Shown here: piece by piece, positions 1 through 64,000 of the stretch
How the letters are laid out: every line of letters starts with the position of its first letter
How positions within the stretch are numbered: the stretch's first letter is position 1
Assembly: GCA_025041195.1 (NCBI GenBank)
Contig: JAKCFM010000001.1
Span: 1,488,001-1,552,000, forward strand
DNA length: 64,000 bases
Reading direction: 5' to 3'
From: Halobacteriales archaeon YIM A00013
Lineage (GTDB): Archaea > Halobacteriota > Halobacteria > Halobacteriales > Haloarculaceae
Translations under genes and position numbers: made by a program
The notes under the pieces: model-generated
Told to the model about the DNA's origin: nothing
The model's input: the letters and a program-made list of their open reading frames with translations, nothing else
The model's database searches: none

Positions 1-460
1 AGTCGTTCGGGCTGATCGAATCATCGTCGGTCAGCAGCGTCCGTCCGTCGTGCAGACCGAGCTGGATCTGCCCACCGCCGACGTGGTGCTTTTCGGTCAC
101 TTTGCCGAGCTTGCCGTCAGTATCGGCCACGTCGATCGGCGTCAGTGCGAGTCGACCGCCCTCGTCCGGGAACACCCGGTAGAACTCCTCGCGGTCGCCA
201 AAGCCGACGATGTCGAACATGCCGACAGGGCGTCGGACGTCGGACGGCACGTCGCCGTTGACATGCACGCTGCCCTGTTCGAGGGCGTACTGTGCCTCTT
301 TTTTCGAGGCAACGTAGCCGAGCACGTCCCGGAGCACGATGAGGAGGGGAACGCCCGCCTCGCCGTGTGGGCCACCACTGGCTTTGACCGTGTAGTGTTG
401 TTCTTTGCGCGCGATCGGCCACGTCTTCGGGACGGAGAGTCGCTTCTGGTGCTTACTCAT
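1..460 (-). CDS. rps4e: 30S ribosomal protein S4e (3' end outside window)
   Basis: Minus-strand reading from the ATG at 460 begins MSKHQKRLSVPKTWPIARKE, the typical S4e start, followed by an S4-like RNA-binding stretch (ASKKEAQYALEQGSVHVNG, about residues 50-70) and the central S4e region. The gene runs off the left edge, so the C-terminal KOW part is not visible. Its start codon lies inside the end of the L24 gene (8-bp overlap ATGAGTAA), which suggests translational coupling. S4e is an archaeal/eukaryotic small-subunit protein and this is its usual place in the spc-type operon. Confidence 0.95.
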   Translation of the reverse strand, partial: MSKHQKRLSVPKTWPIARKEQHYTVKASGGPHGEAGVPLLIVLRDVLGYVASKKEAQYALEQGSVHVNGDVPSDVRRPVGMFDIVGFGDREEFYRVFPDEGGRLALTPIDVADTDGKLGKVTEKHHVGGGQIQLGLHDGRTLLTDDDSISPND

Positions 461-812
461 CGTTTGCCTCCGTGAGACGCGCCTCCCGCACGTCGTCGTC
501 GAGATCCAGGTCCGTTACCTGTACGTTGCTCGCATCGAGCGGCCGGGCGACCTCTTCGCCGTCAGCCGTCTCAAGCGTAACGTCCTCGACTGCGATCGTG
601 CCCTCGCTCAGATCAACATTGACGACCTCGCCGTCCGTGCCAGCGAAATCGCCGCGCTGGACGGTGACAGTGTCGCCTGCGTTGACCCGGACCGAGCGCT
701 GGTCGTACTCCTCGCGCAGTTCGGGCGCGAGTGGTGCACGAACCTGCTTGTGGCGCTGGTGCAGGGGCGCATCACGTGTATTTTCACGTTGTTTGTGTGG
801 TTGTCGAGTCAT
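453..812 (-). CDS. rpl24: 50S ribosomal protein L24
   Basis: 119-residue protein with the KOW motif region (VRVNAGDTVTVQRGDFAGTDGEV, about residues 40-62) typical of uL24, an early-assembly large-subunit protein. The N terminus is basic (MTRQPHKQRENTRDAPLHQR) and the rest acidic, as in haloarchaea. It lies 7 bp downstream of L14 in transcription order and overlaps the S4e start by 8 bp, so it is part of one operon. Length matches the family. Confidence 0.96.
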   Translation of the reverse strand: MTRQPHKQRENTRDAPLHQRHKQVRAPLAPELREEYDQRSVRVNAGDTVTVQRGDFAGTDGEVVNVDLSEGTIAVEDVTLETADGEEVARPLDASNVQVTDLDLDDDVREARLTEANDE

Positions 813-819
813 GATTAGC

Positions 820-1218
820 CTAGACGATCATCGTCGCCGTGCTGGCGACGCTACCGAATCGTTCAGCGACCTCTCGTGCGATTGGACCCTTGATTTCAGT
901 GCCGCGTGGATCTTGATTCTCATCAACGATCACTGCAGCATTGTCTTCGAATTTTACGCGGGTCCCATCCGGTCGTCGGATCGACTTGCGCTGTCGAATG
1001 ACGACCGCTTTGAGCACCTGTCGTCGCATCTCTGGGGTGCCTTTCGTGATTGAAACGGTCACGAGATCACCGAGTCCGGCTTTCGGGTGGCGGTTTTTCG
1101 TGCCACCGTAGCCATCGACGCTGGTGATCTTCAGCTCACGAGCACCCGTGTTGTCCGCACACGTCAACAGCGAGCCCTTCTCTAGGCCCTGCGTAACGTC
1201 TGCTTTGAGTGCGCGCAT
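820..1218 (-). CDS. rpl14: 50S ribosomal protein L14
   Basis: 132 residues. The uL14 core is clear: [18 protein letters not shown] near the N terminus, then [11 protein letters not shown] and the basic stretch with VVIRQRK. uL14 sits at the subunit interface and contacts 16S rRNA. The start overlaps the S17 stop by one base, and the gene lies between S17 and L24, the canonical archaeal order. No anomalies seen. Confidence 0.97.
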
Positions 1219-1571
1219 TAGTGCTCACCCTCCTCGGCCGCGGAAACCTCAACCACGACGTGGGATTTCGTCTTCGAGAGCGGTCGCGTCTCTGCTATTT
1301 TCACATCATCGCCGACAGAAAGCGGCTCAAGCACTTCCGGCACGTGTGCCGGAATGCGCGAGCGTCGCTTCATGTATCGGTCGTACTTCGGCACGTTGAC
1401 CTCGTACTCCCGCTCGACGATGACGGTTCGTTGCATGTCCGTCGAGACGACTCGCCCCTCAATCACCTGACCGCGAACGGGCAGCTGACCGAAGAACGGG
1501 CACGTCTCATAATCGTAGTCCTCCGGATTGTCTGGTTCCGGTGGGTGTGCTACGTCGAGTCCTATTGCCAT
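1218..1571 (-). CDS. rps17: 30S ribosomal protein S17
   Basis: 117 residues with the uS17 OB-fold pattern: [20 protein letters not shown] in the middle and the later [13 protein letters not shown] and [20 protein letters not shown] segments, where S17 binds 16S rRNA. The archaeal N-terminal extension ([23 protein letters not shown]) is present. It overlaps the 3' end of the Rnp1 gene by 10 bp, suggesting coupled translation. Confidence 0.97.
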
Positions 1572-1849
1572 TGTGAACCTCCAGTGCGCTCGGTGCGTCG
1601 GGCTGGTCTGGCGATCAGTCGTTCACCGTCGACGAAGACCGTCGAATCGGCCTCTGGAAGACGGAATGCGAACGTCGCGATAGCCTTTGGCACCTGGCGC
1701 GTCCGAGCCCCATCGCGAATCACGAGGGTATTGGTCGTCTCATTGACAACCGGTCCGTGACAGTCAACGAGCGTTGGATCTGTCGACTCTGTGACCCGCG
1801 CGTGCAGGCCGATGAGTTCGTGTCGTGCGATGGTCTCGGGTGTAATCAT
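1562..1849 (-). CDS. rnp1: Ribonuclease P protein component 1 (Rpp29/Pop4 family)
   Basis: Starting at the ATG at 1849 the protein has 95 residues: MITPETIARHELIGLHARVT, then LVDCHGPVVNETTNTLVI, matching archaeal Rpp29, a Sm-like-fold RNase P subunit that acts in 5' maturation of tRNA precursors. A longer reading upstream exists but runs into the L29 gene on the same strand in another frame, so I reject it. Its place between L29 and S17 is the conserved archaeal position. Confidence 0.93.
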   Translation of the reverse strand: MITPETIARHELIGLHARVTESTDPTLVDCHGPVVNETTNTLVIRDGARTRQVPKAIATFAFRLPEADSTVFVDGERLIARPARRTERTGGSQWQ

Positions 1850-1856
1850 TGTCAGT

Positions 1857-2072
1857 CTATTCGTCGGTTTCGAGGTCGCCTTCTTCGCGCTGGATCGTCT
1901 TGATCCGCGCAATCGTCCGGCGAAGCTCTTTGATTCGACCCGGATTCTCGGGTGCACCACCGGTTGCCTGGACGGCACGATCGTTGAGCAACTCCGTCTG
2001 GAGTTCATCGAGCGCGTTCGTCCGTTCAGCTGGCGTCATATCACGCAGCTCATCAGTCCGGTAGATCGCCAT
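1857..2072 (-). CDS. rpl29: 50S ribosomal protein L29
   Basis: 71-residue, largely helical protein ([20 protein letters not shown], then [20 protein letters not shown]), the two-helix uL29 pattern with the family motif NPGRI+ELRR+IARI. uL29 sits near the exit tunnel on the large subunit. The first base of its start codon shares position 2072 with the last base of the S3 stop, so it is tightly coupled to rps3. Confidence 0.97.
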
Positions 2073-2962
2073 TATTCCTCACCCTCCGAGTCGTCGTCCG
2101 AATCATCCTCTGATTCCATCTCCTCCATCAGCGCTTCGGCCTCGGATTCGACTTCCTCTTCGAGTTCGTCCAGTTCCTCTTCGATCGATTCTTCAGGTTC
2201 TGGAGTATCAACGTCCTCCTCGGGAACTGCCTCCTCGATCACTTCTTCTGCGACGTCGGTGGATTCGTCAGCTTCGGCTGCTGGCTCTTCGGACGCTTCA
2301 TCCGGTTCGGCCAGTAGCTCTTCGACGCCTTCCTCCTCGGTCTCGACGACGTATTCTGAAACGTCAACGTCCTCGTGAACGCGGAAGTCATCGGGCAGCT
2401 CGGCTTCTGGTGGAATGATCTTCACCGTCACGCCGATCGTTCCCAGTTTCATCACTGCGACGGACTGGCCGTCATCGACGATCGCGTCGGCCGGTTCGCC
2501 GTTGTGTTTGATGTAGCCACGGTTGAACTTCTCAACGCGCGAACGCGCACCCGTGACTTTTCCTGAGAGGACGATCTCCGCACCGAGCGCGCCAGCATCC
2601 ATGATCCGGTCGATCGTGGTGTGACCCGCCTTGCGGAAGTACCAGCCACGCTCAAGTGCGTTTGCCAGCCGGTCGGCGACGATCTGTGCGTTGAGATCCG
2701 GTTCATCAACCTCCTGCACATCGATCTGCGGGTCGTCAAGATCGAACCGCTCTTCGAGCTGGGTGGTGATCTTCCGGATGTTCTTTCCGCCCTTGCCGAT
2801 GACCATCCCTGGTTTTTCGGCTTTGAGAACGATCTGCGTTCCCATCGGGGTCTGTGCGACCTCCATGCCACCGTAGCCAGCACGGTCGAGTTCTTCCTGG
2901 AAGAACTCGTTGATCTGCGTGCGCTGAATGCCGTTTTCGATGAACTGGTGTTCGTCTGCCAT
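2072..2962 (-). CDS. rps3: 30S ribosomal protein S3 with long acidic tail
   Basis: 296 residues. A type II KH domain is visible at about residues 15-90, with the binding loop [13 protein letters not shown], followed by the C-terminal uS3 domain ([20 protein letters not shown]). From about residue 200 the protein becomes a very acidic, low-complexity tail rich in Glu and Asp, common in haloarchaeal S3 and absent from short bacterial forms. Flanked by L22 and L29 with one-base overlaps. Confidence 0.97.
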
Positions 2963-3423
2963 CAGTTATCCACCTCGCTGAGCACGAGTTCGACATCAAC
3001 CTGTGGGGTGTTCCACTCGGTTGCGCGCCCGAACGCTCGGGGCTGACGACCAGGTGATTCACCGACCTTGTGAGCAGCGACGTGATCGATCAGCATCGAT
3101 TCACCGTCAAAGCCCTGGTGGTTGGCGTTCGAAACGCCGTTTTCCAGCAGATCGAGAAACGCCTGCGCTGCCTTCTCAGGGTAGCGACCGGCGTCCCAGC
3201 CATCGATGTCGTTTCGGTGACCGACACCGGTGTTGTGGGATTTAAACGGCACCGAGCGCTCGCCAGCCACGACGGCCTCGAGATACTCGACGGCCTCGCC
3301 ACTGGTCTTCCCCTTGATCGCGCGTGCGATCTCCTTGCTGTGCTTGTGACTCATGTGACGCTCCCGGAGCATGGCTTTGGCCGTGGTGTCCGGATCCGCG
3401 TCGACACTGTAGCTGATTCCCAT
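2962..3423 (-). CDS. rpl22: 50S ribosomal protein L22
   Basis: 153 residues from the ATG at 3423 (MGISYSVDADPDTTAKAMLR). The archaeal uL22 features are present: SHKHSKEIARAIKGKTSGEA near residue 30 and the loop that lines the exit tunnel around GRQPRAFGRATEWNTP. A start 14 codons upstream would overlap S19 coding sequence, so I reject it. It lies between S19 and S3. Confidence 0.96.
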   Translation of the reverse strand: MGISYSVDADPDTTAKAMLRERHMSHKHSKEIARAIKGKTSGEAVEYLEAVVAGERSVPFKSHNTGVGHRNDIDGWDAGRYPEKAAQAFLDLLENGVSNANHQGFDGESMLIDHVAAHKVGESPGRQPRAFGRATEWNTPQVDVELVLSEVDN

Positions 3424-3424
3424 A

Positions 3425-3853
3425 TTATTTGAGTGGCACGAACTTCGAGGAGCGGGTCGCGCCAATACCTGCCTGGCCGTGCTCGACGGACGTGCGTGTC
3501 AGCACGAACTCGCCGAGATAATGCCCGAGCATCTCTGGTTCGACGTAGACCCGCTCGAACTCCTGGCCGTCGTACACAGCAAACGTCTTCTCGACGAACT
3601 GTGGCAGAATCGGCATGTCACGCAGATGCGTGCGGAGCGGGTCGTTGGCTGACTCCTCCTCGCCGCGGCCGTTTGCCTTTTCGAGCAGCTTCTGCTGTTC
3701 GTTGGTCAGACCGCGTTTGATACTTCGCCGCTTTCGTGCGGGTAGCAGTTCGGCGAACTCAGCAAGCTCCATCTCGCGGAGTTCTTCGAGCGTGTGGCCA
3801 CGGTAGGTGAACTCCTCGTCGGAGTCGCGGCCGATCTGGTAGTCCGTACTCAT
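3425..3853 (-). CDS. rps19: 30S ribosomal protein S19
   Basis: 142 residues. The archaeal S19/S15e-type N terminus ([20 protein letters not shown]) precedes the uS19 core: [19 protein letters not shown], then [18 protein letters not shown]. uS19 works in the 30S head beside S13. The start is the ATG at 3853, 5 bp after the L2 stop in transcription order. Canonical operon position. Confidence 0.97.
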
Positions 3854-3858
3854 GGTCG

Positions 3859-4590
3859 TTATCTCCCCTTCCCGGTTTTTCCGGTTCTGCGCGAGGCGAT
3901 GTCACCGACCTTGCGGCCGGGTGGTGCATCGCGCGAGACACTCTTTGGCCGACCGGGGTGCTGGCGACCACCACCACCAAATGGGTGGTCCACTGCGTTC
4001 ATTGCCACACCACGAACACGTGGCCATTTCGTACCGCGCGCACGCATCTTGTGGTGTTTGTTACCGGCTTTGACGAACGGTTTCTCCGTCCGTCCACCGC
4101 CGGCGACCACGCCGATCGTCGCCCGACAGTCGGGCGAGAGGCGTCGCACTTCGCCGGATGGCAACTGAACGACCGCTGCGTTGCGGTCGTGGGTGAGCAA
4201 CGTTGCGCTCACGCCCGAGGCGCGAGCGAACTTGCCGCCGTCACCGGGCTGGCGCTCAACGTTACACACGGGAACGCCCTCAGGGATCTCTCGGAGTGAG
4301 AGCGTGTTCCCCACGGCGATCTCGGCGCTGATACCGACCTGAATCTCTTGACCGACCGTCACACCCTCCGGGGCGAGCACGAGTCGCTGGTCGCCGTCTT
4401 CGAATTCGACGGCTGCGACCGGTGCCGACCGGGCTGGATCGTGTTCGATATCCACAACCGTGCCCGCGACGAGATCGCCGTCGATCTCCTGGGCCGAGCG
4501 GTGTGAGAGGTCAGCCTTGTATCGATGGGATGGTGCACGGAACGTCGATGTACCGCGTCCACGGCGTTGTCCGAGAATGCGTCGTCCCAT
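3859..4590 (-). CDS. rpl2: 50S ribosomal protein L2
   Basis: 243 residues, beginning [20 protein letters not shown]. The uL2 OB-fold/SH3 region and the conserved C-terminal segment with [20 protein letters not shown] are intact, including the histidine-bearing loop implicated in peptidyl transferase assembly. Two bases separate its start from the L23 stop. Length fits archaeal L2. Confidence 0.98.
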
Positions 4591-4592
4591 TC

Positions 4593-4850
4593 TCAGAACA
4601 CCCCAATTCTGGACGCCACTTCCTGTGCGTCATCGTCCGCGGAGAGGCGCACTGTGGCTTTTTTCGTTCCGTCAGGCGTGACCTGCGTCGTGACATTGAC
4701 GACATCGATCTCGAACTGCTCGGCGAGTGCCTCGGTGATATCCGGCTTCGAGGCATCGAGCGAGACGATGAACTCGAGTTTGTTCTCGAAATCCATCTTA
4801 TCCATCGCCTTTTCCGTTACGTTCGGATAGCGAATTACGTTCGTACTCAT
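4593..4850 (-). CDS. rpl23: 50S ribosomal protein L23
   Basis: 85 residues, [20 protein letters not shown] followed by [20 protein letters not shown], the compact archaeal uL23 fold that sits at the exit-tunnel mouth and serves as a docking site for SRP and other ribosome-associated factors. Its ATG overlaps the stop of L4 by 4 bp (ATGA). No anomaly. Confidence 0.97.
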
Positions 4851-5590
4851 TGGTCTGTGACCTCCTCGATTGCGCTCTCGGTAAAGACCGTGAGCCGACC
4901 AGGATGTCCACCCGGTGCAAGCGATTCGGCGTTGAGCTCTGCGGCCGTCGTCACATCGGCACCCGCCAGATTGCGGGCGGCAAGCGACGGCTCGTCGCTC
5001 GTCACAAACAGAATCGATTTTGGCTGTTTGTATTTGCGTCCACGGGTCGTTCCGCGACCAGCACGAATGCTTTTGCCGTCTTCTGCTCGCTCGATGTCAG
5101 CGTAGAGATCGAGCGATTCGAGCAGCTCGACGACCGCTCGCGTCTTTTCGAGCTCCTCAAACTCGTCGGAAACGACGATCGGTAGCTCATCTGCATCGAA
5201 CGCGTGACCGCGCTCTGCAACAACCGACGTGTCCGTCGTCGCCGCGATTGCGCTGTCAATTGCGAGGCGTCGTTCTTTGTCGTTGATCTTCTCACCGCGG
5301 TCGGCCTCTGCCTTCGGCGGGTGTGCACGGCGACCGCCGACGGTCTGTGGGACACGTCGACCGACGCTGTTCTGTCGTGGGACGTGTGCCATCCCGCGAC
5401 CGCTACCGAATGATTCTGCCGGCGTTCGCATGCCAGCATACTCATCAGCACCGTAATCTTGCGTGCGGTTGGCCTGGGCCGCCCGCACGGCACGCCCGAT
5501 GAGGTCGGGCCGAAGCGGCGTCTCGAACACTGCGGGGAGATCGATAGATCCCGCCTCGCTGCCGTCGAGATCGCGTACTGTCGTGTTCAT
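4847..5590 (-). CDS. rpl4: 50S ribosomal protein L4 (L4e/L1e family)
   Basis: 247 residues. The extended loop typical of archaeal uL4 is clear: [20 protein letters not shown] and then the basic [15 protein letters not shown] region, which reaches into the large subunit near the exit tunnel. The C-terminal part carries [20 protein letters not shown]. It overlaps L3 by 4 bp (ATGA) and L23 by 4 bp, so L3, L4 and L23 look translationally coupled. Confidence 0.97.
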
Positions 5591-6600
5591 CCTTGGTCAC
5601 TCTCCGTTGAAACGTATCGAACCTCCGGATCGAGCCGGGGGGTGTCGTTCGGTCGTACTGACGGACGGAAACGCACGAGGCGCTGTTTCGGACCGGGCAC
5701 GGAGCCTTTGATGAGCACGTGCTCGCCGTCGACTTCACCGTAGTTGATAAAGCCACCCGCAGGCGTCACCTCATCGTCGCCGATCGAGATGATACGCTTG
5801 TTCAGCTCGGTGCGCTGGTGGTAGCCAGTCTGTCCCTGCTGTGGGACAGTCGAGCGAACGCGGGACGGATTCCACGGACCGAGGTTGCCGATCCGTCGTC
5901 TCCAGCCCTGACGGGCGTGTTTGCCCTTGCGTTTTTGGACGCCCCATCGCTTGACGGGACCCTGGGTGCCTTTCCCTTTGGTGACACCGGAAACGTCGGT
6001 GTACTCACCGGCACGGAACACGTCCGAAACGGTGAGATCGCCGCCGTCTTCGAGCAGTTCAAGCCCGAATTCGAGGCGGTCTTCGAGGTAGTCACCCCCG
6101 ATGCGCGTTTCCATTACGTCCGGTTTTCGCTTCGGAACGGTTTGTAGCTCGGACGGCACGGTGTGGCTGATGAGTCGCACATCACCCAGTGTGCCATCTT
6201 CGAGTGCGTCCCGAACGGTCTGTTCATGCTGTTGGCTGTTGTCCGTCGACGGAAGATCAAGCGTCCGATCGAGATCATCGTGGAACTCGTCGGTCCAGAC
6301 TTCCGTGAGCGGACGGCTGCCGTACGGCGTGTCTTCGTAGGCTCGCAGGGCAACCGCACGCATTGGCGGGGTCTCGACGACCGTCACTGGGACGGTCTCT
6401 TCGATCCCCTCGCGTGGGGAGTCGGGATCGTCGTTGATGAGAACGACGTGGGACATACCGGCCTTGTATCCGGCAAAGCCCTGTACCCCGACCTGTCCGT
6501 CGTCGTCGGGCCAGGTGCTAATTCGCGGCACCTCACTCGACGCACGGACGCGTGGGCTAAAGCCCATCGAGCCTTTTCGTGGTCTGCTTGGCGTTGGCAT
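5587..6600 (-). CDS. rpl3: 50S ribosomal protein L3
   Basis: 337 residues, archaeal uL3 length. It starts [20 protein letters not shown] and has the conserved central motif [19 protein letters not shown] and the downstream [20 protein letters not shown] loop reaching towards the peptidyl-transferase centre. It follows the SPOUT methyltransferase gene by 13 bp and is the first ribosomal gene of the operon. Confidence 0.98.
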
Positions 6601-6613
6601 AGATTTTCAACAC

Positions 6614-7492
6614 TCACTCCAGATTGAGACAGGCGAGCGTCGCGAACAGAGCTTCTTCCGTTCGGATCGTCTCGCTGCCTTGTTGTGGAACCGTATTGAG
6701 CCAGAGATCGAACCGGGACCTGTCCGGTTGTGAGTCGTCAGCCGACGGTGTATCTCGCAGTTCGACCCCATCGGGGTCGATATCGAGGATCTTCGGAAGG
6801 CCGCGTTCTGGCGCACCGAACGCAACGGTAAACGATGGTTCGTCGCCCGGCGTTGCTCCTGTCAGTCGCTGTTGGAGCGTAGTGAGCGATTCGGTCGAGA
6901 GCTCCTCACCATAGCGCGAAGCGGCGATCCGCACGCCGCTGTCGGTACGATTGAGGGCCTCATCCATCGTGGCGCATTCGACGTGTACACCCGGTGGTGA
7001 TTCGTCGGGTATGATGCGCGCACGAAGCGGCTCTTCTGAAGCGATCCTGATGGTAACGCGTTCTCCCTGATCGACCGTCAGTGACGACGGGACGGGCAGA
7101 GAGATCGGGTGTTGCAGGCCGCAATTGACCCGGACGCGTCCGTCAGATCCGACCTCGGTCACGATTCCCTGTCTTAACGACCCCGGATCGTCTGATCCGG
7201 AGCCGGTCTGTGTAACAGCCAGGAGCGGCGGCATGACACCAACGTACTCTAGTTCGTCGCGCTGTCCCCACACCTCCTTTCGGAGGTAGGGGGGTGTGGC
7301 CGCATAGGCCAGGACAGTTCGAACGAACCCGTCACCCCATCTCGTCTGTCCATCCCGGTCGGGATAGACGACGAGACGGTCGATCCGAAACACGGTCGCC
7401 GCACGGGCGACGTATCCCAGTTTGCGGGTCGCCTCCCGTTTGTCGCGTGTTTCTCGGACCAACGATGACGGCACGAGTACAGTTTTTGTCAT
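6614..7492 (-). CDS. Putative SPOUT-class RNA methyltransferase (C9orf114/SPOUT1-like)
   Basis: 292 residues. The N terminus (MTKTVLVPSSLVRETRDKRE, then LGYVARAATVFRIDRLVVY) and the order of segments match the archaeal family fused of a SPOUT knot and an inserted OB-like domain (about residues 115-180: GIVTEVGSDGRVRVNCG). The C terminus FDLWLNTVPQQGSETIRTEE is the likely knot/SAM-binding part. The family sits just upstream of rpl3 in many haloarchaea, suggesting rRNA modification, but the target is not shown here. First gene of the operon. Confidence 0.8.
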   Translation of the reverse strand: MTKTVLVPSSLVRETRDKREATRKLGYVARAATVFRIDRLVVYPDRDGQTRWGDGFVRTVLAYAATPPYLRKEVWGQRDELEYVGVMPPLLAVTQTGSGSDDPGSLRQGIVTEVGSDGRVRVNCGLQHPISLPVPSSLTVDQGERVTIRIASEEPLRARIIPDESPPGVHVECATMDEALNRTDSGVRIAASRYGEELSTESLTTLQQRLTGATPGDEPSFTVAFGAPERGLPKILDIDPDGVELRDTPSADDSQPDRSRFDLWLNTVPQQGSETIRTEEALFATLACLNLE

Positions 7493-7543
7493 GCCGATTC
7501 GCTTCCTCGCTGTTCACTAGACTGTGCTGTCCATTCAGGACTC

Positions 7544-7557
7544 GGGATTAAAAGGAT
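7544..7557 (-). promoter_or_regulatory. Candidate promoter of the ribosomal operon
   Basis: Read on the minus strand, 7555-7546 gives CCTTTTAATC, a haloarchaeal TATA-like box. It lies about 55 bp before the methyltransferase start, leaving a leader of roughly 25-30 nt. It is the only obvious TATA-like element between that gene and the tRNA gene on the other strand. Motif evidence only. Confidence 0.4.
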
Positions 7558-7679
7558 AGCGCTTCAACATAGGAGTGTGACCGGCTCGCACGTGCTTTTA
7601 CGCATCGACAGCAAACCGCACGACGGAACAAGTTCGACACGTTTTTATTGATGACCGTGTTCCGGTAGAGTGTAGCTGG

Positions 7680-7750
7680 GCGCTGGTAGTGTAGTGGTAT
7701 CACGTGACCTTGCCATGGTCACAACCTGGGTTCAAATCCCAGCCAGCGCA
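7680..7750 (+). tRNA. tRNA-Gly (anticodon GCC)
   Basis: 71-nt cloverleaf without CCA. Acceptor arm GCGCTGG pairs with CCAGCGC and the discriminator is A. The anticodon stem TGACC/GGTCA encloses the loop TTGCCAT, giving anticodon GCC. The T arm is CTGGG-TTCAAAT-CCCAG. An A/T-rich TATA-like stretch (gtttttattg, about 7641-7650) lies about 30 bp upstream. No intron. Confidence 0.97.
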
Positions 7751-7978
7751 TGGACGGACAAGTGTTTTTGTGATTCCTTTTGTGAGTGAGCGATTATCTT
7801 GTGCCGGTTCAAATCGTTCTACAGTGGATATCGAAGGATTTTCAGAGCATTTCAGCTCAATATGATTGACTTTCGTTCGGTATCGTCGTAGGGTGTGATG
7901 AGCCGCGGACTGAGAAAGATAATGTAGCCGTCATACTGTGCGCTAACGCTTTAGGTAACACGCCCGTATTACCACCAT

Positions 7979-8272
7979 ATGTCCAACACAGACACCAGCA
8001 CGGATGGCGATCCAACAATGACGACAATCACGCTAAAGGTTCCACAGGCCTTTCTCGATGATCTTGATGCAACCTGGCGGGCCGAGAATTTTTCATCGCG
8101 CAGTGAATTCATGCGCTGGGCCCTCAGAGATGCAGTCAAACACCCCACGTTCACACGGAAAGGATGGAGAGACATTGCTGTGAGTGAACATCAGCTAGCC
8201 ACCGGTGAAGACACGTACAGCAGTGACGAAATTCGATCACTCAGCAGCGATACGAAGGATGAAGACGAGTGA
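7979..8272 (+). CDS. Ribbon-helix-helix antitoxin (CopG/RelB-like)
   Basis: 97 residues. After a 13-residue acidic lead, TMTTITLKVPQAFLDDLDAT followed by SSRSEFMRWALRDAV is a standard ribbon-helix-helix unit (strand, helix, helix, about residues 14-52); the C-terminal acidic half would wrap the toxin. It overlaps the downstream RelE-like gene by 14 bp, the classic antitoxin-first arrangement. A TATA-like element about 28 bp before 7979 suggests a leaderless start there; the internal ATG at 8018 is the alternative. Such antitoxins usually autorepress, so regulation by the pair is inferred. Confidence 0.78.
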   Translation: MSNTDTSTDGDPTMTTITLKVPQAFLDDLDATWRAENFSSRSEFMRWALRDAVKHPTFTRKGWRDIAVSEHQLATGEDTYSSDEIRSLSSDTKDEDE

Positions 8273-8549
8273 TGCAAGTTGGGACTGGGAGTTCACTGAG
8301 CCCGCAGTTCGTGAATATGAGACGCTACAATCACATGAACAAGAGAGAATTGTTTCCAAACTAGACGAAATCGTTTCTGACCAGTGGCGGGATCCTGATG
8401 CGTATCTAGAACCGCTCACAGGAGCTCCTCACTCAAAACTTCGGATCGGTGCGTTCAGACTCGGTTGCTCGATTACGCCTTCAGATGAAATCTTGCTTAT
8501 TTACACTATTGAAAAGCGATCGGGAGCCTACAAACCAGGCGATGACTGA
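8259..8549 (+). CDS. RelE/ParE-family toxin
   Basis: 96 residues from the ATG at 8259: SWDWEFTEPAVREYETLQSH, then a helix pair, PLTGAPHSKLRIGAFRLGCS and a final strand EILLIYTIEKRSGAY. The sequence order (beta, two helices, then a beta-sheet with the K/R-x-R-x-G-x-x-R motif) is that of RelE-type mRNA interferases. The R-x-G core (KLRIGAFRLG) is present, so it looks intact. It overlaps the antitoxin gene by 14 bp. ParE-type gyrase toxins share the fold, so the target is not settled. Confidence 0.75.
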   Translation: MKTSDASWDWEFTEPAVREYETLQSHEQERIVSKLDEIVSDQWRDPDAYLEPLTGAPHSKLRIGAFRLGCSITPSDEILLIYTIEKRSGAYKPGDD

Positions 8550-8569
8550 TATATCTAATTCAAGTCCGA

Positions 8570-9430
8570 TCAGTTAGTTCGATATCGTCGGAGACTAACA
8601 CCGATGACAAGTAGCGGAACCCCGAACACCAGCAGATACGGGGCCAGATACGCGAGGCCAACAACGAGTGCCCGGAAGACAGTCGCCACGCCATCGACCG
8701 ATTCCAGGAATGCTGCGACGATGCCCGTCTCGTACCACGCCGTTTGATCAGGTGATGTGGTCGATGGGCGTTCGGTCAGTTCGACGGTGAGCGTCGAATA
8801 CGCCACGCGGTCTTTCAACGCCGCTTGTTTTGCTTCGAGCCGTTCGATTTCGGATTGCACGGCAGAGAGCTTTTCGCTGACCGAAAGGACGGCCTCGGTA
8901 TCACTGGCGTTGGAATACAGTCCTCGCAATCGGTCGCGCTGGGAGCGGAGATTCTTCAACCGAGCGTTGAGGTCCGTGAGCTGGTCGGAGACGTCTGTGG
9001 AGTTACTTCGCGCGTGCGAGACGTTGCCGACCGCTTTCGTCTCCTCGAACACCGTCGTAAAGTTCTCTGCTGGCACTCGGTAGACGATCTCACTCCGGTG
9101 TTGCTGGCCATCACGACCGGCAAACGATTCACTCGACGCACTCACCGTGCCACCGTGGGCTCGAACGATCGACGTGATTCGCTCGCGGGATTGTGTAGTG
9201 TTTGAGACGCGCGTGTGCACGTCACCGGCTCGAACAATAGCCGACTCCACCGAGATGTCGTCACTCTCTGCCGATTGCTCGGCCTTGGCGTTCTCCCGAC
9301 TATCAGCCGCACCCGCAGGCGGCTCACCACCACCACCACTCAGGGCGGAATCTTGCGATGCGATCCCCCCGCATCCAGCGAGCATCACCAGGAGCGCGAG
9401 TATCACGACCGACTTCGTACGTATTTCCAT
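8570..9430 (-). CDS. DUF4349-like membrane-anchored lipoprotein
   Basis: 286 residues from the ATG at 9430, which gives a clean lipoprotein signal (MEIRTKSVVILALLVMLAGC, lipobox LAGC). Then comes an acidic linker, a region with the IVRAHGGTVSASSESF pattern of DUF4349, a coiled coil (about residues 135-200, LTDLNARLKNLRSQRDRLRG onward), a beta stretch VAYSTLTVELTERP and one C-terminal membrane helix with a short basic tail. The family function is unknown; the topology is a large extracytoplasmic domain anchored at both ends. It converges with the toxin gene. Confidence 0.75.
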   Translation of the reverse strand: MEIRTKSVVILALLVMLAGCGGIASQDSALSGGGGEPPAGAADSRENAKAEQSAESDDISVESAIVRAGDVHTRVSNTTQSRERITSIVRAHGGTVSASSESFAGRDGQQHRSEIVYRVPAENFTTVFEETKAVGNVSHARSNSTDVSDQLTDLNARLKNLRSQRDRLRGLYSNASDTEAVLSVSEKLSAVQSEIERLEAKQAALKDRVAYSTLTVELTERPSTTSPDQTAWYETGIVAAFLESVDGVATVFRALVVGLAYLAPYLLVFGVPLLVIGVSLRRYRTN

Positions 9431-9556
9431 GCCAACTATTGCCAACTGATTTGTAAACTCCTTGTGATAGGTAAAAATCCGATTGTCGCTATGACTCCCC
9501 GAAAGAGCGAAATCCTGGGGAAACAGTGATAATTTGGCTGTGAAAATGGTTACAGG

Positions 9557-9946
9557 ATGCGTGTTCCCTCCGAGACCGTGTTCGCCGTCGGATTCCCAGC
9601 CCGGACGGATGGGTACTGGATCGCTGGGCTACTCGTCAGTACGATCGTAATGCTTCAGACCCATCTCACAATGCTTGCCGTTCCGGTCTGGTTGTTCGTG
9701 ACGTTCGTCTGGTGTGTGCGATCGGGCTACCGCCGCCCGAACGTGGTGCCCGCGGCACTCATCGGGGCGCTGGGTTTGATGTCCAGTATTACCCTATTCG
9801 CCGCCTCGTTCAGTCTTGTTGTCACTAGTACGCTGTCCACCTGGCGTATATTCGTGATTAACGCCCCTAGCTACGGATTTGTTGCGCTCGTCGGCATTGT
9901 CTACGGAACGGTCGGTCACGTCCTCGGACGGGCACTCCAGCTGTGA
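9557..9946 (+). CDS. Small multi-pass membrane protein of unknown function
   Basis: 129 residues with three to four predicted membrane helices: WIAGLLVSTIVMLQTHLTML running into AVPVWLFVTFVWCV, then ALIGALGLMSSITLFAASFS and FVALVGIVYGTVGHVLG. I do not recognise a family. A short A/T-rich stretch precedes it, and the thiamine-binding gene follows by 43 bp on the same strand. Confidence 0.6.
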   Translation: MRVPSETVFAVGFPARTDGYWIAGLLVSTIVMLQTHLTMLAVPVWLFVTFVWCVRSGYRRPNVVPAALIGALGLMSSITLFAASFSLVVTSTLSTWRIFVINAPSYGFVALVGIVYGTVGHVLGRALQL

Positions 9947-9989
9947 AGCTGAACAACGCTTACGGTGGCAGCTGCTGAATCACGAGTCG

Positions 9990-10298
9990 ATGTCCGTAAT
10001 CGCACTCCTCAGCGTCGCACCGGTGCAAGAAGGCTCTATGAGCGAAGAGGTCGCAAAGGCCGTTGATGCGCTCGATGCGTACGACGTGTCGTATGAGACG
10101 AATCCAATGGGGACGGTTATCGAAGCTGACGCGGTGAGCGAACTGTTCGATGCCGTTGAGGCAGCGCATACGGCGGTTTCTGGCGACCGGGTCAGCACTG
10201 TCCTGAAGATCGACGACAAACGCACGATCGACCAGTCAGCTGCCGAGAAAGTCGAGAGCGTGGAGGAGCACCTGGGCCGACCCGCGAGCGGCACCTAG
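9990..10298 (+). CDS. MTH1187-family thiamine-binding protein
   Basis: 102 residues starting MSVIALLSVAPVQEGSMSEE; the sequence VAKAVDALDAYDVSYETNPM then GTVIEADAVSELFDAVEAAH is the ferredoxin-like MTH1187/YkoF fold (formerly DUF77). Characterised relatives bind thiamine or related ligands; the physiological role in haloarchaea is unclear. Start chosen at the ATG at 9990 because the family begins here and the longer reading overlaps the previous gene. Next to mch, 40 bp upstream. Confidence 0.82.
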   Translation: MSVIALLSVAPVQEGSMSEEVAKAVDALDAYDVSYETNPMGTVIEADAVSELFDAVEAAHTAVSGDRVSTVLKIDDKRTIDQSAAEKVESVEEHLGRPASGT

Positions 10299-10338
10299 TA
10301 ACCAACAACCGTTTTCGGACGCCTTTCGAAAAGAGCGT

Positions 10339-11289
10339 ATGGAGAGTCTCAACCGAATGGCCACTGAGCTGGTGGACGAGGCCCTGGAGTTCACCGACGA
10401 GCTGGCAATCGACGCGTATGAACTAGAAACGGGCACGACAGTGCTCGATTTCGGTGTTGAAGCAATCGGTGGAATTGAAGCCGGACTGCTGTTGACCGAA
10501 ATCCAGACTGCTGGGCTGGCGACGGTCTCGACCACAATGGGAACGGTCGACGACACACCCAGACCGATGGTGGAACTGTCCACTGACCATCCCGCGTTCG
10601 CACTGCTCTGTTCACAAAAGGCCGGCTGGGAGCTGACAGTCGCAGAAGATGACTGGCGATTCGACGCGCTCGGGAGCGGTCCGGCGCGCGCACTCGTCGC
10701 CACGGAAGAAGAGTTCCGGGAGCTTGGCTACGCTGATGCCTTCGAGTTCGCCGTGCTCGCGCTTGAGGCCGAGCAGCTTCCGACCGAAGCCGTCGCCGAA
10801 CAGGTAGCCCAGCGGTGTGATGTCGATACCGGGCAGCTGTTTTTGCCGACCGTCTCGATGGCGAGCATCGCTGGCTCGACGACAATGGCTGCCCGTGCTG
10901 CAGAGCTGACGGCCTTCCGGGCGTTCGAACGTGGATACGATCCGCTCGACGTGCTCTCGATCTCTGCGAAAGCACCCCTCGCGCCAGTGGCTGCGAGCGA
11001 ACCGGCTGCCATCGCCCGAACGAACGACGCGCTGGCCTACGGCGGAACGGTCCATCTCACCGTCGAACAGGATGCCGGCGCGGAGCTGTTCGGAGAGCTG
11101 ATTTCCAGTGCGCCAAGCGAGTACGGCGATCCGTTCGAAGTGCTGTTCGAGGCCGAAGACTGGCAGCTCGAAGCGCTCGATCCGGACGTATACGGCCCAG
11201 CACAGGTGACAGTCGATGTCATCGGCGGGCCGACTTACACGTTCGGTGAGCGAGACGATGCGGTACTCGCCGAATCGTTCGAGCTATGA
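10339..11289 (+). CDS. mch: Methenyltetrahydromethanopterin cyclohydrolase
   Basis: 316 residues, the usual Mch length. It starts MESLNRMATELVDEALEFTD; the conserved core segments FGVEAIGGIEAGLLLTEIQT and TVSMASIAGSTTMAARAAEL are intact. In methanogens it interconverts 5,10-methenyl- and N5-formyl-tetrahydromethanopterin; haloarchaea keep the enzyme for one-carbon folate-type metabolism without methanogenesis. The last four bases (ATGA) overlap the following small gene, so both are probably translated together. Confidence 0.93.
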   Translation: MESLNRMATELVDEALEFTDELAIDAYELETGTTVLDFGVEAIGGIEAGLLLTEIQTAGLATVSTTMGTVDDTPRPMVELSTDHPAFALLCSQKAGWELTVAEDDWRFDALGSGPARALVATEEEFRELGYADAFEFAVLALEAEQLPTEAVAEQVAQRCDVDTGQLFLPTVSMASIAGSTTMAARAAELTAFRAFERGYDPLDVLSISAKAPLAPVAASEPAAIARTNDALAYGGTVHLTVEQDAGAELFGELISSAPSEYGDPFEVLFEAEDWQLEALDPDVYGPAQVTVDVIGGPTYTFGERDDAVLAESFEL

Positions 11290-11762
11290 AGTACAAGGTC
11301 GTCCCGCCGGTCCGCGATCGATCGTTCATTGAGACGGCGACGAAATCGCTCCCGGTCGTTCCGGCGAGTGAAGCCGACTGCTGTGGACGGCTACAGGCCG
11401 ATACATTGATCGAGAGTCGAGACGTGGCCAAACAGTGGATAACGTTTCTACAGGCGCTTGGCTATGTGGCCGAAGCCGACGGAAAGTATTACCAGGATCG
11501 CTCACCGCCGGCGGAGCTCAAAACAGCGTTTCTCGATGGTGTGTATGGCGCACAAACGGTCGTCGAAACCGTCGCCGACAGTGACAGATCGCTGCGTGAG
11601 GGCGAGGTGTACGAAGCGGTCAAAGCAATCGTTCCACAGTATGAACGGAGCCGTCGAACCGATTGGGAGACCGTCTGGGAGACCAGAATTGTCAGACTAC
11701 TCGACTGGGGTGTCGAATTCGAACTCCTCGTTTCGAGTGAGGCTGGTTACTCGTCGCCGTAG
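11286..11762 (+). CDS. Conserved haloarchaeal protein downstream of mch
   Basis: 158 residues, no family I can name. It begins MKYKVVPPVRDRSFIETATK with an arginine/aspartate-rich N terminus and is predicted mostly helical with no membrane segment or metal motif; two adjacent cysteines occur in EADCCGRLQ. The start overlaps the mch stop by 4 bp and its end overlaps the convergent acyl-CoA synthetase gene by 16 bp. The coupling with mch suggests a shared role, but no function can be assigned. Confidence 0.65.
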   Translation: MKYKVVPPVRDRSFIETATKSLPVVPASEADCCGRLQADTLIESRDVAKQWITFLQALGYVAEADGKYYQDRSPPAELKTAFLDGVYGAQTVVETVADSDRSLREGEVYEAVKAIVPQYERSRRTDWETVWETRIVRLLDWGVEFELLVSSEAGYSSP

Positions 11763-13720
11763 ATCGACTGAATGCGATCGTCGAATGCGTCCGTGATGTT
11801 GCGTCGCTTGAGCTTCATTGAGGACGTGAGCATGTCGTTTTCTGGCGTCCACTCCAGCGGAATGAGTTCGAACTCTTTGATCTGTTCGTGTTTCGCAAAT
11901 CGCTTGTTCACCCGCTGAATTTCCTCGTCGATCCAGCCACGAACGGCGTCGTGTTTCAAGATCGCTTCAGGATCGTCAGCCAGCTCGATGTCGTTCTGTT
12001 CGGCGAGTCCTTCGATCACCTCGAAATTTGGAACGATGAGCGCCCCGATGAACTTCCGGTCGTCTCCGAGCACCATCACCTGTTCAATCCGATCGCTGGT
12101 GGCGTATGCGTCCTCGATCGGACCTGGGGCGACGTTTTTGCCAGTGTCGAGGACGAGCAGCTGTTTGAGTCGGTCGTGGTAGATCAGTGCGCCGGTGTCA
12201 GCCTGTTCGACGATATCGCCCGTCCGAAACCAACGGTCGCCCGCGTCGTCGTCCGTAAACGCATCTTCGGTCGCTTCTGGATTGTTCCAGTAGCCAGCCG
12301 TGACGTGCGGTCCACGAACGAGCAGTTCGCCGATCTCTCCGGTTGCCTTTTTTGTCTGGTCTGGTCCGATCACGTTGGTGTCGAGTTGGATATCGACATC
12401 GACGAGCGGCGGACCGAGGCGACCGGGCTGAATGTTTTCTGGGCGGTTGACCGACACCACTGGCGACGTTTCCGTCAGGCCATAGCCCTCGATGATCGTC
12501 AGCCCCATGCCGAGGAACAGCTCACAGAGCTCCTTTGAGAGGCTGCCGCCGCCGCTGATCAGCAGCTCAAGGTTGCCGCCGAGCTGGTCTTTCACGTTCT
12601 GGAAAACGAGCTTGTCGGCGAGTTTTCGTTTCGCACGCAGCCGCCGGCCAGGACGTTCCGTTCGCTGATACTCCCGCGCCACTTCGATCGCCCAGTCGAA
12701 CAGCCGCTCTTTGAGATCGGAGTCACGAACCTGCTGGCGCATCTGGTCGTACATGCGCTCGTAGACCCGTGGAACGCTCGTCAGCGTGGTTGGTTCGACG
12801 AGCTGAAGATCCTCCGTCAGTGTGTCGGGTGATTCGGCGTATGCGACGGTTCCTCCAGCACCGAAGATCACGAAGTGTCCGGCCGTCCGTTCGAACACGT
12901 GCGCGAGTGGCAAAAATGACATCGCAACCGTGTGCGCGTCGATCGTTTTTGCGTCATCGTCCCGGTCCGGCCGAGGCGCGAGCCGTTTTCTGATCTGGTT
13001 GACGTTGGCGCGGAAATTGCTGTGAGTGAGTTGGACGCCTTTTGGCTTGCTGGTCGTCCCCGACGTGTAGATCAAGCTCGCGAGATCGTCGGCGGATCGG
13101 CCGTGCAACCAGGCCTCGTAATCGCCCTCCTCTGTGGCCGCTTTTCCTTGTTCGTAGAGCTCCCCGAGGGTGATGATGTCGTCGCGATCCGTATGTTCTT
13201 CGAGCGTATCGATCACCACGATGGTTTCAAGGTCGAGGTCGTCTTCCACCTCCAGGATCCGTTCGAGGAGTCGTTCGTTCTCGACGACCACGCAGTCGGC
13301 ATCCGGATCGTCGAGGAGATACTGCACCTGTATTGGAGACGATTCGGTGTAGACCGTCGTCACGACGCCACCGGCCGACAGCACTGCAAAGTCCGTTTGT
13401 GCCCACTCCATTCGGGTGTTCGCAAATAGCGCCACCCTGTCGCCAGGGGTGATTCCGATATCGCGGAATCCACCAGCGAGAGCGACGACGATCGAGCGCA
13501 TTTTCTCGTAGGTAATCCCGGCAAAGTCACCAGCTGGTGCCGGATCGAGCACGCCCGCGTCGACGAGCGATCGGTCGTAGATACCACCCTTATACAGTTG
13601 TGCCGTCCGATCAGCGTGGCGGACAGCACTCTCGGCGAATAGCTGTGGAATGGTGTTCTCCCCGATAACCTCGTCAGTGTACTCCCGTTCTGCGGTGAGC
13701 CAACCGGGTGCAGGATCCAT
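11747..13720 (-). CDS. Long-chain fatty-acid--CoA ligase (AMP-forming)
   Basis: About 657 residues. All main ANL-superfamily motifs are seen: phosphate-binding loop LIYTSGTTSKPKGVQLTHS, YGLTETSPVVSVNRPENI, RWFRTGDIVE and DRLKQLLVLDTGKNVAPGPI. The long form with the C-terminal TSSMKLKRRNITDAF matches bacterial/archaeal long-chain acyl-CoA synthetases, which activate fatty acids or related acids with ATP and CoA. Two ATGs at 13720 and 13729 are both plausible; a start at 13777 adds a hydrophobic stretch not typical of the family. It overlaps the 3' end of the upstream convergent gene by 16 bp. Confidence 0.9.
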   Translation of the reverse strand: MDPAPGWLTAEREYTDEVIGENTIPQLFAESAVRHADRTAQLYKGGIYDRSLVDAGVLDPAPAGDFAGITYEKMRSIVVALAGGFRDIGITPGDRVALFANTRMEWAQTDFAVLSAGGVVTTVYTESSPIQVQYLLDDPDADCVVVENERLLERILEVEDDLDLETIVVIDTLEEHTDRDDIITLGELYEQGKAATEEGDYEAWLHGRSADDLASLIYTSGTTSKPKGVQLTHSNFRANVNQIRKRLAPRPDRDDDAKTIDAHTVAMSFLPLAHVFERTAGHFVIFGAGGTVAYAESPDTLTEDLQLVEPTTLTSVPRVYERMYDQMRQQVRDSDLKERLFDWAIEVAREYQRTERPGRRLRAKRKLADKLVFQNVKDQLGGNLELLISGGGSLSKELCELFLGMGLTIIEGYGLTETSPVVSVNRPENIQPGRLGPPLVDVDIQLDTNVIGPDQTKKATGEIGELLVRGPHVTAGYWNNPEATEDAFTDDDAGDRWFRTGDIVEQADTGALIYHDRLKQLLVLDTGKNVAPGPIEDAYATSDRIEQVMVLGDDRKFIGALIVPNFEVIEGLAEQNDIELADDPEAILKHDAVRGWIDEEIQRVNKRFAKHEQIKEFELIPLEWTPENDMLTSSMKLKRRNITDAFDDRIQSIYGDE

Positions 13721-13729
13721 ATTGACCAT

Positions 13730-14150
13730 CTTCGTCACGGCCCCTAAATACCCGGCTAAAACGAAAAGCGATGCCATTCGAGTTTATCGATGGTGGGATT
13801 CAGCTGTGACGCGATTGGTGAAAATATACTTGTAAAAATACGTGCTTTTTCATAAGATTGTAAGCGGAAAATTCCCTGGAAGTGAATATCTTGATGAAAC
13901 TGCGGTGGGTGTGCTCTGTCACGCATATCGATAAACCTCGCTGTTGAGTTGTCTGTTAACCAAAATGATATTAGTCTATTATTTTCGATGCGATGATCGT
14001 GCTCCGTTGAGGTTACTAACTCGATTCGAACCAAACGGGGGATGAATCGCGTGGAAGAAGCGTTCTTACAGGCACCAGGCAATCTGACGTTCGTCATGAC
14101 GCGGACGTTCGGAACCCTCACAGATCAATTCAACTTACTAACACATACGA
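13730..14150. other. Intergenic stretch, A/T-rich, no gene seen
   Basis: This 420-bp stretch holds no convincing coding sequence on either strand. Around 13820-14000 it is distinctly more A/T-rich than its neighbours (atatacttgtaaaaatacg and aaaatgatattagtctatt), which may reflect regulatory DNA or foreign origin. It precedes the candidate structured RNA and would also hold the promoter of the acyl-CoA ligase. Confidence 0.4.
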
Positions 14151-14153
14151 AAG

Positions 14154-14300
14154 TTTATAACCCAGTGGGTTGGCACAATCAACTGGGAACGCCAGTCGGT
14201 GAGATTCGCGCGTGCACTGAAACGCGCCGGGTGTAGGAGCACCCGACGCTGGGGTTTCCATGCGGATGGTAACCCATGAAGGGAATAACGCTGCGGTACT
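14154..14300 (+). ncRNA. Candidate structured non-coding RNA
   Basis: A clean TATA box (TTTATAA, 14154-14160) is followed by a run of strong hairpins and no coding sequence: GCGCGT/ACGCGC (14208-14227), GGGTG/CACCC (14229-14244) and GGTTTCCAT/ATGGTAACC with loop GCGG (14253-14274, one T-T mismatch). CCAGTCGG (14192-14199) can also pair with CCGA-CG-CTGG near 14243-14252. The density of pairing argues for a functional RNA of about 110-150 nt or for the end of a decayed mobile element. I cannot match it to tRNA, SRP RNA or RNase P RNA. The SWIM-finger gene starts about 110 bp downstream. Confidence 0.4.
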
Positions 14301-14409
14301 GTAATCCTGTCGTATCGTCAATGACTAGCACGCGGTGCGCTCGCTGCGGGCAGCCGGTTGCTCGGCCACGCGCACACGCGACTGGGTGTCCATCGTGGAG
14401 GGTTGGTTC

Positions 14410-14934
14410 GTGAGTCTTCCACAGTTCAGTTTCCGGACGGTCGATGGTCAGGTTAGCACGCTTGCGGGGATCGATACTCGCGAGGAGCTTTCCAGTGCGG
14501 AGTTGCACCATGTGGTGGATATCGCGGAGAACTGCTGGTGTCGGCCGTGTCAGTCAACGGAGTGTCGGCACAGTCGCCAGGTTGAGGAGGTGCTGGCGAT
14601 TGCGGATTTGAGCGAGCGTTCGGGCGGTGGAGTTGATGAGCTTCCGTCGCTCGATCGGATTACTCGATTTCGATCGCAGGGCGAAACGATCTACACCGCC
14701 TGGTTCGATAATGATGCTCGGTTGCGTGCGCATGAGCAACGGAGTGGTGATGTTACACTGTTGGCGTTTTCTCCAGATCGTCCGGAGGATCCTGCACGAG
14801 CGCAGACGCAAGATGAGTCAGTGTCTGCTGCGAGCTGTTTGCTAGAAGCTGTCGTTCCGTTCTGTGAGGCGCGGTCGACCGAGGAGTTGCCTGCGCTTCT
14901 CCAGCTGTTGGTCTCACCAGCGCACTGCGACTAA
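14410..14934 (+). CDS. SWIM-type zinc-finger protein, unknown function
   Basis: 174 residues from a GTG start at 14410, chosen because GGAGGG lies 7 bases upstream and because a decayed copy at 20187 begins with the same MSLP. The segment ENCWCRPCQSTECRHSRQVE (about residues 40-60) fits the SWIM pattern C-x-C-x(7)-C-x-H; an extra Cys lies inside it. The C terminus is a helical stretch ending LPALLQLLVSPAHCD. SWIM domains are implicated in DNA or protein binding; the substrate here is unknown. Tails of this gene recur at 17999 and 20236 next to the CRISPR arrays. Confidence 0.65.
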   Translation: MSLPQFSFRTVDGQVSTLAGIDTREELSSAELHHVVDIAENCWCRPCQSTECRHSRQVEEVLAIADLSERSGGGVDELPSLDRITRFRSQGETIYTAWFDNDARLRAHEQRSGDVTLLAFSPDRPEDPARAQTQDESVSAASCLLEAVVPFCEARSTEELPALLQLLVSPAHCD

Positions 14935-15064
14935 CCTCTCCGGAAGGATTTTTGATTGCGCGAGTGACCAGAATAACCCACTGCAAGCGGGTTACAGAAT
15001 GAACCTCAAACGGTCGGGTGGAACAGCTTCATTCCGTCCATCGCGATAGCATCGGTGTACGCCC

Positions 15065-15094
15065 GCTTCAATCCTACCAGGATGGTTCTATAAC
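15065..15094 (-). repeat. Orphan, mutated copy of the 30-nt CRISPR repeat
   Basis: The 30-nt sequence differs from the array-1 repeat at only three positions (gctt...ctaccaggatggttctataac against ctactagggtggttctgtaac). It lies about 580 bp beyond the distal end of array 1, separated from it by the A/T-rich membrane-protein gene. It looks like a stranded old terminal repeat, with the intervening gene inserted later. Confidence 0.75.
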
Positions 15095-15137
15095 ATGGAA
15101 AATAGCTCATCATCGGATCTTGTAAATATGGACTCAT

Positions 15138-15551
15138 TCAAGTATTATCATACGAAAAATATATGAATCCAATTGCATACCCAATACTAGAGAATATAAT
15201 CCCATAAGAAGTAATTAGGAAGGTGAGATCCAGTAAATAATCAATTTGCATACCAAAAGGGAATGGCCGGTATGAAAAGAAAACTGTAATGATACCCATA
15301 AACAGATAAAATATAATTCCAGCTATCAAGCTAGATATCAACCCACCCTTCATATAGGCTATTAGCAGTCCCAAAATGATCGATGCAAATACCATTGGCA
15401 ATTGGGGGACAACAGAAGATCCTAGTGAAGCATTGCCGAACGGGTTGACGATATAAAATAATGAAACTGTGCCCGAAATCACCAGCGCTATCGCTAAAGA
15501 CTTAATCACATTATTCCAATTGCCTATGAATAAATTCTTTATAACACTCAT
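15138..15551 (-). CDS. A/T-rich four-helix membrane protein
   Basis: 137 residues from the ATG at 15551 (MSVIKNLFIGNWNNVIKSLA); an ATG five codons upstream is possible. Four hydrophobic helices are visible: SLAIALVISGTVSLFYIV, VVPQLPMVFASIILGLLIAY, LISSLIAGIIFYLFMGIITV and TFLITSYGIIFSSIGYAIGF. It resembles small haloarchaeal DUF5518-type proteins in layout, with no known role. Codon use (ATA, AGA, A/T third positions) differs sharply from neighbouring genes, so recent transfer is likely. It splits an orphan CRISPR repeat from array 1. Confidence 0.65.
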   Translation of the reverse strand: MSVIKNLFIGNWNNVIKSLAIALVISGTVSLFYIVNPFGNASLGSSVVPQLPMVFASIILGLLIAYMKGGLISSLIAGIIFYLFMGIITVFFSYRPFPFGMQIDYLLDLTFLITSYGIIFSSIGYAIGFIYFSYDNT

Positions 15552-15671
15552 TTGCCTATGTCTCACCTATTTCGATTTATAGGCCTTTCACCTACTTGTC
15601 GAAAGTAAAATAGCAGTATAACAAATGTTCAGTCTTTTATCAACCGAAAATAAATAAGTTGCTCCCAGCTG

Positions 15672-16548
15672 TCTTCAATCCTACTAGGGTGGTTCTGTAA
15701 CCCTCGATCGCCTCGCGATACTCTTCGAAATCGTGGCTTCAATCCTACTAGGGTGGTTCTGTAACGGGGGATCCCCGGCGTGATCGTAGCCGCCGCCGCG
15801 CTTCAATCCTACTAGGGTGGTTCTGTAACCGGAGATTGTAATAATATCGTCGTATGGACTGCGTGAGCTTCAATCCTACTAGGGTGGTTCTGTAACCCGT
15901 ACAATCGTGGACTTCAACACGCGGCAAGTGCTTCAATCCTACTAGGGTGGTTCTGTAACACAGTATTCGCGGGCAGCTGCGCGACCTCCTTGGCTTCAAT
16001 CCTACTAGGGTGGTTCTGTAACCTTGAACGTCTGGGTCATCGGTCGAACTCACCTTTGCTTCAATCCTACTAGGGTGGTTCTGTAACCCGGGTTGCGTGG
16101 GCGATTGAACGCAATGACTTCTGGATGCTTCAATCCTACTAGGGTGGTTCTGTAACTAATGGGGTGTATTGTATTGAATGTAGTCGGGCGATGCTTCAAT
16201 CCTACTAGGGTGGTTCTGTAACGAGACGCGTCAGCCAGCGACACACTGAAAATTAAGGCTTCAATCCTACTAGGGTGGTTCTGTAACCCGACGCCGTGTG
16301 GTCCGGATCATGGTAATCGAGGCGCTTCAATCCTACTAGGGTGGTTCTGTAACTCAGCGAGTGATTCGTCATCAACTTCTGCCTCGAAGCTTCAATCCTA
16401 CTAGGGTGGTTCTGTAACCATCTCGATGAGTTACGGACCTTTCCCGCGCCAGAAGCTTCAATCCTACTAGGGTGGTTCTGTAACCCTCCTCAATGATGTC
16501 GCTGTAGGGATCATCGGGGCTTCAATCCTACTAGGGTGGTTCTGTAAC
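15672..16548 (-). CRISPR. CRISPR array 1: 14 repeats of 30 nt, 13 spacers
   Basis: Plus-strand repeat reads gcttcaatcctactagggtg plus gttctgtaac; the transcript sense is the minus strand, where the repeat starts GTTACAGAACC and ends in the 8-nt handle ATTGAAGC. Repeats start at 15672, 15736, 15800, 15867, 15930, 15993, 16058, 16127, 16193, 16258, 16324, 16389, 16455 and 16519. Spacers are 33-39 nt. Only the leftmost repeat is altered (first base), as expected for the distal end, so the leader is on the right. Length and handle resemble haloarchaeal type I-B repeats; no type I cas gene is in the window. Confidence 0.98.
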
Positions 16549-16673
16549 GGTAGCCAATCAGCGGTATACAGCCCTTCTACTTAGTACTGCCGAGGCGATT
16601 TGACCACAGACCCCCAATAGCCCCTACACCCCCGGGGGGTCTGTGGTAACTGACCGTTGGATGACTATAAAAT
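16549..16673 (-). promoter_or_regulatory. Leader and promoter of CRISPR array 1
   Basis: On the minus strand a TATA box ATTTTATA (16673-16666) lies about 118 bp before the first repeat. Between them is a perfect 13-bp inverted repeat, accacagaccccc (16603-16615) and gggggtctgtggt (16635-16647), enclosing 19 nt. The position beside the undamaged end of the array supports leader identity; the palindrome could be a repressor site or an RNA hairpin in the leader transcript. The rest of the gap to 16946 shows nothing further I can name. Confidence 0.65.
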
Positions 16674-16945
16674 CCTCCCGCAGATCACTGACCGATCTGG
16701 TCTAACCAGTTTTTGAGCTTCGACTAAAGCGTAGATCGGAGGCCCTTCAGTGAAAATCCAGCACGAACGCAGCCACAACTTTCAACCAATACAACCGTCA
16801 TACCCTCCAACACTTCTATCGGAAATCCATCACATATTAATAGTGGTATTTCGATGTGGTAGGTATACGCATCCGACTGGGATGAACCGGTTGCCCGGTT
16901 TCCCCAGACGTGTAGAAGCACGTCCGAGGATGGGTCAGGATCAAA

Positions 16946-17719
16946 ATGGTTCTGAAACCCAACGAAATCGACGGACGGAGTATAGATAACACTGATGAAA
17001 CCAGCGAAGTTGTCGAGACGTGCCTCGAAGCGATATCGAGCCTTCGCGACCAGCAAACAGCGATGCTCAAGACGATCGAATCACAAAACGAGCGAATCGC
17101 CACGCTGGAAGCAGAGCGAACCGAGAAGGAAGCAACAAACGCAGAGTTGCACGAACGGATTGTGGAACTCGAAGACGAGCTCGAAACCTATCGCGCAGCA
17201 AACGAACGGGACAAGGCCGAGATCAGACAGGACGTAACCGAGAACACTCGCCAGACGGAGGCGTCAGAGAAACACACCGAGGCTGTTGCGCGGAAGGTCG
17301 AGACGCTTGATGGAAGCGAGCAACGGACGCCGCTGGAGCAAGTCGTTCGATTGCCGGAGGAAATTATTCATAAAGCGAAGCTGACGGCCAATCAGCGACG
17401 AGCCCGAGCGATTGCCATGGAGATCGGCGGACTGGCCACGACAGTGCCGAAAGGAAAGCGACTGGATTCGACAACAATCAAAGAACAGCTCGAACGGGAG
17501 TACGGATCGGCACACGACCAAACGGTCGCCCGAGTGATGTCGTTCCTGGATCGACTGGGTGGTGATCGAACCGAGGTCGTCCACACCGGCCAAGGAAAAG
17601 CCGTCATTTTCGACGACTGGCTTGCTAGACGCCTCACAACCGCTGAACAGTTCACTGCAGACACTGTTGATCGCGTCCTCACGAACGTTGTGAGCGTCAC
17701 TCCCAGAACGGGCAGCTAA
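16946..17719 (+). CDS. Coiled-coil protein with winged-helix-like C-terminal half
   Basis: 257 residues. Residues about 20-125 form a long Glu/Arg-rich coiled coil (TIESQNERIATLEAERTEKE onward). From about 130 the protein becomes globular (EEIIHKAKLTANQRRARAIA), with a DNA-binding-like winged-helix pattern (STTIKEQLEREYGSAHDQTV, then ARVMSFLDRLGGD) and a VVHTGQGKAVIF wing. Related haloarchaeal proteins occur on plasmids and integrated elements, and the role is not known. It is the only intact gene between the two CRISPR leaders; I see no cas similarity. Confidence 0.7.
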   Translation: MVLKPNEIDGRSIDNTDETSEVVETCLEAISSLRDQQTAMLKTIESQNERIATLEAERTEKEATNAELHERIVELEDELETYRAANERDKAEIRQDVTENTRQTEASEKHTEAVARKVETLDGSEQRTPLEQVVRLPEEIIHKAKLTANQRRARAIAMEIGGLATTVPKGKRLDSTTIKEQLEREYGSAHDQTVARVMSFLDRLGGDRTEVVHTGQGKAVIFDDWLARRLTTAEQFTADTVDRVLTNVVSVTPRTGS

Positions 17720-17998
17720 GGTGTGAGCAACAGCCCTCCGATAGGAATCTATTCAGGACACACACCTTGGCACGAATGACGGTCGATTCGGTAGTAGCAG
17801 CAGGTGTGAGGAAATGACCTTTTGTTCAGTAGTCGTACGCTGGATATTGCTAGCCATTCCTGGTCGAATAACGCCTATCTAGAGACTAGCTCACGACGAT
17901 CGTGAGCGAACTACTGGTGAGGGCTCACCCGACCCAACACGAGATTCCAACAGCTGTCTGTTCGATGTGGTCATTCCGATTTCTGGATATCAATCAAG

Positions 17999-18180
17999 GA
18001 ACTTCCCGTGATCCACCAACTGTTGGTTTCTCCAGCGCACGAAAGCTAACCTCTATGACGGATTCTTTTGAAACCGCATGTGGCTAGAATCACCCATCGC
18101 GAGCGGAGCGAGCAGCTTTTTTCATCAACGTTTTTTCGACGAGTGGTGAGCGGAGCGAACCCGAGTCTAAAAAAGGTTGG
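17999..18180 (+). pseudogene. Decayed 3' end of the SWIM-finger gene (copy 2)
   Basis: Reading from 17999 gives ELPVIHQLLVSPAHES and a stop at 18047-18049, nearly the same as the C terminus of the 14410 gene (ELPALLQLLVSPAHCD). Similarity continues past the stop (taacctct... then agaat.acccat..gcgagc), so this is a DNA duplication and not just protein conservation. The block ends at an aaaaaaggttgg motif (18172-18183) shared with copy 3. No upstream half of the gene is left. It lies just before the leader of array 2. Confidence 0.75.
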
Positions 18181-18292
18181 AATGCAGGCCAGTTGCGTTA
18201 CCAGAATCAGCGGAACATTGACGTGCGTCGGGCAGTGAGATCAGAAGTGAATTCGGAGTCTGGATGTCGATTTGGTAGATCGACGGCGTGAC

Positions 18293-18401
18293 CTTCGTGG
18301 ACCTTTATAAAGTCTGTGTACAGGGGGGGTCCACGAAGACAGGTCCGATTCTCGCCGGTGCAGAAACGATTATAGGGGCTCTACTCCAATAATCACCCCC
18401 T
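18293..18401 (+). promoter_or_regulatory. Leader and promoter of CRISPR array 2
   Basis: TATA box TTTATAAA (18304-18311) lies about 95 bp before the first repeat. It is enclosed by a perfect 11-bp inverted repeat, cttcgtggacc (18293-18303) and ggtccacgaag (18328-18338), which would place a palindromic site directly over the promoter. The downstream part holds ataggggctctactccaat, similar in flavour to taggggcta in the array-1 leader. The array decays at its far (right) end, which confirms that this is the leader side. Confidence 0.65.
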
Positions 18402-20107
18402 GTCGCAGGACCCTAGAAACCCAATGCGGGATTGAAACGGATGGAACAGAACACGACGGAACGTAAGTAGGTGGGTCGCAGGACCCTAGAAACCCAATGC
18501 GGGATTGAAACGAAGGGAAATGAGCGAGTGTGAGAAGGATGATGACGGTCGCAGGACCCTAGAAACCCAATGCGGGATTGAAACAGTAGTAGATGTGATG
18601 GAAGCAGACCAGAACGCTGTCGCAGGACCCTAGAAACCCAATGCGGGATTGAAACTGCACGATGATCCACGGATTAGGTTCGGGCAGAGTCGCAGGACCC
18701 TAGAAACCCAATGCGGGATTGAAACTTGCAGCTCATGACTCTTCGGGCAATGTAATCCCGCGAGGTCGCAGGACCCTAGAAACCCAATGCGGGATTGAAA
18801 CTACGAGACTAGGGATAATCGGGGTACAACAACCGTCGCAGGACCCTAGAAACCCAATGCGGGATTGAAACGAGTGATTCTGGACTTGAGCCTCCGACGC
18901 AACAGTCGCAGGACCCTAGAAACCCAATGCGGGATTGAAACCGGACACATCCCCCAACACGGGAACGGTGTCCTCTAACAGTCGCAGGACCCTAGAAACC
19001 CAATGCGGGATTGAAACTTTGCGTCTACATTCGAACCATGCTTGTTCCCGGTCGGTCGCAGGACCCTAGAAACCCAATGCGGGATTGAAACGAGTGATTC
19101 TGGACTTGAGCCTCCGACGCAACAGTCGCAGGACCCTAGAAACCCAATGCGGGATTGAAACACTCGAATTGACAGAAACAAACCGTCCTTTCTCACGTCG
19201 CAGGACCCTAGAAACCCAATGCGGGATTGAAACTCATCAACTCCAACGACACGTCTATGTCGGTCGAAGGTCGCAGGACCCTAGAAACCCAATGCGGGAT
19301 TGAAACACAATGTCAAGCTGAAGAGTTGTTGGGGTTGGGGAGTCGCAGGACCCTAGAAACCCAATGCGGGATTGAAACGCGACGACGGCGATGATGACGA
19401 TGGTGTGGACGCGGATGTCGCAGGACCCTAGAAACCCAATGCGGGATTGAAACGTTAGGAACGCATGGCTCAACGTCGATCGCAACAGTCGCAGGACCCT
19501 AGAAACCCAATGCGGGATTGAAACGAGTGCATCGAGCTGGGCGAGCGGGAGCGCCGAGACGTCGCAGGACCCTAGAAACCCAATGCGGGATTGAAACGGG
19601 GTAGCTCCTACCATATCTGGATCACGGAACCACGTCGCAGGACCCTAGAAACCCAATGCGGGATTGAAACACAGTGAATTATACCATCGAATTCAGGAGA
19701 GTTTCAGTCGCAGGACCCTAGAAACCCAATGCGGGATTGAAACCGATGGAAATTGAACCAGCAGCGCACGGTAAAACGGTCGCAGGACCCTAGAAACCCA
19801 ATGCGGGATTGAAACTTCGTCGGGATGTCCCGCTTGAGCTCGCCGACCAAGGTCGCAGGACCCTAGAAACCCAATGCGGGATTGAAACTCGTAATTATGG
19901 ATAATCTACAACTTACAATTGAGCGTCGCAGGACCCTAGAAACCCAATGCGAGATTGAAACCGTCGATCCGGTTTCAGGACCGCTCAGCTGTCTTCCGTC
20001 GCAGAACCCTAGAAACCCAAAGCGGGATTAAAACCGACCTACGTCGGCAGCAACATCGAACGTGAGAAGGGTCGCAGGACCCTAGAAACCCACTGCGGGA
20101 TTGTAAC
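18402..20107 (+). CRISPR. CRISPR array 2: 24 repeats of 37 nt, 23 spacers
   Basis: Repeat reads gtcgcaggaccctagaaacc plus caatgcgggattgaaac, ending in the crRNA handle ATTGAAAC, so transcription is on the plus strand. Repeat starts: 18402, 18475, 18548, 18619, 18689, 18765, 18835, 18905, 18981, 19055, 19125, 19197, 19270, 19342, 19417, 19488, 19561, 19634, 19707, 19779, 19852, 19925, 19998, 20071. Spacers are 33-39 nt. Spacers 7 (18872-18904) and 10 (19092-19124) are identical. The last three repeats carry one to four substitutions, marking the old end. The repeat type and the operon at 49-56 kb make this the likely type III-A guide source. Confidence 0.98.
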
Positions 20108-20143
20108 GACGAGGTCGCGGGGCCGATCGTTGGCGATCGGTAT

Positions 20144-20180
20144 GTCGCTGTACCCTAAAACTATAACCACGAAGGAGAGC
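20144..20180 (+). repeat. Strongly decayed 25th repeat of array 2
   Basis: Starting 36 nt after the last recognisable repeat, exactly one spacer length away, gtcgctgtaccctaaaacta still matches about 14 of the first 20 repeat positions; the rest is unrecognisable. It shows that the array once extended further right. Confidence 0.55.
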
Positions 20181-20186
20181 CGATTC

Positions 20187-20306
20187 ATGAGTCTTCCACA
20201 TACTGTTATCGTACAGGTGTGGCTGCCTGCACTCCTCGGACTGCTTATCTCTCCGGCCCACGACGACCAACTCAAAGCCACCTTCTCCGCACATTTGACG
20301 AACTAA
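20187..20306 (+). pseudogene. Internally deleted remnant of the SWIM-finger gene (copy 3)
   Basis: A 39-codon reading frame starts MSLPHT, like the intact gene's MSLPQF, and then jumps to LPALLGLLISPAHDD, the intact gene's C terminus (LPALLQLLVSPAHCD), before an extended tail and stop. The zinc-finger middle is missing. It has its own TATA-like sequence (ctataacc, 20161-20168), so a 39-residue peptide could in principle be made, but decay is the simpler reading. It sits just past the distal end of array 2. Confidence 0.7.
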
Positions 20307-20411
20307 ATACGACCAGTAACACCCACCGTGAGCTTCGCTCGCGGCTCTTTTTGGTCCAGATTCTTTGATTGAGAGGTGAGCTCTGCTCACCCCTCCCTCA
20401 AAAAAGGTTGG
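20236..20411 (+). repeat. Direct repeat bracketing array 2 (right copy)
   Basis: This block matches 18015-18183 in order: the SWIM-gene tail, then acaccca.cgtgagc, a T-run (ctcttttt, 20345-20352), and finally caaaaaaggttgg (20399-20411). It contains a TTC-loop hairpin followed by T residues (gagcttcgctc...cttttt), a terminator-like feature, and a perfect GGTGAGC/GCTCACC hairpin near 20373-20389. Together with the left copy it encloses the array-2 leader and all its repeats. Confidence 0.6.
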
Positions 20412-20413
20412 GG

Positions 20414-21154
20414 CTATCCTGACTCCTCACTATCGAAATCCCGTCCACCGAGTCCCACACCGGGGGTATTGATCCAGGCTTCGAGGATGGCGAACTGGGC
20501 GCGCCGGAGCCGCTCCGACAGCGCCTGATGTGACACACCGAGCGCATCAGCCACCTCATCGAGCGTCACATCCCGCGGCACCGTAAAATAGCCCAGCTCG
20601 TGTGCGGTGGTGATCGCCACGAACTGCTCGTCTGTGAGCCCAAGCGGAGCCGCTTCCGTAACGCGTGGATCGTCCGCCTGGAGATCCCGAATCCGATCAA
20701 TCGAATACGACACCCCGCTCGACTCACACCGCTCGCAAACACGGGTGAGAACGTCCCGAGACGGAAACAACAGCTCAAGATGCCACTCCGTGGCTGTGCC
20801 ATCGCCCGAGAGCAAAATCGTCTCGCCATCGATCAACAGCTCGCTGACCGACTCCACCGATTCACTCCAGTACAACCGCCAGAGCGTCCGCCCATCGGCC
20901 TCAAGAACCCGCGTCACCGACCGCAACGACTCGTCAGCGGCGAATGTCTCCGTTAGTGCCGCTACGTCCACACCCTCACTCCACACCAGCGGAAACAACG
21001 AATTGGCACCGGAAACAGCGTACTGAGCCCGCGTGATGGTGAGTGTCGGACGGGCGGCAAACGTCTCGGCGAGACCAAGCTCGCTTGCGGGAACCGTCGC
21101 CGTCACCAACGCTGGCGTGGACGAACCAGACTGGGTGTGAGAAGGACTCGTCAT
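20414..21154 (-). CDS. Bat-like transcriptional regulator with HTH_10 domain
   Basis: 246 residues from the ATG at 21154. The N-terminal two-thirds match the bacterio-opsin-activator-type sensory region (MTSPSHTQSG, TVPASELGLAETF, then VTRVLEADGRTLWRLYWSE). The C terminus is an HTH_10 domain: LTDEQFVAITTAHELGYFTV followed by VTLDEVADALGVSHQALSER. HTH_10 proteins are haloarchaeal regulators often tied to light or redox; no ligand domain such as PAS or GAF is seen here. Its end abuts the repeat block beside array 2. Confidence 0.85.
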   Translation of the reverse strand: MTSPSHTQSGSSTPALVTATVPASELGLAETFAARPTLTITRAQYAVSGANSLFPLVWSEGVDVAALTETFAADESLRSVTRVLEADGRTLWRLYWSESVESVSELLIDGETILLSGDGTATEWHLELLFPSRDVLTRVCERCESSGVSYSIDRIRDLQADDPRVTEAAPLGLTDEQFVAITTAHELGYFTVPRDVTLDEVADALGVSHQALSERLRRAQFAILEAWINTPGVGLGGRDFDSEESG

Positions 21155-21250
21155 GTAAACACGGAGTGATAATACTACGCACACAACCCCAAAAACCGTT
21201 CACCACAACTGGAATCGATTACGCCCCACGCTCAGCCCAGTAAACGCCGA

Positions 21251-22852
21251 TCAATTCTCAAATACTTCGGTAATCGTTCCAACACCTTTCGACCGACCCT
21301 CCCGGAACACGAACCGCTGGCCCTCCTCGATGACGTACGGCCGGAACTTGAACTCAACGTGGGCCTCGCCGGTATCGCCCGGCAACAGCTGTGGATCCTT
21401 CGGATAGAACGCGGCCGCCTCGCTGACGGTTTCGACGTGAACAACCGGCTCGTAGCCGTCGTTGATCCGCGTAGGATGATTCAACACCATCACCTCTGCG
21501 TCGAACGACCGCACTGGAGTGGGATCAACATCCGCCGGCAGTAACACCATCCCGCGCTCTACAGCCGACTCGCGAACGCCCTTGAGCGCAATGCCGACGA
21601 TGCGACCCGCGCGCGCCTGATCAACCCGGTGGTAATGCATCTCGATCGAGCGAACCTCAACCTGCTGGAACGAGCCATCCGGCATCGGCCCGACCTGCAG
21701 CTGATCGCCAGCCGAAACCGTCCCGGATCTGATCGTCCCCGACGCAACCGCACCAACGCCGGTTACGTTGTACGTCCGATCGATATACATCGAAAACCGA
21801 CCATCACCAGTGTCGGTCTTTGGCAACCGCTCGAACAGCTCGTCAAGAACGCCGAGACCCTCCTTCGTGACCGCACTCGTCGTGACGATCGGAACGATTC
21901 GCTCGGAAATCTCCTCGATGGCACTGTCAACGCCGTACCGATCAACGACCAGCGGGGAGCGATCAGCATCACGCAAGAGCCGCTCAACCGACCGAAGAAC
22001 TTCCTGCACACGATCTGGTTGCACCATATCCACCTTCGTGATGGCGACGATCGTTGGCAGTTCCGTCGCGAGGAGAATCCCAAGATGTTCGCGCGTGGTG
22101 CGCGTCGGCCCATCATCAGCGGCGATCGTCAACAAGCCATAATCGAGCTTCTGCCCGACGAGCCCACGGATCGTCGTCCGTAACCAGGGTTCGTGACCCA
22201 CCGTGTCGACGAACGACACGAGCCGATCAGCCGTTTCGACGACGTGTGCACGATCTTCCTTCCGATTGGGATTCGGTGCGTGAACCGGCCCGTCGTCATC
22301 GAACCCATACACGCCATAGGAGAGATCAGCAGAAAGCCCGCGCTCGACTTCGTGAGGCTGGACGTCGAGAAACCCACGCGTCCCGCCTTCACCGTCATCC
22401 GCCCGCCCGGTGACAAGCGAGCCAACGAGCGTGGATTTGCCGTGATCAACGTGGCCAGCCGTCCCGACAACAATGTGCGCATCGTCAGTGTCGAGCATGG
22501 CTCCCTCTTTGACGTGCGCAACGCCAACGCGGCCCGCATCGCCTACTGGCCACGTCTGGACGGTGTCGATGTGTGCGCCAGCCTGCTCGGCAAGCAACGA
22601 GAGAACATCCATCGACTCTGAAAACGTTTCGGCATCAATCCCCGCGAGTCCGCCATCATCCGTTGCCCCGACGACGTAGGTGGCTTCGCCATCGCCAGAT
22701 AAGACGCGATGGCGCAACTGCGCGACGAGACTTTCGAGCCGGCCATCGGCCAGATGAACGTCCCGAGTGAGCCGTTCTTTGAACTCAATGCTGCCACCCT
22801 CCTGCTCTCCGCGCTCGAGGGCGGTTTCGAGCACGGCCCGGTCAGGGCTCAT
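21251..22852 (-). CDS. GTPBP1-like translational GTPase
   Basis: 533 residues from the ATG at 22852 (MSPDRAVLETALERGEQEGG); in-frame upstream codons look non-conserved. After a 125-residue N-terminal domain comes the EF-Tu-type G domain: G1 GHVDHGKSTLVGS (about residues 133-145), DTVGHEPWLRT (G3) and ITKVDMVQ (G4). EF-Tu-like domains 2 and 3 follow, ending in EGRSKGVGTITEVF. Members of this archaeal group resemble eukaryotic GTPBP1/2, which act on ribosomes or RNA decay; the haloarchaeal role is not established. It is 63 bp from the phosphoglycolate phosphatase gene. Confidence 0.87.
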   Translation of the reverse strand: MSPDRAVLETALERGEQEGGSIEFKERLTRDVHLADGRLESLVAQLRHRVLSGDGEATYVVGATDDGGLAGIDAETFSESMDVLSLLAEQAGAHIDTVQTWPVGDAGRVGVAHVKEGAMLDTDDAHIVVGTAGHVDHGKSTLVGSLVTGRADDGEGGTRGFLDVQPHEVERGLSADLSYGVYGFDDDGPVHAPNPNRKEDRAHVVETADRLVSFVDTVGHEPWLRTTIRGLVGQKLDYGLLTIAADDGPTRTTREHLGILLATELPTIVAITKVDMVQPDRVQEVLRSVERLLRDADRSPLVVDRYGVDSAIEEISERIVPIVTTSAVTKEGLGVLDELFERLPKTDTGDGRFSMYIDRTYNVTGVGAVASGTIRSGTVSAGDQLQVGPMPDGSFQQVEVRSIEMHYHRVDQARAGRIVGIALKGVRESAVERGMVLLPADVDPTPVRSFDAEVMVLNHPTRINDGYEPVVHVETVSEAAAFYPKDPQLLPGDTGEAHVEFKFRPYVIEEGQRFVFREGRSKGVGTITEVFEN

Positions 22853-22915
22853 TGGTACCTGGTAACGGTTGAATGAATAAAAGATTTCCCGAAGGCGTGC
22901 GAACTGTACGCACAC

Positions 22916-23590
22916 TCACCGATCAGCGACCGATTCGAGTGCTTCGAGAACGCCACTCGCATAACCGCTGGACGTTTGTCGGTCAGCGACCGCAGCGGCG
23001 CGCTCGTCTGCGTTGGCAACCGCGATTGCCTCGCCTGCAACTTCGAACATCGCAACGTCGTTCTCCGAATCGCCGATCGCAAGCACCGACGACGGATTGA
23101 TCGACAACCGACCACAGAGTTCGCACAGCCCAGCACCTTTATCGATCGACGGGTCGGTCAGATGATACGCATATCCAGTGTCGAACACGCGAAGCCCGGC
23201 GTCGTGTGCGAGCTCTCGCAACGGTTCGAGTGGCTGATCGATGGCGACAGCATACTCAGTCTCTCGCCAGCGATTGATGAGATCTGCACCACCCCACCCA
23301 GTTTCATAGCCCGCTTCCCGATACCGTTCGATCACGCGCTGGGCCCGAGATCGATCACCGACGATCGTCAGCTCCTCGTCATCGACCGTATAAATCGCCC
23401 CGCCGTTTTCGGCGATGACACGGGTTGGAATGCCGATAAAATCACACAAACCAATCGGATACGGGATCGATTTCCCAGTTGCGATGATTACGGGGCCATC
23501 CCACGCACGCAGCGGGTCAAACACCCGCGGATCGATTGATCCGTCGGGTCGCGTCAGCGTTCCATCAATATCGACAGCGAGTGGCTGCAT
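22916..23590 (-). CDS. Phosphoglycolate phosphatase (archaeal HAD type)
   Basis: 224 residues. Motif I of the haloacid dehalogenase family is at the N terminus ([16 protein letters not shown]), and motifs III/IV are in [15 protein letters not shown] and [14 protein letters not shown]. The size and the cap segment (about residues 85-150) fit archaeal PGPase, a cofactor-type phosphatase that removes phosphate from 2-phosphoglycolate; sugar-phosphate specificity cannot be excluded. It precedes the GTPase gene on the same strand by 63 bp and may be cotranscribed with it. Confidence 0.88.
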
Positions 23591-23627
23591 GGCTGTACTA
23601 GCGAAACCGTGCGAAAGAACGAATCGA

Positions 23628-24161
23628 TCAGGAACTGAGCCGTTCGTACGCCTCGGTCACCCGATGAAACGCGTCAGCATCACCGCTATCAGCATCAGGA
23701 TGGACCGTTTTGACTTTCTCACGATAGGCGCGTTTGATGGCGGACTGATCCGCATCTTCGCCGAGATCGAGAACGTCGTAGGCCTCCGCAGTTGAGAGTC
23801 CGGACGGCTCCGTCGGGGGAGCTTGCTGGCGTTGAGCCTGCTCATACTGGGCCTGCTGATACTGCGCCCGCTGGCGCGCCCGACGGCGTCGTGATCGAAA
23901 CGGACCGCGTGGGCCAGCACCGAATCCGCCGCGGCCGGGGTCCGCACCGGACGATCGAGAGCGATTTGCCGTGCGAACGACGCGCTCGCGGAGCCGACCG
24001 CTCGCGTGTTGATACAACACGTACGTTGTCACGCCAAACATGGTGGTAAGCAAAAACGCAAATGGCTCGAACACGATCCCAACCATCGCTGTCAGCACTG
24101 TGAGACCGCAAAACACCGCAGTCAGCCCGACGATGAGCCACCGACGTGTCACTATGCGCAT
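23628..24161 (-). CDS. Membrane-anchored J-domain (DnaJ-like) protein
   Basis: 177 residues from the ATG at 24161. Two adjacent hydrophobic helices ([20 protein letters not shown], then [19 protein letters not shown]) occupy residues about 8-45, followed by a basic linker with Gln/Ala/Tyr repeats ([17 protein letters not shown]). A J domain fills the C terminus, with the essential HPD in [20 protein letters not shown]. It would recruit an Hsp70 to the membrane. Upstream alternative starts read through a non-conserved leader. Confidence 0.85.
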
Positions 24162-24243
24162 GTAGTTTCTAGAGGGGGTTTTGTGTTTCGGTGGTCCGGC
24201 AATCGGCGACGGGTTCTTCACCTGTGAGATGGTATCATTGAAC

Positions 24244-24420
24244 ATGAGTGTAAGTGGCCTCTGTGCGCTCTGTTCACGACCAGAGATCGTCGATGGCTGC
24301 AACCGGTGTGGGCGACTCGTCTGTGAGGACCACTACGATCGAGACAGCGGCTGGTGTACGGACTGTCGAGCAACGGTCACACCAGAAACTGTGGACGAAA
24401 CGAAGACCTATCAGCTGTAG
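24244..24420 (+). CDS. Small zinc-finger protein (58 residues)
   Basis: MSVSGLCALCSRPEIVDGCN, then RCGRLVCEDHYDRDSGWCTD: seven Cys and one His arranged C-x2-C, C-x2-C, C-x2-H and C-x2-C, able to hold two zinc ions like a compact B-box/RING-like module. It is encoded opposite the J-domain gene's 5' side and is 6 bp from the convergent HxlR regulator gene. No known partner; small zinc proteins are abundant in haloarchaea. Confidence 0.65.
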   Translation: MSVSGLCALCSRPEIVDGCNRCGRLVCEDHYDRDSGWCTDCRATVTPETVDETKTYQL

Positions 24421-24426
24421 TCCCGC

Positions 24427-24789
24427 TCACTCCGACGCCGCAAGATACGATGCCCCCCATTTGCCCATTGCCTCGATGACGGGTTCGAGTGATTGCCCTT
24501 GCGCGGTGAGTCCATACTCAACGCGGAACGGCTTTTCACTCACCACCCGACGCTCGATGATGTCTTTCGCCTCAAGATCTTCGAGTGACTCGGAGAGTAC
24601 TGTACTCGAAATCGGTTCGAGATCTCGTTCGAGGTCGTTGAATCCGAGCGGACCGATATCTAACAGCCGATGAACGATCACTGGATGCCACTTTCTGCCG
24701 ATGAGCCGGGCTGTGCAGGAGACTGAACAGAAGCTATTGTCTCGACACCAACCGGCCACACACCCCTCACGTTCGTACCCATTACGCAT
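24427..24789 (-). CDS. HxlR-family winged-helix transcriptional regulator
   Basis: 120 residues. After a Cys-rich start (CVAGWCRDNSFCSVSCTARL) the winged helix is typical of HxlR: IGRKWHPVIVHRLLDIGPLG, FNDLERDLEPISSTVLSESL and a wing with PFRVEYGLTAQGQSLE. HxlR proteins often sense thiols, aldehydes or quinones through such N-terminal cysteines. It ends 6 bp from the zinc-finger gene. The target cannot be deduced; the gap upstream carries no obvious candidate. Confidence 0.85.
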   Translation of the reverse strand: MRNGYEREGCVAGWCRDNSFCSVSCTARLIGRKWHPVIVHRLLDIGPLGFNDLERDLEPISSTVLSESLEDLEAKDIIERRVVSEKPFRVEYGLTAQGQSLEPVIEAMGKWGASYLAASE

Positions 24790-25180
24790 ACTGTATATTT
24801 CAACAACAGCAGAGTAGTTAATGTTGGTGACATTCAGGTCAGCAGTCGCTGAGTAGGTTAGCCGATGGGTAGCTTAGCTTTAGGTGGCTTCCAGTCTGAG
24901 CATCAACTGGGCGTTGGACACCTCCCGCGCCCGTCGATCGCCGACACTCCCCCCGTCGAACGGTGTCGTCAAGCAAAGACGACACCCGTTTGACCGCTAC
25001 TCGAATCGTTCAGGTTCGTGGGCATCGTGATCGGAAGTCATCACCGCTGACGATCTCGGTCACACGACACCGATGGCGATCGTCTCGTGGTCTGATCGCC
25101 ACGATCTGTTCGGATGCCCCTCACCACCGGAAGTTGCCTGCAGTGCCCACCGCTTCCGGTCCTATTGTTCTCGCAGAGAG
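24790..25180. other. Intergenic stretch, no gene recognised
   Basis: About 390 bp between the HxlR regulator and pyrF. No convincing reading frame continues a known family. A tatatttcaacaacagc segment near 24791 probably belongs to the HxlR promoter. The remainder is G/C-rich without tRNA-like or strong hairpin structure that I can see. Confidence 0.35.
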
Positions 25181-25969
25181 TCACCGAAACGAATTGAGCT
25201 GTCGTTTGAGCTGTTTGGCCGCCTGTCCGGCCGCAGTTGCGAACTGTTCGCCAGCACCGGCGAAAATTATCCCGCGTGAGGAGTTGATAACGCCAACGCC
25301 ATCGGCCAATCCGTGCGTGACGGCCGCCTCAGCGTCACCGCCCTGCGCACCAACGCCCGGAACCAGAAACGGGAGTGCTGGAACCCGCTCGCGGACGGAT
25401 TCGAGCTCATCGGGCGTCGTTGCCCCAACAACGAGGCCGACGTTATCGTGTTCGTTCCACATTGCGCCAAGCTCAGCCACCCGTTCGTACAGCAGTTCGC
25501 CGCTGTCGAGTTCGAGGTCCTGGAGGTCTGCGCCGCCGGTGTTCGACGTTCGACAGAGCAAGAACACGCCGCTGTCGGTTCGTGAAAGGAACGGCTGGAG
25601 CGAATCCTGGCCCATATACGGATTTGCGGTGATGGCATCAGCGCGATCCAACAGTTTGGCGTACTGCCGTGCGGTGTTGCCGATATCCGCCCGTTTCGCG
25701 TCGAGAATCACCGGAACATCCTTGCCATGGGCGTAGGCAATCGTTTCTTCGAGTGCCCGCCAGCCGTCGGGGTCCTCATAGAAGGCGACGTTGGGCTTGA
25801 ATGCGGCCGCGTGCTCGTGTGTGGCGTCAATAATCCGACGGTTGAACGCCCATCGTGGCAGCTCATACTCGATAAGGTGTTCGGGGAGGCGGTCGAGATC
25901 TGGATCGAGGCCAACGCTGACGACGCTGTCAACGTCGTGGATGCGCTCACGAAGTCGGTCGAAGAACAT
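25181..25969 (-). CDS. pyrF: Orotidine 5'-phosphate decarboxylase
   Basis: 262 residues. It starts MFFDRLRERIHDVDSVVSVG and carries the catalytic DAKRADIGNTARQYAKLLD motif of type 2 OMP decarboxylases, the phosphate-binding AFKPNVAFYEDP region, and VVGATTPDELE with LPFLVPGVGAQGGD near the C terminus. It makes UMP in the last step of pyrimidine synthesis. It is a single gene on the minus strand, with another minus-strand gene 48 bp upstream. Confidence 0.95.
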   Translation of the reverse strand: MFFDRLRERIHDVDSVVSVGLDPDLDRLPEHLIEYELPRWAFNRRIIDATHEHAAAFKPNVAFYEDPDGWRALEETIAYAHGKDVPVILDAKRADIGNTARQYAKLLDRADAITANPYMGQDSLQPFLSRTDSGVFLLCRTSNTGGADLQDLELDSGELLYERVAELGAMWNEHDNVGLVVGATTPDELESVRERVPALPFLVPGVGAQGGDAEAAVTHGLADGVGVINSSRGIIFAGAGEQFATAAGQAAKQLKRQLNSFR

Positions 25970-26017
25970 GGATGTGTAATGGATCCCGGTACTGAGAGTG
26001 CTTTCGACTCGACGTGG

Positions 26018-26386
26018 TCAGACGGCAATCGCCTCGAATACCCCGAGCACGCGTTTTACACCGGCGCCGTCGGGGACGAACACCAGCAATCCCGGCGGAT
26101 TCGAACGAGGACGAACGCGTAACGAGGTCGATTCGGCGGCCGTTCTGACCGATGTTGTTGAGTCGTTGAACTCTACCCGGATGCGATCTTTCTGGAGATA
26201 CACTGACGCAACGCGTTCATCATCGTACGCCACGCCGTACGCGAACGTCCCATCAACGCTTGGCTCTGCGTCCGGAACCACATCCACCACTGACAGCGAC
26301 GACAGCGGGCCATCCTCGCGAGCGGTGAGTTCGCTGGACAACAGCTCTCCGATTCGACGACCGTCGAGCGCACGATCCGGACTCAT
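26018..26386 (-). CDS. Conserved haloarchaeal protein, unknown function
   Basis: 122 residues beginning MSPDRALDGRRIGELLSSEL, a single compact alpha/beta domain with hydrophobic strands (FAYGVAYDDERVASVYLQKD, then IRVEFND). No Cys or membrane helix. It ends with LLVFVPDGAGVKRVLGVFEA. I do not recognise the family. It is upstream of pyrF in the same direction, so the two could share a transcript. Confidence 0.6.
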   Translation of the reverse strand: MSPDRALDGRRIGELLSSELTAREDGPLSSLSVVDVVPDAEPSVDGTFAYGVAYDDERVASVYLQKDRIRVEFNDSTTSVRTAAESTSLRVRPRSNPPGLLVFVPDGAGVKRVLGVFEAIAV

Positions 26387-26417
26387 GCGGCTGGCTTTGG
26401 CGCGCGCTCCTAAAGGG

Positions 26418-27112
26418 CTACCTCATCGCATCGAGACCAGCACGGAGCTGGTCGCGCCACGATGATCTGAACGCCTGAAACATTTGTCGCCAGTCGGTCG
26501 CAAGGGCGTCCGATAGCGCTTCGTTTGCGTCATCGAAGACCCCACTACCATGCCCAAGGATGATCCGCTCGGGAGAAACGTCCGACAACACCGACGGCGG
26601 CCTGAGACGCGCCGGGAGAAAGAACCCAACGCGCTCGGTGTCCACGGTTACCATCTCCAACGTCGAAAGACAATCCGGAACGTACAGTGTGCGATCCGAC
26701 GATCGATACGCAATTCCCTCCGTGTGCCCGGGAGTAAGCGAGACGCCGTAACGACAAATCCGGCATCGCCGAACGTCTCATCGAATCGCTCGACAGGGGC
26801 GTCGAGGCGGGATTCAACCCGGTTCATCCATGCAGGCACCCAGACAGGCACGTCGTATCTGTTCGCAAAAACGTCGGCGTCACGAGCGTGAAAGTTCGAT
26901 AACACCACTACACCAGTGACCGAGCCGAGCCCGTCGATCAGGGATTCAACGTCCGGCGCATCGAGCGGATCGAGCAGCCAGACGCCACCGCCCTCGCCAC
27001 GGACTGCGTGGCTGGCGCGCGCGCCCGTCTCTTCAGGGTGAGCGATCCAGCCAACCCCATCCTCCCAGCGATCGATTACTCGAAATCCATCAGATCGTGC
27101 GCGGTGATACAT
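26418..27112 (-). pseudogene. Frameshifted metallo-beta-lactamase-like gene
   Basis: Two minus-strand frames join into one protein. The first starts MYHRARSDGFRVIDRWEDGV at 27112 and reads to about ASRLL near 26735; the second continues TPGHTEGIAYRSSDRTLYVP, then DCLSTLEMVTVDTERVGFFL to the stop at 26418, containing RIILGHGSGVFDDANE. TPGHTEG and LGHG are what a metallo-beta-lactamase-fold protein should have there, so one indel (net minus 1 or plus 2) near 26725-26740 breaks it. The first frame otherwise ends in nonsense (IVFRRWRW). The His ligands of the first metal motif (HxHxDH) are replaced (FHARDADVF), so even the parent may be non-catalytic. It could also be a sequence error. Confidence 0.75.
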
Positions 27113-27157
27113 CTAACAGATGCACTGAAGACGGCCCCCAAAACTGTTCCGTTCAGC

Positions 27158-27436
27158 CTACAACTTCCGCTCGGCGTCGTCTGCGAGCTCTTGCATTCGT
27201 TTTCCAATCCGTCCAGCACTCGAGAACTCGTCTTCGCTCATCGCCGTAGCAAGCGCGTTCCCAAGGACGAAAACAGCGTGCTTGTGCTCACTTTTCGATT
27301 TGTGAACGTCATCCGGAGAGACACTCAACTCATCGTACGGATCGAACAACGAGCTGTTGATCCCGTCCTGTTCTCGGAAATACTCCATAATAATGACCAT
27401 TTGATTGTGTAACTCCAGCAGCTCGTCCTTATGCAT
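27158..27436 (-). CDS. UPF0058 family protein
   Basis: 92 residues, MHKDELLELHNQMVIIMEYF onward, with the family-defining His and Glu-rich helices and KSEHKHAVFVLGNALATAMS. UPF0058 proteins are small archaeal helical proteins of unknown function whose conserved His/Glu could bind metal. Stands alone between the frameshifted gene and the RHH gene. Confidence 0.82.
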   Translation of the reverse strand: MHKDELLELHNQMVIIMEYFREQDGINSSLFDPYDELSVSPDDVHKSKSEHKHAVFVLGNALATAMSEDEFSSAGRIGKRMQELADDAERKL

Positions 27437-27481
27437 GAATGAAACAACTCGCGGTGAAGGTTTAAGGGTTACTGATACCTG

Positions 27482-27694
27482 TCAGAACACATACTCATCA
27501 TCGTGGCCCATCATCCCATCGTCCTCGAATCCCGGCTCATCGTCATCCATTGGGCCGCTCGTTTTGTACGCCCGTACCCCAGCAGCAAGCAGATCCTCGA
27601 CGGCCTCCTCGCGATTGATAAACTCACCCGAATCGACCATCTGCGTGATCTGCATCTCGAGATGCTCCGGAATCGTGATCTCCATCTTTGGCAT
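27482..27694 (-). CDS. Ribbon-helix-helix DNA-binding protein (CopG-like)
   Basis: 70 residues. MPKMEITIPEHLEMQITQMV forms the strand and first helix, and GEFINREEAVEDLLAAGVRA the second helix, of a ribbon-helix-helix fold. The C-terminal third is highly acidic with glycine and methionine. No toxin gene follows, so it is more likely a stand-alone regulator. A palindrome-rich A/T stretch upstream (27780-27830) holds its promoter. Confidence 0.75.
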   Translation of the reverse strand: MPKMEITIPEHLEMQITQMVDSGEFINREEAVEDLLAAGVRAYKTSGPMDDDEPGFEDDGMMGHDDEYVF

Positions 27695-27893
27695 AGATAT
27701 TCGACGGTTTGATAGTCGATTATATAACTCTGACGGGGATCACCCGGATAGGGAAAAAACTCATCCGACGTTCGGGAAGATATATTCTTATTATTATTCA
27801 ATTATTTTTTTATAAAACAATCCCTATCCTATGATTTTTTGGTAGGATGGGCAAAGTCGGTACGGCTACCTGTCTCCGTGGCGTGTTGTGTGT
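27695..27893. promoter_or_regulatory. A/T-rich divergent promoter region
   Basis: Between the divergent RHH and molybdopterin-type genes lies an unusually A/T-rich block (27780-27830, including ttattattcaattatttttt). Both promoters should lie here. I see no single box that decides the starts. Confidence 0.35.
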
Positions 27894-28487
27894 ATGGAGT
27901 GTACGGATAAGACGGACATTCATAAGGCGTTCGATGGAGAGCGATTACCGCCGGGACAGCGAGAGACGACGGCGTTCCCGGTGCTGTCGAAGGGTGACGT
28001 TCCATCCTGGACGCCCACGACGGAGTTTCGGGCATGGGGAGCCCTCGATCGGGATCGCTCATGGACGCTCTCTGAGTTTCGATCGCTGCCTCACGAGACC
28101 CAGTGTCAGGATTTTCACTGCGTGACAGGCTGGAGTCGGCTGGACTGTCGGTTCACAGGGGTGCCGTTCACTACACTCGCGGAGCGGCTATCGATCGACG
28201 ACGATGTGGTTTCAGTTACATTTCACGCGCTTGACGGTTACACCACCGCATTACCGCTATCCGAATGCATGCGCGATGACGTGTTATTCGCATGGGCGCT
28301 CGATGGGGAGCCACTGTCAGGACCACACGGTGGGCCACTCCGTGTTCTCACACCACACAAATACGCCTATAAAGGAGCGAAATGGGTGTCAGGAATTGCG
28401 TTTCGAACGGAACACGAACGTGGCTACTGGGAGCGTCGTGGCTACTCCGACAGCGCAAATCCCTGGGCAGAAGAGCGATACGCCTAA
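27894..28487 (+). CDS. Molybdopterin-dependent oxidoreductase (sulfite-oxidase-like domain)
   Basis: 197 residues from the ATG at 27894 (MECTDKTDIHKAFDGERLPP); a GTG two codons upstream is possible. The sulfite-oxidase/YedY-type core is present: SLPHETQCQDFHCVTGWSRL, with the Mo-binding cysteine in HCVTGWS, followed by YTTALPLSECMRDDVLFAWA and PHGGPLRVLTPHKYAYKGAK. It is cytoplasmic by sequence (no Tat signal). The substrate is unknown. It lies just before menF but is probably independent. Confidence 0.82.
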   Translation: MECTDKTDIHKAFDGERLPPGQRETTAFPVLSKGDVPSWTPTTEFRAWGALDRDRSWTLSEFRSLPHETQCQDFHCVTGWSRLDCRFTGVPFTTLAERLSIDDDVVSVTFHALDGYTTALPLSECMRDDVLFAWALDGEPLSGPHGGPLRVLTPHKYAYKGAKWVSGIAFRTEHERGYWERRGYSDSANPWAEERYA

Positions 28488-28600
28488 GAAACTGCAGCGA
28501 ACGCTCGAAAGCGCTCTGCCGTCTGTTCTGCTGGCCGTGGGGAGTCGTCTGGCAAATCGACAACGGTACAGTTACCCTTCCGGGTCGAATACTCCGGACA

Positions 28601-29959
28601 ATGAGTCGACTCCGTGGTGGTGAATCGGTGGGGGTCGAAGACGGTCCACTGGTGAGCCACGCCGTCCCGATCGAGCCGCCAACGTTTGCGTCAGTGGTAC
28701 GATCCGCAACATCGCCGCGAGCGGTGTGGTGTGGTCCAGCTCGCTCGGCTGTCTCCGATTCGTCGTCGGTCGAACCAACGATCGTTACCAGCGAGCGCGC
28801 AGCGGTGCTGACGGCGAGTGGGTCCGATCGATTTGCGACGATTCGTGACAGTGCCACGGAGCTGTTTCAGTCACTCCAGGCGGACACCCCTGCAATTGCT
28901 CGTCCACGTCTGTTCGGTGGCTTTGCGTTTCACGACGACCACACACCGACCGGCGTCTGGGATGGCTTTCCCGGCGGACAGTTCGTCCTCCCCCGGTTTC
29001 AGATCACCTGGGGTGAAGACACCGCCTGGCTCACGGCGACGGCTGCGGAATCTGAGCCCGCAACGGTTGAGCAGCTGCTCGCATCCGGGCGCGAGTGGAT
29101 ACAATCGCTTGAGCCGGCCACTGAGACGCTACCGCCAGGGATCCGGGACACGGACAGGAAACCGGAGCGAACGTCGTGGACGAACGCTGTCGAGGCCGCA
29201 GTCGATCGCATTCACAGCCAGGCGCTCCGGAAAGTCGTGCTTGCCCAGTCGTTACGAGCGACACTCGAACGACCGCTCGACAGCGGCGCAACCCTGGCAC
29301 GGCTACGTGATGCGTATCCTGGCTGTTTTGAATTTCTCATCGACGGCACGAATGATCGACAGTTTCTCGGCGCCACACCGGAACGACTCGTGACGGTTGC
29401 TGGGAAAACCCTGACGACCGGCGCCCTCGCGGGAACGACGAGTCGTGGTGCAACACCGGCGGAAGACGAGGCGCTGGCCGATAGACTACGCGAAAGCGAG
29501 AAGGACAACCACGAGCACGATCTCGTGATCGACACCATTCGCCAGCAGCTTGCGCCACTCACCAGCTCGATCACCACCAGCGATCGTCGACTGCGCCGGC
29601 TCGCCACCGTCCAGCATCTGGAAACGCCGGTAAAAGCCACGCTCACAGACGATAGCCACGTCCTCTCGATGATCGAGGCGCTCCATCCGACGCCAGCCGT
29701 TGGTGGATTGCCGCCCAGACCGGCACTGTCAACGATTCGTTCGACCGAGCCGTTTGAGCGGGGCTGGTACGCTGCCCCGATCGGCTGGTTCGATGCGAAC
29801 GGCGACGGCACGTTTGCCGTTGCGCTCCGGTCGGCCGTCAGCGCGATCGATGTGGCGACGCTGTTTGCGGGCGTGGGAATCGTCGGCGACAGCGATGCAG
29901 CCGACGAATGGGACGAAGTGCAGCTCAAATACCAGCCGATTCTCGACGCGCTCGAATGA
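28601..29959 (+). CDS. menF: Isochorismate synthase
   Basis: 452 residues from the ATG at 28601. It has the chorismate-binding fold of MenF/EntC: ALRKVVLAQSLRATLERPLD, TTGALAGTTSRGATPAEDEA, then ESEKDNHEHDLVIDTIRQQL and EALHPTPAVGGLPPRPAL, with the C-terminal WYAAPIGWFDANGDGTFAV. It converts chorismate to isochorismate for menaquinone. An in-frame upstream region lacks family similarity and overlaps the previous gene, so I start at 28601. menD begins 4 bp later. Confidence 0.93.
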   Translation: MSRLRGGESVGVEDGPLVSHAVPIEPPTFASVVRSATSPRAVWCGPARSAVSDSSSVEPTIVTSERAAVLTASGSDRFATIRDSATELFQSLQADTPAIARPRLFGGFAFHDDHTPTGVWDGFPGGQFVLPRFQITWGEDTAWLTATAAESEPATVEQLLASGREWIQSLEPATETLPPGIRDTDRKPERTSWTNAVEAAVDRIHSQALRKVVLAQSLRATLERPLDSGATLARLRDAYPGCFEFLIDGTNDRQFLGATPERLVTVAGKTLTTGALAGTTSRGATPAEDEALADRLRESEKDNHEHDLVIDTIRQQLAPLTSSITTSDRRLRRLATVQHLETPVKATLTDDSHVLSMIEALHPTPAVGGLPPRPALSTIRSTEPFERGWYAAPIGWFDANGDGTFAVALRSAVSAIDVATLFAGVGIVGDSDAADEWDEVQLKYQPILDALE

Positions 29960-29963
29960 TTCT

Positions 29964-31712
29964 ATGAACGATCCGTTTTCGAATACGAACACGTTGTGGG
30001 CCTCGATTATCGTGGATGAGCTCGTCACAGCCGGCGTCAAACGCGCGTGTGTTGCGCCAGGCAGTCGAAACACGCCGTTGACGGTCGCACTCAGTGAAAA
30101 TGACGACATCGCCGTCTTTTCACAGTTTGACGAGCGATCAGCCGGCTTTTTCGCGCTCGGACAGGCCCGCGCGACGGGAACCCCGACAGCGCTCGTCTGC
30201 ACCTCCGGAACGGCCACCGCAAACTTCCATCCGGCTGTGATGGAGGCGACGCAGGCACGGATTCCACTCATCGTTCTCACGGCAGACCGACCGCGGGTGC
30301 TCCACCACAGCGGTGCCAATCAGACGGTCGATCAGGAGGGGCTCTACGGCGATGCCGTACGGTCGTATCGGACGCTTCCTGAGCCCGCCGTCGACGCCAC
30401 GAAGTTACGGGCGCTCAGAACGGCGATCGATCGGGCAGTGCTCGATGCCACTGGCGATGCACCAGGCCCGGTCCATTACAACGTGCCGTTCGAAAAGCCA
30501 CTGGAGCCCACCCCAACGAACGATGTTTCAGAGGCGTTTCTCGACGCGCATCCAGACGCCGTCTACGGGCGCGATGGGCCGTTCGTCTCGATTTCTCAGG
30601 GAACACGAACGCCGATCGATGCAACAGCGATGGACGCACTCGTAGGGGCGGTTCAGTCCACTGAACGTGGGCTGATCGTTGCGGGCCCGGACAGCAGGCT
30701 ATCGCCAGACGCCTGCGCGATGCTTGCTCGCGCAACCGGATTCGTCGTCGTAGCCGACCCGGTCAGTGGCCTGCGATTTGGCCCGCACGTTGAGTCTATC
30801 CCCGTTTTTGGTGGATACGATGGCTATCTCGACGAGTTCGATCTCACACCCGATCTCGTCCTCCGGTTCGGGCAGTCGCCAACCTCGAAGCGACTCCGCA
30901 GCTATCTCGAAGCCGCTGAGACACGACAGCATCTGGTCTCACCGGACGGGCGGTGGGACGAAGCCACATTTACAGCAACCGACCTGTGGACTGCCGACCC
31001 GACCGCCTTCATCGAGGCGCTGGCCACTCGGCTGTCACCGAGGACGCCAGAAACCGAGTGGCTCGATGCGTTTCGTCGAGCGGAATCGGAACACTTCTCG
31101 GCGCTAGCAGACGACGAAACCCATTTCGAGGGGGGTATCGTCTCCGATACGGTCGCGCTCGCCCCAGATCCGAGCTCGCTGTTCGTCTCCAACAGCATGC
31201 CCGTTCGAGATCTCGACCGATTCGGAGCGCCAACCACCACATCGATCGCAGCGTATGCCAATCGTGGAGCGAGCGGCATCGATGGCATCATCTCAACGGG
31301 GCTGGGGATTGGGAGCACAACCGACGACCAGCTCATCGTACTCACTGGAGATCTTGCCTTCTATCACGATATGAACGGCCTGCTCGCGATCGATCGCTGT
31401 GGCGTTGACGCGACGATTGTGGTACTGAATAATGATGGTGGCGGGATTTTCAACATGCTCCCGATCGAGTCGTTCGACCCACCGTTTACGGAGTATTTCA
31501 ACACGCCCCACGGGCTAACGTTCGATCCCGTTGCCGATCTCTACGGACTTGCGTATGACGGGGTCCAGGGGCGTGAATCGTTCAGAGATGCCTACCGCCA
31601 GGCGCTTGCGACCGACCGAACCCATCTCATAGAGGTGTTCGTCGACGACGACAGCAGTCACCGCCACCGCGAACAGCTCGACGCTCAGTCCTCAGTGTCT
31701 GCAGAGGACTGA
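29964..31712 (+). CDS. menD: SEPHCHC synthase (2-succinyl-5-enolpyruvyl-6-hydroxy-3-cyclohexene-1-carboxylate synthase)
   Basis: 582 residues, usual MenD length. N-terminal thiamine-enzyme domain MNDPFSNTNTLWASIIVDEL with CVAPGSRNTPLTVALSEND, then QFDERSAGFFALGQARATG. The TPP-binding part reads GDLAFYHDMNGLLAID and VVLNNDGGGIFNMLP. It couples isochorismate with 2-oxoglutarate. It follows menF by 4 bp and overlaps the opposite-strand 31685 gene by 28 bp at the 3' end. Confidence 0.95.
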   Translation: MNDPFSNTNTLWASIIVDELVTAGVKRACVAPGSRNTPLTVALSENDDIAVFSQFDERSAGFFALGQARATGTPTALVCTSGTATANFHPAVMEATQARIPLIVLTADRPRVLHHSGANQTVDQEGLYGDAVRSYRTLPEPAVDATKLRALRTAIDRAVLDATGDAPGPVHYNVPFEKPLEPTPTNDVSEAFLDAHPDAVYGRDGPFVSISQGTRTPIDATAMDALVGAVQSTERGLIVAGPDSRLSPDACAMLARATGFVVVADPVSGLRFGPHVESIPVFGGYDGYLDEFDLTPDLVLRFGQSPTSKRLRSYLEAAETRQHLVSPDGRWDEATFTATDLWTADPTAFIEALATRLSPRTPETEWLDAFRRAESEHFSALADDETHFEGGIVSDTVALAPDPSSLFVSNSMPVRDLDRFGAPTTTSIAAYANRGASGIDGIISTGLGIGSTTDDQLIVLTGDLAFYHDMNGLLAIDRCGVDATIVVLNNDGGGIFNMLPIESFDPPFTEYFNTPHGLTFDPVADLYGLAYDGVQGRESFRDAYRQALATDRTHLIEVFVDDDSSHRHREQLDAQSSVSAED

Positions 31713-31957
31713 GCCGACTGGTTCGAGGGTGGCGACTGTTCGAGAACCGTTCGGATTGACTGCAGTTCCGCTTTGATCGCCCGCAGCTCACCAAAGAGCT
31801 GATACAACAGATAGAGGCCCACAACCACTGCACCGAGATATGCGAGGCGAACCAGCAGATACACCGAGCTTTCCAGAACGTCCACCAGCAGCACGAATAG
31901 AATCATTGCGAACGCTCCGACGATCAAATACCAGACACGCTCTTCTGTTGTGTTCAT
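31685..31957 (-). CDS. Small membrane protein with coiled-coil tail
   Basis: 90 residues from the ATG at 31957. Two membrane helices (WYLIVGAFAMILFVLLVDVL and YLLVRLAYLGAVVVGLYLLY) precede a short coiled coil (ELRAIKAELQSIRTVLEQSP) and an acidic Ser/Gln tail. It interrupts the men cluster on the other strand and overlaps the menD 3' end by 28 bp. No named family. Confidence 0.65.
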   Translation of the reverse strand: MNTTEERVWYLIVGAFAMILFVLLVDVLESSVYLLVRLAYLGAVVVGLYLLYQLFGELRAIKAELQSIRTVLEQSPPSNQSAQSSADTED

Positions 31958-32080
31958 CTGCGTGTATCTTTTCAACAGAATAGTATCAATATATTCATTG
32001 TGGTGGGCAGATGCTGACCACAATCACCGGCCTCGACCCGATCAGGGAATCTTTTTGCACAATCCGATCACAGTTCAGTC

Positions 32081-32974
32081 ATGGACGCTTCGTTGTTCGA
32101 TCCCACGGCGTGGGAGGCGGTTGAGTCGTTCGACTTTCGGGACATAACGTATCATCGAGCACTCGACCACGGCACCGTTCGGATCGCATTTGACAGACCG
32201 GACGTTCGCAATGCGTTTCGACCGGGAACAGTCGACGAGCTGTACACCGCCCTCGATCACGCTAAACGACAGACAGAGATCGGCTGTGTGTTGCTCACCG
32301 GCAACGGTCCGTCGTCAAAAGATGGCGGCCACGCCTTCTGTTCTGGTGGCGATCAGTCGATTCGTGGTGATGATGGCTATCAGTACACCGGTGACGACGA
32401 ATCGCCTGACGATGGATCGACCGGACGGCTCCATATTCTCGAAGTACAGCGGCTGATCCGACACATTCCAAAACCAGTGATCGCCGTCGTTCCAGGCTGG
32501 GCCGTTGGAGGCGGGCACAGCCTGCACGTCGTCTGTGATATGACAATAGCCAGTGAAGAGCACGGGAGGTTTAAACAGACCGACCCTGACGTGGCGAGCT
32601 TCGATGGCGGGTTCGGGTCTGCGTATCTCGCCAATCAGGTTGGACAAAAGCGAGCCCGGGAGATCTTCTTTCTGGGGAAGACCTACTCCGCAACAGAAGC
32701 AGCAGAAATGGGAATGGTCAACGAGGTAGTTCCCCACGAGGAGCTCGAAACCACGGCGATCGAATGGGCGAAAACGATCAATGAGAAGTCCCCGACGGCA
32801 ATGCGGATGTTGAAATACGCGTTCAATCTCGACACTGATGGACTGGTCGGCCAGCAGGTGTTCGCCGGAGAGGCGACGCGTCTGGCCTACATGACCGATG
32901 AGGCCCAGGAGGGTCGCGACGCCTTTGTCGAGGGTCGAAAGCCGGATTTCGACGACGTCCCGTGGCATTACTAA
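32081..32974 (+). CDS. menB: 1,4-dihydroxy-2-naphthoyl-CoA synthase
   Basis: 297 residues, crotonase fold. It has the MenB-specific N terminus (FDFRDITYHRALDHGTVRIA, RPDVRNAFRPGTVDELYTAL), the oxyanion-hole CSGGDQ and GWAVGGGHSLHVVCDMTIAS, and the C-terminal ARYG-type region replaced here by KTYSATEAAEMGMVNEVVP. It closes the second ring of the naphthoquinone head group. It ends one base before the ATG of menA. Confidence 0.95.
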   Translation: MDASLFDPTAWEAVESFDFRDITYHRALDHGTVRIAFDRPDVRNAFRPGTVDELYTALDHAKRQTEIGCVLLTGNGPSSKDGGHAFCSGGDQSIRGDDGYQYTGDDESPDDGSTGRLHILEVQRLIRHIPKPVIAVVPGWAVGGGHSLHVVCDMTIASEEHGRFKQTDPDVASFDGGFGSAYLANQVGQKRAREIFFLGKTYSATEAAEMGMVNEVVPHEELETTAIEWAKTINEKSPTAMRMLKYAFNLDTDGLVGQQVFAGEATRLAYMTDEAQEGRDAFVEGRKPDFDDVPWHY

Positions 32975-32975
32975 G

Positions 32976-33905
32976 ATGACCGAACACTCCACGACACGCG
33001 CATGGCTCCTTGCAGCTCGGCCACAGACGCTCCCGGCTGGCGCAGCACCGGTGGTGCTGGGCACCGGTCTCGCCATCCGTCAGGGCGTCTTTCGTCCACT
33101 TCCGGCGGTGTTGGCATTGCTTGGTGCGCTGTTGCTCCAGATCGCCACGAACTTCGCCAACGACTACTACGACGCCATCAAGGGGGCCGACACCGACGAA
33201 CGAGAGGGCTTTACCCGAGTGACACAGGCTGGGCTCATCGAGCCAGCGGCCGTCAAGCGGGCGATGATGCTGACGTTTCTCGTCGCCGTCGGCGTTGGCT
33301 GCGTGCTCGTCGCGATCGGTGGCGTGCCAATCCTGCTCATTGGATTGGCCTCGATTGGAGCTGGATTCACCTACACTGGCGGTCCGTATCCGTACGGCTA
33401 TCGCGGGCTCGGCGATCTGTTCGTGTTCGTCTTTTTCGGCGTCATTGCGGTCACGGGAACGTACTACGTTCAGGCGATCGTTCCGTTTGGCCCACCACTC
33501 GGCCTTTCAGTCCCGTCGGTGACAGTTCCCACAATCGCCCTGCTCGTGAGCCTTGCGCCGGCGGCATTGGCAACGGCAGTGCTCGTCATCAACAACATTC
33601 GCGACCGCGAGACCGACGCTGCGGCGGGGAAACGAACGCTGGCAGTCATGCTCGGCTATCGTGTTTCACGGTTTGAGTTGCTCTCGCTGCTCGCCCTTGC
33701 CTATGTAGTGGTGCTCTGGCTCACAGTGGATTCCGGCTCGCTAGTGATTGGTCTGCCCCTACTCACGATCCCACTCGCCGCACAGCTTGTCTCCACCGTG
33801 TTTCGGTCGACCAGCGCAGCAACGCTCGATCCGGCACTCGAACGGATGGGACAGCTGCTCGGAGCGCACTCGCTGTTGTTTGCCGTGGGGTTGGCGCTCT
33901 CGTGA
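32976..33905 (+). CDS. menA: 1,4-dihydroxy-2-naphthoate polyprenyltransferase
   Basis: 309 residues from the ATG at 32976. UbiA-superfamily membrane prenyltransferase with about eight to nine helices and both Asp-rich motifs: ATNFANDYYDAIKGADTDER and INNIRDRETDAAAGKRTLAV. It attaches the isoprenoid tail to DHNA in the membrane. Starts 1 bp after menB, so the pair is cotranscribed. Confidence 0.93.
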   Translation: MTEHSTTRAWLLAARPQTLPAGAAPVVLGTGLAIRQGVFRPLPAVLALLGALLLQIATNFANDYYDAIKGADTDEREGFTRVTQAGLIEPAAVKRAMMLTFLVAVGVGCVLVAIGGVPILLIGLASIGAGFTYTGGPYPYGYRGLGDLFVFVFFGVIAVTGTYYVQAIVPFGPPLGLSVPSVTVPTIALLVSLAPAALATAVLVINNIRDRETDAAAGKRTLAVMLGYRVSRFELLSLLALAYVVVLWLTVDSGSLVIGLPLLTIPLAAQLVSTVFRSTSAATLDPALERMGQLLGAHSLLFAVGLALS

Positions 33906-33969
33906 GCGCTCATCTCGTCCGTCCTGCCCGCAGCAGCGACGAATCGATCAGGACTGCACGCTTGAGGGC

Positions 33970-35052
33970 ATGCCCCCGACAATAACGGTCGAATCGTTCG
34001 AACTCGAATTGGAATCACCCCTCAAAACGGCGGCCGGAACGATCGAATGCCGTCGTGGTGTTCTCGTCCGTCTCGACGCCGAGGAGTACGTTGGCTACGG
34101 TGAGGCGACTCCCTTGCCCGGATGGACCGAGTCGTATGATCGCTGTGAGCAAACGCTGCGCGATGTAGCCGACGCGATCGCCACAGGCACATCCGTCCGA
34201 AACGCGATTGCGTCGATTCATGCAACAGCTACGCCAGCAGCGCGCCACGGCCTCTCGCTCGCACGACTCGATCTCCGGGCGCAACGGTGTGGGCTCGGAC
34301 TGTCACAGTATCTGGCTGGCGGTGGCCCTCGCGATGCTGTGGCCGTCAACGCGACGATCGGTGACGGTTCAGTGGCGAGTACCGTTGCTGCGGCCAGGGC
34401 TGCCGTTGATGACGGCTATCAGTGTCTGAAATTAAAGGTGGGGGCCGGCGCCGTCACTCGGGACATTGCTCGCCTCAGGGCGGTTCGATCGGCTGTTGGA
34501 CCAGCAATCGAGCTGCGAGCCGACGCAAACGGGGCGTGGAACCAAACACAAGCCGAACACGTCGTTCGAGCGATCGACGACGCCTCCGTGGCGTATATCG
34601 AACAGCCACTTGCACCGGGATCGCTCTCGGCCACGAACGACTTGCGTGCGATCGGAACTGCCATTGCACTTGATGAGGAGTGTGTTCGGACGCCAATCGA
34701 CGAGATTCTCCGCGCAAAAGCGGCCGACGTGCTTGTGATCAAACCGATGGCCGTTGGTGGGATCGATCGAGCATTTCGGATCGCTCGCCTCGCCCGACTG
34801 GTCGGCGGCGTGACCGTAGTGATCACCACGACGATCGACGGCCCGATCGCGCATCTCGGTGCCATCCATCTCGCAGGAGCGCTCACAACCGACACCGCGT
34901 GTGGGCTCGCCACTGCAGACCGCTTCGCTGATTCGACTCCTGACGCACTCACAGTCACTGACGGGAGAATGGACGTGCCAGACGACCCCGGCTGTTCTCA
35001 GACCGTAGGAAGCGAAACCGGAATCAAAAACTGGTACGGCATCGAATCGTAG
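33970..35052 (+). CDS. menC: o-Succinylbenzoate synthase
   Basis: 360 residues from the ATG at 33970. Enolase superfamily: lid region MPPTITVESFELELESPLKT, catalytic KLKVG (Lys), metal ligands in ELRADANGAW, EQPLAP and DEECVR, and the second lysine in VLVIKPMAVGG. It dehydrates SHCHC to o-succinylbenzoate. Located between menA (64 bp upstream) and menE (3 bp downstream), as expected for the pathway. Confidence 0.93.
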   Translation: MPPTITVESFELELESPLKTAAGTIECRRGVLVRLDAEEYVGYGEATPLPGWTESYDRCEQTLRDVADAIATGTSVRNAIASIHATATPAARHGLSLARLDLRAQRCGLGLSQYLAGGGPRDAVAVNATIGDGSVASTVAAARAAVDDGYQCLKLKVGAGAVTRDIARLRAVRSAVGPAIELRADANGAWNQTQAEHVVRAIDDASVAYIEQPLAPGSLSATNDLRAIGTAIALDEECVRTPIDEILRAKAADVLVIKPMAVGGIDRAFRIARLARLVGGVTVVITTTIDGPIAHLGAIHLAGALTTDTACGLATADRFADSTPDALTVTDGRMDVPDDPGCSQTVGSETGIKNWYGIES

Positions 35053-35055
35053 CCA

Positions 35056-36507
35056 ATGGACGATTGGCTCGCCGACCGACGGGTTGAATCACCAGCCGCG
35101 ACGGCGGTGGTCGACCCCAAGACCGACGCCAGCTGGACGTACGCGGAACTCGACGCGGCCGTCGAGACGCTTGCTGGCAGACTGAGCACATTCAATGTGT
35201 CTGGTGAACGCATTGCGCTGTACGCCCCACCCTCGCCAGCCACAATCCAGCTCGTTCACGCCGCGATGCGCGCTGGTGCAATCATCGTTCCAGTCGATCC
35301 CACGCCGCCGATTGATGCAGCGCGACTCGAACGCGTCGATCCCGCGCTGGTCGTCGTTGCTGGCTCGGCCACAGACCGGTTTGATGAAACCGTTGCGTCC
35401 ATTCCCGTGCGCTCGCTTGCGTCGGACGGACCGGTTGCGCCGATCGCCGACGAGCCGAGCAGTTCGTTTTCGCACGCTCGCCGTCACCCGGACGATCCGC
35501 TCGTCAATCTGTTTACCTCGGGAACGACTGGACAGCCGGATCTCGTCGAGCTGACGGTGAATAACGTCTGTTACAGCGCGATGGCATCATCGAAACGACT
35601 GCAGACGACGACCGGCGATCGGTGGTGCTCGCCGCTCGGACTCCACCACATGGGCGGGCTCGCACCCATCTACCGGGCGGTGCTAGATGGGATGACGGTC
35701 GTTCCAACAACCACTGATCCAGAGTCGCTTCTGACAACGCTGCACACGTACGAGGCGACGGCCGTGTCGCTCGTCCCCGTCCTGCTTGAAGAGCTGCTCG
35801 AACGCCGATCACTGCCGGCGTCGCTGCGCATCGTCTTGCTCGGTGGCGGGCCTGCCTCGCCATCGCTTCTCGATCGCTGTCTCGATCGATCCGTACCCGT
35901 GTTTCCAACGTACGGTATGACCGAAACGGCCTCACAGATCGCGACTGCGACGCCAGCGGACGTGCAAACGGCTCCGAACAGCGTCGGTCGGCCAATTTTT
36001 TCGACGACGGTCACGATCGTTGACGAAAATGGGGCGCCATGTCCCCCCAACACGGCGGGTGAAATCGTCGTCTCTGGGCCGACCGTCTCGCCCGGCTACG
36101 TTGATAGCGACGCGTTCGAGCGGTGTGCCGGTGGCTTCAAAACGGGCGATCGTGGACTGCTCGATGCGGACGGTCGACTGTTCGTTTTAGGGCGCACCGA
36201 TGACCGAATCAACACTGGTGGCGAGACCGTTGATCCCGCGGTCGTTCAACGCGCGGTCGAGCGCCATCCTGCCGTCGAGGGGGCGGCTGTCGTTGGCCTC
36301 GAAGATGACAGATGGGGCGAACGCGTTGGTGCGTTGATTGAGCGAGCGGGAGACTGCACGGCAGACGACCTTGCTGCATTTCTCAGCGACCGGCTCGCGT
36401 CGCACGAGCAACCGCGAACCATTGCCTTCGGATCGATCGAGCGGACGCCATCAGGGACAATCGATCGACAGGCAATCAAAGCACGGCTGAAACAGCCAGG
36501 CAATTGA
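35056..36507 (+). CDS. menE: o-Succinylbenzoate--CoA ligase
   Basis: 483 residues. AMP-forming ligase motifs: NLFTSGTTGQPDLVELT (phosphate loop, with Asp replacing the more common Lys after Pro), PTYGMTETASQIATATP and GGFKTGDRGLLDADGRLF. The short C-terminal domain ends with ERTPSGTIDRQAIK, carrying the adenylation lysine. It activates OSB for MenB. It starts 3 bp after menC. Confidence 0.92.
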   Translation: MDDWLADRRVESPAATAVVDPKTDASWTYAELDAAVETLAGRLSTFNVSGERIALYAPPSPATIQLVHAAMRAGAIIVPVDPTPPIDAARLERVDPALVVVAGSATDRFDETVASIPVRSLASDGPVAPIADEPSSSFSHARRHPDDPLVNLFTSGTTGQPDLVELTVNNVCYSAMASSKRLQTTTGDRWCSPLGLHHMGGLAPIYRAVLDGMTVVPTTTDPESLLTTLHTYEATAVSLVPVLLEELLERRSLPASLRIVLLGGGPASPSLLDRCLDRSVPVFPTYGMTETASQIATATPADVQTAPNSVGRPIFSTTVTIVDENGAPCPPNTAGEIVVSGPTVSPGYVDSDAFERCAGGFKTGDRGLLDADGRLFVLGRTDDRINTGGETVDPAVVQRAVERHPAVEGAAVVGLEDDRWGERVGALIERAGDCTADDLAAFLSDRLASHEQPRTIAFGSIERTPSGTIDRQAIKARLKQPGN

Positions 36508-36532
36508 ACGGGACGGAGCACGTAGACGACCC

Positions 36533-37276
36533 ATGTGTACGATCGTCCTGGCCTACCAGCAGTTTGAATCCACGCCACTGCTCATCGGCGCAAACCGAGA
36601 TGAACGCTACGACAGGCCCTCCGCACCGCCACAGCTGCTCGATGAATCAACGGCGATTCTCGCGCCAGCAGATCAGGAAGCGGGCGGCACCTGGATCGGT
36701 GTGAACGAGGCCGGCCTGCTCGTGGCGCTAACCAACCGCTGGGGAGCACCGGTTGGGTCGGGCGAGCGCTCGCGTGGACTGCTGGTGCGCGATCTCCTTA
36801 CGCACGGCGACGCACAGAGCGCCGCGCGCGCGGCTGAGCGCGAACTCGATAAAACCCCGTACGATGGGTTCTATCTGTTGTGTGCGGACGAAAACAGCGC
36901 AATTCTCATCGAAAATTCGAGTGGGCCACTCATCCGGACGCTATCCCCAGGCGTCCACGTCGTGATGAACGTTGGCTACGACACGAGCTACCGAATTCCG
37001 AGCGAGCACGCAGAAAGCGCAAAACAGCAGGCAGCAAACGGACGCGAACTCCTCGCGCTGTTGCGTCCAGCACCGGGCGAAGCACCCGCCAGTTGGCGCG
37101 ATCGGACAGCAACGGCGCTTTCCAACCACGAACGCGGTGTTTGCATCCATGGAGATGGCTTTGGCACTCGATCATCATCGCTGATTCAGATCGATGAGGA
37201 GGCGATCGACTACTGGTTTGCTGACGGCCCGCCGTGTGAAACAAGCTACGACCACGTCGATGCACAGCTCCGTTGA
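36533..37276 (+). CDS. NRDE (TANGO2-like) protein
   Basis: 247 residues. The family name motif is visible as IGANRDERYDRPSAPPQLL, with the N-terminal MCTIVLAYQQ placing a Cys at position 2, the expected nucleophile of an Ntn-hydrolase fold. GGTWIGVNEAGLLVALTNRW is another hallmark. TANGO2 relatives are linked to heme or membrane traffic in eukaryotes; archaeal function is unknown. It follows menE by 25 bp. Confidence 0.87.
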   Translation: MCTIVLAYQQFESTPLLIGANRDERYDRPSAPPQLLDESTAILAPADQEAGGTWIGVNEAGLLVALTNRWGAPVGSGERSRGLLVRDLLTHGDAQSAARAAERELDKTPYDGFYLLCADENSAILIENSSGPLIRTLSPGVHVVMNVGYDTSYRIPSEHAESAKQQAANGRELLALLRPAPGEAPASWRDRTATALSNHERGVCIHGDGFGTRSSSLIQIDEEAIDYWFADGPPCETSYDHVDAQLR

Positions 37277-37340
37277 ATCGCACTGACTCCTCTGTCCGCC
37301 CTACAAAACTGTTAAACCGGACTCACTCTGAGTGTAGCGT

Positions 37341-37688
37341 ATGAGCGTTACCGCCGATGAGGACGACCTATCGGACGACGAACGCGCAGGCCTCGCGCTT
37401 ATTCGTGAGACCGGCGGCGTTCACCAGAGCGATTTCTGGAAGGAGCTCGATGTCTCCTCACGTACCGGCAGCCGGATCGTCGAGTCGCTGGCTGAAAAGG
37501 AGCTAATCCAGCGCGAAGAAGCCGTCTACAACGGCCACAATACGTATTATCTCACCCCGGCAACGAAAGATCTCGATTTTTCGCTGTTGATGGCCGGCGA
37601 CATGCTCTCGCCGTTTGTCGCCGATGAGGAGGTTGAATCCAACAGCGACGCGTTTTCGCAGTGGATCATGACGCTTGCGTATCAGTGA
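37341..37688 (+). CDS. Winged-helix transcriptional regulator (MarR/Lrp-like)
   Basis: 115 residues. DERAGLALIRETGGVHQSDF then WKELDVSSRTGSRIVESLAE forms a winged helix, followed by AVYNGHNTYYLTPATKDL as the wing. The C terminus (SLLMAGDMLSPFVADEEVES) may dimerise. Small haloarchaeal regulators of this form flank redox genes; it lies 45 bp before the SCO/TlpA/CcdA cluster and could control it, which is an inference from position only. Confidence 0.75.
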   Translation: MSVTADEDDLSDDERAGLALIRETGGVHQSDFWKELDVSSRTGSRIVESLAEKELIQREEAVYNGHNTYYLTPATKDLDFSLLMAGDMLSPFVADEEVESNSDAFSQWIMTLAYQ

Positions 37689-37733
37689 GCGACAAACCAA
37701 ACGATCCATAGGACTCTGGTTCTCAGTTTCTGT

Positions 37734-38450
37734 ATGCAACGTCGCACGGTCCTCAGATCGATGGCCGCGGTATCGGGAGGGCTCGCAATGGCTGGCTGTC
37801 TCGGTGATACGCTCGAATCGACGGGCAATGGCGGGGATAGCACGCCAACTGAGACGCCAGTTCACTCCGAAAACGTCACACTCGCACACCCTTCGGACTA
37901 TCCGACGTCATACTCACCGAAGTTTCTGAGCTGGGACGACCAGCTCCCAGACGCTACCGTCACCGCGCCGCTTGAAGACCGATCGGTTGCGCTCCGTGAC
38001 CTCAACGTGCCTGCCGTGTTCACGTTCTTTTTCAGTCACTGCCAAACGGTCTGTCCAGTGCTGGTTTCCTCGCTCCGAGAGATTCAGACGCACGCGAGCA
38101 ACAACGGCTACGATGATCAGATCGCGCTCGTGCCGATCACGTTCGACCCCGAACGCGACACCGCAGAGCGGCTCAGGACGTACGCTGAGGAGATGAACGT
38201 CGACGCTGACGCGGAAAACTGGCAGTTCTTGCGGCCTGACTCCGTCGAAAAAGCCAACTCGGTCATCCAGGATGAATTCGGTGTGGAATTCAAAAAGCAG
38301 CCTCAGGAAGAAGGCGATGGCTACATGTTCGATCACCGATCGCTGATCGTGTTGACGAACGCCGAGGGCTACGTTGAGCGGGCGTATCGCGGGAGCGAAC
38401 CGCAAACTGAACAGATCATCGAGGATCTCGAAACCGTCCGCACCCAATGA
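37734..38450 (+). CDS. SCO1/SenC-family copper/thiol lipoprotein
   Basis: 238 residues. The N terminus MQRRTVLRSMAAVSGGLAMA, then GCLGD, is a twin-arginine lipoprotein signal (RR plus lipobox MAGC). The SCO domain carries FTFFFSHCQTVCPVLVSSLR, the CxxxC copper-binding pair, and a distal His in GYMFDHRSLIVLT. It probably delivers copper or reducing equivalents to the CuA site of a terminal oxidase. It overlaps the following thioredoxin gene by 4 bp (ATGA). Confidence 0.9.
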   Translation: MQRRTVLRSMAAVSGGLAMAGCLGDTLESTGNGGDSTPTETPVHSENVTLAHPSDYPTSYSPKFLSWDDQLPDATVTAPLEDRSVALRDLNVPAVFTFFFSHCQTVCPVLVSSLREIQTHASNNGYDDQIALVPITFDPERDTAERLRTYAEEMNVDADAENWQFLRPDSVEKANSVIQDEFGVEFKKQPQEEGDGYMFDHRSLIVLTNAEGYVERAYRGSEPQTEQIIEDLETVRTQ

Positions 38451-38974
38451 AGTCGCTCAGCCGACGAGGCGTGCTCACCGGTCTGGCGGGGATCTCGCTG
38501 ACGGGCATCAGTGCGTGGGTTGCCCTCGATCAATCGAGTTCGTCAGATGGCCCGTTTCCGGTGTCCGTTGAGACGTTTCGGGCACAGGGCTCGGAAGCCG
38601 GGACGATAGAGCTACCAGTTCCAAACACGGTGACGGTGCTCGATCTGTTTGCAACGTGGTGTTCGCCCTGTATCAAGCAGCTCCCAACGCTACAGTCGCT
38701 CAATGAGGAGTACGAGGACGTCGCGGTCGTTTCGGTGACGAACGAACGAACCGGAGAGACGCTGACCGTCGATGACATTCGGGAGTGGTGGGCCGACCAC
38801 GGCGGCAACTGGACGGTGGGGCACGATCCCGACAGCACGCTGATGGCCGCACTGAATGCGGGAGGGCTGCCGTATCTCGTCGTGTTCGACGCCAGCGGCA
38901 CGCCTGTCTTTCAAGACAGTGGCGTCGTGAGTGAAGCCCGCCTCCGCTCGGCAATTGCTGAGGCCAAATCGTGA
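38447..38974 (+). CDS. TlpA-like thioredoxin-fold protein, exported
   Basis: 175 residues. A twin-arginine signal (MKSLSRRGVLTGLAGISLTG) leads into a thioredoxin-like domain with active site LFATWCSPCIKQLPTLQSLN (CxxC) and a cis-proline region LPYLVVFDASG. It overlaps both neighbours by 4 bp, so it is cotranslated with SCO and CcdA. It would act as extracytoplasmic thiol reductase or copper-site assembly factor. Confidence 0.9.
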   Translation: MKSLSRRGVLTGLAGISLTGISAWVALDQSSSSDGPFPVSVETFRAQGSEAGTIELPVPNTVTVLDLFATWCSPCIKQLPTLQSLNEEYEDVAVVSVTNERTGETLTVDDIREWWADHGGNWTVGHDPDSTLMAALNAGGLPYLVVFDASGTPVFQDSGVVSEARLRSAIAEAKS

Positions 38975-39627
38975 GCACAATCCCGTTGAGTGGCGCGCTT
39001 GCATTCGTCATCACCGGCGGGATCACGACGTTTTTCGCACCGTGTGCGTTTCCGCTCCTCGGTGGGTACGTTGGCCATCTGTTTCAGAACGATCGATATG
39101 ATCACGCCCTCATTCCCGCGATCATCGCGGCCGGTGGCACGCTGTCTGTGCTCATCACGATCGGCGCCAGCGGAATGATCATCGGCCACGAACTACTTTC
39201 TGAGCTCAAGTGGTTCGAACCGATCGTTGGGGTGGGGCTGATCGTGGTTGGCGTGCTCCAACTCACCGATCGGGGGCCAGCACTCCGAATCCAACTGCCG
39301 CCCCGGACCGAATCCCTCAGCGGATTTGCCCTCTTCGGCGTCGGGTATGGCGCAGCCGCCGCGGGCTGTGTCCTCCCGATACTCGTTGGCGTGATCGGAC
39401 AGGCACTGGCGTTCGATCGGGCGACTGGACTGCTCCTCATTACAGCGTACGCCGGTGCAGTCGCCATTCCGTTGCTCGGCGTGACGATGCTCGTCGGCAC
39501 TGGCATCGACATCTGGAAGCAAGCTGGGCGCTACACTGGACGGCTCCAGGAGCTCGCCGCCATCTTGATGATTCTCGCCGGAATTGGACAGCTGGCCGTT
39601 TCACTCTGGGTTTTTAACGTTTTCTGA
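38971..39627 (+). CDS. CcdA-like membrane thiol-disulfide transporter
   Basis: 218 residues from a GTG overlapping the thioredoxin stop. About six membrane helices with the two conserved Cys: FFAPCAFPLLGGYVGHL in the first helix and AAAAGCVLPILVGVI in the fourth. CcdA passes electrons from cytosolic thioredoxin to exported thiol proteins, here probably TlpA and SCO. Last gene of the three-gene cluster. Confidence 0.9.
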   Translation: MSTIPLSGALAFVITGGITTFFAPCAFPLLGGYVGHLFQNDRYDHALIPAIIAAGGTLSVLITIGASGMIIGHELLSELKWFEPIVGVGLIVVGVLQLTDRGPALRIQLPPRTESLSGFALFGVGYGAAAAGCVLPILVGVIGQALAFDRATGLLLITAYAGAVAIPLLGVTMLVGTGIDIWKQAGRYTGRLQELAAILMILAGIGQLAVSLWVFNVF

Positions 39628-40109
39628 GTGGATGAAGTGGAGGAAGGCCCGATCAGAACGCAGCCATCATGTCACACGCTCCAATCGCGTCCGAATCGGG
39701 TGCGATGTCCCAGATCGATCTGAATCGCCGGACCGGGGGTGAGAGTGGCCAACGCGTCAGCGGGGGTACCGGTCGGTCCGTACGCCAGAGCCCTCCTTCG
39801 GTGGCCCCGTGTGGGAGAGGCCCGCCGAACGAGTGAACTGGGACATCGACAGTTGTACAGAGTTACCCCATACTGATCAGTTCTATCACAGAACAGACAG
39901 AGCAACCGTCGGTACTCAGACCAGCTACACCACAGACACTATCAATACTATGTATACTATTGGTCGATCTCCAAAAATTCCACACAATCCACTAGGAATA
40001 TCCTGCTTTCTACTTCGGACATGCACTCAATAATGGGAAAGAAAGGTGTCGTCTACAACTGAAAGGTCGCCCGTTGTTCTGTAGTCACACCGCGTGAGTA
40101 CAGTTCGAC
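39628..40109. other. Intergenic stretch with a G/C-rich, pairing-prone segment
   Basis: About 480 bp without a recognisable gene. Near 39732-39785 an inverted repeat cggaccg...cggtccg encloses about 40 nt, and the flanks are G/C-rich up to 39835, then strongly A/T-rich (39940-40035). A reading frame from 39669 exists but its Gly/Ser/Arg-rich product looks non-protein. A small RNA is possible; I could not identify one. Confidence 0.35.
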
Positions 40110-40850
40110 TCACAGCTTGTGGCGAAAGGCATGCAGTGCGTTCTTGCCGGTATCGGTCAGCTCAACCTGCTTTTGCCGGCCAACCGTGTTGACATCGATG
40201 TAGCCGTTTTCCGTCAGTGGATCGATGATGTTGGCGTTGAGCAGGGCAAACTTCGCCTTGTCATTGGCGGGCTGGTTTTCGGCAATGAACGACAGCTCCT
40301 CCGTTTGTGCATACTCGATGATATCTTTTTTCTTGGGCGTGTAGATTTCGGTTGATTCACACTCAAGGAAGTCCATTGCAGCCACCTGATCGGTCGTTGG
40401 CGATTCGATCGGATACGTTGGCAACACCTCGTCGTCCGCGTAGCCGTAGCTCTGGCGCTCGGCGCGGTCGGCATGGGCATATCCCTCAGGGTGAACGTAG
40501 TACGCAGTTGCTTCGGTTGCCATACACGCGATCGTTGCGCCAACAGCCGACAGTTTTGACCCACTCGAAACGTTCACCCGAACGATATCATCAGCATGAT
40601 CTGAGATGACGGTCGTCACCGCACCAAGAACATCATAAATGTCGATCAGATCTACCGTCCGAGACCGCACTTCAACGCTTTCAGTCGAGAGTTCGGCCTT
40701 GAGTTCGTCGTGATACGACGGCTTATTAGATTGTGGCTCATCATGTTCTAATAAATAAATTATATCAATGTCGTACCGACGCGCCGGGCCGATGATTCGG
40801 TCGAACTCGAATCCAAGCGGCGCAATGTGTACCTCATCAATAGTATCCAT
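40110..40850 (-). CDS. CARF-like HTH regulator (HFX_2341/DUF6293 family)
   Basis: 246 residues from the ATG at 40850 (MDTIDEVHIAPLGFEFDRII). The N-terminal half has a Rossmann-like order ending in VNVSSGSKLSAVGATIACMA, the Gly/Ser/Lys loop pattern seen in CARF ligand domains. A linker leads to a winged helix at about residues 160-240 (DIIEYAQTEELSFIAE and NGYIDVNTVGRQKQVELTDT). CARF-HTH proteins such as Csa3 sense cyclic oligoadenylate; assigning this ligand here is inference. It is 8 kb from the type III-A operon. Confidence 0.8.
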   Translation of the reverse strand: MDTIDEVHIAPLGFEFDRIIGPARRYDIDIIYLLEHDEPQSNKPSYHDELKAELSTESVEVRSRTVDLIDIYDVLGAVTTVISDHADDIVRVNVSSGSKLSAVGATIACMATEATAYYVHPEGYAHADRAERQSYGYADDEVLPTYPIESPTTDQVAAMDFLECESTEIYTPKKKDIIEYAQTEELSFIAENQPANDKAKFALLNANIIDPLTENGYIDVNTVGRQKQVELTDTGKNALHAFRHKL

Positions 40851-40969
40851 GATGTGAGCAAATCTACACGTGATATTAAATCCACTCACTTGCTCACCGC
40901 ACAACTACTGGACGTAGTCCAGTTACTCTCCTCGGTGTGGATCTGTAGCGTTGGCCAGACCGTTCGTAC

Positions 40970-41674
40970 TCAGGGCATCGACCGGAGGCGTTTGAGGACC
41001 ATATCGAGCGGAGCATCTGAGACCCCAAGCGAGTAGCCATCGATTGCCGCGAGTGCGGATGCGTGTTCCCAGAGGTCGTCTTCTTCAATACCGTGAAGCA
41101 CAACCGCAGATGGAGTCGGTGTGACGACCCGTTGGGCGACAAGCGGCGATTCGCCCCGTGTGACGTTGGTAAAGACGAGTGCCCGGTTTGTCGACTGACC
41201 GTACAGTCGGTAGAAATCCTCGCTTGAGAGCCGGGTGATCACTTCAATCGAGTCGATGACCGTGTGGCCAGCAATGGTTGACTGACTCCCGGAGACGACC
41301 TCAGTGGCGTCGATCGCGTCGTAGAAGTCGCCAATCGAGGCCGGTGTTGAGTATTCCTGGAGGTCATGAACCACATCGTTATCGAAGCCGGCCGAGAGAA
41401 TTCGCGTGTATCGACGGATCTGTTCGCCACCACGATCGTCATCGACGTCAAGCAGCGCTTCGATGATGCGTCGAACCACCGAAATACCAGGACTCTGCCG
41501 GCGTCCGCTTTCATAGTCGGAAACGACAGACGGAGAGACCTCTAGCTGTGCGGCCAGCGACGTCTGCGAAATGTCGAAATCGTCACGCCACTTTCGTAAC
41601 GTTGTCCCAGGATCATCGCTCAGTACCACCTCCCCAGCAATGCGTCGGGCCAACTGCTCGCGTTTGTCGGACAT
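40970..41674 (-). CDS. XRE-family helix-turn-helix regulator with large C-terminal domain
   Basis: 234 residues. A lambda-repressor-like HTH occupies about residues 22-65 (KWRDDFDISQTSLAAQLEVS, then PSVVSDYESGRRQSPGISVV). The C-terminal domain (TEVVSGSQSTIAGHTVIDSI onward) is of the archaeal MJ0621/Ta-type conserved kind, with no known ligand. It diverges from radB with 87 bp between; shared regulation is possible. No metal motif seen. Confidence 0.82.
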   Translation of the reverse strand: MSDKREQLARRIAGEVVLSDDPGTTLRKWRDDFDISQTSLAAQLEVSPSVVSDYESGRRQSPGISVVRRIIEALLDVDDDRGGEQIRRYTRILSAGFDNDVVHDLQEYSTPASIGDFYDAIDATEVVSGSQSTIAGHTVIDSIEVITRLSSEDFYRLYGQSTNRALVFTNVTRGESPLVAQRVVTPTPSAVVLHGIEEDDLWEHASALAAIDGYSLGVSDAPLDMVLKRLRSMP

Positions 41675-41761
41675 GGCGAATTGCAGCCATGGAAACGCAA
41701 AAACACATCGACACTCACCGACGATCGTGGCCGTTTTTAGCCAGCCACCAGTACCACACGT

Positions 41762-42457
41762 GTGAGTGGGCCGATTACGACTGGCTGTCAGTCCGTCGAT
41801 TCGTTACTCGGCGGCGGATTCAGCCGAAAAACTGTGACGCAGCTGTACGGCCCACCCGCGGCCGGCAAGACAAATATCGCGCTTTCGGCCGCAGTGGCGA
41901 CCGCAGCCACTGGCGGTAGAGCACTGTATATCGACACTGAGGGGCTTTCTATCGATCGATTCGAGCAACTACTTCGGGGACACACGACCGATGCAGAGAC
42001 GGTTGAGCGCCTGTCAACACGGATTTCAATTAGCGACGTGCTCACGTTCGCTGAGCAAAAAGAAGCCGTCAAGGACGCCAAAGAGCAAGCAGAAACGCTC
42101 GATCTCATCGTCCTGGACAGCGCAACCGGTCTCTATCGACTCGAACGGAGCGAAAACGACAGTGCGAGCACGTTGCGAGCAATCGGCCGGCAGGTAACGC
42201 ATCTGCTCGGGCTAGCCCGCCAGCACGAACTGGCCGTCTGCATCACCAATCAGGTGTTTGCTGATCCCGACTCCGATACGACACGGCCGCTGGGTGGGAA
42301 CACGCTGATGCACTGGTCGGGTGCCGTACTCAAGCTAGAGCGGTTTCGCGGCGGAAATCGACGGGCGACGCTCGAAAAGCACCGCTCAAAGCCCGCCGGT
42401 GAGAACTGCACCTTCCAGATCACTACCACCGGACTCGAATCAGGATCAACCATCTGA
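41762..42457 (+). CDS. radB: DNA repair and recombination protein RadB
   Basis: 231 residues from a GTG at 41762. A TATA-like tttttag at 41734-41740 is about 25 bp upstream, suggesting a leaderless mRNA and supporting this start. RecA/RadA fold without the N-terminal DNA-binding domain: Walker A LYGPPAAGKTNIALSAAVAT, Walker B LDLIVLDSATGLYRLERSEN, then CITNQVFADP. RadB is a RadA paralog that assists recombination. The next gene on the same strand may belong to the same function. Confidence 0.93.
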   Translation: MSGPITTGCQSVDSLLGGGFSRKTVTQLYGPPAAGKTNIALSAAVATAATGGRALYIDTEGLSIDRFEQLLRGHTTDAETVERLSTRISISDVLTFAEQKEAVKDAKEQAETLDLIVLDSATGLYRLERSENDSASTLRAIGRQVTHLLGLARQHELAVCITNQVFADPDSDTTRPLGGNTLMHWSGAVLKLERFRGGNRRATLEKHRSKPAGENCTFQITTTGLESGSTI

Positions 42458-42498
42458 GCGCCAACACCCCTTTTGTGTCCAACCGCGTAGGTTTCACC

Positions 42499-43224
42499 GT
42501 GATAGTCGTCGCCACTGAAGATTTCGAGCTCTACCACGGGGTGGTCAACGAGCTGCGCGAGCGCGGCGTCGAATTCACGACGCAGGAGCCAGCCACATCG
42601 CTTGATCGGGCCACCAACGTGGTGATCACCGGAACTGACGACGCGTGGCCGGACGATATTGGCGTCGAACTCGTTCGTGGACGATCGGATCGGCCCAGGC
42701 AGGTAGTTGAGCGCGCACTCGTCGCACTCCGTGGCGGGGGACGGACGATCATCGGCATCGATCCGGGTGATCGTCCGGGCATCGCCGTCTGTTCCGGGAC
42801 GATGATCGTTGAAGCGTTTCACGTCCCACTGGCACAGGCCGCCACTGCGATTGAAACCACACTGGACGAGGCGATCGATCCACTCGTTCGGATTGGTGAT
42901 GGGGCTCGGCTGAAGGGTGCGCGCATCATCGACGACCTACCCGACGTGCCCGTTGAGCTCGTCGATGAGACCGGAACGACGCCAGCCCTCGGAAGTGGTG
43001 CCCGCGGCATGGGCGACGTGCTGGCGGCCGCAAACATTGCCAGGATCGAGGGCAAGCCGATAGAAGAGCGGGAAATCGAGCCGACGGCGGGCGAGATCGC
43101 GGCGATCAAGCGACGATCGCGAGAGCAGAGTGGTGGCGATCGGACGATCGATGAGGTGCTCGCCCGTGCGGTTGCGCGCGGTGAGCTCACGATTGCGGAG
43201 GCACTTGAGCGCCACCGCGAGTGA
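42499..43224 (+). CDS. RNase H-fold-like protein downstream of radB
   Basis: 241 residues if begun at the GTG at 42499 (MIVVATEDFELYHGVVNELR); a GTG at 42475 adds eight residues. Residues about 81-97 read GRTIIGIDPGDRPGIAV, resembling the first motif of RuvC/YqgF-type nucleases (D-x-G-x-x-x-G) with Asp at about 88. The C terminus is basic-acidic helical (IKRRSREQSGGDRTIDEVLA). I know of no characterised member. Its place 42 bp after radB suggests a link to DNA repair; activity is untested. Confidence 0.6.
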   Translation: MIVVATEDFELYHGVVNELRERGVEFTTQEPATSLDRATNVVITGTDDAWPDDIGVELVRGRSDRPRQVVERALVALRGGGRTIIGIDPGDRPGIAVCSGTMIVEAFHVPLAQAATAIETTLDEAIDPLVRIGDGARLKGARIIDDLPDVPVELVDETGTTPALGSGARGMGDVLAAANIARIEGKPIEEREIEPTAGEIAAIKRRSREQSGGDRTIDEVLARAVARGELTIAEALERHRE

Positions 43225-44586
43225 TCAGTCGCGGTCTGTTTCGATCTGGCGTTCGGCACGCTCAAGTATCGTTCGTACCGCCAGGCCGGTGTCTGCTGCA
43301 ACGGCCGCGGCGTCGTCGTACTCTGCGCTCAGATCGTACACCGTTCCGTCCTCGTCGGCACCGATTTTCACAGGGACATCGTACTCCGTTCCGTCGACGC
43401 TGAGTGTTGCCGTTTCGAACGAGCGATTGGCAACGAACCGGTGGGTGACGCTACTCTCTCTGATGCCGAGCGTGCCGGTTTCTGCAGCGAGGCGTCTGGC
43501 GACACGAGCAGCGTCATCTGGCTTCGTGAGCACCCGGACGACGTGTCCTGGTCTGGATTTTTTCATCGTCGCGGGGAGGATCGTCACATCGCGTGCCCCT
43601 GCGTCTTTGAGCGTTTTAGAGAGCCCACCGAGCACCTCCGGTGAGATATCATCGACGTTCGTTTCGAGCTGTCGTATCGAATCGCGTCCCAGCTGGCCGG
43701 CCGTCGTGCCAAGCGTTCCACGCAGCACGTTCGGGTGGTCGGGAACGTCGTAGCCGCCGGCGCCGTAGCCGACCGCAGAGACATCGAGCGATGGGAACGT
43801 TTGTATGCCAGTTGCGATTTCAGCGAGGATCGCTGCCCCAGTCGGTGTGAGTAGTTCGTACTCAACGGGGCCGCCTTGTAGTTGCCAGTCGGCCTCGGTG
43901 GCAATGTTCACCACTGCCGGTGCAGGTACTGGATAGGTGCCGTGACTCATCGTTACAGACCCCGACCCCGCTGCGACCGGCGTTGTCAGAACCTGCTCAA
44001 CCGATAGCTCGGACAACAGCAGACAGACGCCAACAACGTCAGCGATCGCATCGTCCGCGCCCACCTCGTGAAAATGCGTTTCAGTAAGCTCGGTTCCATG
44101 AACCGCAGCTTCTGCCACACCCAGCCGGCGGAAAATTGCCGTCGCTTGCTCGGTGACGGAGGAGGCAAGATCCATCGACTCCACCAGCTCGATTACCGCC
44201 GGATACGTCCGAAGTGGGCCGCTCCCCTCTGCGTGATCGTGTGCGTGAGTGTGATCCTCGTGGGTGTGACCATGATCGTGCTGATCTACATCATCACCGT
44301 GGTGGTGATGATCCTCACTGTGGTTGTGATGGCAGTGATCATCCTCACCGTGGTGATGGTGCTCCGCATCGATTGCATCCGATGATTCGCCATCCCCTCC
44401 ATCCCTGAGCACCCGCACGCGTGTGGCCTCAATCCCGTTTTTCGTCGTCGTTTCGGTCGCGTACGTGACACCGAGCGACGATTCGACGGGCGTCAGCACC
44501 GACCGATCCGCGCCAAGATCAAGCAACACGCCAAGTAACATATCGCCACTTGCACCCATCCGGCCATCGAACGCTAATGTCTGCAT
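43225..44586 (-). CDS. larC: LarC-like nickel-pincer-cofactor protein with His-rich insert
   Basis: 453 residues. It starts MQTLAFDGRMGASGDMLLGV, the LarC N terminus, and keeps ETHFHEVGADDAIADVVGVC in the middle and QLETNVDDISPEVLGGLSKT in the C-terminal half. Residues about 75-120 hold 20 histidines among Asp/Glu (EHHHHGEDDHCHHNHSEDHH onward), a likely metal-storing or chaperone loop. LarC inserts nickel into the lactate racemase cofactor; larA and larB are not in this window. It converges with the radB neighbour's 3' end. Confidence 0.9.
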   Translation of the reverse strand: MQTLAFDGRMGASGDMLLGVLLDLGADRSVLTPVESSLGVTYATETTTKNGIEATRVRVLRDGGDGESSDAIDAEHHHHGEDDHCHHNHSEDHHHHGDDVDQHDHGHTHEDHTHAHDHAEGSGPLRTYPAVIELVESMDLASSVTEQATAIFRRLGVAEAAVHGTELTETHFHEVGADDAIADVVGVCLLLSELSVEQVLTTPVAAGSGSVTMSHGTYPVPAPAVVNIATEADWQLQGGPVEYELLTPTGAAILAEIATGIQTFPSLDVSAVGYGAGGYDVPDHPNVLRGTLGTTAGQLGRDSIRQLETNVDDISPEVLGGLSKTLKDAGARDVTILPATMKKSRPGHVVRVLTKPDDAARVARRLAAETGTLGIRESSVTHRFVANRSFETATLSVDGTEYDVPVKIGADEDGTVYDLSAEYDDAAAVAADTGLAVRTILERAERQIETDRD

Positions 44587-44763
44587 ATCGGTCGATCGGG
44601 TGCGGCCAGGATAAGCAATCTGCCTCGGAGTGATCGACTGACAGTAGCGCTGTGGTATGTGTGTTCATGATGCTCGAACGTGATATCAAAACAATACGTG
44701 TCCGAATAGCGAGCAAAAGGGCTATCACTCAGGGGGGCCGATTTCTACTAACCGCGTAGTACC

Positions 44764-46983
44764 ATGAATGAAGTCCAACTGGAGGTGGCAAAGGCGTACC
44801 CGAACGATTCGGGGCGTGGGATCGCTCGTCTCGACCCGGACACCCTGCTTCATCTGAAGTTGAGTCCGGGCGATATCATCGAAATAGAGGGAAGCGAAAC
44901 GACCGCCGCCAAAGTGTGGCGAGCAGACCGACAGGATTGGAACACTGATACCGTCCGCATCGACGGATTCACGCGTCAAAATGCCGATGTCGGAATCGGC
45001 GAACGGGTGAAAATCCGCAAGGCGGATGCGAAAAAGGCAGAACAGCTCGTGCTCGCCCCGCCGGAAGAGGCTAGCGTGCAGTTCGGAAGCGACGCTGCGG
45101 GGATGGTCAAACGCCAGATCATGAAACGGCCCGTTGCCCAGCGCGACATCGTTCCGGTGATGTCGAGCACGAACCATCCATTCATGCGATCACCGGGGCA
45201 GGCGATTCCGCTGATCGCCGTCGAAACGGAGCCCGACGGGGTGGTGCTCATCACCGAAGATACTGACGTTGAGCTGCGAGAGGAGCCGATCTCTGGGTTC
45301 GAGAGCCGCGGTGCCGGAATCACCTACGAGGACATTGGTGGGCTCCAAAGCGAGATCCAGCGCGTTCGGGAAATGGTCGAGCTCCCGATGAAACACCCCC
45401 AGATTTTCAAAAAGCTCGGCATCGAGCCGCCACAGGGGGTGTTGCTCCACGGTCCGCCCGGTACCGGCAAGACCCTGCTCGCCAAGGCCGTTGCCAACGA
45501 GACCAGCGCGAGTTTCTTCTCCATTGCTGGCCCCGAAATCATCTCGAAATACTACGGCGAATCCGAACAGCAGCTCCGCGAGATCTTCGAAGACGCGAGC
45601 GAAGAATCCCCAGCGATCATCTTCATCGACGAGTTGGATTCGATCGCGCCCAAACGCGAGGACGTAACCGGCGAAGTCGAGCGGCGGGTGGTTGCACAGC
45701 TGCTCACCATGATGGACGGGCTCGAATCCCGTGGGCAGGTGATCGTCATCGGTGCGACCAACCGGGTGGACAGCGTCGATCCCGCGCTTCGTCGGCCGGG
45801 ACGGTTCGACCGTGAGATCGAGATTGGCGTCCCGGACGAATCGGGTCGCGAAGAGATCTTACAGATCCACACGCGTGGCATGCCGCTCTCGGATGACGTG
45901 AATCTCGGCACGCTCGCCGATGAGACACATGGATTCGTCGGTGCCGACATCGAGTCGCTCACGAAAGAGGCGGCAATGAAGGCGTTGCGCCGCTACCTCC
46001 CCGAGATCGATCTGGACGAGGAGGACATCCCACCCAGCCTGATCGATCGAATGATCATCAAACGCGGTGACTTCCAGGGTGCGCTCAACGAGGTCGATCC
46101 CTCGGCCATGCGCGAGGTGCTCGTCGAGCTCCCCAAGGTGAACTGGGACGATGTCGGTGGCCTCAGTGATCCGAAGGGCCAGGTTCAGGAGTCGATCGAG
46201 TGGCCCATGAACAGCCCCGAACGGTTCGAGCGCCTGGGCATTACGCCACCGTCGGGCGTGTTGCTCTATGGCCCACCGGGCACTGGCAAGACGCTGATGG
46301 CAAAGGCCGTCGCCAACGAGACGAACGCCAACTTCATCAGCGTTCGCGGGCCCCAGCTCCTCTCGAAATGGGTCGGTGAGTCCGAAAAGGCGATCCGCCA
46401 GACGTTCCGGAAAGCGCGGCAGGTCGCGCCGACCGTGATATTCTTCGATGAGCTCGACAGCCTCGCGCCAAATCGTGGTGGGGATGTGGGCACGAACGTC
46501 TCCGAGCGCGTCGTCAACCAGCTGTTGACCGAGCTTGATGGCCTCGAAGAGATGGAAGAGGTGATGGTCATCGGTGCGACCAACCGCCCGGACATGATCG
46601 ACCCAGCGCTGATTCGGTCCGGTCGATTCGATCGGTTGGTCTACATCGGCGAGCCAGAGCTCGACGGTCGCAAGCAGATCTTCGAGATCCACACGGAGAA
46701 AACGCCGCTCGCACCCGATGTGAGTCTGCGAGAACTCGCAGAGCTCACCAGCGGCTACGTCGGCAGTGATATCGAGAGCATCTGTCGTGAGTCGGCAATC
46801 GAGGCGCTGCGCGACGATGAAAAGGCCGACGAGGTCGAGATGCGCCACTTCCGCAAGGCGATGGAGGCGGTCCGTCCGACGATCACCGACGACATTCGTG
46901 GGTACTACGAACAGATCGAGGATCGGTTCCGCGGCGGCCAGGACATGCTCGAACAGCAGTCCGAACGGATTGGCTTCCAGTAA
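44764..46983 (+). CDS. cdc48: Cdc48/VAT-type AAA+ ATPase
   Basis: 739 residues. The N-domain ([20 protein letters not shown] to about residue 190) is followed by two AAA modules. D1 has Walker [18 protein letters not shown] (about 228-244) and Walker [18 protein letters not shown]2 has [17 protein letters not shown] (about 501-517), [16 protein letters not shown] and the arginine-finger region [11 protein letters not shown]. It unfolds or extracts substrates for the proteasome and other machines. Single gene, well separated from its neighbours. Confidence 0.97.
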
Positions 46984-47185
46984 CGTTCATCGAGATCGGA
47001 CTCGTTCGAGGGTGAGCCACGTGGTGTGGCCCACCACACGACGATTGTGACGCCACGCTTTTCACTCGCAATCGGTTTCGTCGGCATACTTTCAGCATGT
47101 TCGATACTGTTGACAGTAGCGTGGCGAGTGACCACGTTCGTCGAATCACGACGACAACCAGCGGCCAGTCATCTCGGGGCAATCG

Positions 47186-48745
47186 ATGAAGCCCGGATAT
47201 CCGTTCGGAATCGAGGATTCGGACTGGTACGTTCGGCTGTTGTTTGGGTGTACAATGGCGATCATGGTCGGGCTGGGTGGGTTCGGACTCGCCAATCCGG
47301 GTCGGATGAGTCATGTGCTCACCGCAGGGAAGACCTGGGTACTCACCAACTTTGGTTGGTGGTTCATCCTCCTCGGCTTCGTGTTGCTGGTGTCCGTCGT
47401 GGCCTTCGTCAGTTCATCGTATGGCACGATTCGGATCGGCGGGCCCGACACAACGCCGGAGTTCAGTCGATTCGCCTGGCTGTCGATGGTGTTCACCGTT
47501 GGATTTGGGGCATCAATTCTGATTTGGGGTGTCTCCGAGCCCATTTCAATCGTTCAGTCACCACCGCCATCGCCGATGCCGGTACAGGGTGCCTCTCGGG
47601 AGTCGATGGCGCTCGCATTCATGTTCATCCATGAGGTGTTTCCCGGGCTGGCCATGTGGTATCTCCCGGTGGCGATCGCCTTTGGCATCACCGTGTACAC
47701 CCGTGGTGTGGCGGAGTATCGGATCAGTTCGTTGTTCGATGGTGCGCTCATGGGTCGGTCGTTGCCCGCATGGTTCGGATCAGTCCGACCCACAATCGAG
47801 TGGTGTATCGACGCCGCGGCAGTGATCGCCACGATCGGTGGGATTGCGACCACGCTCGGGTTCAGCGCACAGACGATGGCTGCCATTCTCGGTCGTGTAT
47901 TCGGCACCGGGTCCACACTGATAACGTACGCTGTGTTCGGGCTCATTGCGCTGGTGTTTCTCCTCGACGTGTGGCTCGGCCTCCGGTCGGGGATCCGCAA
48001 CGCCGCACGGGCAACCATGGTGTTAATCGGGGTTTCCATGGCCGTTCTCGTGGCCGTTGGGCCCCGGACGTTCATGTTTGAGCTCGGACTGGATGCGACC
48101 GGCGTTTGGCTCAGCGATCTATTCCGGCTCACGCTGTACACCGCCCCAACAAGTGCTGGGAACTGGGCGGCGAACTGGACCGGTTTCTGGTGGGCCTGGT
48201 GGGCCGCCTGGAGCATTTTCGTCGGAAGCTTCGTTGCCCGCGTCTCGAAGGGGCGGACGATACGCGAGATGTTCGCCGTTCTCGTCCTCGCGCCGACGGT
48301 GCTCACCTGGATACAGCACTCGCTCATTGGCGGCTGGGTACTCGCACCGGGCTATCAGGAGCCCATTGCGCAGGCGATGGCCGAGTCCGGCAAACCGGCG
48401 GCGATCGCCGAGGCGCTCTCAATCACGCCCATGGGCACCGTGCTTGCGGTTCTTTTCGTGCTGGTGATTGCGGGCTACATCATCACCTCGCTCGATTCGG
48501 CCGTGTTCATGATTGCGGCCATCACGCTCGGGACCGAGGATCCCAATCCCAGGAATCGGGCGTGGTGGGGGCTGTTGCTCGCAGTGTTCGGAGCGATGTC
48601 GTTGCAGCTCACGAAATTCAGTGCAATCGAGTCGCTCTCGGTTATTATGGCGCTGCCGTTCTCCGTGCTGTTACTCATCATTGTGTATGCGAGCTACGTC
48701 GAAGCACGGGCGTATCGGGAAGGAACAGACCGTTCGGGCTCGTGA
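47186..48745 (+). CDS. BCCT-family betaine/carnitine/choline transporter
   Basis: 519 residues with about twelve membrane helices. Family signatures: FGASILIWGVSEPISIVQSP, HEVFPGLAMWYLPVAIAFGI, and the Trp-rich substrate segment NWTGFWWAWWAAWSIFVGSF with FVARVSKGRTIREM. BCCT proteins import glycine betaine-type osmolytes with sodium or protons, fitting a halophile. The ATG at 47186 gives the usual length; a 200-bp gap with a promoter separates it from cdc48. Confidence 0.93.
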   Translation: MKPGYPFGIEDSDWYVRLLFGCTMAIMVGLGGFGLANPGRMSHVLTAGKTWVLTNFGWWFILLGFVLLVSVVAFVSSSYGTIRIGGPDTTPEFSRFAWLSMVFTVGFGASILIWGVSEPISIVQSPPPSPMPVQGASRESMALAFMFIHEVFPGLAMWYLPVAIAFGITVYTRGVAEYRISSLFDGALMGRSLPAWFGSVRPTIEWCIDAAAVIATIGGIATTLGFSAQTMAAILGRVFGTGSTLITYAVFGLIALVFLLDVWLGLRSGIRNAARATMVLIGVSMAVLVAVGPRTFMFELGLDATGVWLSDLFRLTLYTAPTSAGNWAANWTGFWWAWWAAWSIFVGSFVARVSKGRTIREMFAVLVLAPTVLTWIQHSLIGGWVLAPGYQEPIAQAMAESGKPAAIAEALSITPMGTVLAVLFVLVIAGYIITSLDSAVFMIAAITLGTEDPNPRNRAWWGLLLAVFGAMSLQLTKFSAIESLSVIMALPFSVLLLIIVYASYVEARAYREGTDRSGS

Positions 48746-48754
48746 GCGATTACT

Positions 48755-48976
48755 TCAGACCGTTGATGAATCCAAGGTCAAGAGAGTGCTGGCGTGCGAC
48801 AGTTGTAGCGCAGCTCCCAGTCGTTCCACCCCATCGTGTGTCGGAGTGAGATCAGACGTGGTGGTGTGTTCGATTGCAAATCGCTGTTCACCAACGGTGG
48901 TGGTCTCTTGCTTAGCTACTGCTGTGCGAAACTGGAAAATGTTTGTGAGAACTGGCAGCGACCCATTTTCGCTCAT
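48755..48976 (-). CDS. Possible small haloarchaeal protein
   Basis: 73 residues, MSENGSLPVLTNIFQFRTAV, then AKQETTTVGEQRFAIEHTTT and a helical C terminus. Acidic-neutral composition and regular codon use are compatible with a gene, but no family is recognised and no neighbour supports it. The stretch 48977-49180 has no gene. Confidence 0.35.
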   Translation of the reverse strand: MSENGSLPVLTNIFQFRTAVAKQETTTVGEQRFAIEHTTTSDLTPTHDGVERLGAALQLSHASTLLTLDSSTV

Positions 48977-49177
48977 TGCCCGTACTCATATCATTCGGCA
49001 GGAGAGTATTTGAAAATGTGACGAACTTGAACGGCCGATCCTCATAGCCGGACACATATTCGCGTTTTCGGGCGTTCACTACACCTGACCCTGTGATTTC
49101 ACGTGATAGGTAGTATAGTAGGTTTGCTTGTTAACAGAAGCGAATGTGGACAGTAAACGCATAAAATAACTATATCC

Positions 49178-49217
49178 ATAGCTTTTATTACCTATACGAA
49201 TTTTGAGGAAGATATAG
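49178..49217 (+). promoter_or_regulatory. Promoter of the type III-A operon
   Basis: A TATA box (cttttatta, about 49182-49190) lies about 28 bp before the ATG of the first gene, consistent with a leaderless or very short-leader transcript. The preceding 100 bp is strongly A/T-rich (aaataactatatccatagc), unlike the genome average. No other promoter-like gap occurs until after csm5, so the six genes appear to form one unit. Confidence 0.55.
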
Positions 49218-50471
49218 ATGGATGAGAATCCGTTATTGATAACAAGTATAGGGGAATCTACAGACCATTATAAAAAAGCCAACTATAAATTCAATGGAGA
49301 TGGAGAAACTACTAAATTTGCTCCAATTGCCACTGCTGAGCTTGTAGAAGATGATATCAATGAGGTATTAATCGCCCATACAAAGAGCTCAAAAGACGCA
49401 GCAGGCGTCCTGAAAAATGAATTCGAAGATCGGGATTTTACAGCTCACAAGGAGTCAATTCCAACGCCAGAATCGCAAAGTGAAATAGATGATCTCATGA
49501 CATCGTTGATCGCTGCCATCGAAAAACGGGATCCCAGTCGCCTCATTGTAGATGTCACCTTTGGATTTCGGACGCTCCCGATGGTGATATTCACAACAAT
49601 CGCACACCTCGAAACAGTCAACGGGATAGAGATTGCTGGCATCTACTACGGAAAACTCGAAACGGAGGGAGACGGTGGATCACTGATCGATATTACATAT
49701 CTAAACTCTCTGTATGAATGGTATCACGCCCTGAACGCGTTCGAGCGAACCGGAGAAATGCGACCCGTTCATGCTATACTCGAAAAGAACGTCAACGATC
49801 TAGTGAAAAATTCGTCCGAAATAGAGCAACAACGGGTTACTGCATTCGTGGATCGTGTCGGCGACGTCAGTGAGAATCATGACGAAGGACTCCCGCTGTA
49901 CTCTGCAATACCCGCTCGGGAAGCTACTGAGTTGATTGAAACCATTGATAAGAGCGCGTTCATCGGGCCGTCATCACTGTATCTTGAATCACTGGAAGAA
50001 ATGCTCGCGTTGCATGCAACTGGAAGCGATGCAGAAAACTGGAGCAATATTTCGCTAAATGAAGACGAGATGCAACGAGAAGCTGAAATCATCGAGTATT
50101 ACACGGAAAAGGGACAGTTCCGGCTTGCACTTGAATGTGCAAAAGAGTTGTATATTAACTGTGTATTAAATTATTCAGATAAAGGAGTTGAGAACTGGTT
50201 AGCGAATGGCGATAAATCAGATGATGATTTCCGCGGAACGTGGTCGAAAAAATGTTTAAAATCCAATCATATAGACGGAATAGAAGAAGAGTCCATCAAA
50301 ACTCAATTCGATAACTGGCAGGAAATGAATAATATTCGGAATCATTTCTCACACAATGGGTACAACAGAGAGGAAAAGCCCGATCCAGACCATATCAGGG
50401 ATCGTTTGCTCCAGTTCTGTGAAACGGTCAAGTCCGACGATTACTGGTCGGAGATAGTGAATGAGAAATAA
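49218..50471 (+). CDS. TM1812/Csx2-family CARF-HEPN ribonuclease (Csm6-like effector)
   Basis: 417 residues. The CARF domain carries the TM1812 hallmark LIVDVTFGFRTLPMVIFTTI (about 109-128). A HEPN domain at the C terminus holds the catalytic R-x4-H as NNIRNHFSHNGYN, with R374 and H379. Family knowledge: binding of cyclic oligoadenylate to CARF activates the HEPN ribonuclease. Its stop overlaps the cas10 start by 11 bp. Codon use is A/T-biased compared with nearby chromosomal genes, consistent with acquisition of the whole operon. Confidence 0.9.
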   Translation: MDENPLLITSIGESTDHYKKANYKFNGDGETTKFAPIATAELVEDDINEVLIAHTKSSKDAAGVLKNEFEDRDFTAHKESIPTPESQSEIDDLMTSLIAAIEKRDPSRLIVDVTFGFRTLPMVIFTTIAHLETVNGIEIAGIYYGKLETEGDGGSLIDITYLNSLYEWYHALNAFERTGEMRPVHAILEKNVNDLVKNSSEIEQQRVTAFVDRVGDVSENHDEGLPLYSAIPAREATELIETIDKSAFIGPSSLYLESLEEMLALHATGSDAENWSNISLNEDEMQREAEIIEYYTEKGQFRLALECAKELYINCVLNYSDKGVENWLANGDKSDDDFRGTWSKKCLKSNHIDGIEEESIKTQFDNWQEMNNIRNHFSHNGYNREEKPDPDHIRDRLLQFCETVKSDDYWSEIVNEK

Positions 50472-52884
50472 TATACGAGCCATTAGACGTGCGTGTCTGC
50501 TCGCAGAAGTGGGTCGACTCAAGAGCAGGGCTGGTGGCCACCCTCCAGAGCCCGCACAACACAGTCTCCATCTCGCTCGGGACCACCTCGACGATCAAGC
50601 GGCTGGGGAACTCATTGAGCAGTATCACGGAACTATCGATGACTCTGCGTCCGAAACACAGCGCCGTGCAGTATGGACGGTCAGAGCAGCGAATACGCTC
50701 GCCTCGCCACACAACACGCTCACCGATCCGACGGCCGACCCGATCGAACTCACGAGCGTCTTCGATCCCGTTGCAAAAACCCAACTCACAGACACCTACG
50801 ACCCATCGCCGCTCTCCATTGACCGGAAAACGCTGTTTCCAACAGAGGAGAGTCACCCCAATCCTGGTGACCAATACGATACTCTGTGGAATGAACTGAC
50901 GGATGTACTCTCTCCAGGGACGGATTTCGAAACGCTGCTTAACATACTCCAGCGCTACATCTGGTGTGTCCCAGCGTTCCCCGATACCCCGAGTCTTCCA
51001 CTGTTCGATCACTGTCGCACGGCAGCCGCGATCGGCGAGGCACTCGCTCGCTCTGGGTTATCACCAACACAAATCAAAGCGTTGGCTACGGGTGAGGAAC
51101 TTGAAGAGCCGTGTTTCACGCTCGTGAAAGGCGACCTCTCGGGGATCCAGTTGTTTTTGCACCGGATGAAGAACGGCACTGATGCACAGGACCGTATTGC
51201 GAAACGGATGCGCGGTCGGAGTACGCTGTTGTGGGTACTCACGGAGAGTCTTCGTGCACTGTTCGTTGATCGAATGGACCTCTCAGCTGCGAGTGTGATC
51301 TGGAGCGGCGGCGGGCAGTTCTATGCCGTGGTTCCGCCCACAGCTGCCACCCTGACGAATGGAAGGACGATCGACGAACAACTCGATGCGTTCGAGGCTG
51401 CAGTGGGCAACGCGATGTTCGAACGGTTCGATGCCAATCTGAGCTTCGTCCTCGGACGGGCTGAAACGAAACAAGGAACATTTAGAGAGACGTTCGAGCG
51501 CGTTGCACAGGACTGCAGTGTCCGGAAACTGCGCAGTGAAGCGCCGTTCGCGGAGACAATGGAGTCGGTCTTTTTGGATGGTTCCAATATCGCATCCCAG
51601 TCGCGTCCGTGCACAATCTGTGGCGGCCAGAAAGACCCATCGAAAGACCGGTGTGGCGAGTGCGAACTCCAGGAGGAGATCGGTCGTATTGTCCCGAAAA
51701 TGACACAGCTAGGAATGGAGTTCGTTACCACGAATGACTCCAAACCACGGGCAGGCTCAGAGCGAGTCTCATTCGAATTCGGCATCGATGACGGTGGACC
51801 ATCAGTTCGATGGACGCTCGGATCCGCCGCTGTCTCCCTTGACTGTGATCGTGTCTATTCGGTAAACGAAACTGCACCAGACCAGTCAATAGAGCGCTGG
51901 GGCTTCGTTCTTGCTGGTGTGTGCGTTCCGCATGGTGGAGGCATCGATGGTGTGTGGTCATTTCCGGAACTGGCAGACTTCTGTGGAAGCGATCAGCCGT
52001 ATTTGCATGCCATAACGATGGACATCGATGATCTCGGATCAACGATTGATACGGCCATGGACGAAGGGCCTGCGAGACTTTCGGCACTGGGGCGAGGACT
52101 TACGTTGTTCTTCGAGGGCTATCTCAATGAGCTCGCAGCGTCGGAGTCTCTGGTTCGAAAAACAGAACGCTGCTGTCCAGAGTGTGCTGATCGAACCGAT
52201 TCGATGGAAAAGCGGATGATCACCCCAGTAGATGCCGACGACACCGATCCGTTAGAATTTCGGAAGCGAGACACAGTCAAGATCGATGAGTTTTGTGATC
52301 GGTGTGTCGAATCCGTTGCACCGATATACATCGGTTTCGCTGGTGGTGATGACCTCCTGTTCGTTGGTGGATGGGATATCGCAGCGGAGTTCGCACAAAC
52401 AGTCCATAAAGAACTGCAATCGTATGCAAGTGGTTCGCTAACAATCAGTGCCGGATGTCAATGGATTAGGCCGAAATATCCGATTGGTCGGGCCATTGAA
52501 CAGGCAGAAGAACGGCTCAGTCATGCGAAATCGTTCAAAACACACCAGAAAAATAGTGCGTGGCTGTTTGGTTCATGTCGTGAATGGACAAACAGTTCAG
52601 ATACTGGTATGTACGATCTGATCGATCTCGGAAACACGCTTGCATTATATGTCGAATCGGGAGCTGTCTCCCAATCGCTTCTCCATGCGTTGCTCTCTAT
52701 AAGTACTGAGTTTGATTCCGGACCGCCGACGGATGTCAAATCAGAATGGGCGGTTAAATATGCCCTCACACGGGCGTGGGAGGACGGAGATTCTGACGTG
52801 CCCGAATCATTAGAAGAGAAAGTAACCGCGACATTGCCGTGGATCTCCGTGCCAGTAACGTGGGCGAACGTAACCACTCGATGA
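50461..52884 (+). CDS. cas10: Cas10/Csm1, type III-A, with degenerate HD motif
   Basis: 807 residues. The N-terminal HD region aligns as ACLLAEVGRLKSRAG, where intact relatives have LLHDIGK: His-Asp is Ala15-Glu16. The first palm carries KGDLSGIQLFLHRMK (about 223-237). A zinc-ribbon CTICGGQKDPSKDRCGEC (about 384-401) and a second Cys set (CCPECADR, CDRC) follow. The second palm has MDIDDLGSTID and the active-site GGDD at 628-631 (IGFAGGDDLLF). Cyclic oligoadenylate synthesis is expected, DNA cleavage by HD is not. It overlaps the effector gene by 11 bp; csm2 follows by 6 bp. Confidence 0.95.
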   Translation: MRNNIRAIRRACLLAEVGRLKSRAGGHPPEPAQHSLHLARDHLDDQAAGELIEQYHGTIDDSASETQRRAVWTVRAANTLASPHNTLTDPTADPIELTSVFDPVAKTQLTDTYDPSPLSIDRKTLFPTEESHPNPGDQYDTLWNELTDVLSPGTDFETLLNILQRYIWCVPAFPDTPSLPLFDHCRTAAAIGEALARSGLSPTQIKALATGEELEEPCFTLVKGDLSGIQLFLHRMKNGTDAQDRIAKRMRGRSTLLWVLTESLRALFVDRMDLSAASVIWSGGGQFYAVVPPTAATLTNGRTIDEQLDAFEAAVGNAMFERFDANLSFVLGRAETKQGTFRETFERVAQDCSVRKLRSEAPFAETMESVFLDGSNIASQSRPCTICGGQKDPSKDRCGECELQEEIGRIVPKMTQLGMEFVTTNDSKPRAGSERVSFEFGIDDGGPSVRWTLGSAAVSLDCDRVYSVNETAPDQSIERWGFVLAGVCVPHGGGIDGVWSFPELADFCGSDQPYLHAITMDIDDLGSTIDTAMDEGPARLSALGRGLTLFFEGYLNELAASESLVRKTERCCPECADRTDSMEKRMITPVDADDTDPLEFRKRDTVKIDEFCDRCVESVAPIYIGFAGGDDLLFVGGWDIAAEFAQTVHKELQSYASGSLTISAGCQWIRPKYPIGRAIEQAEERLSHAKSFKTHQKNSAWLFGSCREWTNSSDTGMYDLIDLGNTLALYVESGAVSQSLLHALLSISTEFDSGPPTDVKSEWAVKYALTRAWEDGDSDVPESLEEKVTATLPWISVPVTWANVTTR

Positions 52885-52890
52885 CAACCA

Positions 52891-53277
52891 ATGACAGAAC
52901 TCACCGAAGCAATTACCATCAACGAACTGGGCGAACAGTACGGAAAACAACTCGCGAACGCTGGGTTTTCTAAAACCCAGATGCAGCGAATCTACATTCC
53001 CATCAAAGAAGCCCAGCGGGCATTTGAGAACGATACCGTCGAGAAGGCCAAGACAAAGCTGGAGCTGTTAAAACCACTCCTGGCACGACAACACGCTCGT
53101 CATAGCAGTTCAGATGACGATGACGATGAAGAGGGTGTGAAAACGTTGAAAGACGTGTTCGATGCGGAGCTCGGAGACCTACAAGACGAAAACACGGATC
53201 TCACCGAATTTTTCAGGCTGATGGAGGCTACAATGGCATACCACTACTATTACATCAATCAGGAGGAGGATAGCTGA
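52891..53277 (+). CDS. csm2: Csm2, small subunit of the type III-A complex
   Basis: 128 residues, all-helical by appearance. N-terminal half ITINELGEQYGKQLANAGFS, then KTQMQRIYIPIKEAQRAFEN; an acidic linker (SSSDDDDDEEGVKTLKD); and the family end FFRLMEATMAYHYYYINQEE (Csm2 proteins end with a similar aromatic helix). It backs the crRNA-target duplex in the complex. Placed between cas10 and csm3 as in other type III-A operons; its last base is the first of the csm3 start codon. Confidence 0.88.
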   Translation: MTELTEAITINELGEQYGKQLANAGFSKTQMQRIYIPIKEAQRAFENDTVEKAKTKLELLKPLLARQHARHSSSDDDDDEEGVKTLKDVFDAELGDLQDENTDLTEFFRLMEATMAYHYYYINQEEDS

Positions 53278-54065
53278 TGAAATTCGTTGGACAGATATCG
53301 ATGACGTATGAGATCGAGTGCGAGACGGGGCTTCATATTGGTGATGAGGGAACGCTCCAAATTGGAGGCATCGATGGTCCAGTCGTGAAGGATCCCGAGA
53401 CCGATCATCCGTACATACCAGCGTCATCATTGAAAGGGAAGCTTCGATCACAGCTCGAATGGGCAACTGGAAACGTTACCGAAGACGGTGGCGTTCACTG
53501 GTGTTCGGATGAATCAGTGCTGTCCTGTCCTGTCTGTCGTCTATTCGGGGTGCCTGCCGAAGTCGAAGAGATAACCGGTCCAACTCGACTCATCATTCGA
53601 GATGCCTACCCGAATGACGAAACCGTAGAAAAATGGGAGGAGTTTGATATGGTGCTTCCATACACGGAGCTGAAATCTGAGAACTGGATCAATCGGCTCA
53701 CTGCAGAGGCTACTCCACGCACCAATGAACGGGTTCCAAAGGGATCCGTATTCGAGACCGAGTGTACCTTTCGACTATTCGACCTCAGTGAGGACAGCTC
53801 GTCGACCGATAACGAGCCAGAGGATCTCCAGTATCTTTCGTATTTAGCGACCGGATTTGAGCTGCTTGAGGGGTCATGGCTCGGTGGAAACGGCTCTCGG
53901 GGATACGGGTCAGTGACTACCTCGTTGACGAACGCATCGATAGCGGTCATTGAGAACACAGGGGATGACATTGCGTTCGCAGCTGACGACAGCGTTTGTG
54001 ATGACACGGAGGAGGTGCAGATCGAATCGCTCGTTGAACAGTTCCGCGATAAACTACCATCATGA
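53277..54065 (+). CDS. csm3: Csm3, backbone RAMP and target-RNA nuclease
   Basis: 262 residues. The RAMP start ECETGLHIGDEGTLQIGGID and GPVVKDPETDHPYIPASSLK, then GKLRSQLEW, is diagnostic of Csm3. The catalytic Asp known as D33 in studied Csm3 is kept exactly at residue 33 (IGGID). A Cys cluster HWCSDESVLSCPVCRLFGVP (about 80-100) may hold zinc, and a Gly-rich loop WLGGNGSRGYGSVTT closes the fold. It cuts target RNA at 6-nt steps by family knowledge. Overlaps csm4 by 4 bp. Confidence 0.95.
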   Translation: MKFVGQISMTYEIECETGLHIGDEGTLQIGGIDGPVVKDPETDHPYIPASSLKGKLRSQLEWATGNVTEDGGVHWCSDESVLSCPVCRLFGVPAEVEEITGPTRLIIRDAYPNDETVEKWEEFDMVLPYTELKSENWINRLTAEATPRTNERVPKGSVFETECTFRLFDLSEDSSSTDNEPEDLQYLSYLATGFELLEGSWLGGNGSRGYGSVTTSLTNASIAVIENTGDDIAFAADDSVCDDTEEVQIESLVEQFRDKLPS

Positions 54066-55084
54066 AATCAATTGTGCTCTCGCCGGATGGGCCATTCAGC
54101 GAGCTACCGAGATCCGATATGCTCTTTGGCGCACTATGCTGGGGAATTGATGAGACCCTTGGAACTGATCGTCTCGAATCGATGCTTGCAGAGTTTCAGA
54201 CCGGCCATCCCCCATTCAGAATTTCGTCTGCATATCCAGTAACAAAAACCGATACGGCGACGATTCGGTACTTTCCAGTTCCACGGCTTCCGTGGCTAGT
54301 GGCAGGGACTGGCGAATTATCAAAAGAACAGCTCGACACTGTGGCTACGTGGAAACAGATCGAATTCATTCCTGAGTCGCTGTTTTCTATGATTGTCCAG
54401 GGATCGATAACCTCGCTTGAGCAGATGACTGGATTTGACGAGGATGGTCATATCGACATTGGTGGGCAGGAGTACGTTCGCCGTTCTACGGTGGTTCTGC
54501 CTGCAGATGATGGCGTCGATTTACCCTTCCGGACGGCAGAACGCACGCGGAACGCAGTTAACCGACTGACCAACGCTACCGACGAACAGTTGTTTCAGGA
54601 GGAGGCCGTCCATTTCAGCAAGAATTCGGGACTTCACATCTGTGTCGATGGCGAACTTTCGCTTGTGAGAGCAGGGCTGATCGGGGCGCAAGTCAACGGA
54701 ATCGGTGGAAATCGCTCAATCGGCCACGGACAGTTCTCAATCGATGGCGTCGATACGATTACACTGCCAGAGTCAACTGATCCCTTCGGGTGTACACTAT
54801 CGATTGCCATTCCAGACGATGACGCCATCGAATCCTGGCTTACGGCTGGTTTCTATGAGCTTGAACGGCGCCAGGGTGTCATCGAGAACGATCACACATC
54901 GCCGGATTCTGTGTGGAAACGTGCTGTTATGGCGCTCCGTGAGGGGTCGCTCATCCCAATGTCGAAGGATGTTCACCCTGGACAGAACCCCATCGTCGGA
55001 TCAATTCCCGCCGGTGACGTCCAGCAGTATGGCTATCCGTTATGCGTTGGTATCCGTGGCTTCGACGGAGGTATCCATCCGTGA
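54062..55084 (+). CDS. csm4: Csm4, Cas5-like subunit binding the crRNA handle
   Basis: 340 residues. Csm4 motifs: MKSIVLSPDGPFSELPRSDM and LFGALCWGIDETLG at the N terminus, GIGGNRSIGHGQFSIDGVDT as the Gly-rich loop, and a C-terminal RAMP-like region with GSLIPMSKDVHPGQNPIVGS. It anchors the 5' handle together with Cas10. It overlaps csm3 (ATGA) and csm5 (GTGA), supporting coupled translation. Confidence 0.9.
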   Translation: MKSIVLSPDGPFSELPRSDMLFGALCWGIDETLGTDRLESMLAEFQTGHPPFRISSAYPVTKTDTATIRYFPVPRLPWLVAGTGELSKEQLDTVATWKQIEFIPESLFSMIVQGSITSLEQMTGFDEDGHIDIGGQEYVRRSTVVLPADDGVDLPFRTAERTRNAVNRLTNATDEQLFQEEAVHFSKNSGLHICVDGELSLVRAGLIGAQVNGIGGNRSIGHGQFSIDGVDTITLPESTDPFGCTLSIAIPDDDAIESWLTAGFYELERRQGVIENDHTSPDSVWKRAVMALREGSLIPMSKDVHPGQNPIVGSIPAGDVQQYGYPLCVGIRGFDGGIHP

Positions 55085-56358
55085 GTCGCGACATACTCAC
55101 GATTCCACTCGATCTCAGAATTCAGTCACCGGTACACATCGGAACCGGACAAGAAGTGCTGGGAAGTCACTACACGCGCCATAATGGCACAACGGGACTC
55201 CTTGATATTGAGCAAGTGGTGGAAGCGTATCCTCCTGCTGACCGTGACGTTACGGCAATCGCCGAAGGAGAGATTGATTTCTCAAAACTTCCAGATGATC
55301 CAGCAACGTATTTTCGGTATGAACTTCGTACCTGGGCACCGCTCAGCGATTTTGAAGAGACTACTGTTGCACCCGTCGTAAAGGATGAGCAAAATGTTCC
55401 TTATATTCCTGGCTCAACGGTCAAAGGGTGGTTGCGGACAGCGTTGGCCTTCCGAGCCCTTGGTGGTGAACCGGACGGATCAATAACCGACTCGGGACGT
55501 GGTGGATTAGATATATCTGAGGATGTGGAAGGACTCTTTCGTCCAGATGGTGACATCTCATCCGATTTATTTCGGTGTTTACGGGTTACAGACGCGCATC
55601 CTGTGTCTGAACCACAACTTGGCGTTTGCCAGATCCGAACTCGCCAGTATAGCCAGGAATCGAAAAAAGGGACGGATCCAAAGTGGATGGGATATAAAAT
55701 TTTTGCCGAATGTTTGCTCCCAAATCTAGCTGACAAAACCAGCAATAAACCTGATTTCAAGACAGAGCTAACAGTTGATCTTGCGTTACTCAGAAGTATT
55801 ATCGATCAATCAGATGGAGCGGCAGAATCCATCTTTGCGGATGAGTTGTCAGAAACGGGCGTCAAGAATACGATTTTTAGTGCTGTTCACGATTTCCAGG
55901 ACAGCATAATAGGTGTGGAAAAGGAAATCGTGGAGGACTGGAAATACGATCAAGTGGCTGCAAAGGATGAATACAGACATTTTAAAAACTTTTACGAAGA
56001 GGAGTTAGCCAGAGTTGGCACAGAGAAACCGAGTTCCCAGTTTCTCATTCGGAGTGGGAGATTTACAGGTCAGTACTCGAAGACCGTAATGAAAACGCTT
56101 TCGCAGGAACAGCAGGTGCGCCAGAATATCGATGCACCGATTACGCATTGTGTTTGCGAGGGAGAGATCAAGATCGATGAAGAGACTGAGAAGCTATATT
56201 GCGAGAACTGCGGTAATCTCAGGGATGTGTTTGGTCTTCCAGTGGATCCTTATCCAAAGACGAGACGGTGTATCCGACGGCCGACAGATCCAGAGAAAAC
56301 TGAAGATCTGTCGTGGGATCATTATCCACTTGGGTGGTTAGAAGCGAAGATTGTGTGA
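55081..56358 (+). CDS. csm5: Csm5, RAMP capping the 3' side of the crRNA
   Basis: 425 residues from a GTG overlapping the csm4 stop. It starts MSRDILTIPLDLRIQSPVHI, then GTGQEVLGSHYT, the Csm5 pattern, with VPYIPGSTVKGWLRTALAF (RAMP core, about 110-128). A C-terminal zinc-ribbon-like set of Cys (THCVCEGEIKIDEETEKLYC, then ENCGN) is visible, not universal in the family. Csm5 is needed for crRNA 3' trimming in studied systems. The 3' half is distinctly A/T-biased. Last gene of the operon. Confidence 0.9.
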   Translation: MSRDILTIPLDLRIQSPVHIGTGQEVLGSHYTRHNGTTGLLDIEQVVEAYPPADRDVTAIAEGEIDFSKLPDDPATYFRYELRTWAPLSDFEETTVAPVVKDEQNVPYIPGSTVKGWLRTALAFRALGGEPDGSITDSGRGGLDISEDVEGLFRPDGDISSDLFRCLRVTDAHPVSEPQLGVCQIRTRQYSQESKKGTDPKWMGYKIFAECLLPNLADKTSNKPDFKTELTVDLALLRSIIDQSDGAAESIFADELSETGVKNTIFSAVHDFQDSIIGVEKEIVEDWKYDQVAAKDEYRHFKNFYEEELARVGTEKPSSQFLIRSGRFTGQYSKTVMKTLSQEQQVRQNIDAPITHCVCEGEIKIDEETEKLYCENCGNLRDVFGLPVDPYPKTRRCIRRPTDPEKTEDLSWDHYPLGWLEAKIV

Positions 56359-56362
56359 TTGT

Positions 56363-56384
56363 ATCAAAATAGTTCTATTTTGAT
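56363..56384 (+). terminator. Perfect 10-bp palindrome after csm5
   Basis: ATCAAAATAG and CTATTTTGAT face each other across TT, beginning 5 bp after the csm5 stop. The A/T-rich stem without a following long T-run could be a terminator/processing hairpin or a regulator-binding palindrome at the operon end. Confidence 0.5.
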
Positions 56385-56497
56385 CAGTATCCTATACAAC
56401 GGGCATAGCCAGATACGAGTAGCAACACGCGGGTCGAAAAAACAATCTCATGGATTATATGACTGAGTTCAGCAGGATTCTACAGGCGGGGCAGGGT

Positions 56498-56575
56498 GCC
56501 TCGGGGTCACGCAAATCACTTCGTGATTTGCTGGAGACAGGAAATCTTCGATTTCCCTTACCTTGACCCCGAGGC
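56498..56575. repeat. 78-nt three-way-junction palindrome
   Basis: A perfect 12-bp outer stem (gcctcggggtca, 56498-56509, and tgaccccgaggc, 56564-56575) encloses two perfect hairpins: GCAAATCAC-ttc-GTGATTTGC (56511-56531) and GGAAATC-ttc-GATTTCC (56540-56556). Such structure is typical of structured RNA ends or subterminal sites of small mobile elements (for example IS200/IS605 relatives). No transposase gene is adjacent. Confidence 0.7.
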
Positions 56576-56614
56576 GGCTCACGATCCGTTCTTCAGTGTC
56601 ACAGGGAAAATCCA

Positions 56615-57088
56615 TTATGACCGACCGCCCGTGGCATCGCCCCCGCTTATATCAGAAAGTGCAGCATCGAGAGCGGAGAGTTGGTCGTCCAGTCGTTCAA
56701 CCAGCTCTTGTTGCGTAGGGGAGGGCGCTGTCGCCTCCAGTTTGTTGCGGAGATCCTCAACAGCACGTCGATCACCAGTGAGGAGTTCGTATGCGTTGAG
56801 CGCCCGTCGACCGACGGCAGGTGGCACGTCGTCAAGGAGGGTGACATCCACAGCGTCGGTTTCCAGCACTATTGCGAGCAAACTGTGGAGTTCAAGATAC
56901 AGCTCACGCTGTTTTGGAGATGGACAGTCCGAAGCAAACACGACTCCGATATCGATATCGCTCTGTGCTGTCGCTGTGCCAGCTGCGTGGGAGCCAAATA
57001 TCACCGAAAAACAGAGTGGATACTCCACAAGTTCCGATCGCAGGGCTTCTCGATCAACCAGAGGAGTATCAGAGGAACCTGCGGTCAT
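56615..57088 (-). CDS. MNT-type nucleotidyltransferase (MntA-like)
   Basis: 157 residues. The nucleotidyltransferase motif is VIFGSHAAGTATAQSDIDIG (about 29-48), the GSx10DxD signature with both Asp, plus a third acidic site in AVDVTLLD. In MntA-HepT pairs such proteins neutralise a HEPN toxin by AMPylation. No HepT gene overlaps or adjoins it here, so it is solitary; the C-terminal helix (LEATAPSPTQQELVERLDDQ) could be a dimer surface. It neighbours the palindrome, hinting at a mobile context. Confidence 0.8.
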   Translation of the reverse strand: MTAGSSDTPLVDREALRSELVEYPLCFSVIFGSHAAGTATAQSDIDIGVVFASDCPSPKQRELYLELHSLLAIVLETDAVDVTLLDDVPPAVGRRALNAYELLTGDRRAVEDLRNKLEATAPSPTQQELVERLDDQLSALDAALSDISGGDATGGRS

Positions 57089-57257
57089 TGGATGTTAGAT
57101 AGGGCCCTTTGCCAGATAAATGTCCGGCAGTGGCACCATCTTCGACGAGATTGATACTGACACTGCTATGGGGGAATCCTCCACCGGCGCTGACACACTG
57201 GCTTGATTAGTGAGAAGCCTTCACAACACTGTTTTCAATTACCAGCTATTCGAAGCT

Positions 57258-57782
57258 ATGGCTACTGGAGCAGTGACTCTGTACATCGCCACGAGTGTTG
57301 ACGGATATATCGCTGATGCGGAGGGAAAGATAGAGTGGCTATCAGAGTTCCCATCCACTGACGATCTGGGGTTTTCCGAATTTTTCGAAACCGTCGACTG
57401 TCTCGTTATGGGCTCAACGACGTACGAGCAGGTTCTCGGCTTCGGTGAGTGGCCATACGGCGAGAAGCCCACGTACGTGTTCACCAGTCAGGAACGCTCA
57501 CCCGCAACCAACGAAGTAACGTTCGTAAACGATGCCGTCGCCCAGAAAACGGCTGCACTGAAAGAGCAGTTTGATCACATCTGGCTCGTTGGCGGCGCAT
57601 CCCTCACAGAGTCGTTTCTCAACGAGCAGCAGGTCGATACGCTCCAACTGACACAGCTTCCAGTACTCCTCGGTGAGGGAATACCACTGTTTGCAGGGGG
57701 ATACGACCGTCAGCGTCTGGAACTGAACGACACAACGAGTCACGAGGGAGGCGTTGTGGAACTGACGTACAAGCTGCCCTAA
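57258..57782 (+). CDS. Dihydrofolate reductase-like (RibD C-terminal) protein
   Basis: 174 residues from the ATG at 57258. The fold is seen as VTLYIATSVDGYIADAEGKI, DCLVMGSTTYEQVLGFGEWP, YVFTSQER and HIWLVGGASLTESFL. It belongs to the RibD_C/YyaP-YqjY group of NADPH-binding reductases with unsettled substrate. Neighbours do not point to folate or riboflavin synthesis. Confidence 0.85.
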   Translation: MATGAVTLYIATSVDGYIADAEGKIEWLSEFPSTDDLGFSEFFETVDCLVMGSTTYEQVLGFGEWPYGEKPTYVFTSQERSPATNEVTFVNDAVAQKTAALKEQFDHIWLVGGASLTESFLNEQQVDTLQLTQLPVLLGEGIPLFAGGYDRQRLELNDTTSHEGGVVELTYKLP

Positions 57783-57804
57783 CCGTCACAGAGCTATCCC
57801 AAAC

Positions 57805-58239
57805 TCACAAAAGTCCTGCCATAATGAGTAACAATACCGACACTACGCTACCAGCCATGAACCACGGTTGTGCATCTGCGGCCGTTTTTTCGACCGACTG
57901 CTCTGAGCTGGTTTCCGCAAGCCGACGGTACCCAAACACTGCCAGATGGGCAAGCACGAGCCACAGCACGACCATTGCGAGCACAAGATGACCGCGACCC
58001 GATCCCTGAAGCGTTTCAAATGTGTAGAGCGTTCCCGCGAGATGGCCACCACTGAATAACAACAGAAGCACTGAACCAATCGTGAGATACCGGAACCGGG
58101 TAGCGATGAGCGAAAGACCCTCCGCAGTGATCGCTTCAGCCCGCGCTGCGGGAATGACAGCGCCGGCGATCAACACCGTGGCACCAGTCCACAACGCAGC
58201 GACAATCGTGTGAACCGCCAGTACGAGTTCGAGAATCAT
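57805..58239 (-). CDS. Four-helix membrane protein (CopD-like)
   Basis: 144 residues from the ATG at 58239. Four helices: ILELVLAVHTIVAALWTGAT, FRYLTIGSVLLLLFSGGHLA, LVLAMVVLWLVLAHLAVFGY and the C-terminal AGSVVSVLLLIMAGLL. The His in the first and second helices (VHT, GGHLAG) resembles CopD/YuaF-type membrane proteins with possible copper or heme links. Function unassigned. It converges with the RibD-like gene. Confidence 0.65.
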   Translation of the reverse strand: MILELVLAVHTIVAALWTGATVLIAGAVIPAARAEAITAEGLSLIATRFRYLTIGSVLLLLFSGGHLAGTLYTFETLQGSGRGHLVLAMVVLWLVLAHLAVFGYRRLAETSSEQSVEKTAADAQPWFMAGSVVSVLLLIMAGLL

Positions 58240-58523
58240 TGATTCGCACCCGTGAGTGAACAATTGTTGATCGGACTATCGGCAGCTCGTTCGAATCTGA
58301 AATGGGTAGCCTTCGTCATCAATCTGCTATTTGGGAGACGGTAATAAGTACTCAATGAGCATTCCCAGGTTCTGGGTGAAGAGCCCTGCATCCCTGCGTC
58401 GTACAGGGAGATAGCGGATCGTACTGAAATGCTAACAGAAGAGCAGCTGCTGCAATACCACGTACGAAAATAGCCCTCATCAGCACACCAACACTGAACC
58501 CCCAACAGCGCGAACACCCATGC

Positions 58524-58805
58524 ATGACAGAGAGCGAAGCGACCGAACAGGTGTGGTTCGTCGAGCGAACCTACTCGGACGACGAGCAAAATCTGATTAT
58601 CATCACCTACGCCACCCTCGACGGCTCACGCTATTTCCGAAAAGAACGCGCCTTGACATCGTTTACCGACAGCCGCGAGACGACCGCCGCTGTTGAGACG
58701 TCCTCTGACAATCTCGGCCACGTTGAAGATCCAGAACGCAAAAACCAGTACGCCGACGCCGCCTCGCGCACGAAGTCGAACTACGATCCCGATGAAATCG
58801 TCTGA
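58524..58805 (+). CDS. Haloarchaeal protein of unknown function (93 residues)
   Basis: MTESEATEQVWFVERTYSDD, then EQNLIIITYATLDGSRYFRK: a small alpha/beta protein with a disordered acidic C terminus (DPERKNQYADAASRTKSNYD). No Cys, no membrane helix. Related short proteins occur across haloarchaea without a known role. The 280 bp before it shows nothing I can name. Confidence 0.6.
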   Translation: MTESEATEQVWFVERTYSDDEQNLIIITYATLDGSRYFRKERALTSFTDSRETTAAVETSSDNLGHVEDPERKNQYADAASRTKSNYDPDEIV

Positions 58806-59333
58806 CGGAACTCATCCGTTTGGAGCTCAACTCACGGTCCCTGCTACCCAGATTCGAAAACGATCATAGACTCGGATTCCGCACGAAGCATTCCGACAAC
58901 AGATTCATCACCGACGAAGAGTGGACAGGGTGATTGTCGATCAGTACTCAACGCGCACAACGCAGTAGCCCACAATCACAACCAATACATAAAAATTTTC
59001 GAACACAACTGATAATCCAGACAACTCACAGAAGTGTTGCCCTCCATGAATGAAATGGAAAACCACCAGACACAGCCACGCATCACCTATCAGAAAACCC
59101 ACACGACAGCAATAATCACCACCGAAAAACACATACAGCGAACTGTTTGCGGCCAGCATTGCTGATAGTATATGATTTAATATATTATCCCACATTGTTG
59201 AAGACTGCATCAGCTATGTGTTGAGATATTATTCCAGTAGATGTCAGTTGCATAGTTCTGATGTAAACCAAGGTATGATGGGTAGCGAGTCAGCTAGGCG
59301 ACAGCAATCCGGCAGTACAGCATTGGAGGGACC
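58806..59333. other. Intergenic stretch with one doubtful reading frame
   Basis: About 530 bp, A/T-rich around 58960-59280. An 89-codon minus-strand frame (58941-59210) has hydrophobic runs but unusual Cys/Phe content and no start context; I do not annotate it. The end of the stretch holds GGAGGG (59325-59330) as the ribosome-binding site of the next gene. Confidence 0.4.
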
Positions 59334-59501
59334 ATGACGACGGCCGAGGTCCTGCAAGGACCGGATGATCGGCTGTTCATTCACGTTCACACTGGCGATG
59401 TGACGCTCTTGACTGAGATCACGGATGACGAATTCGAGCTCTTAGAACGGACGGTCGAACGTCCACACCCTCTCCGAAAGCGGCACCCCTACGACACATG
59501 A
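59334..59501 (+). CDS. Small acidic protein coupled to a zinc ribbon
   Basis: 55 residues (MTTAEVLQGPDDRLFIHVHT, then GDVTLLTEITDDEFELLERT) behind a strong ribosome-binding site, GGAGGG, three bases before the ATG. The stop overlaps the next gene by 4 bp (ATGA). The paired His-x-His (HVHT) could bind metal. No family recognised. Confidence 0.6.
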   Translation: MTTAEVLQGPDDRLFIHVHTGDVTLLTEITDDEFELLERTVERPHPLRKRHPYDT

Positions 59502-59599
59502 TCAACGAATGCACGGAGTGTGGCAGCAGCCTCGTGAAGGAAACGCACGCAGACCACATCTGGATGTGTGCGGACTGTGGGAATATCATGCACGAATAA
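59498..59599 (+). CDS. 33-residue zinc-ribbon mini-protein
   Basis: MINECTECGSSLVKETHADH then IWMCADCGNIMHE: two CxxC knuckles separated by 15 residues, enough to hold one zinc ion. It starts inside the stop of the 59334 gene (ATGA), so it is translationally coupled to it. Very short but with coherent zinc-ribbon architecture and no internal stop. Similar tiny zinc ribbons are common in haloarchaea. Confidence 0.65.
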   Translation: MINECTECGSSLVKETHADHIWMCADCGNIMHE

Positions 59600-59677
59600 T
59601 CGATCACGCCCACCCGTGACTGACGCCCCGGCTCTCCCGTGATGGCTGGTGGCCATCGACGCGTTGCGTATTTTTCG

Positions 59678-60754
59678 TCAGCTTGGTCGCTCAGACTCTG
59701 TAGACAGCGACCCCTCCGCATCAAAGCGTTTCGCCCGAAGATAGCGGGCTCGCTGTCGATTTGCTGGGTCGCTAAACTCCGCTTCACGAATCTCATCGAT
59801 GCGACCATCAGCGACGGCAGCAACCAACGCTTCGAGCTGGTCCTTCTCACTCGGCGTGAGCTCGAACGTGTAGCGTTCCGTGTCCTCACGCTCGATCTGG
59901 GTCCACTTCCGGGCTGCCGAAATGACGACCGAACAGGGCTCACGACACGGGAACGCACCCGCACCGCGTGGGGTGTCAATCTCCTCACCATCGGCTGCAT
60001 CCCACTCACGGCGCTTTAGACACTGTGAATCGACACAGCACGCTTCGGTGAGCCACTCAAGCTGCTCACCGGAGAGCTCATCTACCATCGCGTAGATCCC
60101 GCTCTGGCGGTCAGCTGCGGCCGCCCAATTGGTCACATCAAGCTCGCCCTCGCGCTCAAGCGACCAGTTCTGAATCGTCGCCGGATAGAAGAAATCGATC
60201 GCTTCGACGAGCGACGCTCCCGTCAGTTCCGGAAACAACCAGCCAGTCGACAGCGACGGTGCGGTTTTGAGCGGCCGATACCGTCCTTTGTCATCCGTCG
60301 TGGCAATCTCGCGGGCTTTGCGCGGATCCACAAATCGCTCCAGTTCTGCTGGATCGGCGTCGCGGTCGTCCGAGTGACGCAGTTCATACCGTCGATCACC
60401 ATCCACTACTGTCGCCGTGATTCTGAGCTGCCCCCACTCGCGAACAACGCCGCCACTGGTCAGTGCAGCGTCGCGTTCTGGAACCGACCGTTCCTCTGCG
60501 TGCTCAACCCAGCGAAGAAACGCCTGCTCGGCCGTCGAACGCGAGCGTTGCGTCCAGTGAAACCAGTTGTCAACGAATGGATCACCAGCAGCCGTCTCAC
60601 CGAGTGCCGACGCAGTGAGGTCCGTGACCTGCCGTTCGGTCGTTTCGAACGTGTACAATCCGTCCGATTTCGACACTGAAAGGCCGTCATACGAAATGGA
60701 TCGCTCCGCGACGGTAGCCACTAGGGCGGCCACAGGGTCGGATTCGCGGTCCAT
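59678..60754 (-). CDS. DR2241-family protein (cobalamin locus, Fe-S candidate)
   Basis: 358 residues from the ATG at 60754 (MDRESDPVAALVATVAERSI). Characteristic segments are VDNWFHWTQRSRSTAEQAFL and VREWGQLRITATVVDGDRRY, and a Cys cluster CCVDSQCLKRREW followed by GAGAFPCREPCSVVISAARK that could bind an iron-sulfur cluster. The family occurs beside cbiX in haloarchaea and in Deinococcus. Its exact task in cobalamin or siroheme synthesis is not known. It lies 97 bp downstream of cbiX on the same strand. Confidence 0.82.
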   Translation of the reverse strand: MDRESDPVAALVATVAERSISYDGLSVSKSDGLYTFETTERQVTDLTASALGETAAGDPFVDNWFHWTQRSRSTAEQAFLRWVEHAEERSVPERDAALTSGGVVREWGQLRITATVVDGDRRYELRHSDDRDADPAELERFVDPRKAREIATTDDKGRYRPLKTAPSLSTGWLFPELTGASLVEAIDFFYPATIQNWSLEREGELDVTNWAAAADRQSGIYAMVDELSGEQLEWLTEACCVDSQCLKRREWDAADGEEIDTPRGAGAFPCREPCSVVISAARKWTQIEREDTERYTFELTPSEKDQLEALVAAVADGRIDEIREAEFSDPANRQRARYLRAKRFDAEGSLSTESERPS

Positions 60755-60850
60755 TACCACCACCTCGTCGAGCGCCCGTTGCGATCGCTCTGTCGGTCCA
60801 TACCACTGCTGCGACCGGCATGCCAAAAACGACGGCGATCAGTTCGGTCC

Positions 60851-61741
60851 TCACTCGACATCGATCGCCGTCCCTCCGGTTTGTTGTTTGACCCGCTCGA
60901 TCGCCCCAGCAACGTCAGCACCAGCGTCTGCGGCCCGCTCAAGAATTACGTCAGCGAGCAACGGCTCCGTGCCAACGGCTCCAGAGTACCAGATCTGAGT
61001 CCCATCGACCATCCCCGGGACCGGATACGAGCCCGGTCCATCGAGATCCAGACCCATATCCGCCGGAATGTCTTCCTGGGTGTGATAGCCATCGGCGACA
61101 AAGAGCGGAACGACGACCACGTCGTCGCTCTCGAACAGCGTCGCCACATCGTCGACTTCGGGCGACTCGTCCATGAACATCGCCTTTACCTCGGCGAAAT
61201 CGTACGTCTCGCGGATGCGGTCGGCGTGATACTCGATCGCCTTTGCACTGTTTTCATTGCGTTCGGTTCCGTGTCCGACGACCGCCAGCCCAACACCAGA
61301 CCCAACGTTAGGATCGTCAGTGACGCTCCGTGCACGCTGGACGATCACGTCAGTCATCGAATCATGCGTTCCGACCGGCCCACAGTACTGCACTGTGGTG
61401 CCGGTGTCCGTGGCCGTATACGCCGCGTGATCGGCACTGGTTCCATCCGACTCCCAGTCGGTCACGTCCCAGTCCTGCAGCCGAAGCTCACGTGGAATCA
61501 CCTGTTCGGTAAAGTAGCCCTCGCTGATAAACATCGGTACGACATACACCGTCTCGACGTCGACGATGCGCAACACCTCGCGGAACGACGGCTCCTCTTT
61601 CCAGAAGGCCTCACGAACCGTCTCGAACGCATCTGCCTCGCGGATCGTATCAGCATGCGCGAACGTCGGTGTGCTCGAATCCGGATTGAGATGCGAGCCG
61701 TGAGCGACGATCACGAGCGCCTCGTCGGTCTGCTGGGACAT
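60851..61741 (-). CDS. cbiX: Sirohydrochlorin cobaltochelatase
   Basis: 296 residues, a tandem-domain (long) CbiX. The first half opens ALVIVAHGSHLNPDSSTPTF with the catalytic His in AHGSH and has VYVVPMFISEGYFTEQVIPR; the second half repeats LAVVGHGTERNENSAKAIEY and VVPLFVADGYHTQEDIPADM. It inserts cobalt into sirohydrochlorin at the start of anaerobic cobalamin synthesis. Upstream of the DR2241-family gene, divergent from cysS with 98 bp between. Confidence 0.93.
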   Translation of the reverse strand: MSQQTDEALVIVAHGSHLNPDSSTPTFAHADTIREADAFETVREAFWKEEPSFREVLRIVDVETVYVVPMFISEGYFTEQVIPRELRLQDWDVTDWESDGTSADHAAYTATDTGTTVQYCGPVGTHDSMTDVIVQRARSVTDDPNVGSGVGLAVVGHGTERNENSAKAIEYHADRIRETYDFAEVKAMFMDESPEVDDVATLFESDDVVVVPLFVADGYHTQEDIPADMGLDLDGPGSYPVPGMVDGTQIWYSGAVGTEPLLADVILERAADAGADVAGAIERVKQQTGGTAIDVE

Positions 61742-61839
61742 AGCTGCCAGTTGGGCGACCAGCAGTTAATCCGCTTCGTTCTCGACGCTGTCACACCCGT
61801 CCGAATCTTTCAAACCCATGCCGATGGTAGCGGTGGCTA

Positions 61840-63339
61840 ATGACCATCCGCGTTTCGAACACGCTGACAGGTGAGCGCGAGCCGTTCGAGCCAGGCGATG
61901 AGACGGTCTTGCTGTACGTCTGTGGGCTCACCACCTCCGATCCACCGCATCTTGGCCACGCACGACTCTGGGTACACGCCGACGTGGTCGATCGGTGGCT
62001 CAGCTATCGCGGCTATGACGTGCGCCACGTTGAGAACTTCACCGACGTGAACGAGAAAATTGTCGCCCGCGCGGGTGAGGACGATCTCGGCGAGTCCGAA
62101 GCTGCGGTCGCGCGATCGTACACGAAACGAACGATCGACGACATGCGATCGCTGAATCTGAAGCGTGCCACCGTCTATCCGCGCGTGAGCGAACACGTTC
62201 CAGAGATCCTCGAACTGATCGAGACGCTCATCGATCGGGGATACGCCTACGAATCGAACGGATCGGTGTATTTCGACACGACCGCATTCGACGCGTATGG
62301 TGACCTTTCGAACCAGTCGATTGATTCGCTGACTGCGCAGGGCCCAGAAACCGAACTTGCCGAAAAGCGTGCACCAACCGACTTTGCCCTCTGGAAGGCC
62401 GGTGGCGTCACGCCAGAAGCAATCAAAGAGCATCGACATGACGGGGCACTCTCCCCAGAAGCCGCCGCCGAGACGGGCCAGACGTTCTCTGCGCCGTGGG
62501 GTGACGGCCGACCGGGCTGGCACATCGAGTGCTCTGCAATGGCGATGGCACACCTGGATACGACGATCGATATCCACATGGGTGGCCAGGATCTCGTCTT
62601 TCCACATCACGAGAACGAAATTGCCCAGAGCGAGGCGGCTACGGACGAGCAGTTCGCCCGCTACTGGCTCCACGTTAGACTTCTCGACACGGGCGAAGAG
62701 AAGATGAGTTCGAGTCTGGGCAACTTCTCGACGGTGAAATCGGCGATCGACGCCGTCGGTGTGAACGCGGTGCGGACGTTTTTGCTATCAACATCGTACA
62801 CCAGTCGACAAACGTTCTCCGAGGACGCCCTCCACGAAGCAACCGAGCGATGGGACCGGCTCGAACGCGCCTACGAGACCGCCCTCAACGCGATCGATGG
62901 CCCGGATGCCATGGCAACCGTTACCGATGAGTCGTTCAGAGCGAGCATCGAGGAGACGAAATCAGCATTCGAGACCGCGATGGACGACGACTTCAACACG
63001 CGAGTAGCGATCGCTGCGCTGCTCGATCTCACGACGGCAATCCATCGGCATCTCGATTCCGACACGTACGATTACGTCGCCCTCAGACGGGCGCTCTCGA
63101 CGTTCAACTCACTTGGCGGTGACGTGCTTGGATTCGCATTCACCGACGACCAATCGGATGGAACCGTCGAAATCGCCGACGAAGCAATCGAGCTCGTGCT
63201 CGAACTCCGCGAGCAAGAACGCGAGGCTGGGAACTACGAACGGGCCGACGACCTTCGTGACGCGCTCGTAGAGCTAGGCGTTGAAATCGAAGACACTGAC
63301 GACGGGCCAGAGTTCCGGCTGTCTGCACCACACAATTGA
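61840..63339 (+). CDS. cysS: Cysteinyl-tRNA synthetase
   Basis: 499 residues. Class I signatures: VCGLTTSDPPHLGHARLWVH (HIGH as HLGH) and GEEKMSSSLGNFSTV (KMSSS). Zinc ligands are the early Cys in YVCGLTT, the later WHIECSAMAMAHLD and HHENE. The helical anticodon-binding part follows to NYERADDLRDALVELGVEIE. A stand-alone enzyme with no nearby partner gene. Confidence 0.96.
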   Translation: MTIRVSNTLTGEREPFEPGDETVLLYVCGLTTSDPPHLGHARLWVHADVVDRWLSYRGYDVRHVENFTDVNEKIVARAGEDDLGESEAAVARSYTKRTIDDMRSLNLKRATVYPRVSEHVPEILELIETLIDRGYAYESNGSVYFDTTAFDAYGDLSNQSIDSLTAQGPETELAEKRAPTDFALWKAGGVTPEAIKEHRHDGALSPEAAAETGQTFSAPWGDGRPGWHIECSAMAMAHLDTTIDIHMGGQDLVFPHHENEIAQSEAATDEQFARYWLHVRLLDTGEEKMSSSLGNFSTVKSAIDAVGVNAVRTFLLSTSYTSRQTFSEDALHEATERWDRLERAYETALNAIDGPDAMATVTDESFRASIEETKSAFETAMDDDFNTRVAIAALLDLTTAIHRHLDSDTYDYVALRRALSTFNSLGGDVLGFAFTDDQSDGTVEIADEAIELVLELREQEREAGNYERADDLRDALVELGVEIEDTDDGPEFRLSAPHN

Positions 63340-63492
63340 AACGAACGACTCGTGGCGGACCACAAGCTTTTACCTCGATGGTACGCATCGCTCAGATGCA
63401 CAATCGGCAGGGATGATACGAGCTTCCATCGGGTGACGATCACACGACCAGTGTGTGCCAATGGGCCGATCATTCCACACCAGTAGTCATCT

Positions 63493-64000
63493 ATGATACC
63501 CAGTTTATCGACGACGAAACGCGCGTTGCTCGCCGGCATCATCCTCATCGGATTGGTAACAGCCACAGGCTGTCTTGAAGGACTAACCAATGAGGAAGTC
63601 ACTGCGACAGCCGATCCCGCGGCCGTGAACAACGATGCGCTTGCGGGCACCAGTTACGAACTAACGCGTAACGATTCGCCGACGATCGAACGGTCGATTA
63701 GCGTCCTCGGGATGAATCGAACGTTCAAAGCGACGAGTCATATCCGCGAATACGAGCGCAACACCGACATTGGACCTGAGGTGACGATCACCAGATTGGT
63801 CGTGATTTCAACGCCGAAAAAGTCGGTGGCCGGCCAGTCCGTCAATCCGCTCGGTGAAATGTCGAACGGCGAGCTGATTGAACGGTTCCTCGATACGTAC
63901 AACGGCGTGCAAAACGTCGAGTCGGTTGGCAACCGCTCCGTTTCGGTACTGGGCGACGAGCGGACCGTCGAGCGGTTCAGCGCCGAGGCACAGATCATCC
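63493..64000 (+). CDS. DUF6517-like lipoprotein (3' end outside window)
   Basis: From the ATG at 63493 the protein begins MIPSLSTTKRALLAGIILIG, continuing into LVTATGCLEG, a lipoprotein signal with the lipobox TGC. It continues as an extracytoplasmic beta-rich domain (NNDALAGTSYELTRNDSPTI) and runs off the right edge, with at least 169 residues. Layout and opening resemble haloarchaeal DUF6517 lipoproteins of unknown function. Confidence 0.75.
   Translation, partial: MIPSLSTTKRALLAGIILIGLVTATGCLEGLTNEEVTATADPAAVNNDALAGTSYELTRNDSPTIERSISVLGMNRTFKATSHIREYERNTDIGPEVTITRLVVISTPKKSVAGQSVNPLGEMSNGELIERFLDTYNGVQNVESVGNRSVSVLGDERTVERFSAEAQII

What the first reader, a model, noticed from the sequence alone, without database searches (positions are those of the whole stretch)
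14410..20306. A SWIM-type zinc-finger gene family repeatedly associated with CRISPR arrays
One intact gene (14410-14934) and two remnants (17999, 20187) sit at the distal side of array 1, before the leader of array 2 and after its distal end. All three point the same way. Remnant 3 keeps the first residues and the last 15 but lost the zinc finger. Repeated association suggests either a repeat-borne element or a gene with a function tied to arrays.
Basis: partly seen in the sequence, partly recalled or inferred. Interest (0 to 1): 0.62.

Follow-up and report, generated by a model that had tools for sequence, protein, structure and literature searches.

The report
Multicopy zinc-finger operons with RNA switch
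The gene near the CRISPR arrays is one of 23 near-relatives in this salt-loving archaeon, each preceded by the same folded RNA leader whose tip differs from copy to copy; the CRISPR neighbourhood concerns only one branch of the family, while the RNA leader turns out to be an undescribed, widespread element that also heads a CRISPR-derived (HRAMP) defence operon in other haloarchaea.

Summary
Observation confirmed; interpretation only partly. The 14410-14934 gene is the second cistron of an operon (45-aa CxxC ORF 14276-14413) behind a ~95-nt structured 5' leader (14184-14278). The genome holds 23 such units in two subfamilies; copies are old, mostly syntenic with a sister species and under purifying selection (dN/dS 0.05-0.14). 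Subfamily A is truly enriched at CRISPR arrays (6/11 within 3.5 kb; chance 0.35), but subfamily B (0/12) and 37 copies in YIM A00010 are not, so a general array function is not supported; a duplicated module (SWIM-A, array, leader, ORF16946) explains the link best. The unexpected result is the leader: a four-way-junction RNA absent from Rfam, with strong covariation, found in 104/392 Halobacteriales genomes, before small zinc-finger or SWIM genes and before 25/30 HRAMP operons. Its middle strand can pair upstream (P1) or with the bases just before AUG (P5), a switch layout. One 6-7-nt hairpin loop is kept open, differs between nearly all copies, diverges faster than synonymous sites between syntenic orthologues, and comes from a limited repertoire. 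Most likely a cis-regulatory switch with a copy-specific recognition loop; partner unknown.

The parts
14146..14162 (+). BRE/TATA-like promoter (acgaaagtttataac), shared by subfamily-A copies
   Evidence: Conserved in alignment of copies; by consensus only, transcription not tested
14184..14278 (+). Structured 5' leader RNA (four-way junction P1-P4, alternative P5 against the start codon)
   Evidence: CM R1 hit 91.3 bits; covariation; P5
14234..14239 (+). Variable apical loop of P4 (TAGGAG here)
14276..14413 (+). ORF1, 45 aa, CxxC zinc-ribbon-like (MKGITLRYCNPVVSSMTSTRCARCGQPVARPRAHATGCPSWRVGS); stop overlaps ORF2 start (GTGA)
   Evidence: Conserved with dN/dS 0.15-0.29 in all subfamilies
14410..14934 (+). 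ORF2, 174-aa SWIM-like zinc-finger protein, the gene of the finding
   Evidence: dN/dS 0.05-0.14; AF2 model pLDDT 77
15065..15094 (-). Degenerate leader-distal repeat of array 1, separated from the rest by an AT-rich insert (15102-15671) with a 142-aa ORF
15672..16548 (-). CRISPR array 1 (14 repeats, GTTACAGAACCACCCTAGTAGGATTGAAGC on the - strand)
16556..16700 (-). Leader of array 1, with inverted repeat gaccacagaccccc/gggggtctgtggt; recurs next to other subfamily-A copies
16946..17719 (+). 257-aa coiled-coil ORF; homologue or remnant beside all 9 subfamily-A copies listed in YIM 93972 and most here
   Evidence: no specific family
17999..18055 (+). Remnant: C-terminal tail of a subfamily-A copy following the coiled-coil ORF
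18260..18401 (+). Leader of array 2
18402..20107 (+). CRISPR array 2 (24 repeats)
20187..20306 (+). Remnant with start and C-terminal end of the SWIM-like gene, finger deleted

Best explanation
The gene belongs to a Halocatena-lineage family; this genome has 23 two-gene operons (structured leader RNA, 45-aa CxxC protein, SWIM-like zinc-finger protein). SHOWN: copy number, synteny, purifying selection, RNA structure, its order-wide spread, its downstream genes, and the variable open loop. INFERRED: the leader is a cis-regulatory switch. The strand that closes the four-way junction (P1) is also complementary to the bases just before the AUG (P5), so folding of the junction frees the start codon and P5 hides it. 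The 6-7-nt P4 loop is the recognition element that decides the fold, probably by pairing with a partner RNA such as a cis-antisense transcript; each paralogue has its own loop so that copies do not cross-talk. The proteins are likely nucleic-acid-binding regulators. CRISPR proximity is a property of subfamily A only and most simply reflects duplication of a chromosomal module (SWIM-A, array, leader, ORF16946), with later decay leaving the tails in this window.
For: 23 RNA hits in this genome against 23 SWIM-like copies. dN/dS 0.05-0.14, ORF1 0.15-0.29. Two-sided synteny with YIM 93972 at about 12 loci. RNA covariation: score 0.487 vs 0.172+-0.011 shuffled, 17/22 pairs changed on both sides, 97.8% paired, slid controls 37-46%. 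P5 complementarity 5.27 vs 4.52+-0.16, max 4.90 of 200 permutations. Loop almost never closed by Watson-Crick ends (T-A 0, G-C 0, C-G 1 where about 6, 7 and 8 expected); 25 identical loop pairs vs 3.8+-2.0 expected; loop differences at 12 syntenic pairs 41/79 vs 23.8+-4.0 expected from 4-fold sites while the rest of the RNA is 93-95% identical. CRISPR: A 6/11, B 0/12; shared module.
Against: No transcript data: neither the leader nor an antisense RNA has been seen expressed. No partner for the loop was found: own loop or its complement is not enriched within 5 kb, and loops of one genome are not complementary to each other. P5 signal is weaker than P1. In some HRAMP loci near-identical leaders share the loop TTGCAG, so the loop does not always vary. 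Zinc-finger function is by motif; no structural match.
Confidence: 0.6

Rival explanations
1. Subfamily A has a real CRISPR function (for example an array-end or leader-binding regulator), kept next to arrays by selection.
For: 6/11 A copies within 3.5 kb of repeats; at the five repeat-1 loci the gene faces the leader-distal end; 7/9 A loci in YIM 93972 keep repeat or leader sequence; copies strongly conserved.
Against: B copies with the same architecture have none (0/12); no copy near the arrays on contig 2; 37 copies in YIM A00010 without arrays within 10 kb. ORF16946 co-occurs at least as regularly as arrays, which points to a duplicated segment.
Confidence: 0.15
2. The unit is a mobile element and the variable loop selects the insertion target, as in IS110 bridge RNAs.
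For: Multicopy, intergenic, RNA plus protein; variable loop.
Against: Own loop not enriched in either orientation in the flanks; most copies syntenic between species; no recombinase; the one site tested without a full copy in YIM 93972 holds a tail remnant, not an empty site; no viral-contig relatives.
Confidence: 0.07
3. The leader RNA is a stand-alone small RNA with a guide-like loop that works with zinc-finger/SWIM proteins and, elsewhere, with HRAMP effectors; lying before an ORF is only how it is transcribed.
For: Present upstream of 25/30 HRAMP RAMP genes, same strand, about 430-700 nt upstream; HRAMP is described as array-less (PMC12669027); loop open and variable.
Against: 6-7 nt is short for a guide; P5 complementarity next to the AUG and first-ORF conservation argue for cis-regulation; HRAMP RAMP not detected in Halocatena; several HRAMP leaders share one loop.
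Confidence: 0.15
4. The loop is simply unconstrained: an apical loop drifting neutrally apart from keeping the stem from extending. The leader may still be a switch, but the loop carries no information.
For: Apical loops often vary; rest of the RNA is constrained.
Against: Divergence above 4-fold sites at the same loci (41/79 vs 23.8+-4.0); limited, shared repertoire; strong Y2/R6 preference and no Watson-Crick closure.
Confidence: 0.2

Closest known systems
SWIM zinc-finger proteins (Pfam PF04434; haloarchaeal examples such as HVO_0362, PMC11899642)
   Same: Zinc ligands ending in CxH followed by a helix (model); haloarchaeal SWIM proteins of other genera also sit directly behind the same leader RNA (8 of 30 loci)
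   Different: Halocatena proteins miss the Pfam profile and have CxxCx4CxH; a 174-aa lineage-specific protein paired with a 45-aa CxxC ORF
HRAMP, haloarchaeal RAMP CRISPR derivative (PMC8730458, PMC12669027)
   Same: Same leader RNA followed by a small CxxC protein heads these operons (25/30); operon examined has RAMP, RNase-H-like and HNH proteins
   Different: No HRAMP RAMP homologue detected in Halocatena
Antisense-controlled leaders with specificity loops (plasmid CopA/CopT and ColE1 RNAI/RNAII type; own knowledge)
   Same: Conserved stem, open U-turn-like 6-7-nt loop that varies between otherwise near-identical copies; leader ahead of the controlled gene
   Different: Chromosomal archaeal operons; no antisense RNA shown; P1/P5 switch at the AUG
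Translational riboswitches
   Same: Mutually exclusive helices controlling access to the start codon
   Different: No ligand known; no Rfam match; variable loop

Membership tests
SWIM zinc finger (PF04434) | Match to the curated profile | tested here: not met
   No Pfam hit at E<=1, none in NCBIfam; filed as SWIM-like only
SWIM zinc finger (PF04434) | CxCx(n)CxH ligands | tested here: inconclusive
   Invariant C44, C47, C52, H54, i.e. CxxCx4CxH; C42 present only in subfamily A
CRISPR-associated gene family | Homologues near CRISPR arrays more often than chance | tested here: inconclusive
   Met for subfamily A (6/11 vs 0.35 expected), not met for B (0/12) nor for YIM A00010 (0/37)
Known RNA family (Rfam 15) | Match of the leader to any family | tested here: not met
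   No match to the leader at E<=5 in the window or at E<=0.5 in nine other loci
Structured cis-regulatory RNA | Conserved secondary structure supported by covariation | tested here: met
   covariation 0.487 vs 0.172+-0.011; 17 of 22 pairs with double changes
Structured cis-regulatory RNA (translational switch) | Alternative helix occluding the start region | tested here: met
   P5 complementarity above all 200 permutations; alternation itself not tested
Antisense-regulated leader (CopA/CopT-like) | Antisense transcript over the loop | not testable with these tools
   Needs strand-specific RNA-seq
IS110-like bridge-RNA mobile element | Loop complementary to the insertion site; recombinase | tested here: not met
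   Own loop 50 vs 49 and complement 49 vs 48 expected within 5 kb; no recombinase in the unit

The most novel reading that the evidence does not exclude
A haloarchaea-wide RNA with a programmable 6-7-nt open loop gives specificity to zinc-finger/SWIM proteins and to array-less HRAMP defence complexes, and the Halocatena lineage, which includes spore- and hypha-formers, has multiplied it into some 20-40 differently addressed copies per genome.
Probability: 0.15. Interest if true: 0.95.

Novelty: new variant of a known kind. Interest (0 to 1): 0.72.

Why it matters
It exposes a widespread structured RNA of haloarchaea that Rfam lacks, gives one rule (leader RNA, then a small zinc-binding protein) common to SWIM genes and HRAMP operons, and supplies a candidate RNA component or regulator for HRAMP, whose array-less mode of action is open. 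The loop, variable between copies yet drawn from a shared repertoire, is a testable recognition code. It also shows how a genuine genomic association with CRISPR arrays can arise in one branch of a family without a shown CRISPR function.

Tried and rejected
Pfam, NCBIfam, PADLOC, PDB sequence and Foldseek searches of the SWIM-like protein: nothing convincing. Rfam: nothing. Viral contigs: none. Loop complement in own flanks, loop-loop pairing within genomes: no excess. tRNA anticodon mimic or complement: loop pattern N-Y-N-N-N-R-N is similar, but many loops have A at the position of base 34, so not pursued (only 18 anticodon loops recovered). Empty-site search at one copy gave a tail remnant instead. 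Tang et al. 2023 on the hypha-forming haloarchaea (PMC10067837) does not mention SWIM genes in its text.

Full report
Where it is. The window is part of a 3.73-Mb haloarchaeal genome (contig 1, 1488001-1552000). Relatives with names in the genome collection are Actinarchaeum halophilum YIM 93972, YIM A00010 and Halocatena marina; the first is a hypha- and spore-forming haloarchaeon (PMC10067837), so the genome belongs to this Halocatena-like genus.

The observation. The intact gene, both remnants, their common direction and the two arrays are all there. The gene is the second cistron of an operon: a 45-aa CxxC ORF starts at 14276 and its stop overlaps the GTG of the SWIM-like ORF. The same two-gene order occurs in every subfamily. 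SWIM is by motif: Pfam and NCBIfam do not recognise the protein, and the invariant ligands are C44, C47, C52 and H54.

A large gene family, not a local repeat. The genome has 11 subfamily-A copies (10 at 91-95% protein identity or the query itself, plus one at 77%) and 12 subfamily-B copies at about 43%. In the order, real relatives occur only in this genus: about 37 copies in YIM A00010, about 20 in YIM 93972, one in H. marina. Paralogues differ at 15-19% of nucleotides but dN/dS is 0.08 (A), 0.05 (B) and 0.14 (YIM A00010); ORF1 0.15-0.29. About 12 copies are flanked on both sides by syntenic DNA (86-97% identical) in YIM 93972. So the copies are old and individually maintained; tails and partial copies are decay or partial duplication products.

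CRISPR. Six of 11 A copies lie within 3.5 kb of repeats of the two array types, against 0.35 expected and a maximum of 4 in 100,000 random placements; none of 12 B copies does. In YIM 93972, 7 of 9 A loci keep repeat or leader sequence; the B loci, all 37 YIM A00010 loci and the H. marina locus have none. The same order (SWIM-A, array, leader 1, ORF16946, tail, leader 2) recurs at several places, and a homologue or remnant of ORF16946 is beside all nine A copies listed in YIM 93972. Copies and arrays are thus not independent events; a duplicated module is the simplest account. A CRISPR role of subfamily A remains possible.

The leader RNA. Between promoter and ORF1 every copy has a ~95-nt sequence folding into a four-way junction. 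A covariance model finds 23 hits in this genome, as many as SWIM-like copies. Over the order, 104 of 392 genomes in 43 genera have a match at E<=5e-4. On 41 diverse sequences, 97.8% of cells pair, 17 of 22 pairs change on both sides, and covariation is 0.487 against 0.172+-0.011 (the alignment was fitted to the model, which favours it, but slid controls fall to 37-46%). No Rfam family matches. The 3' strand of P1 is also complementary to the bases immediately before the AUG (GGGTTC/GAACCC-AUG here, GGCTTC/GAAGCC-AUG elsewhere), above all 200 permutations. This is the layout of a translational switch.

What it heads. In sampled loci the AUG after the RNA opens small zinc-binding proteins, SWIM proteins of other haloarchaea (8 of 30 SWIM loci), or short ORFs of unclear status. 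Two loci pointed to a RAMP protein (PF03787, E 0.0067, below the cut-off). Searching from the protein side, 94 of 392 genomes have it, and 25 of 30 such loci carry the RNA, same strand, ~430-700 nt upstream, followed by a CxxC protein and then the RAMP gene (the weakest of these hits have E up to 0.075). An example operon also has RNase-H-like and HNH proteins, as described for HRAMP, an array-less CRISPR derivative (PMC8730458, PMC12669027). The name HRAMP is my assignment from this gene content. The RAMP was not detected in Halocatena, so HRAMP is not the partner here.

The variable loop. The hairpin CGGGTG-N6/7-CACCCG has a different loop in nearly every copy. At 13 orthologous pairs the RNA outside the loop is 93-95% identical, the loop 55%, random loop pairs 41%. 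Against 4-fold synonymous sites at 12 of these loci, loops differ at 41/79 positions where 23.8+-4.0 are expected, so they change faster than neutral, though not by an order of magnitude. Another genus shows the same: L169 and L173 differ at two other positions but have CTGGAAC and ATACCAG. Watson-Crick closure of the loop is avoided and Y2/R6 preferred, and 25 identical pairs occur where 3.8+-2.0 are expected, 23 between genomes (a few of these are orthologues). The loop is thus open, diverse and drawn from a restricted set, as expected of a recognition element; but no target was found, and some HRAMP leaders share a loop.

Verdict. The CRISPR link is true for one branch and probably incidental. 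The lasting result is a new, widespread switch-like leader RNA with a copy-specific loop in front of zinc-finger, SWIM and HRAMP genes.

Noticed in passing
L093, L097, L098, L106 (YIM A00010) and L062, L142, L145, L147 (G327), inside the SWIM-like ORF: Several paralogues carry a ~51-nt two-hairpin insert with in-frame stops at the same codon of the zinc-finger motif; exact removal restores WC(R/K)PC and the stems differ compensatorily between species. Could be an mRNA intron or a mobile hairpin.
   Followed up: partly
L188-L217, e.g. L248:230-6106: Most candidate HRAMP operons of haloarchaea start with the same leader RNA and a conserved CxxC protein.
   Followed up: partly
L164, L165, L168, L172, L174, L176 and others, just after the RNA: A conserved GATATAAACGT about 20 nt after the AUG looks like a TATA box on either strand: an internal or an antisense promoter.
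   Followed up: no
window 15102-15671: AT-rich insert with a 142-aa hydrophobic ORF on the - strand separates the last degenerate repeat from the rest of array 1; not found at the other loci compared.
   Followed up: no
window 18835-18941 and 19055-19161: The same spacer (GAGTGATTCTGGACTTGAGCCTCCGACGCAACA) occurs twice in array 2, within a 107-nt identical block.
   Followed up: no
L131, L132, L134, L135 (G339), between ORF1 and ORF2: Palindromic hairpin repeats have inserted at the ORF1/ORF2 junction of several copies, reading as RSGARSAPSRKKRGRKKAA.
   Followed up: no
G381 contigs 4, 6, 7 (L141, L159-L161): Divergent leader RNAs on smaller replicons, two of them oppositely oriented about 2.3 kb apart.
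   Followed up: no
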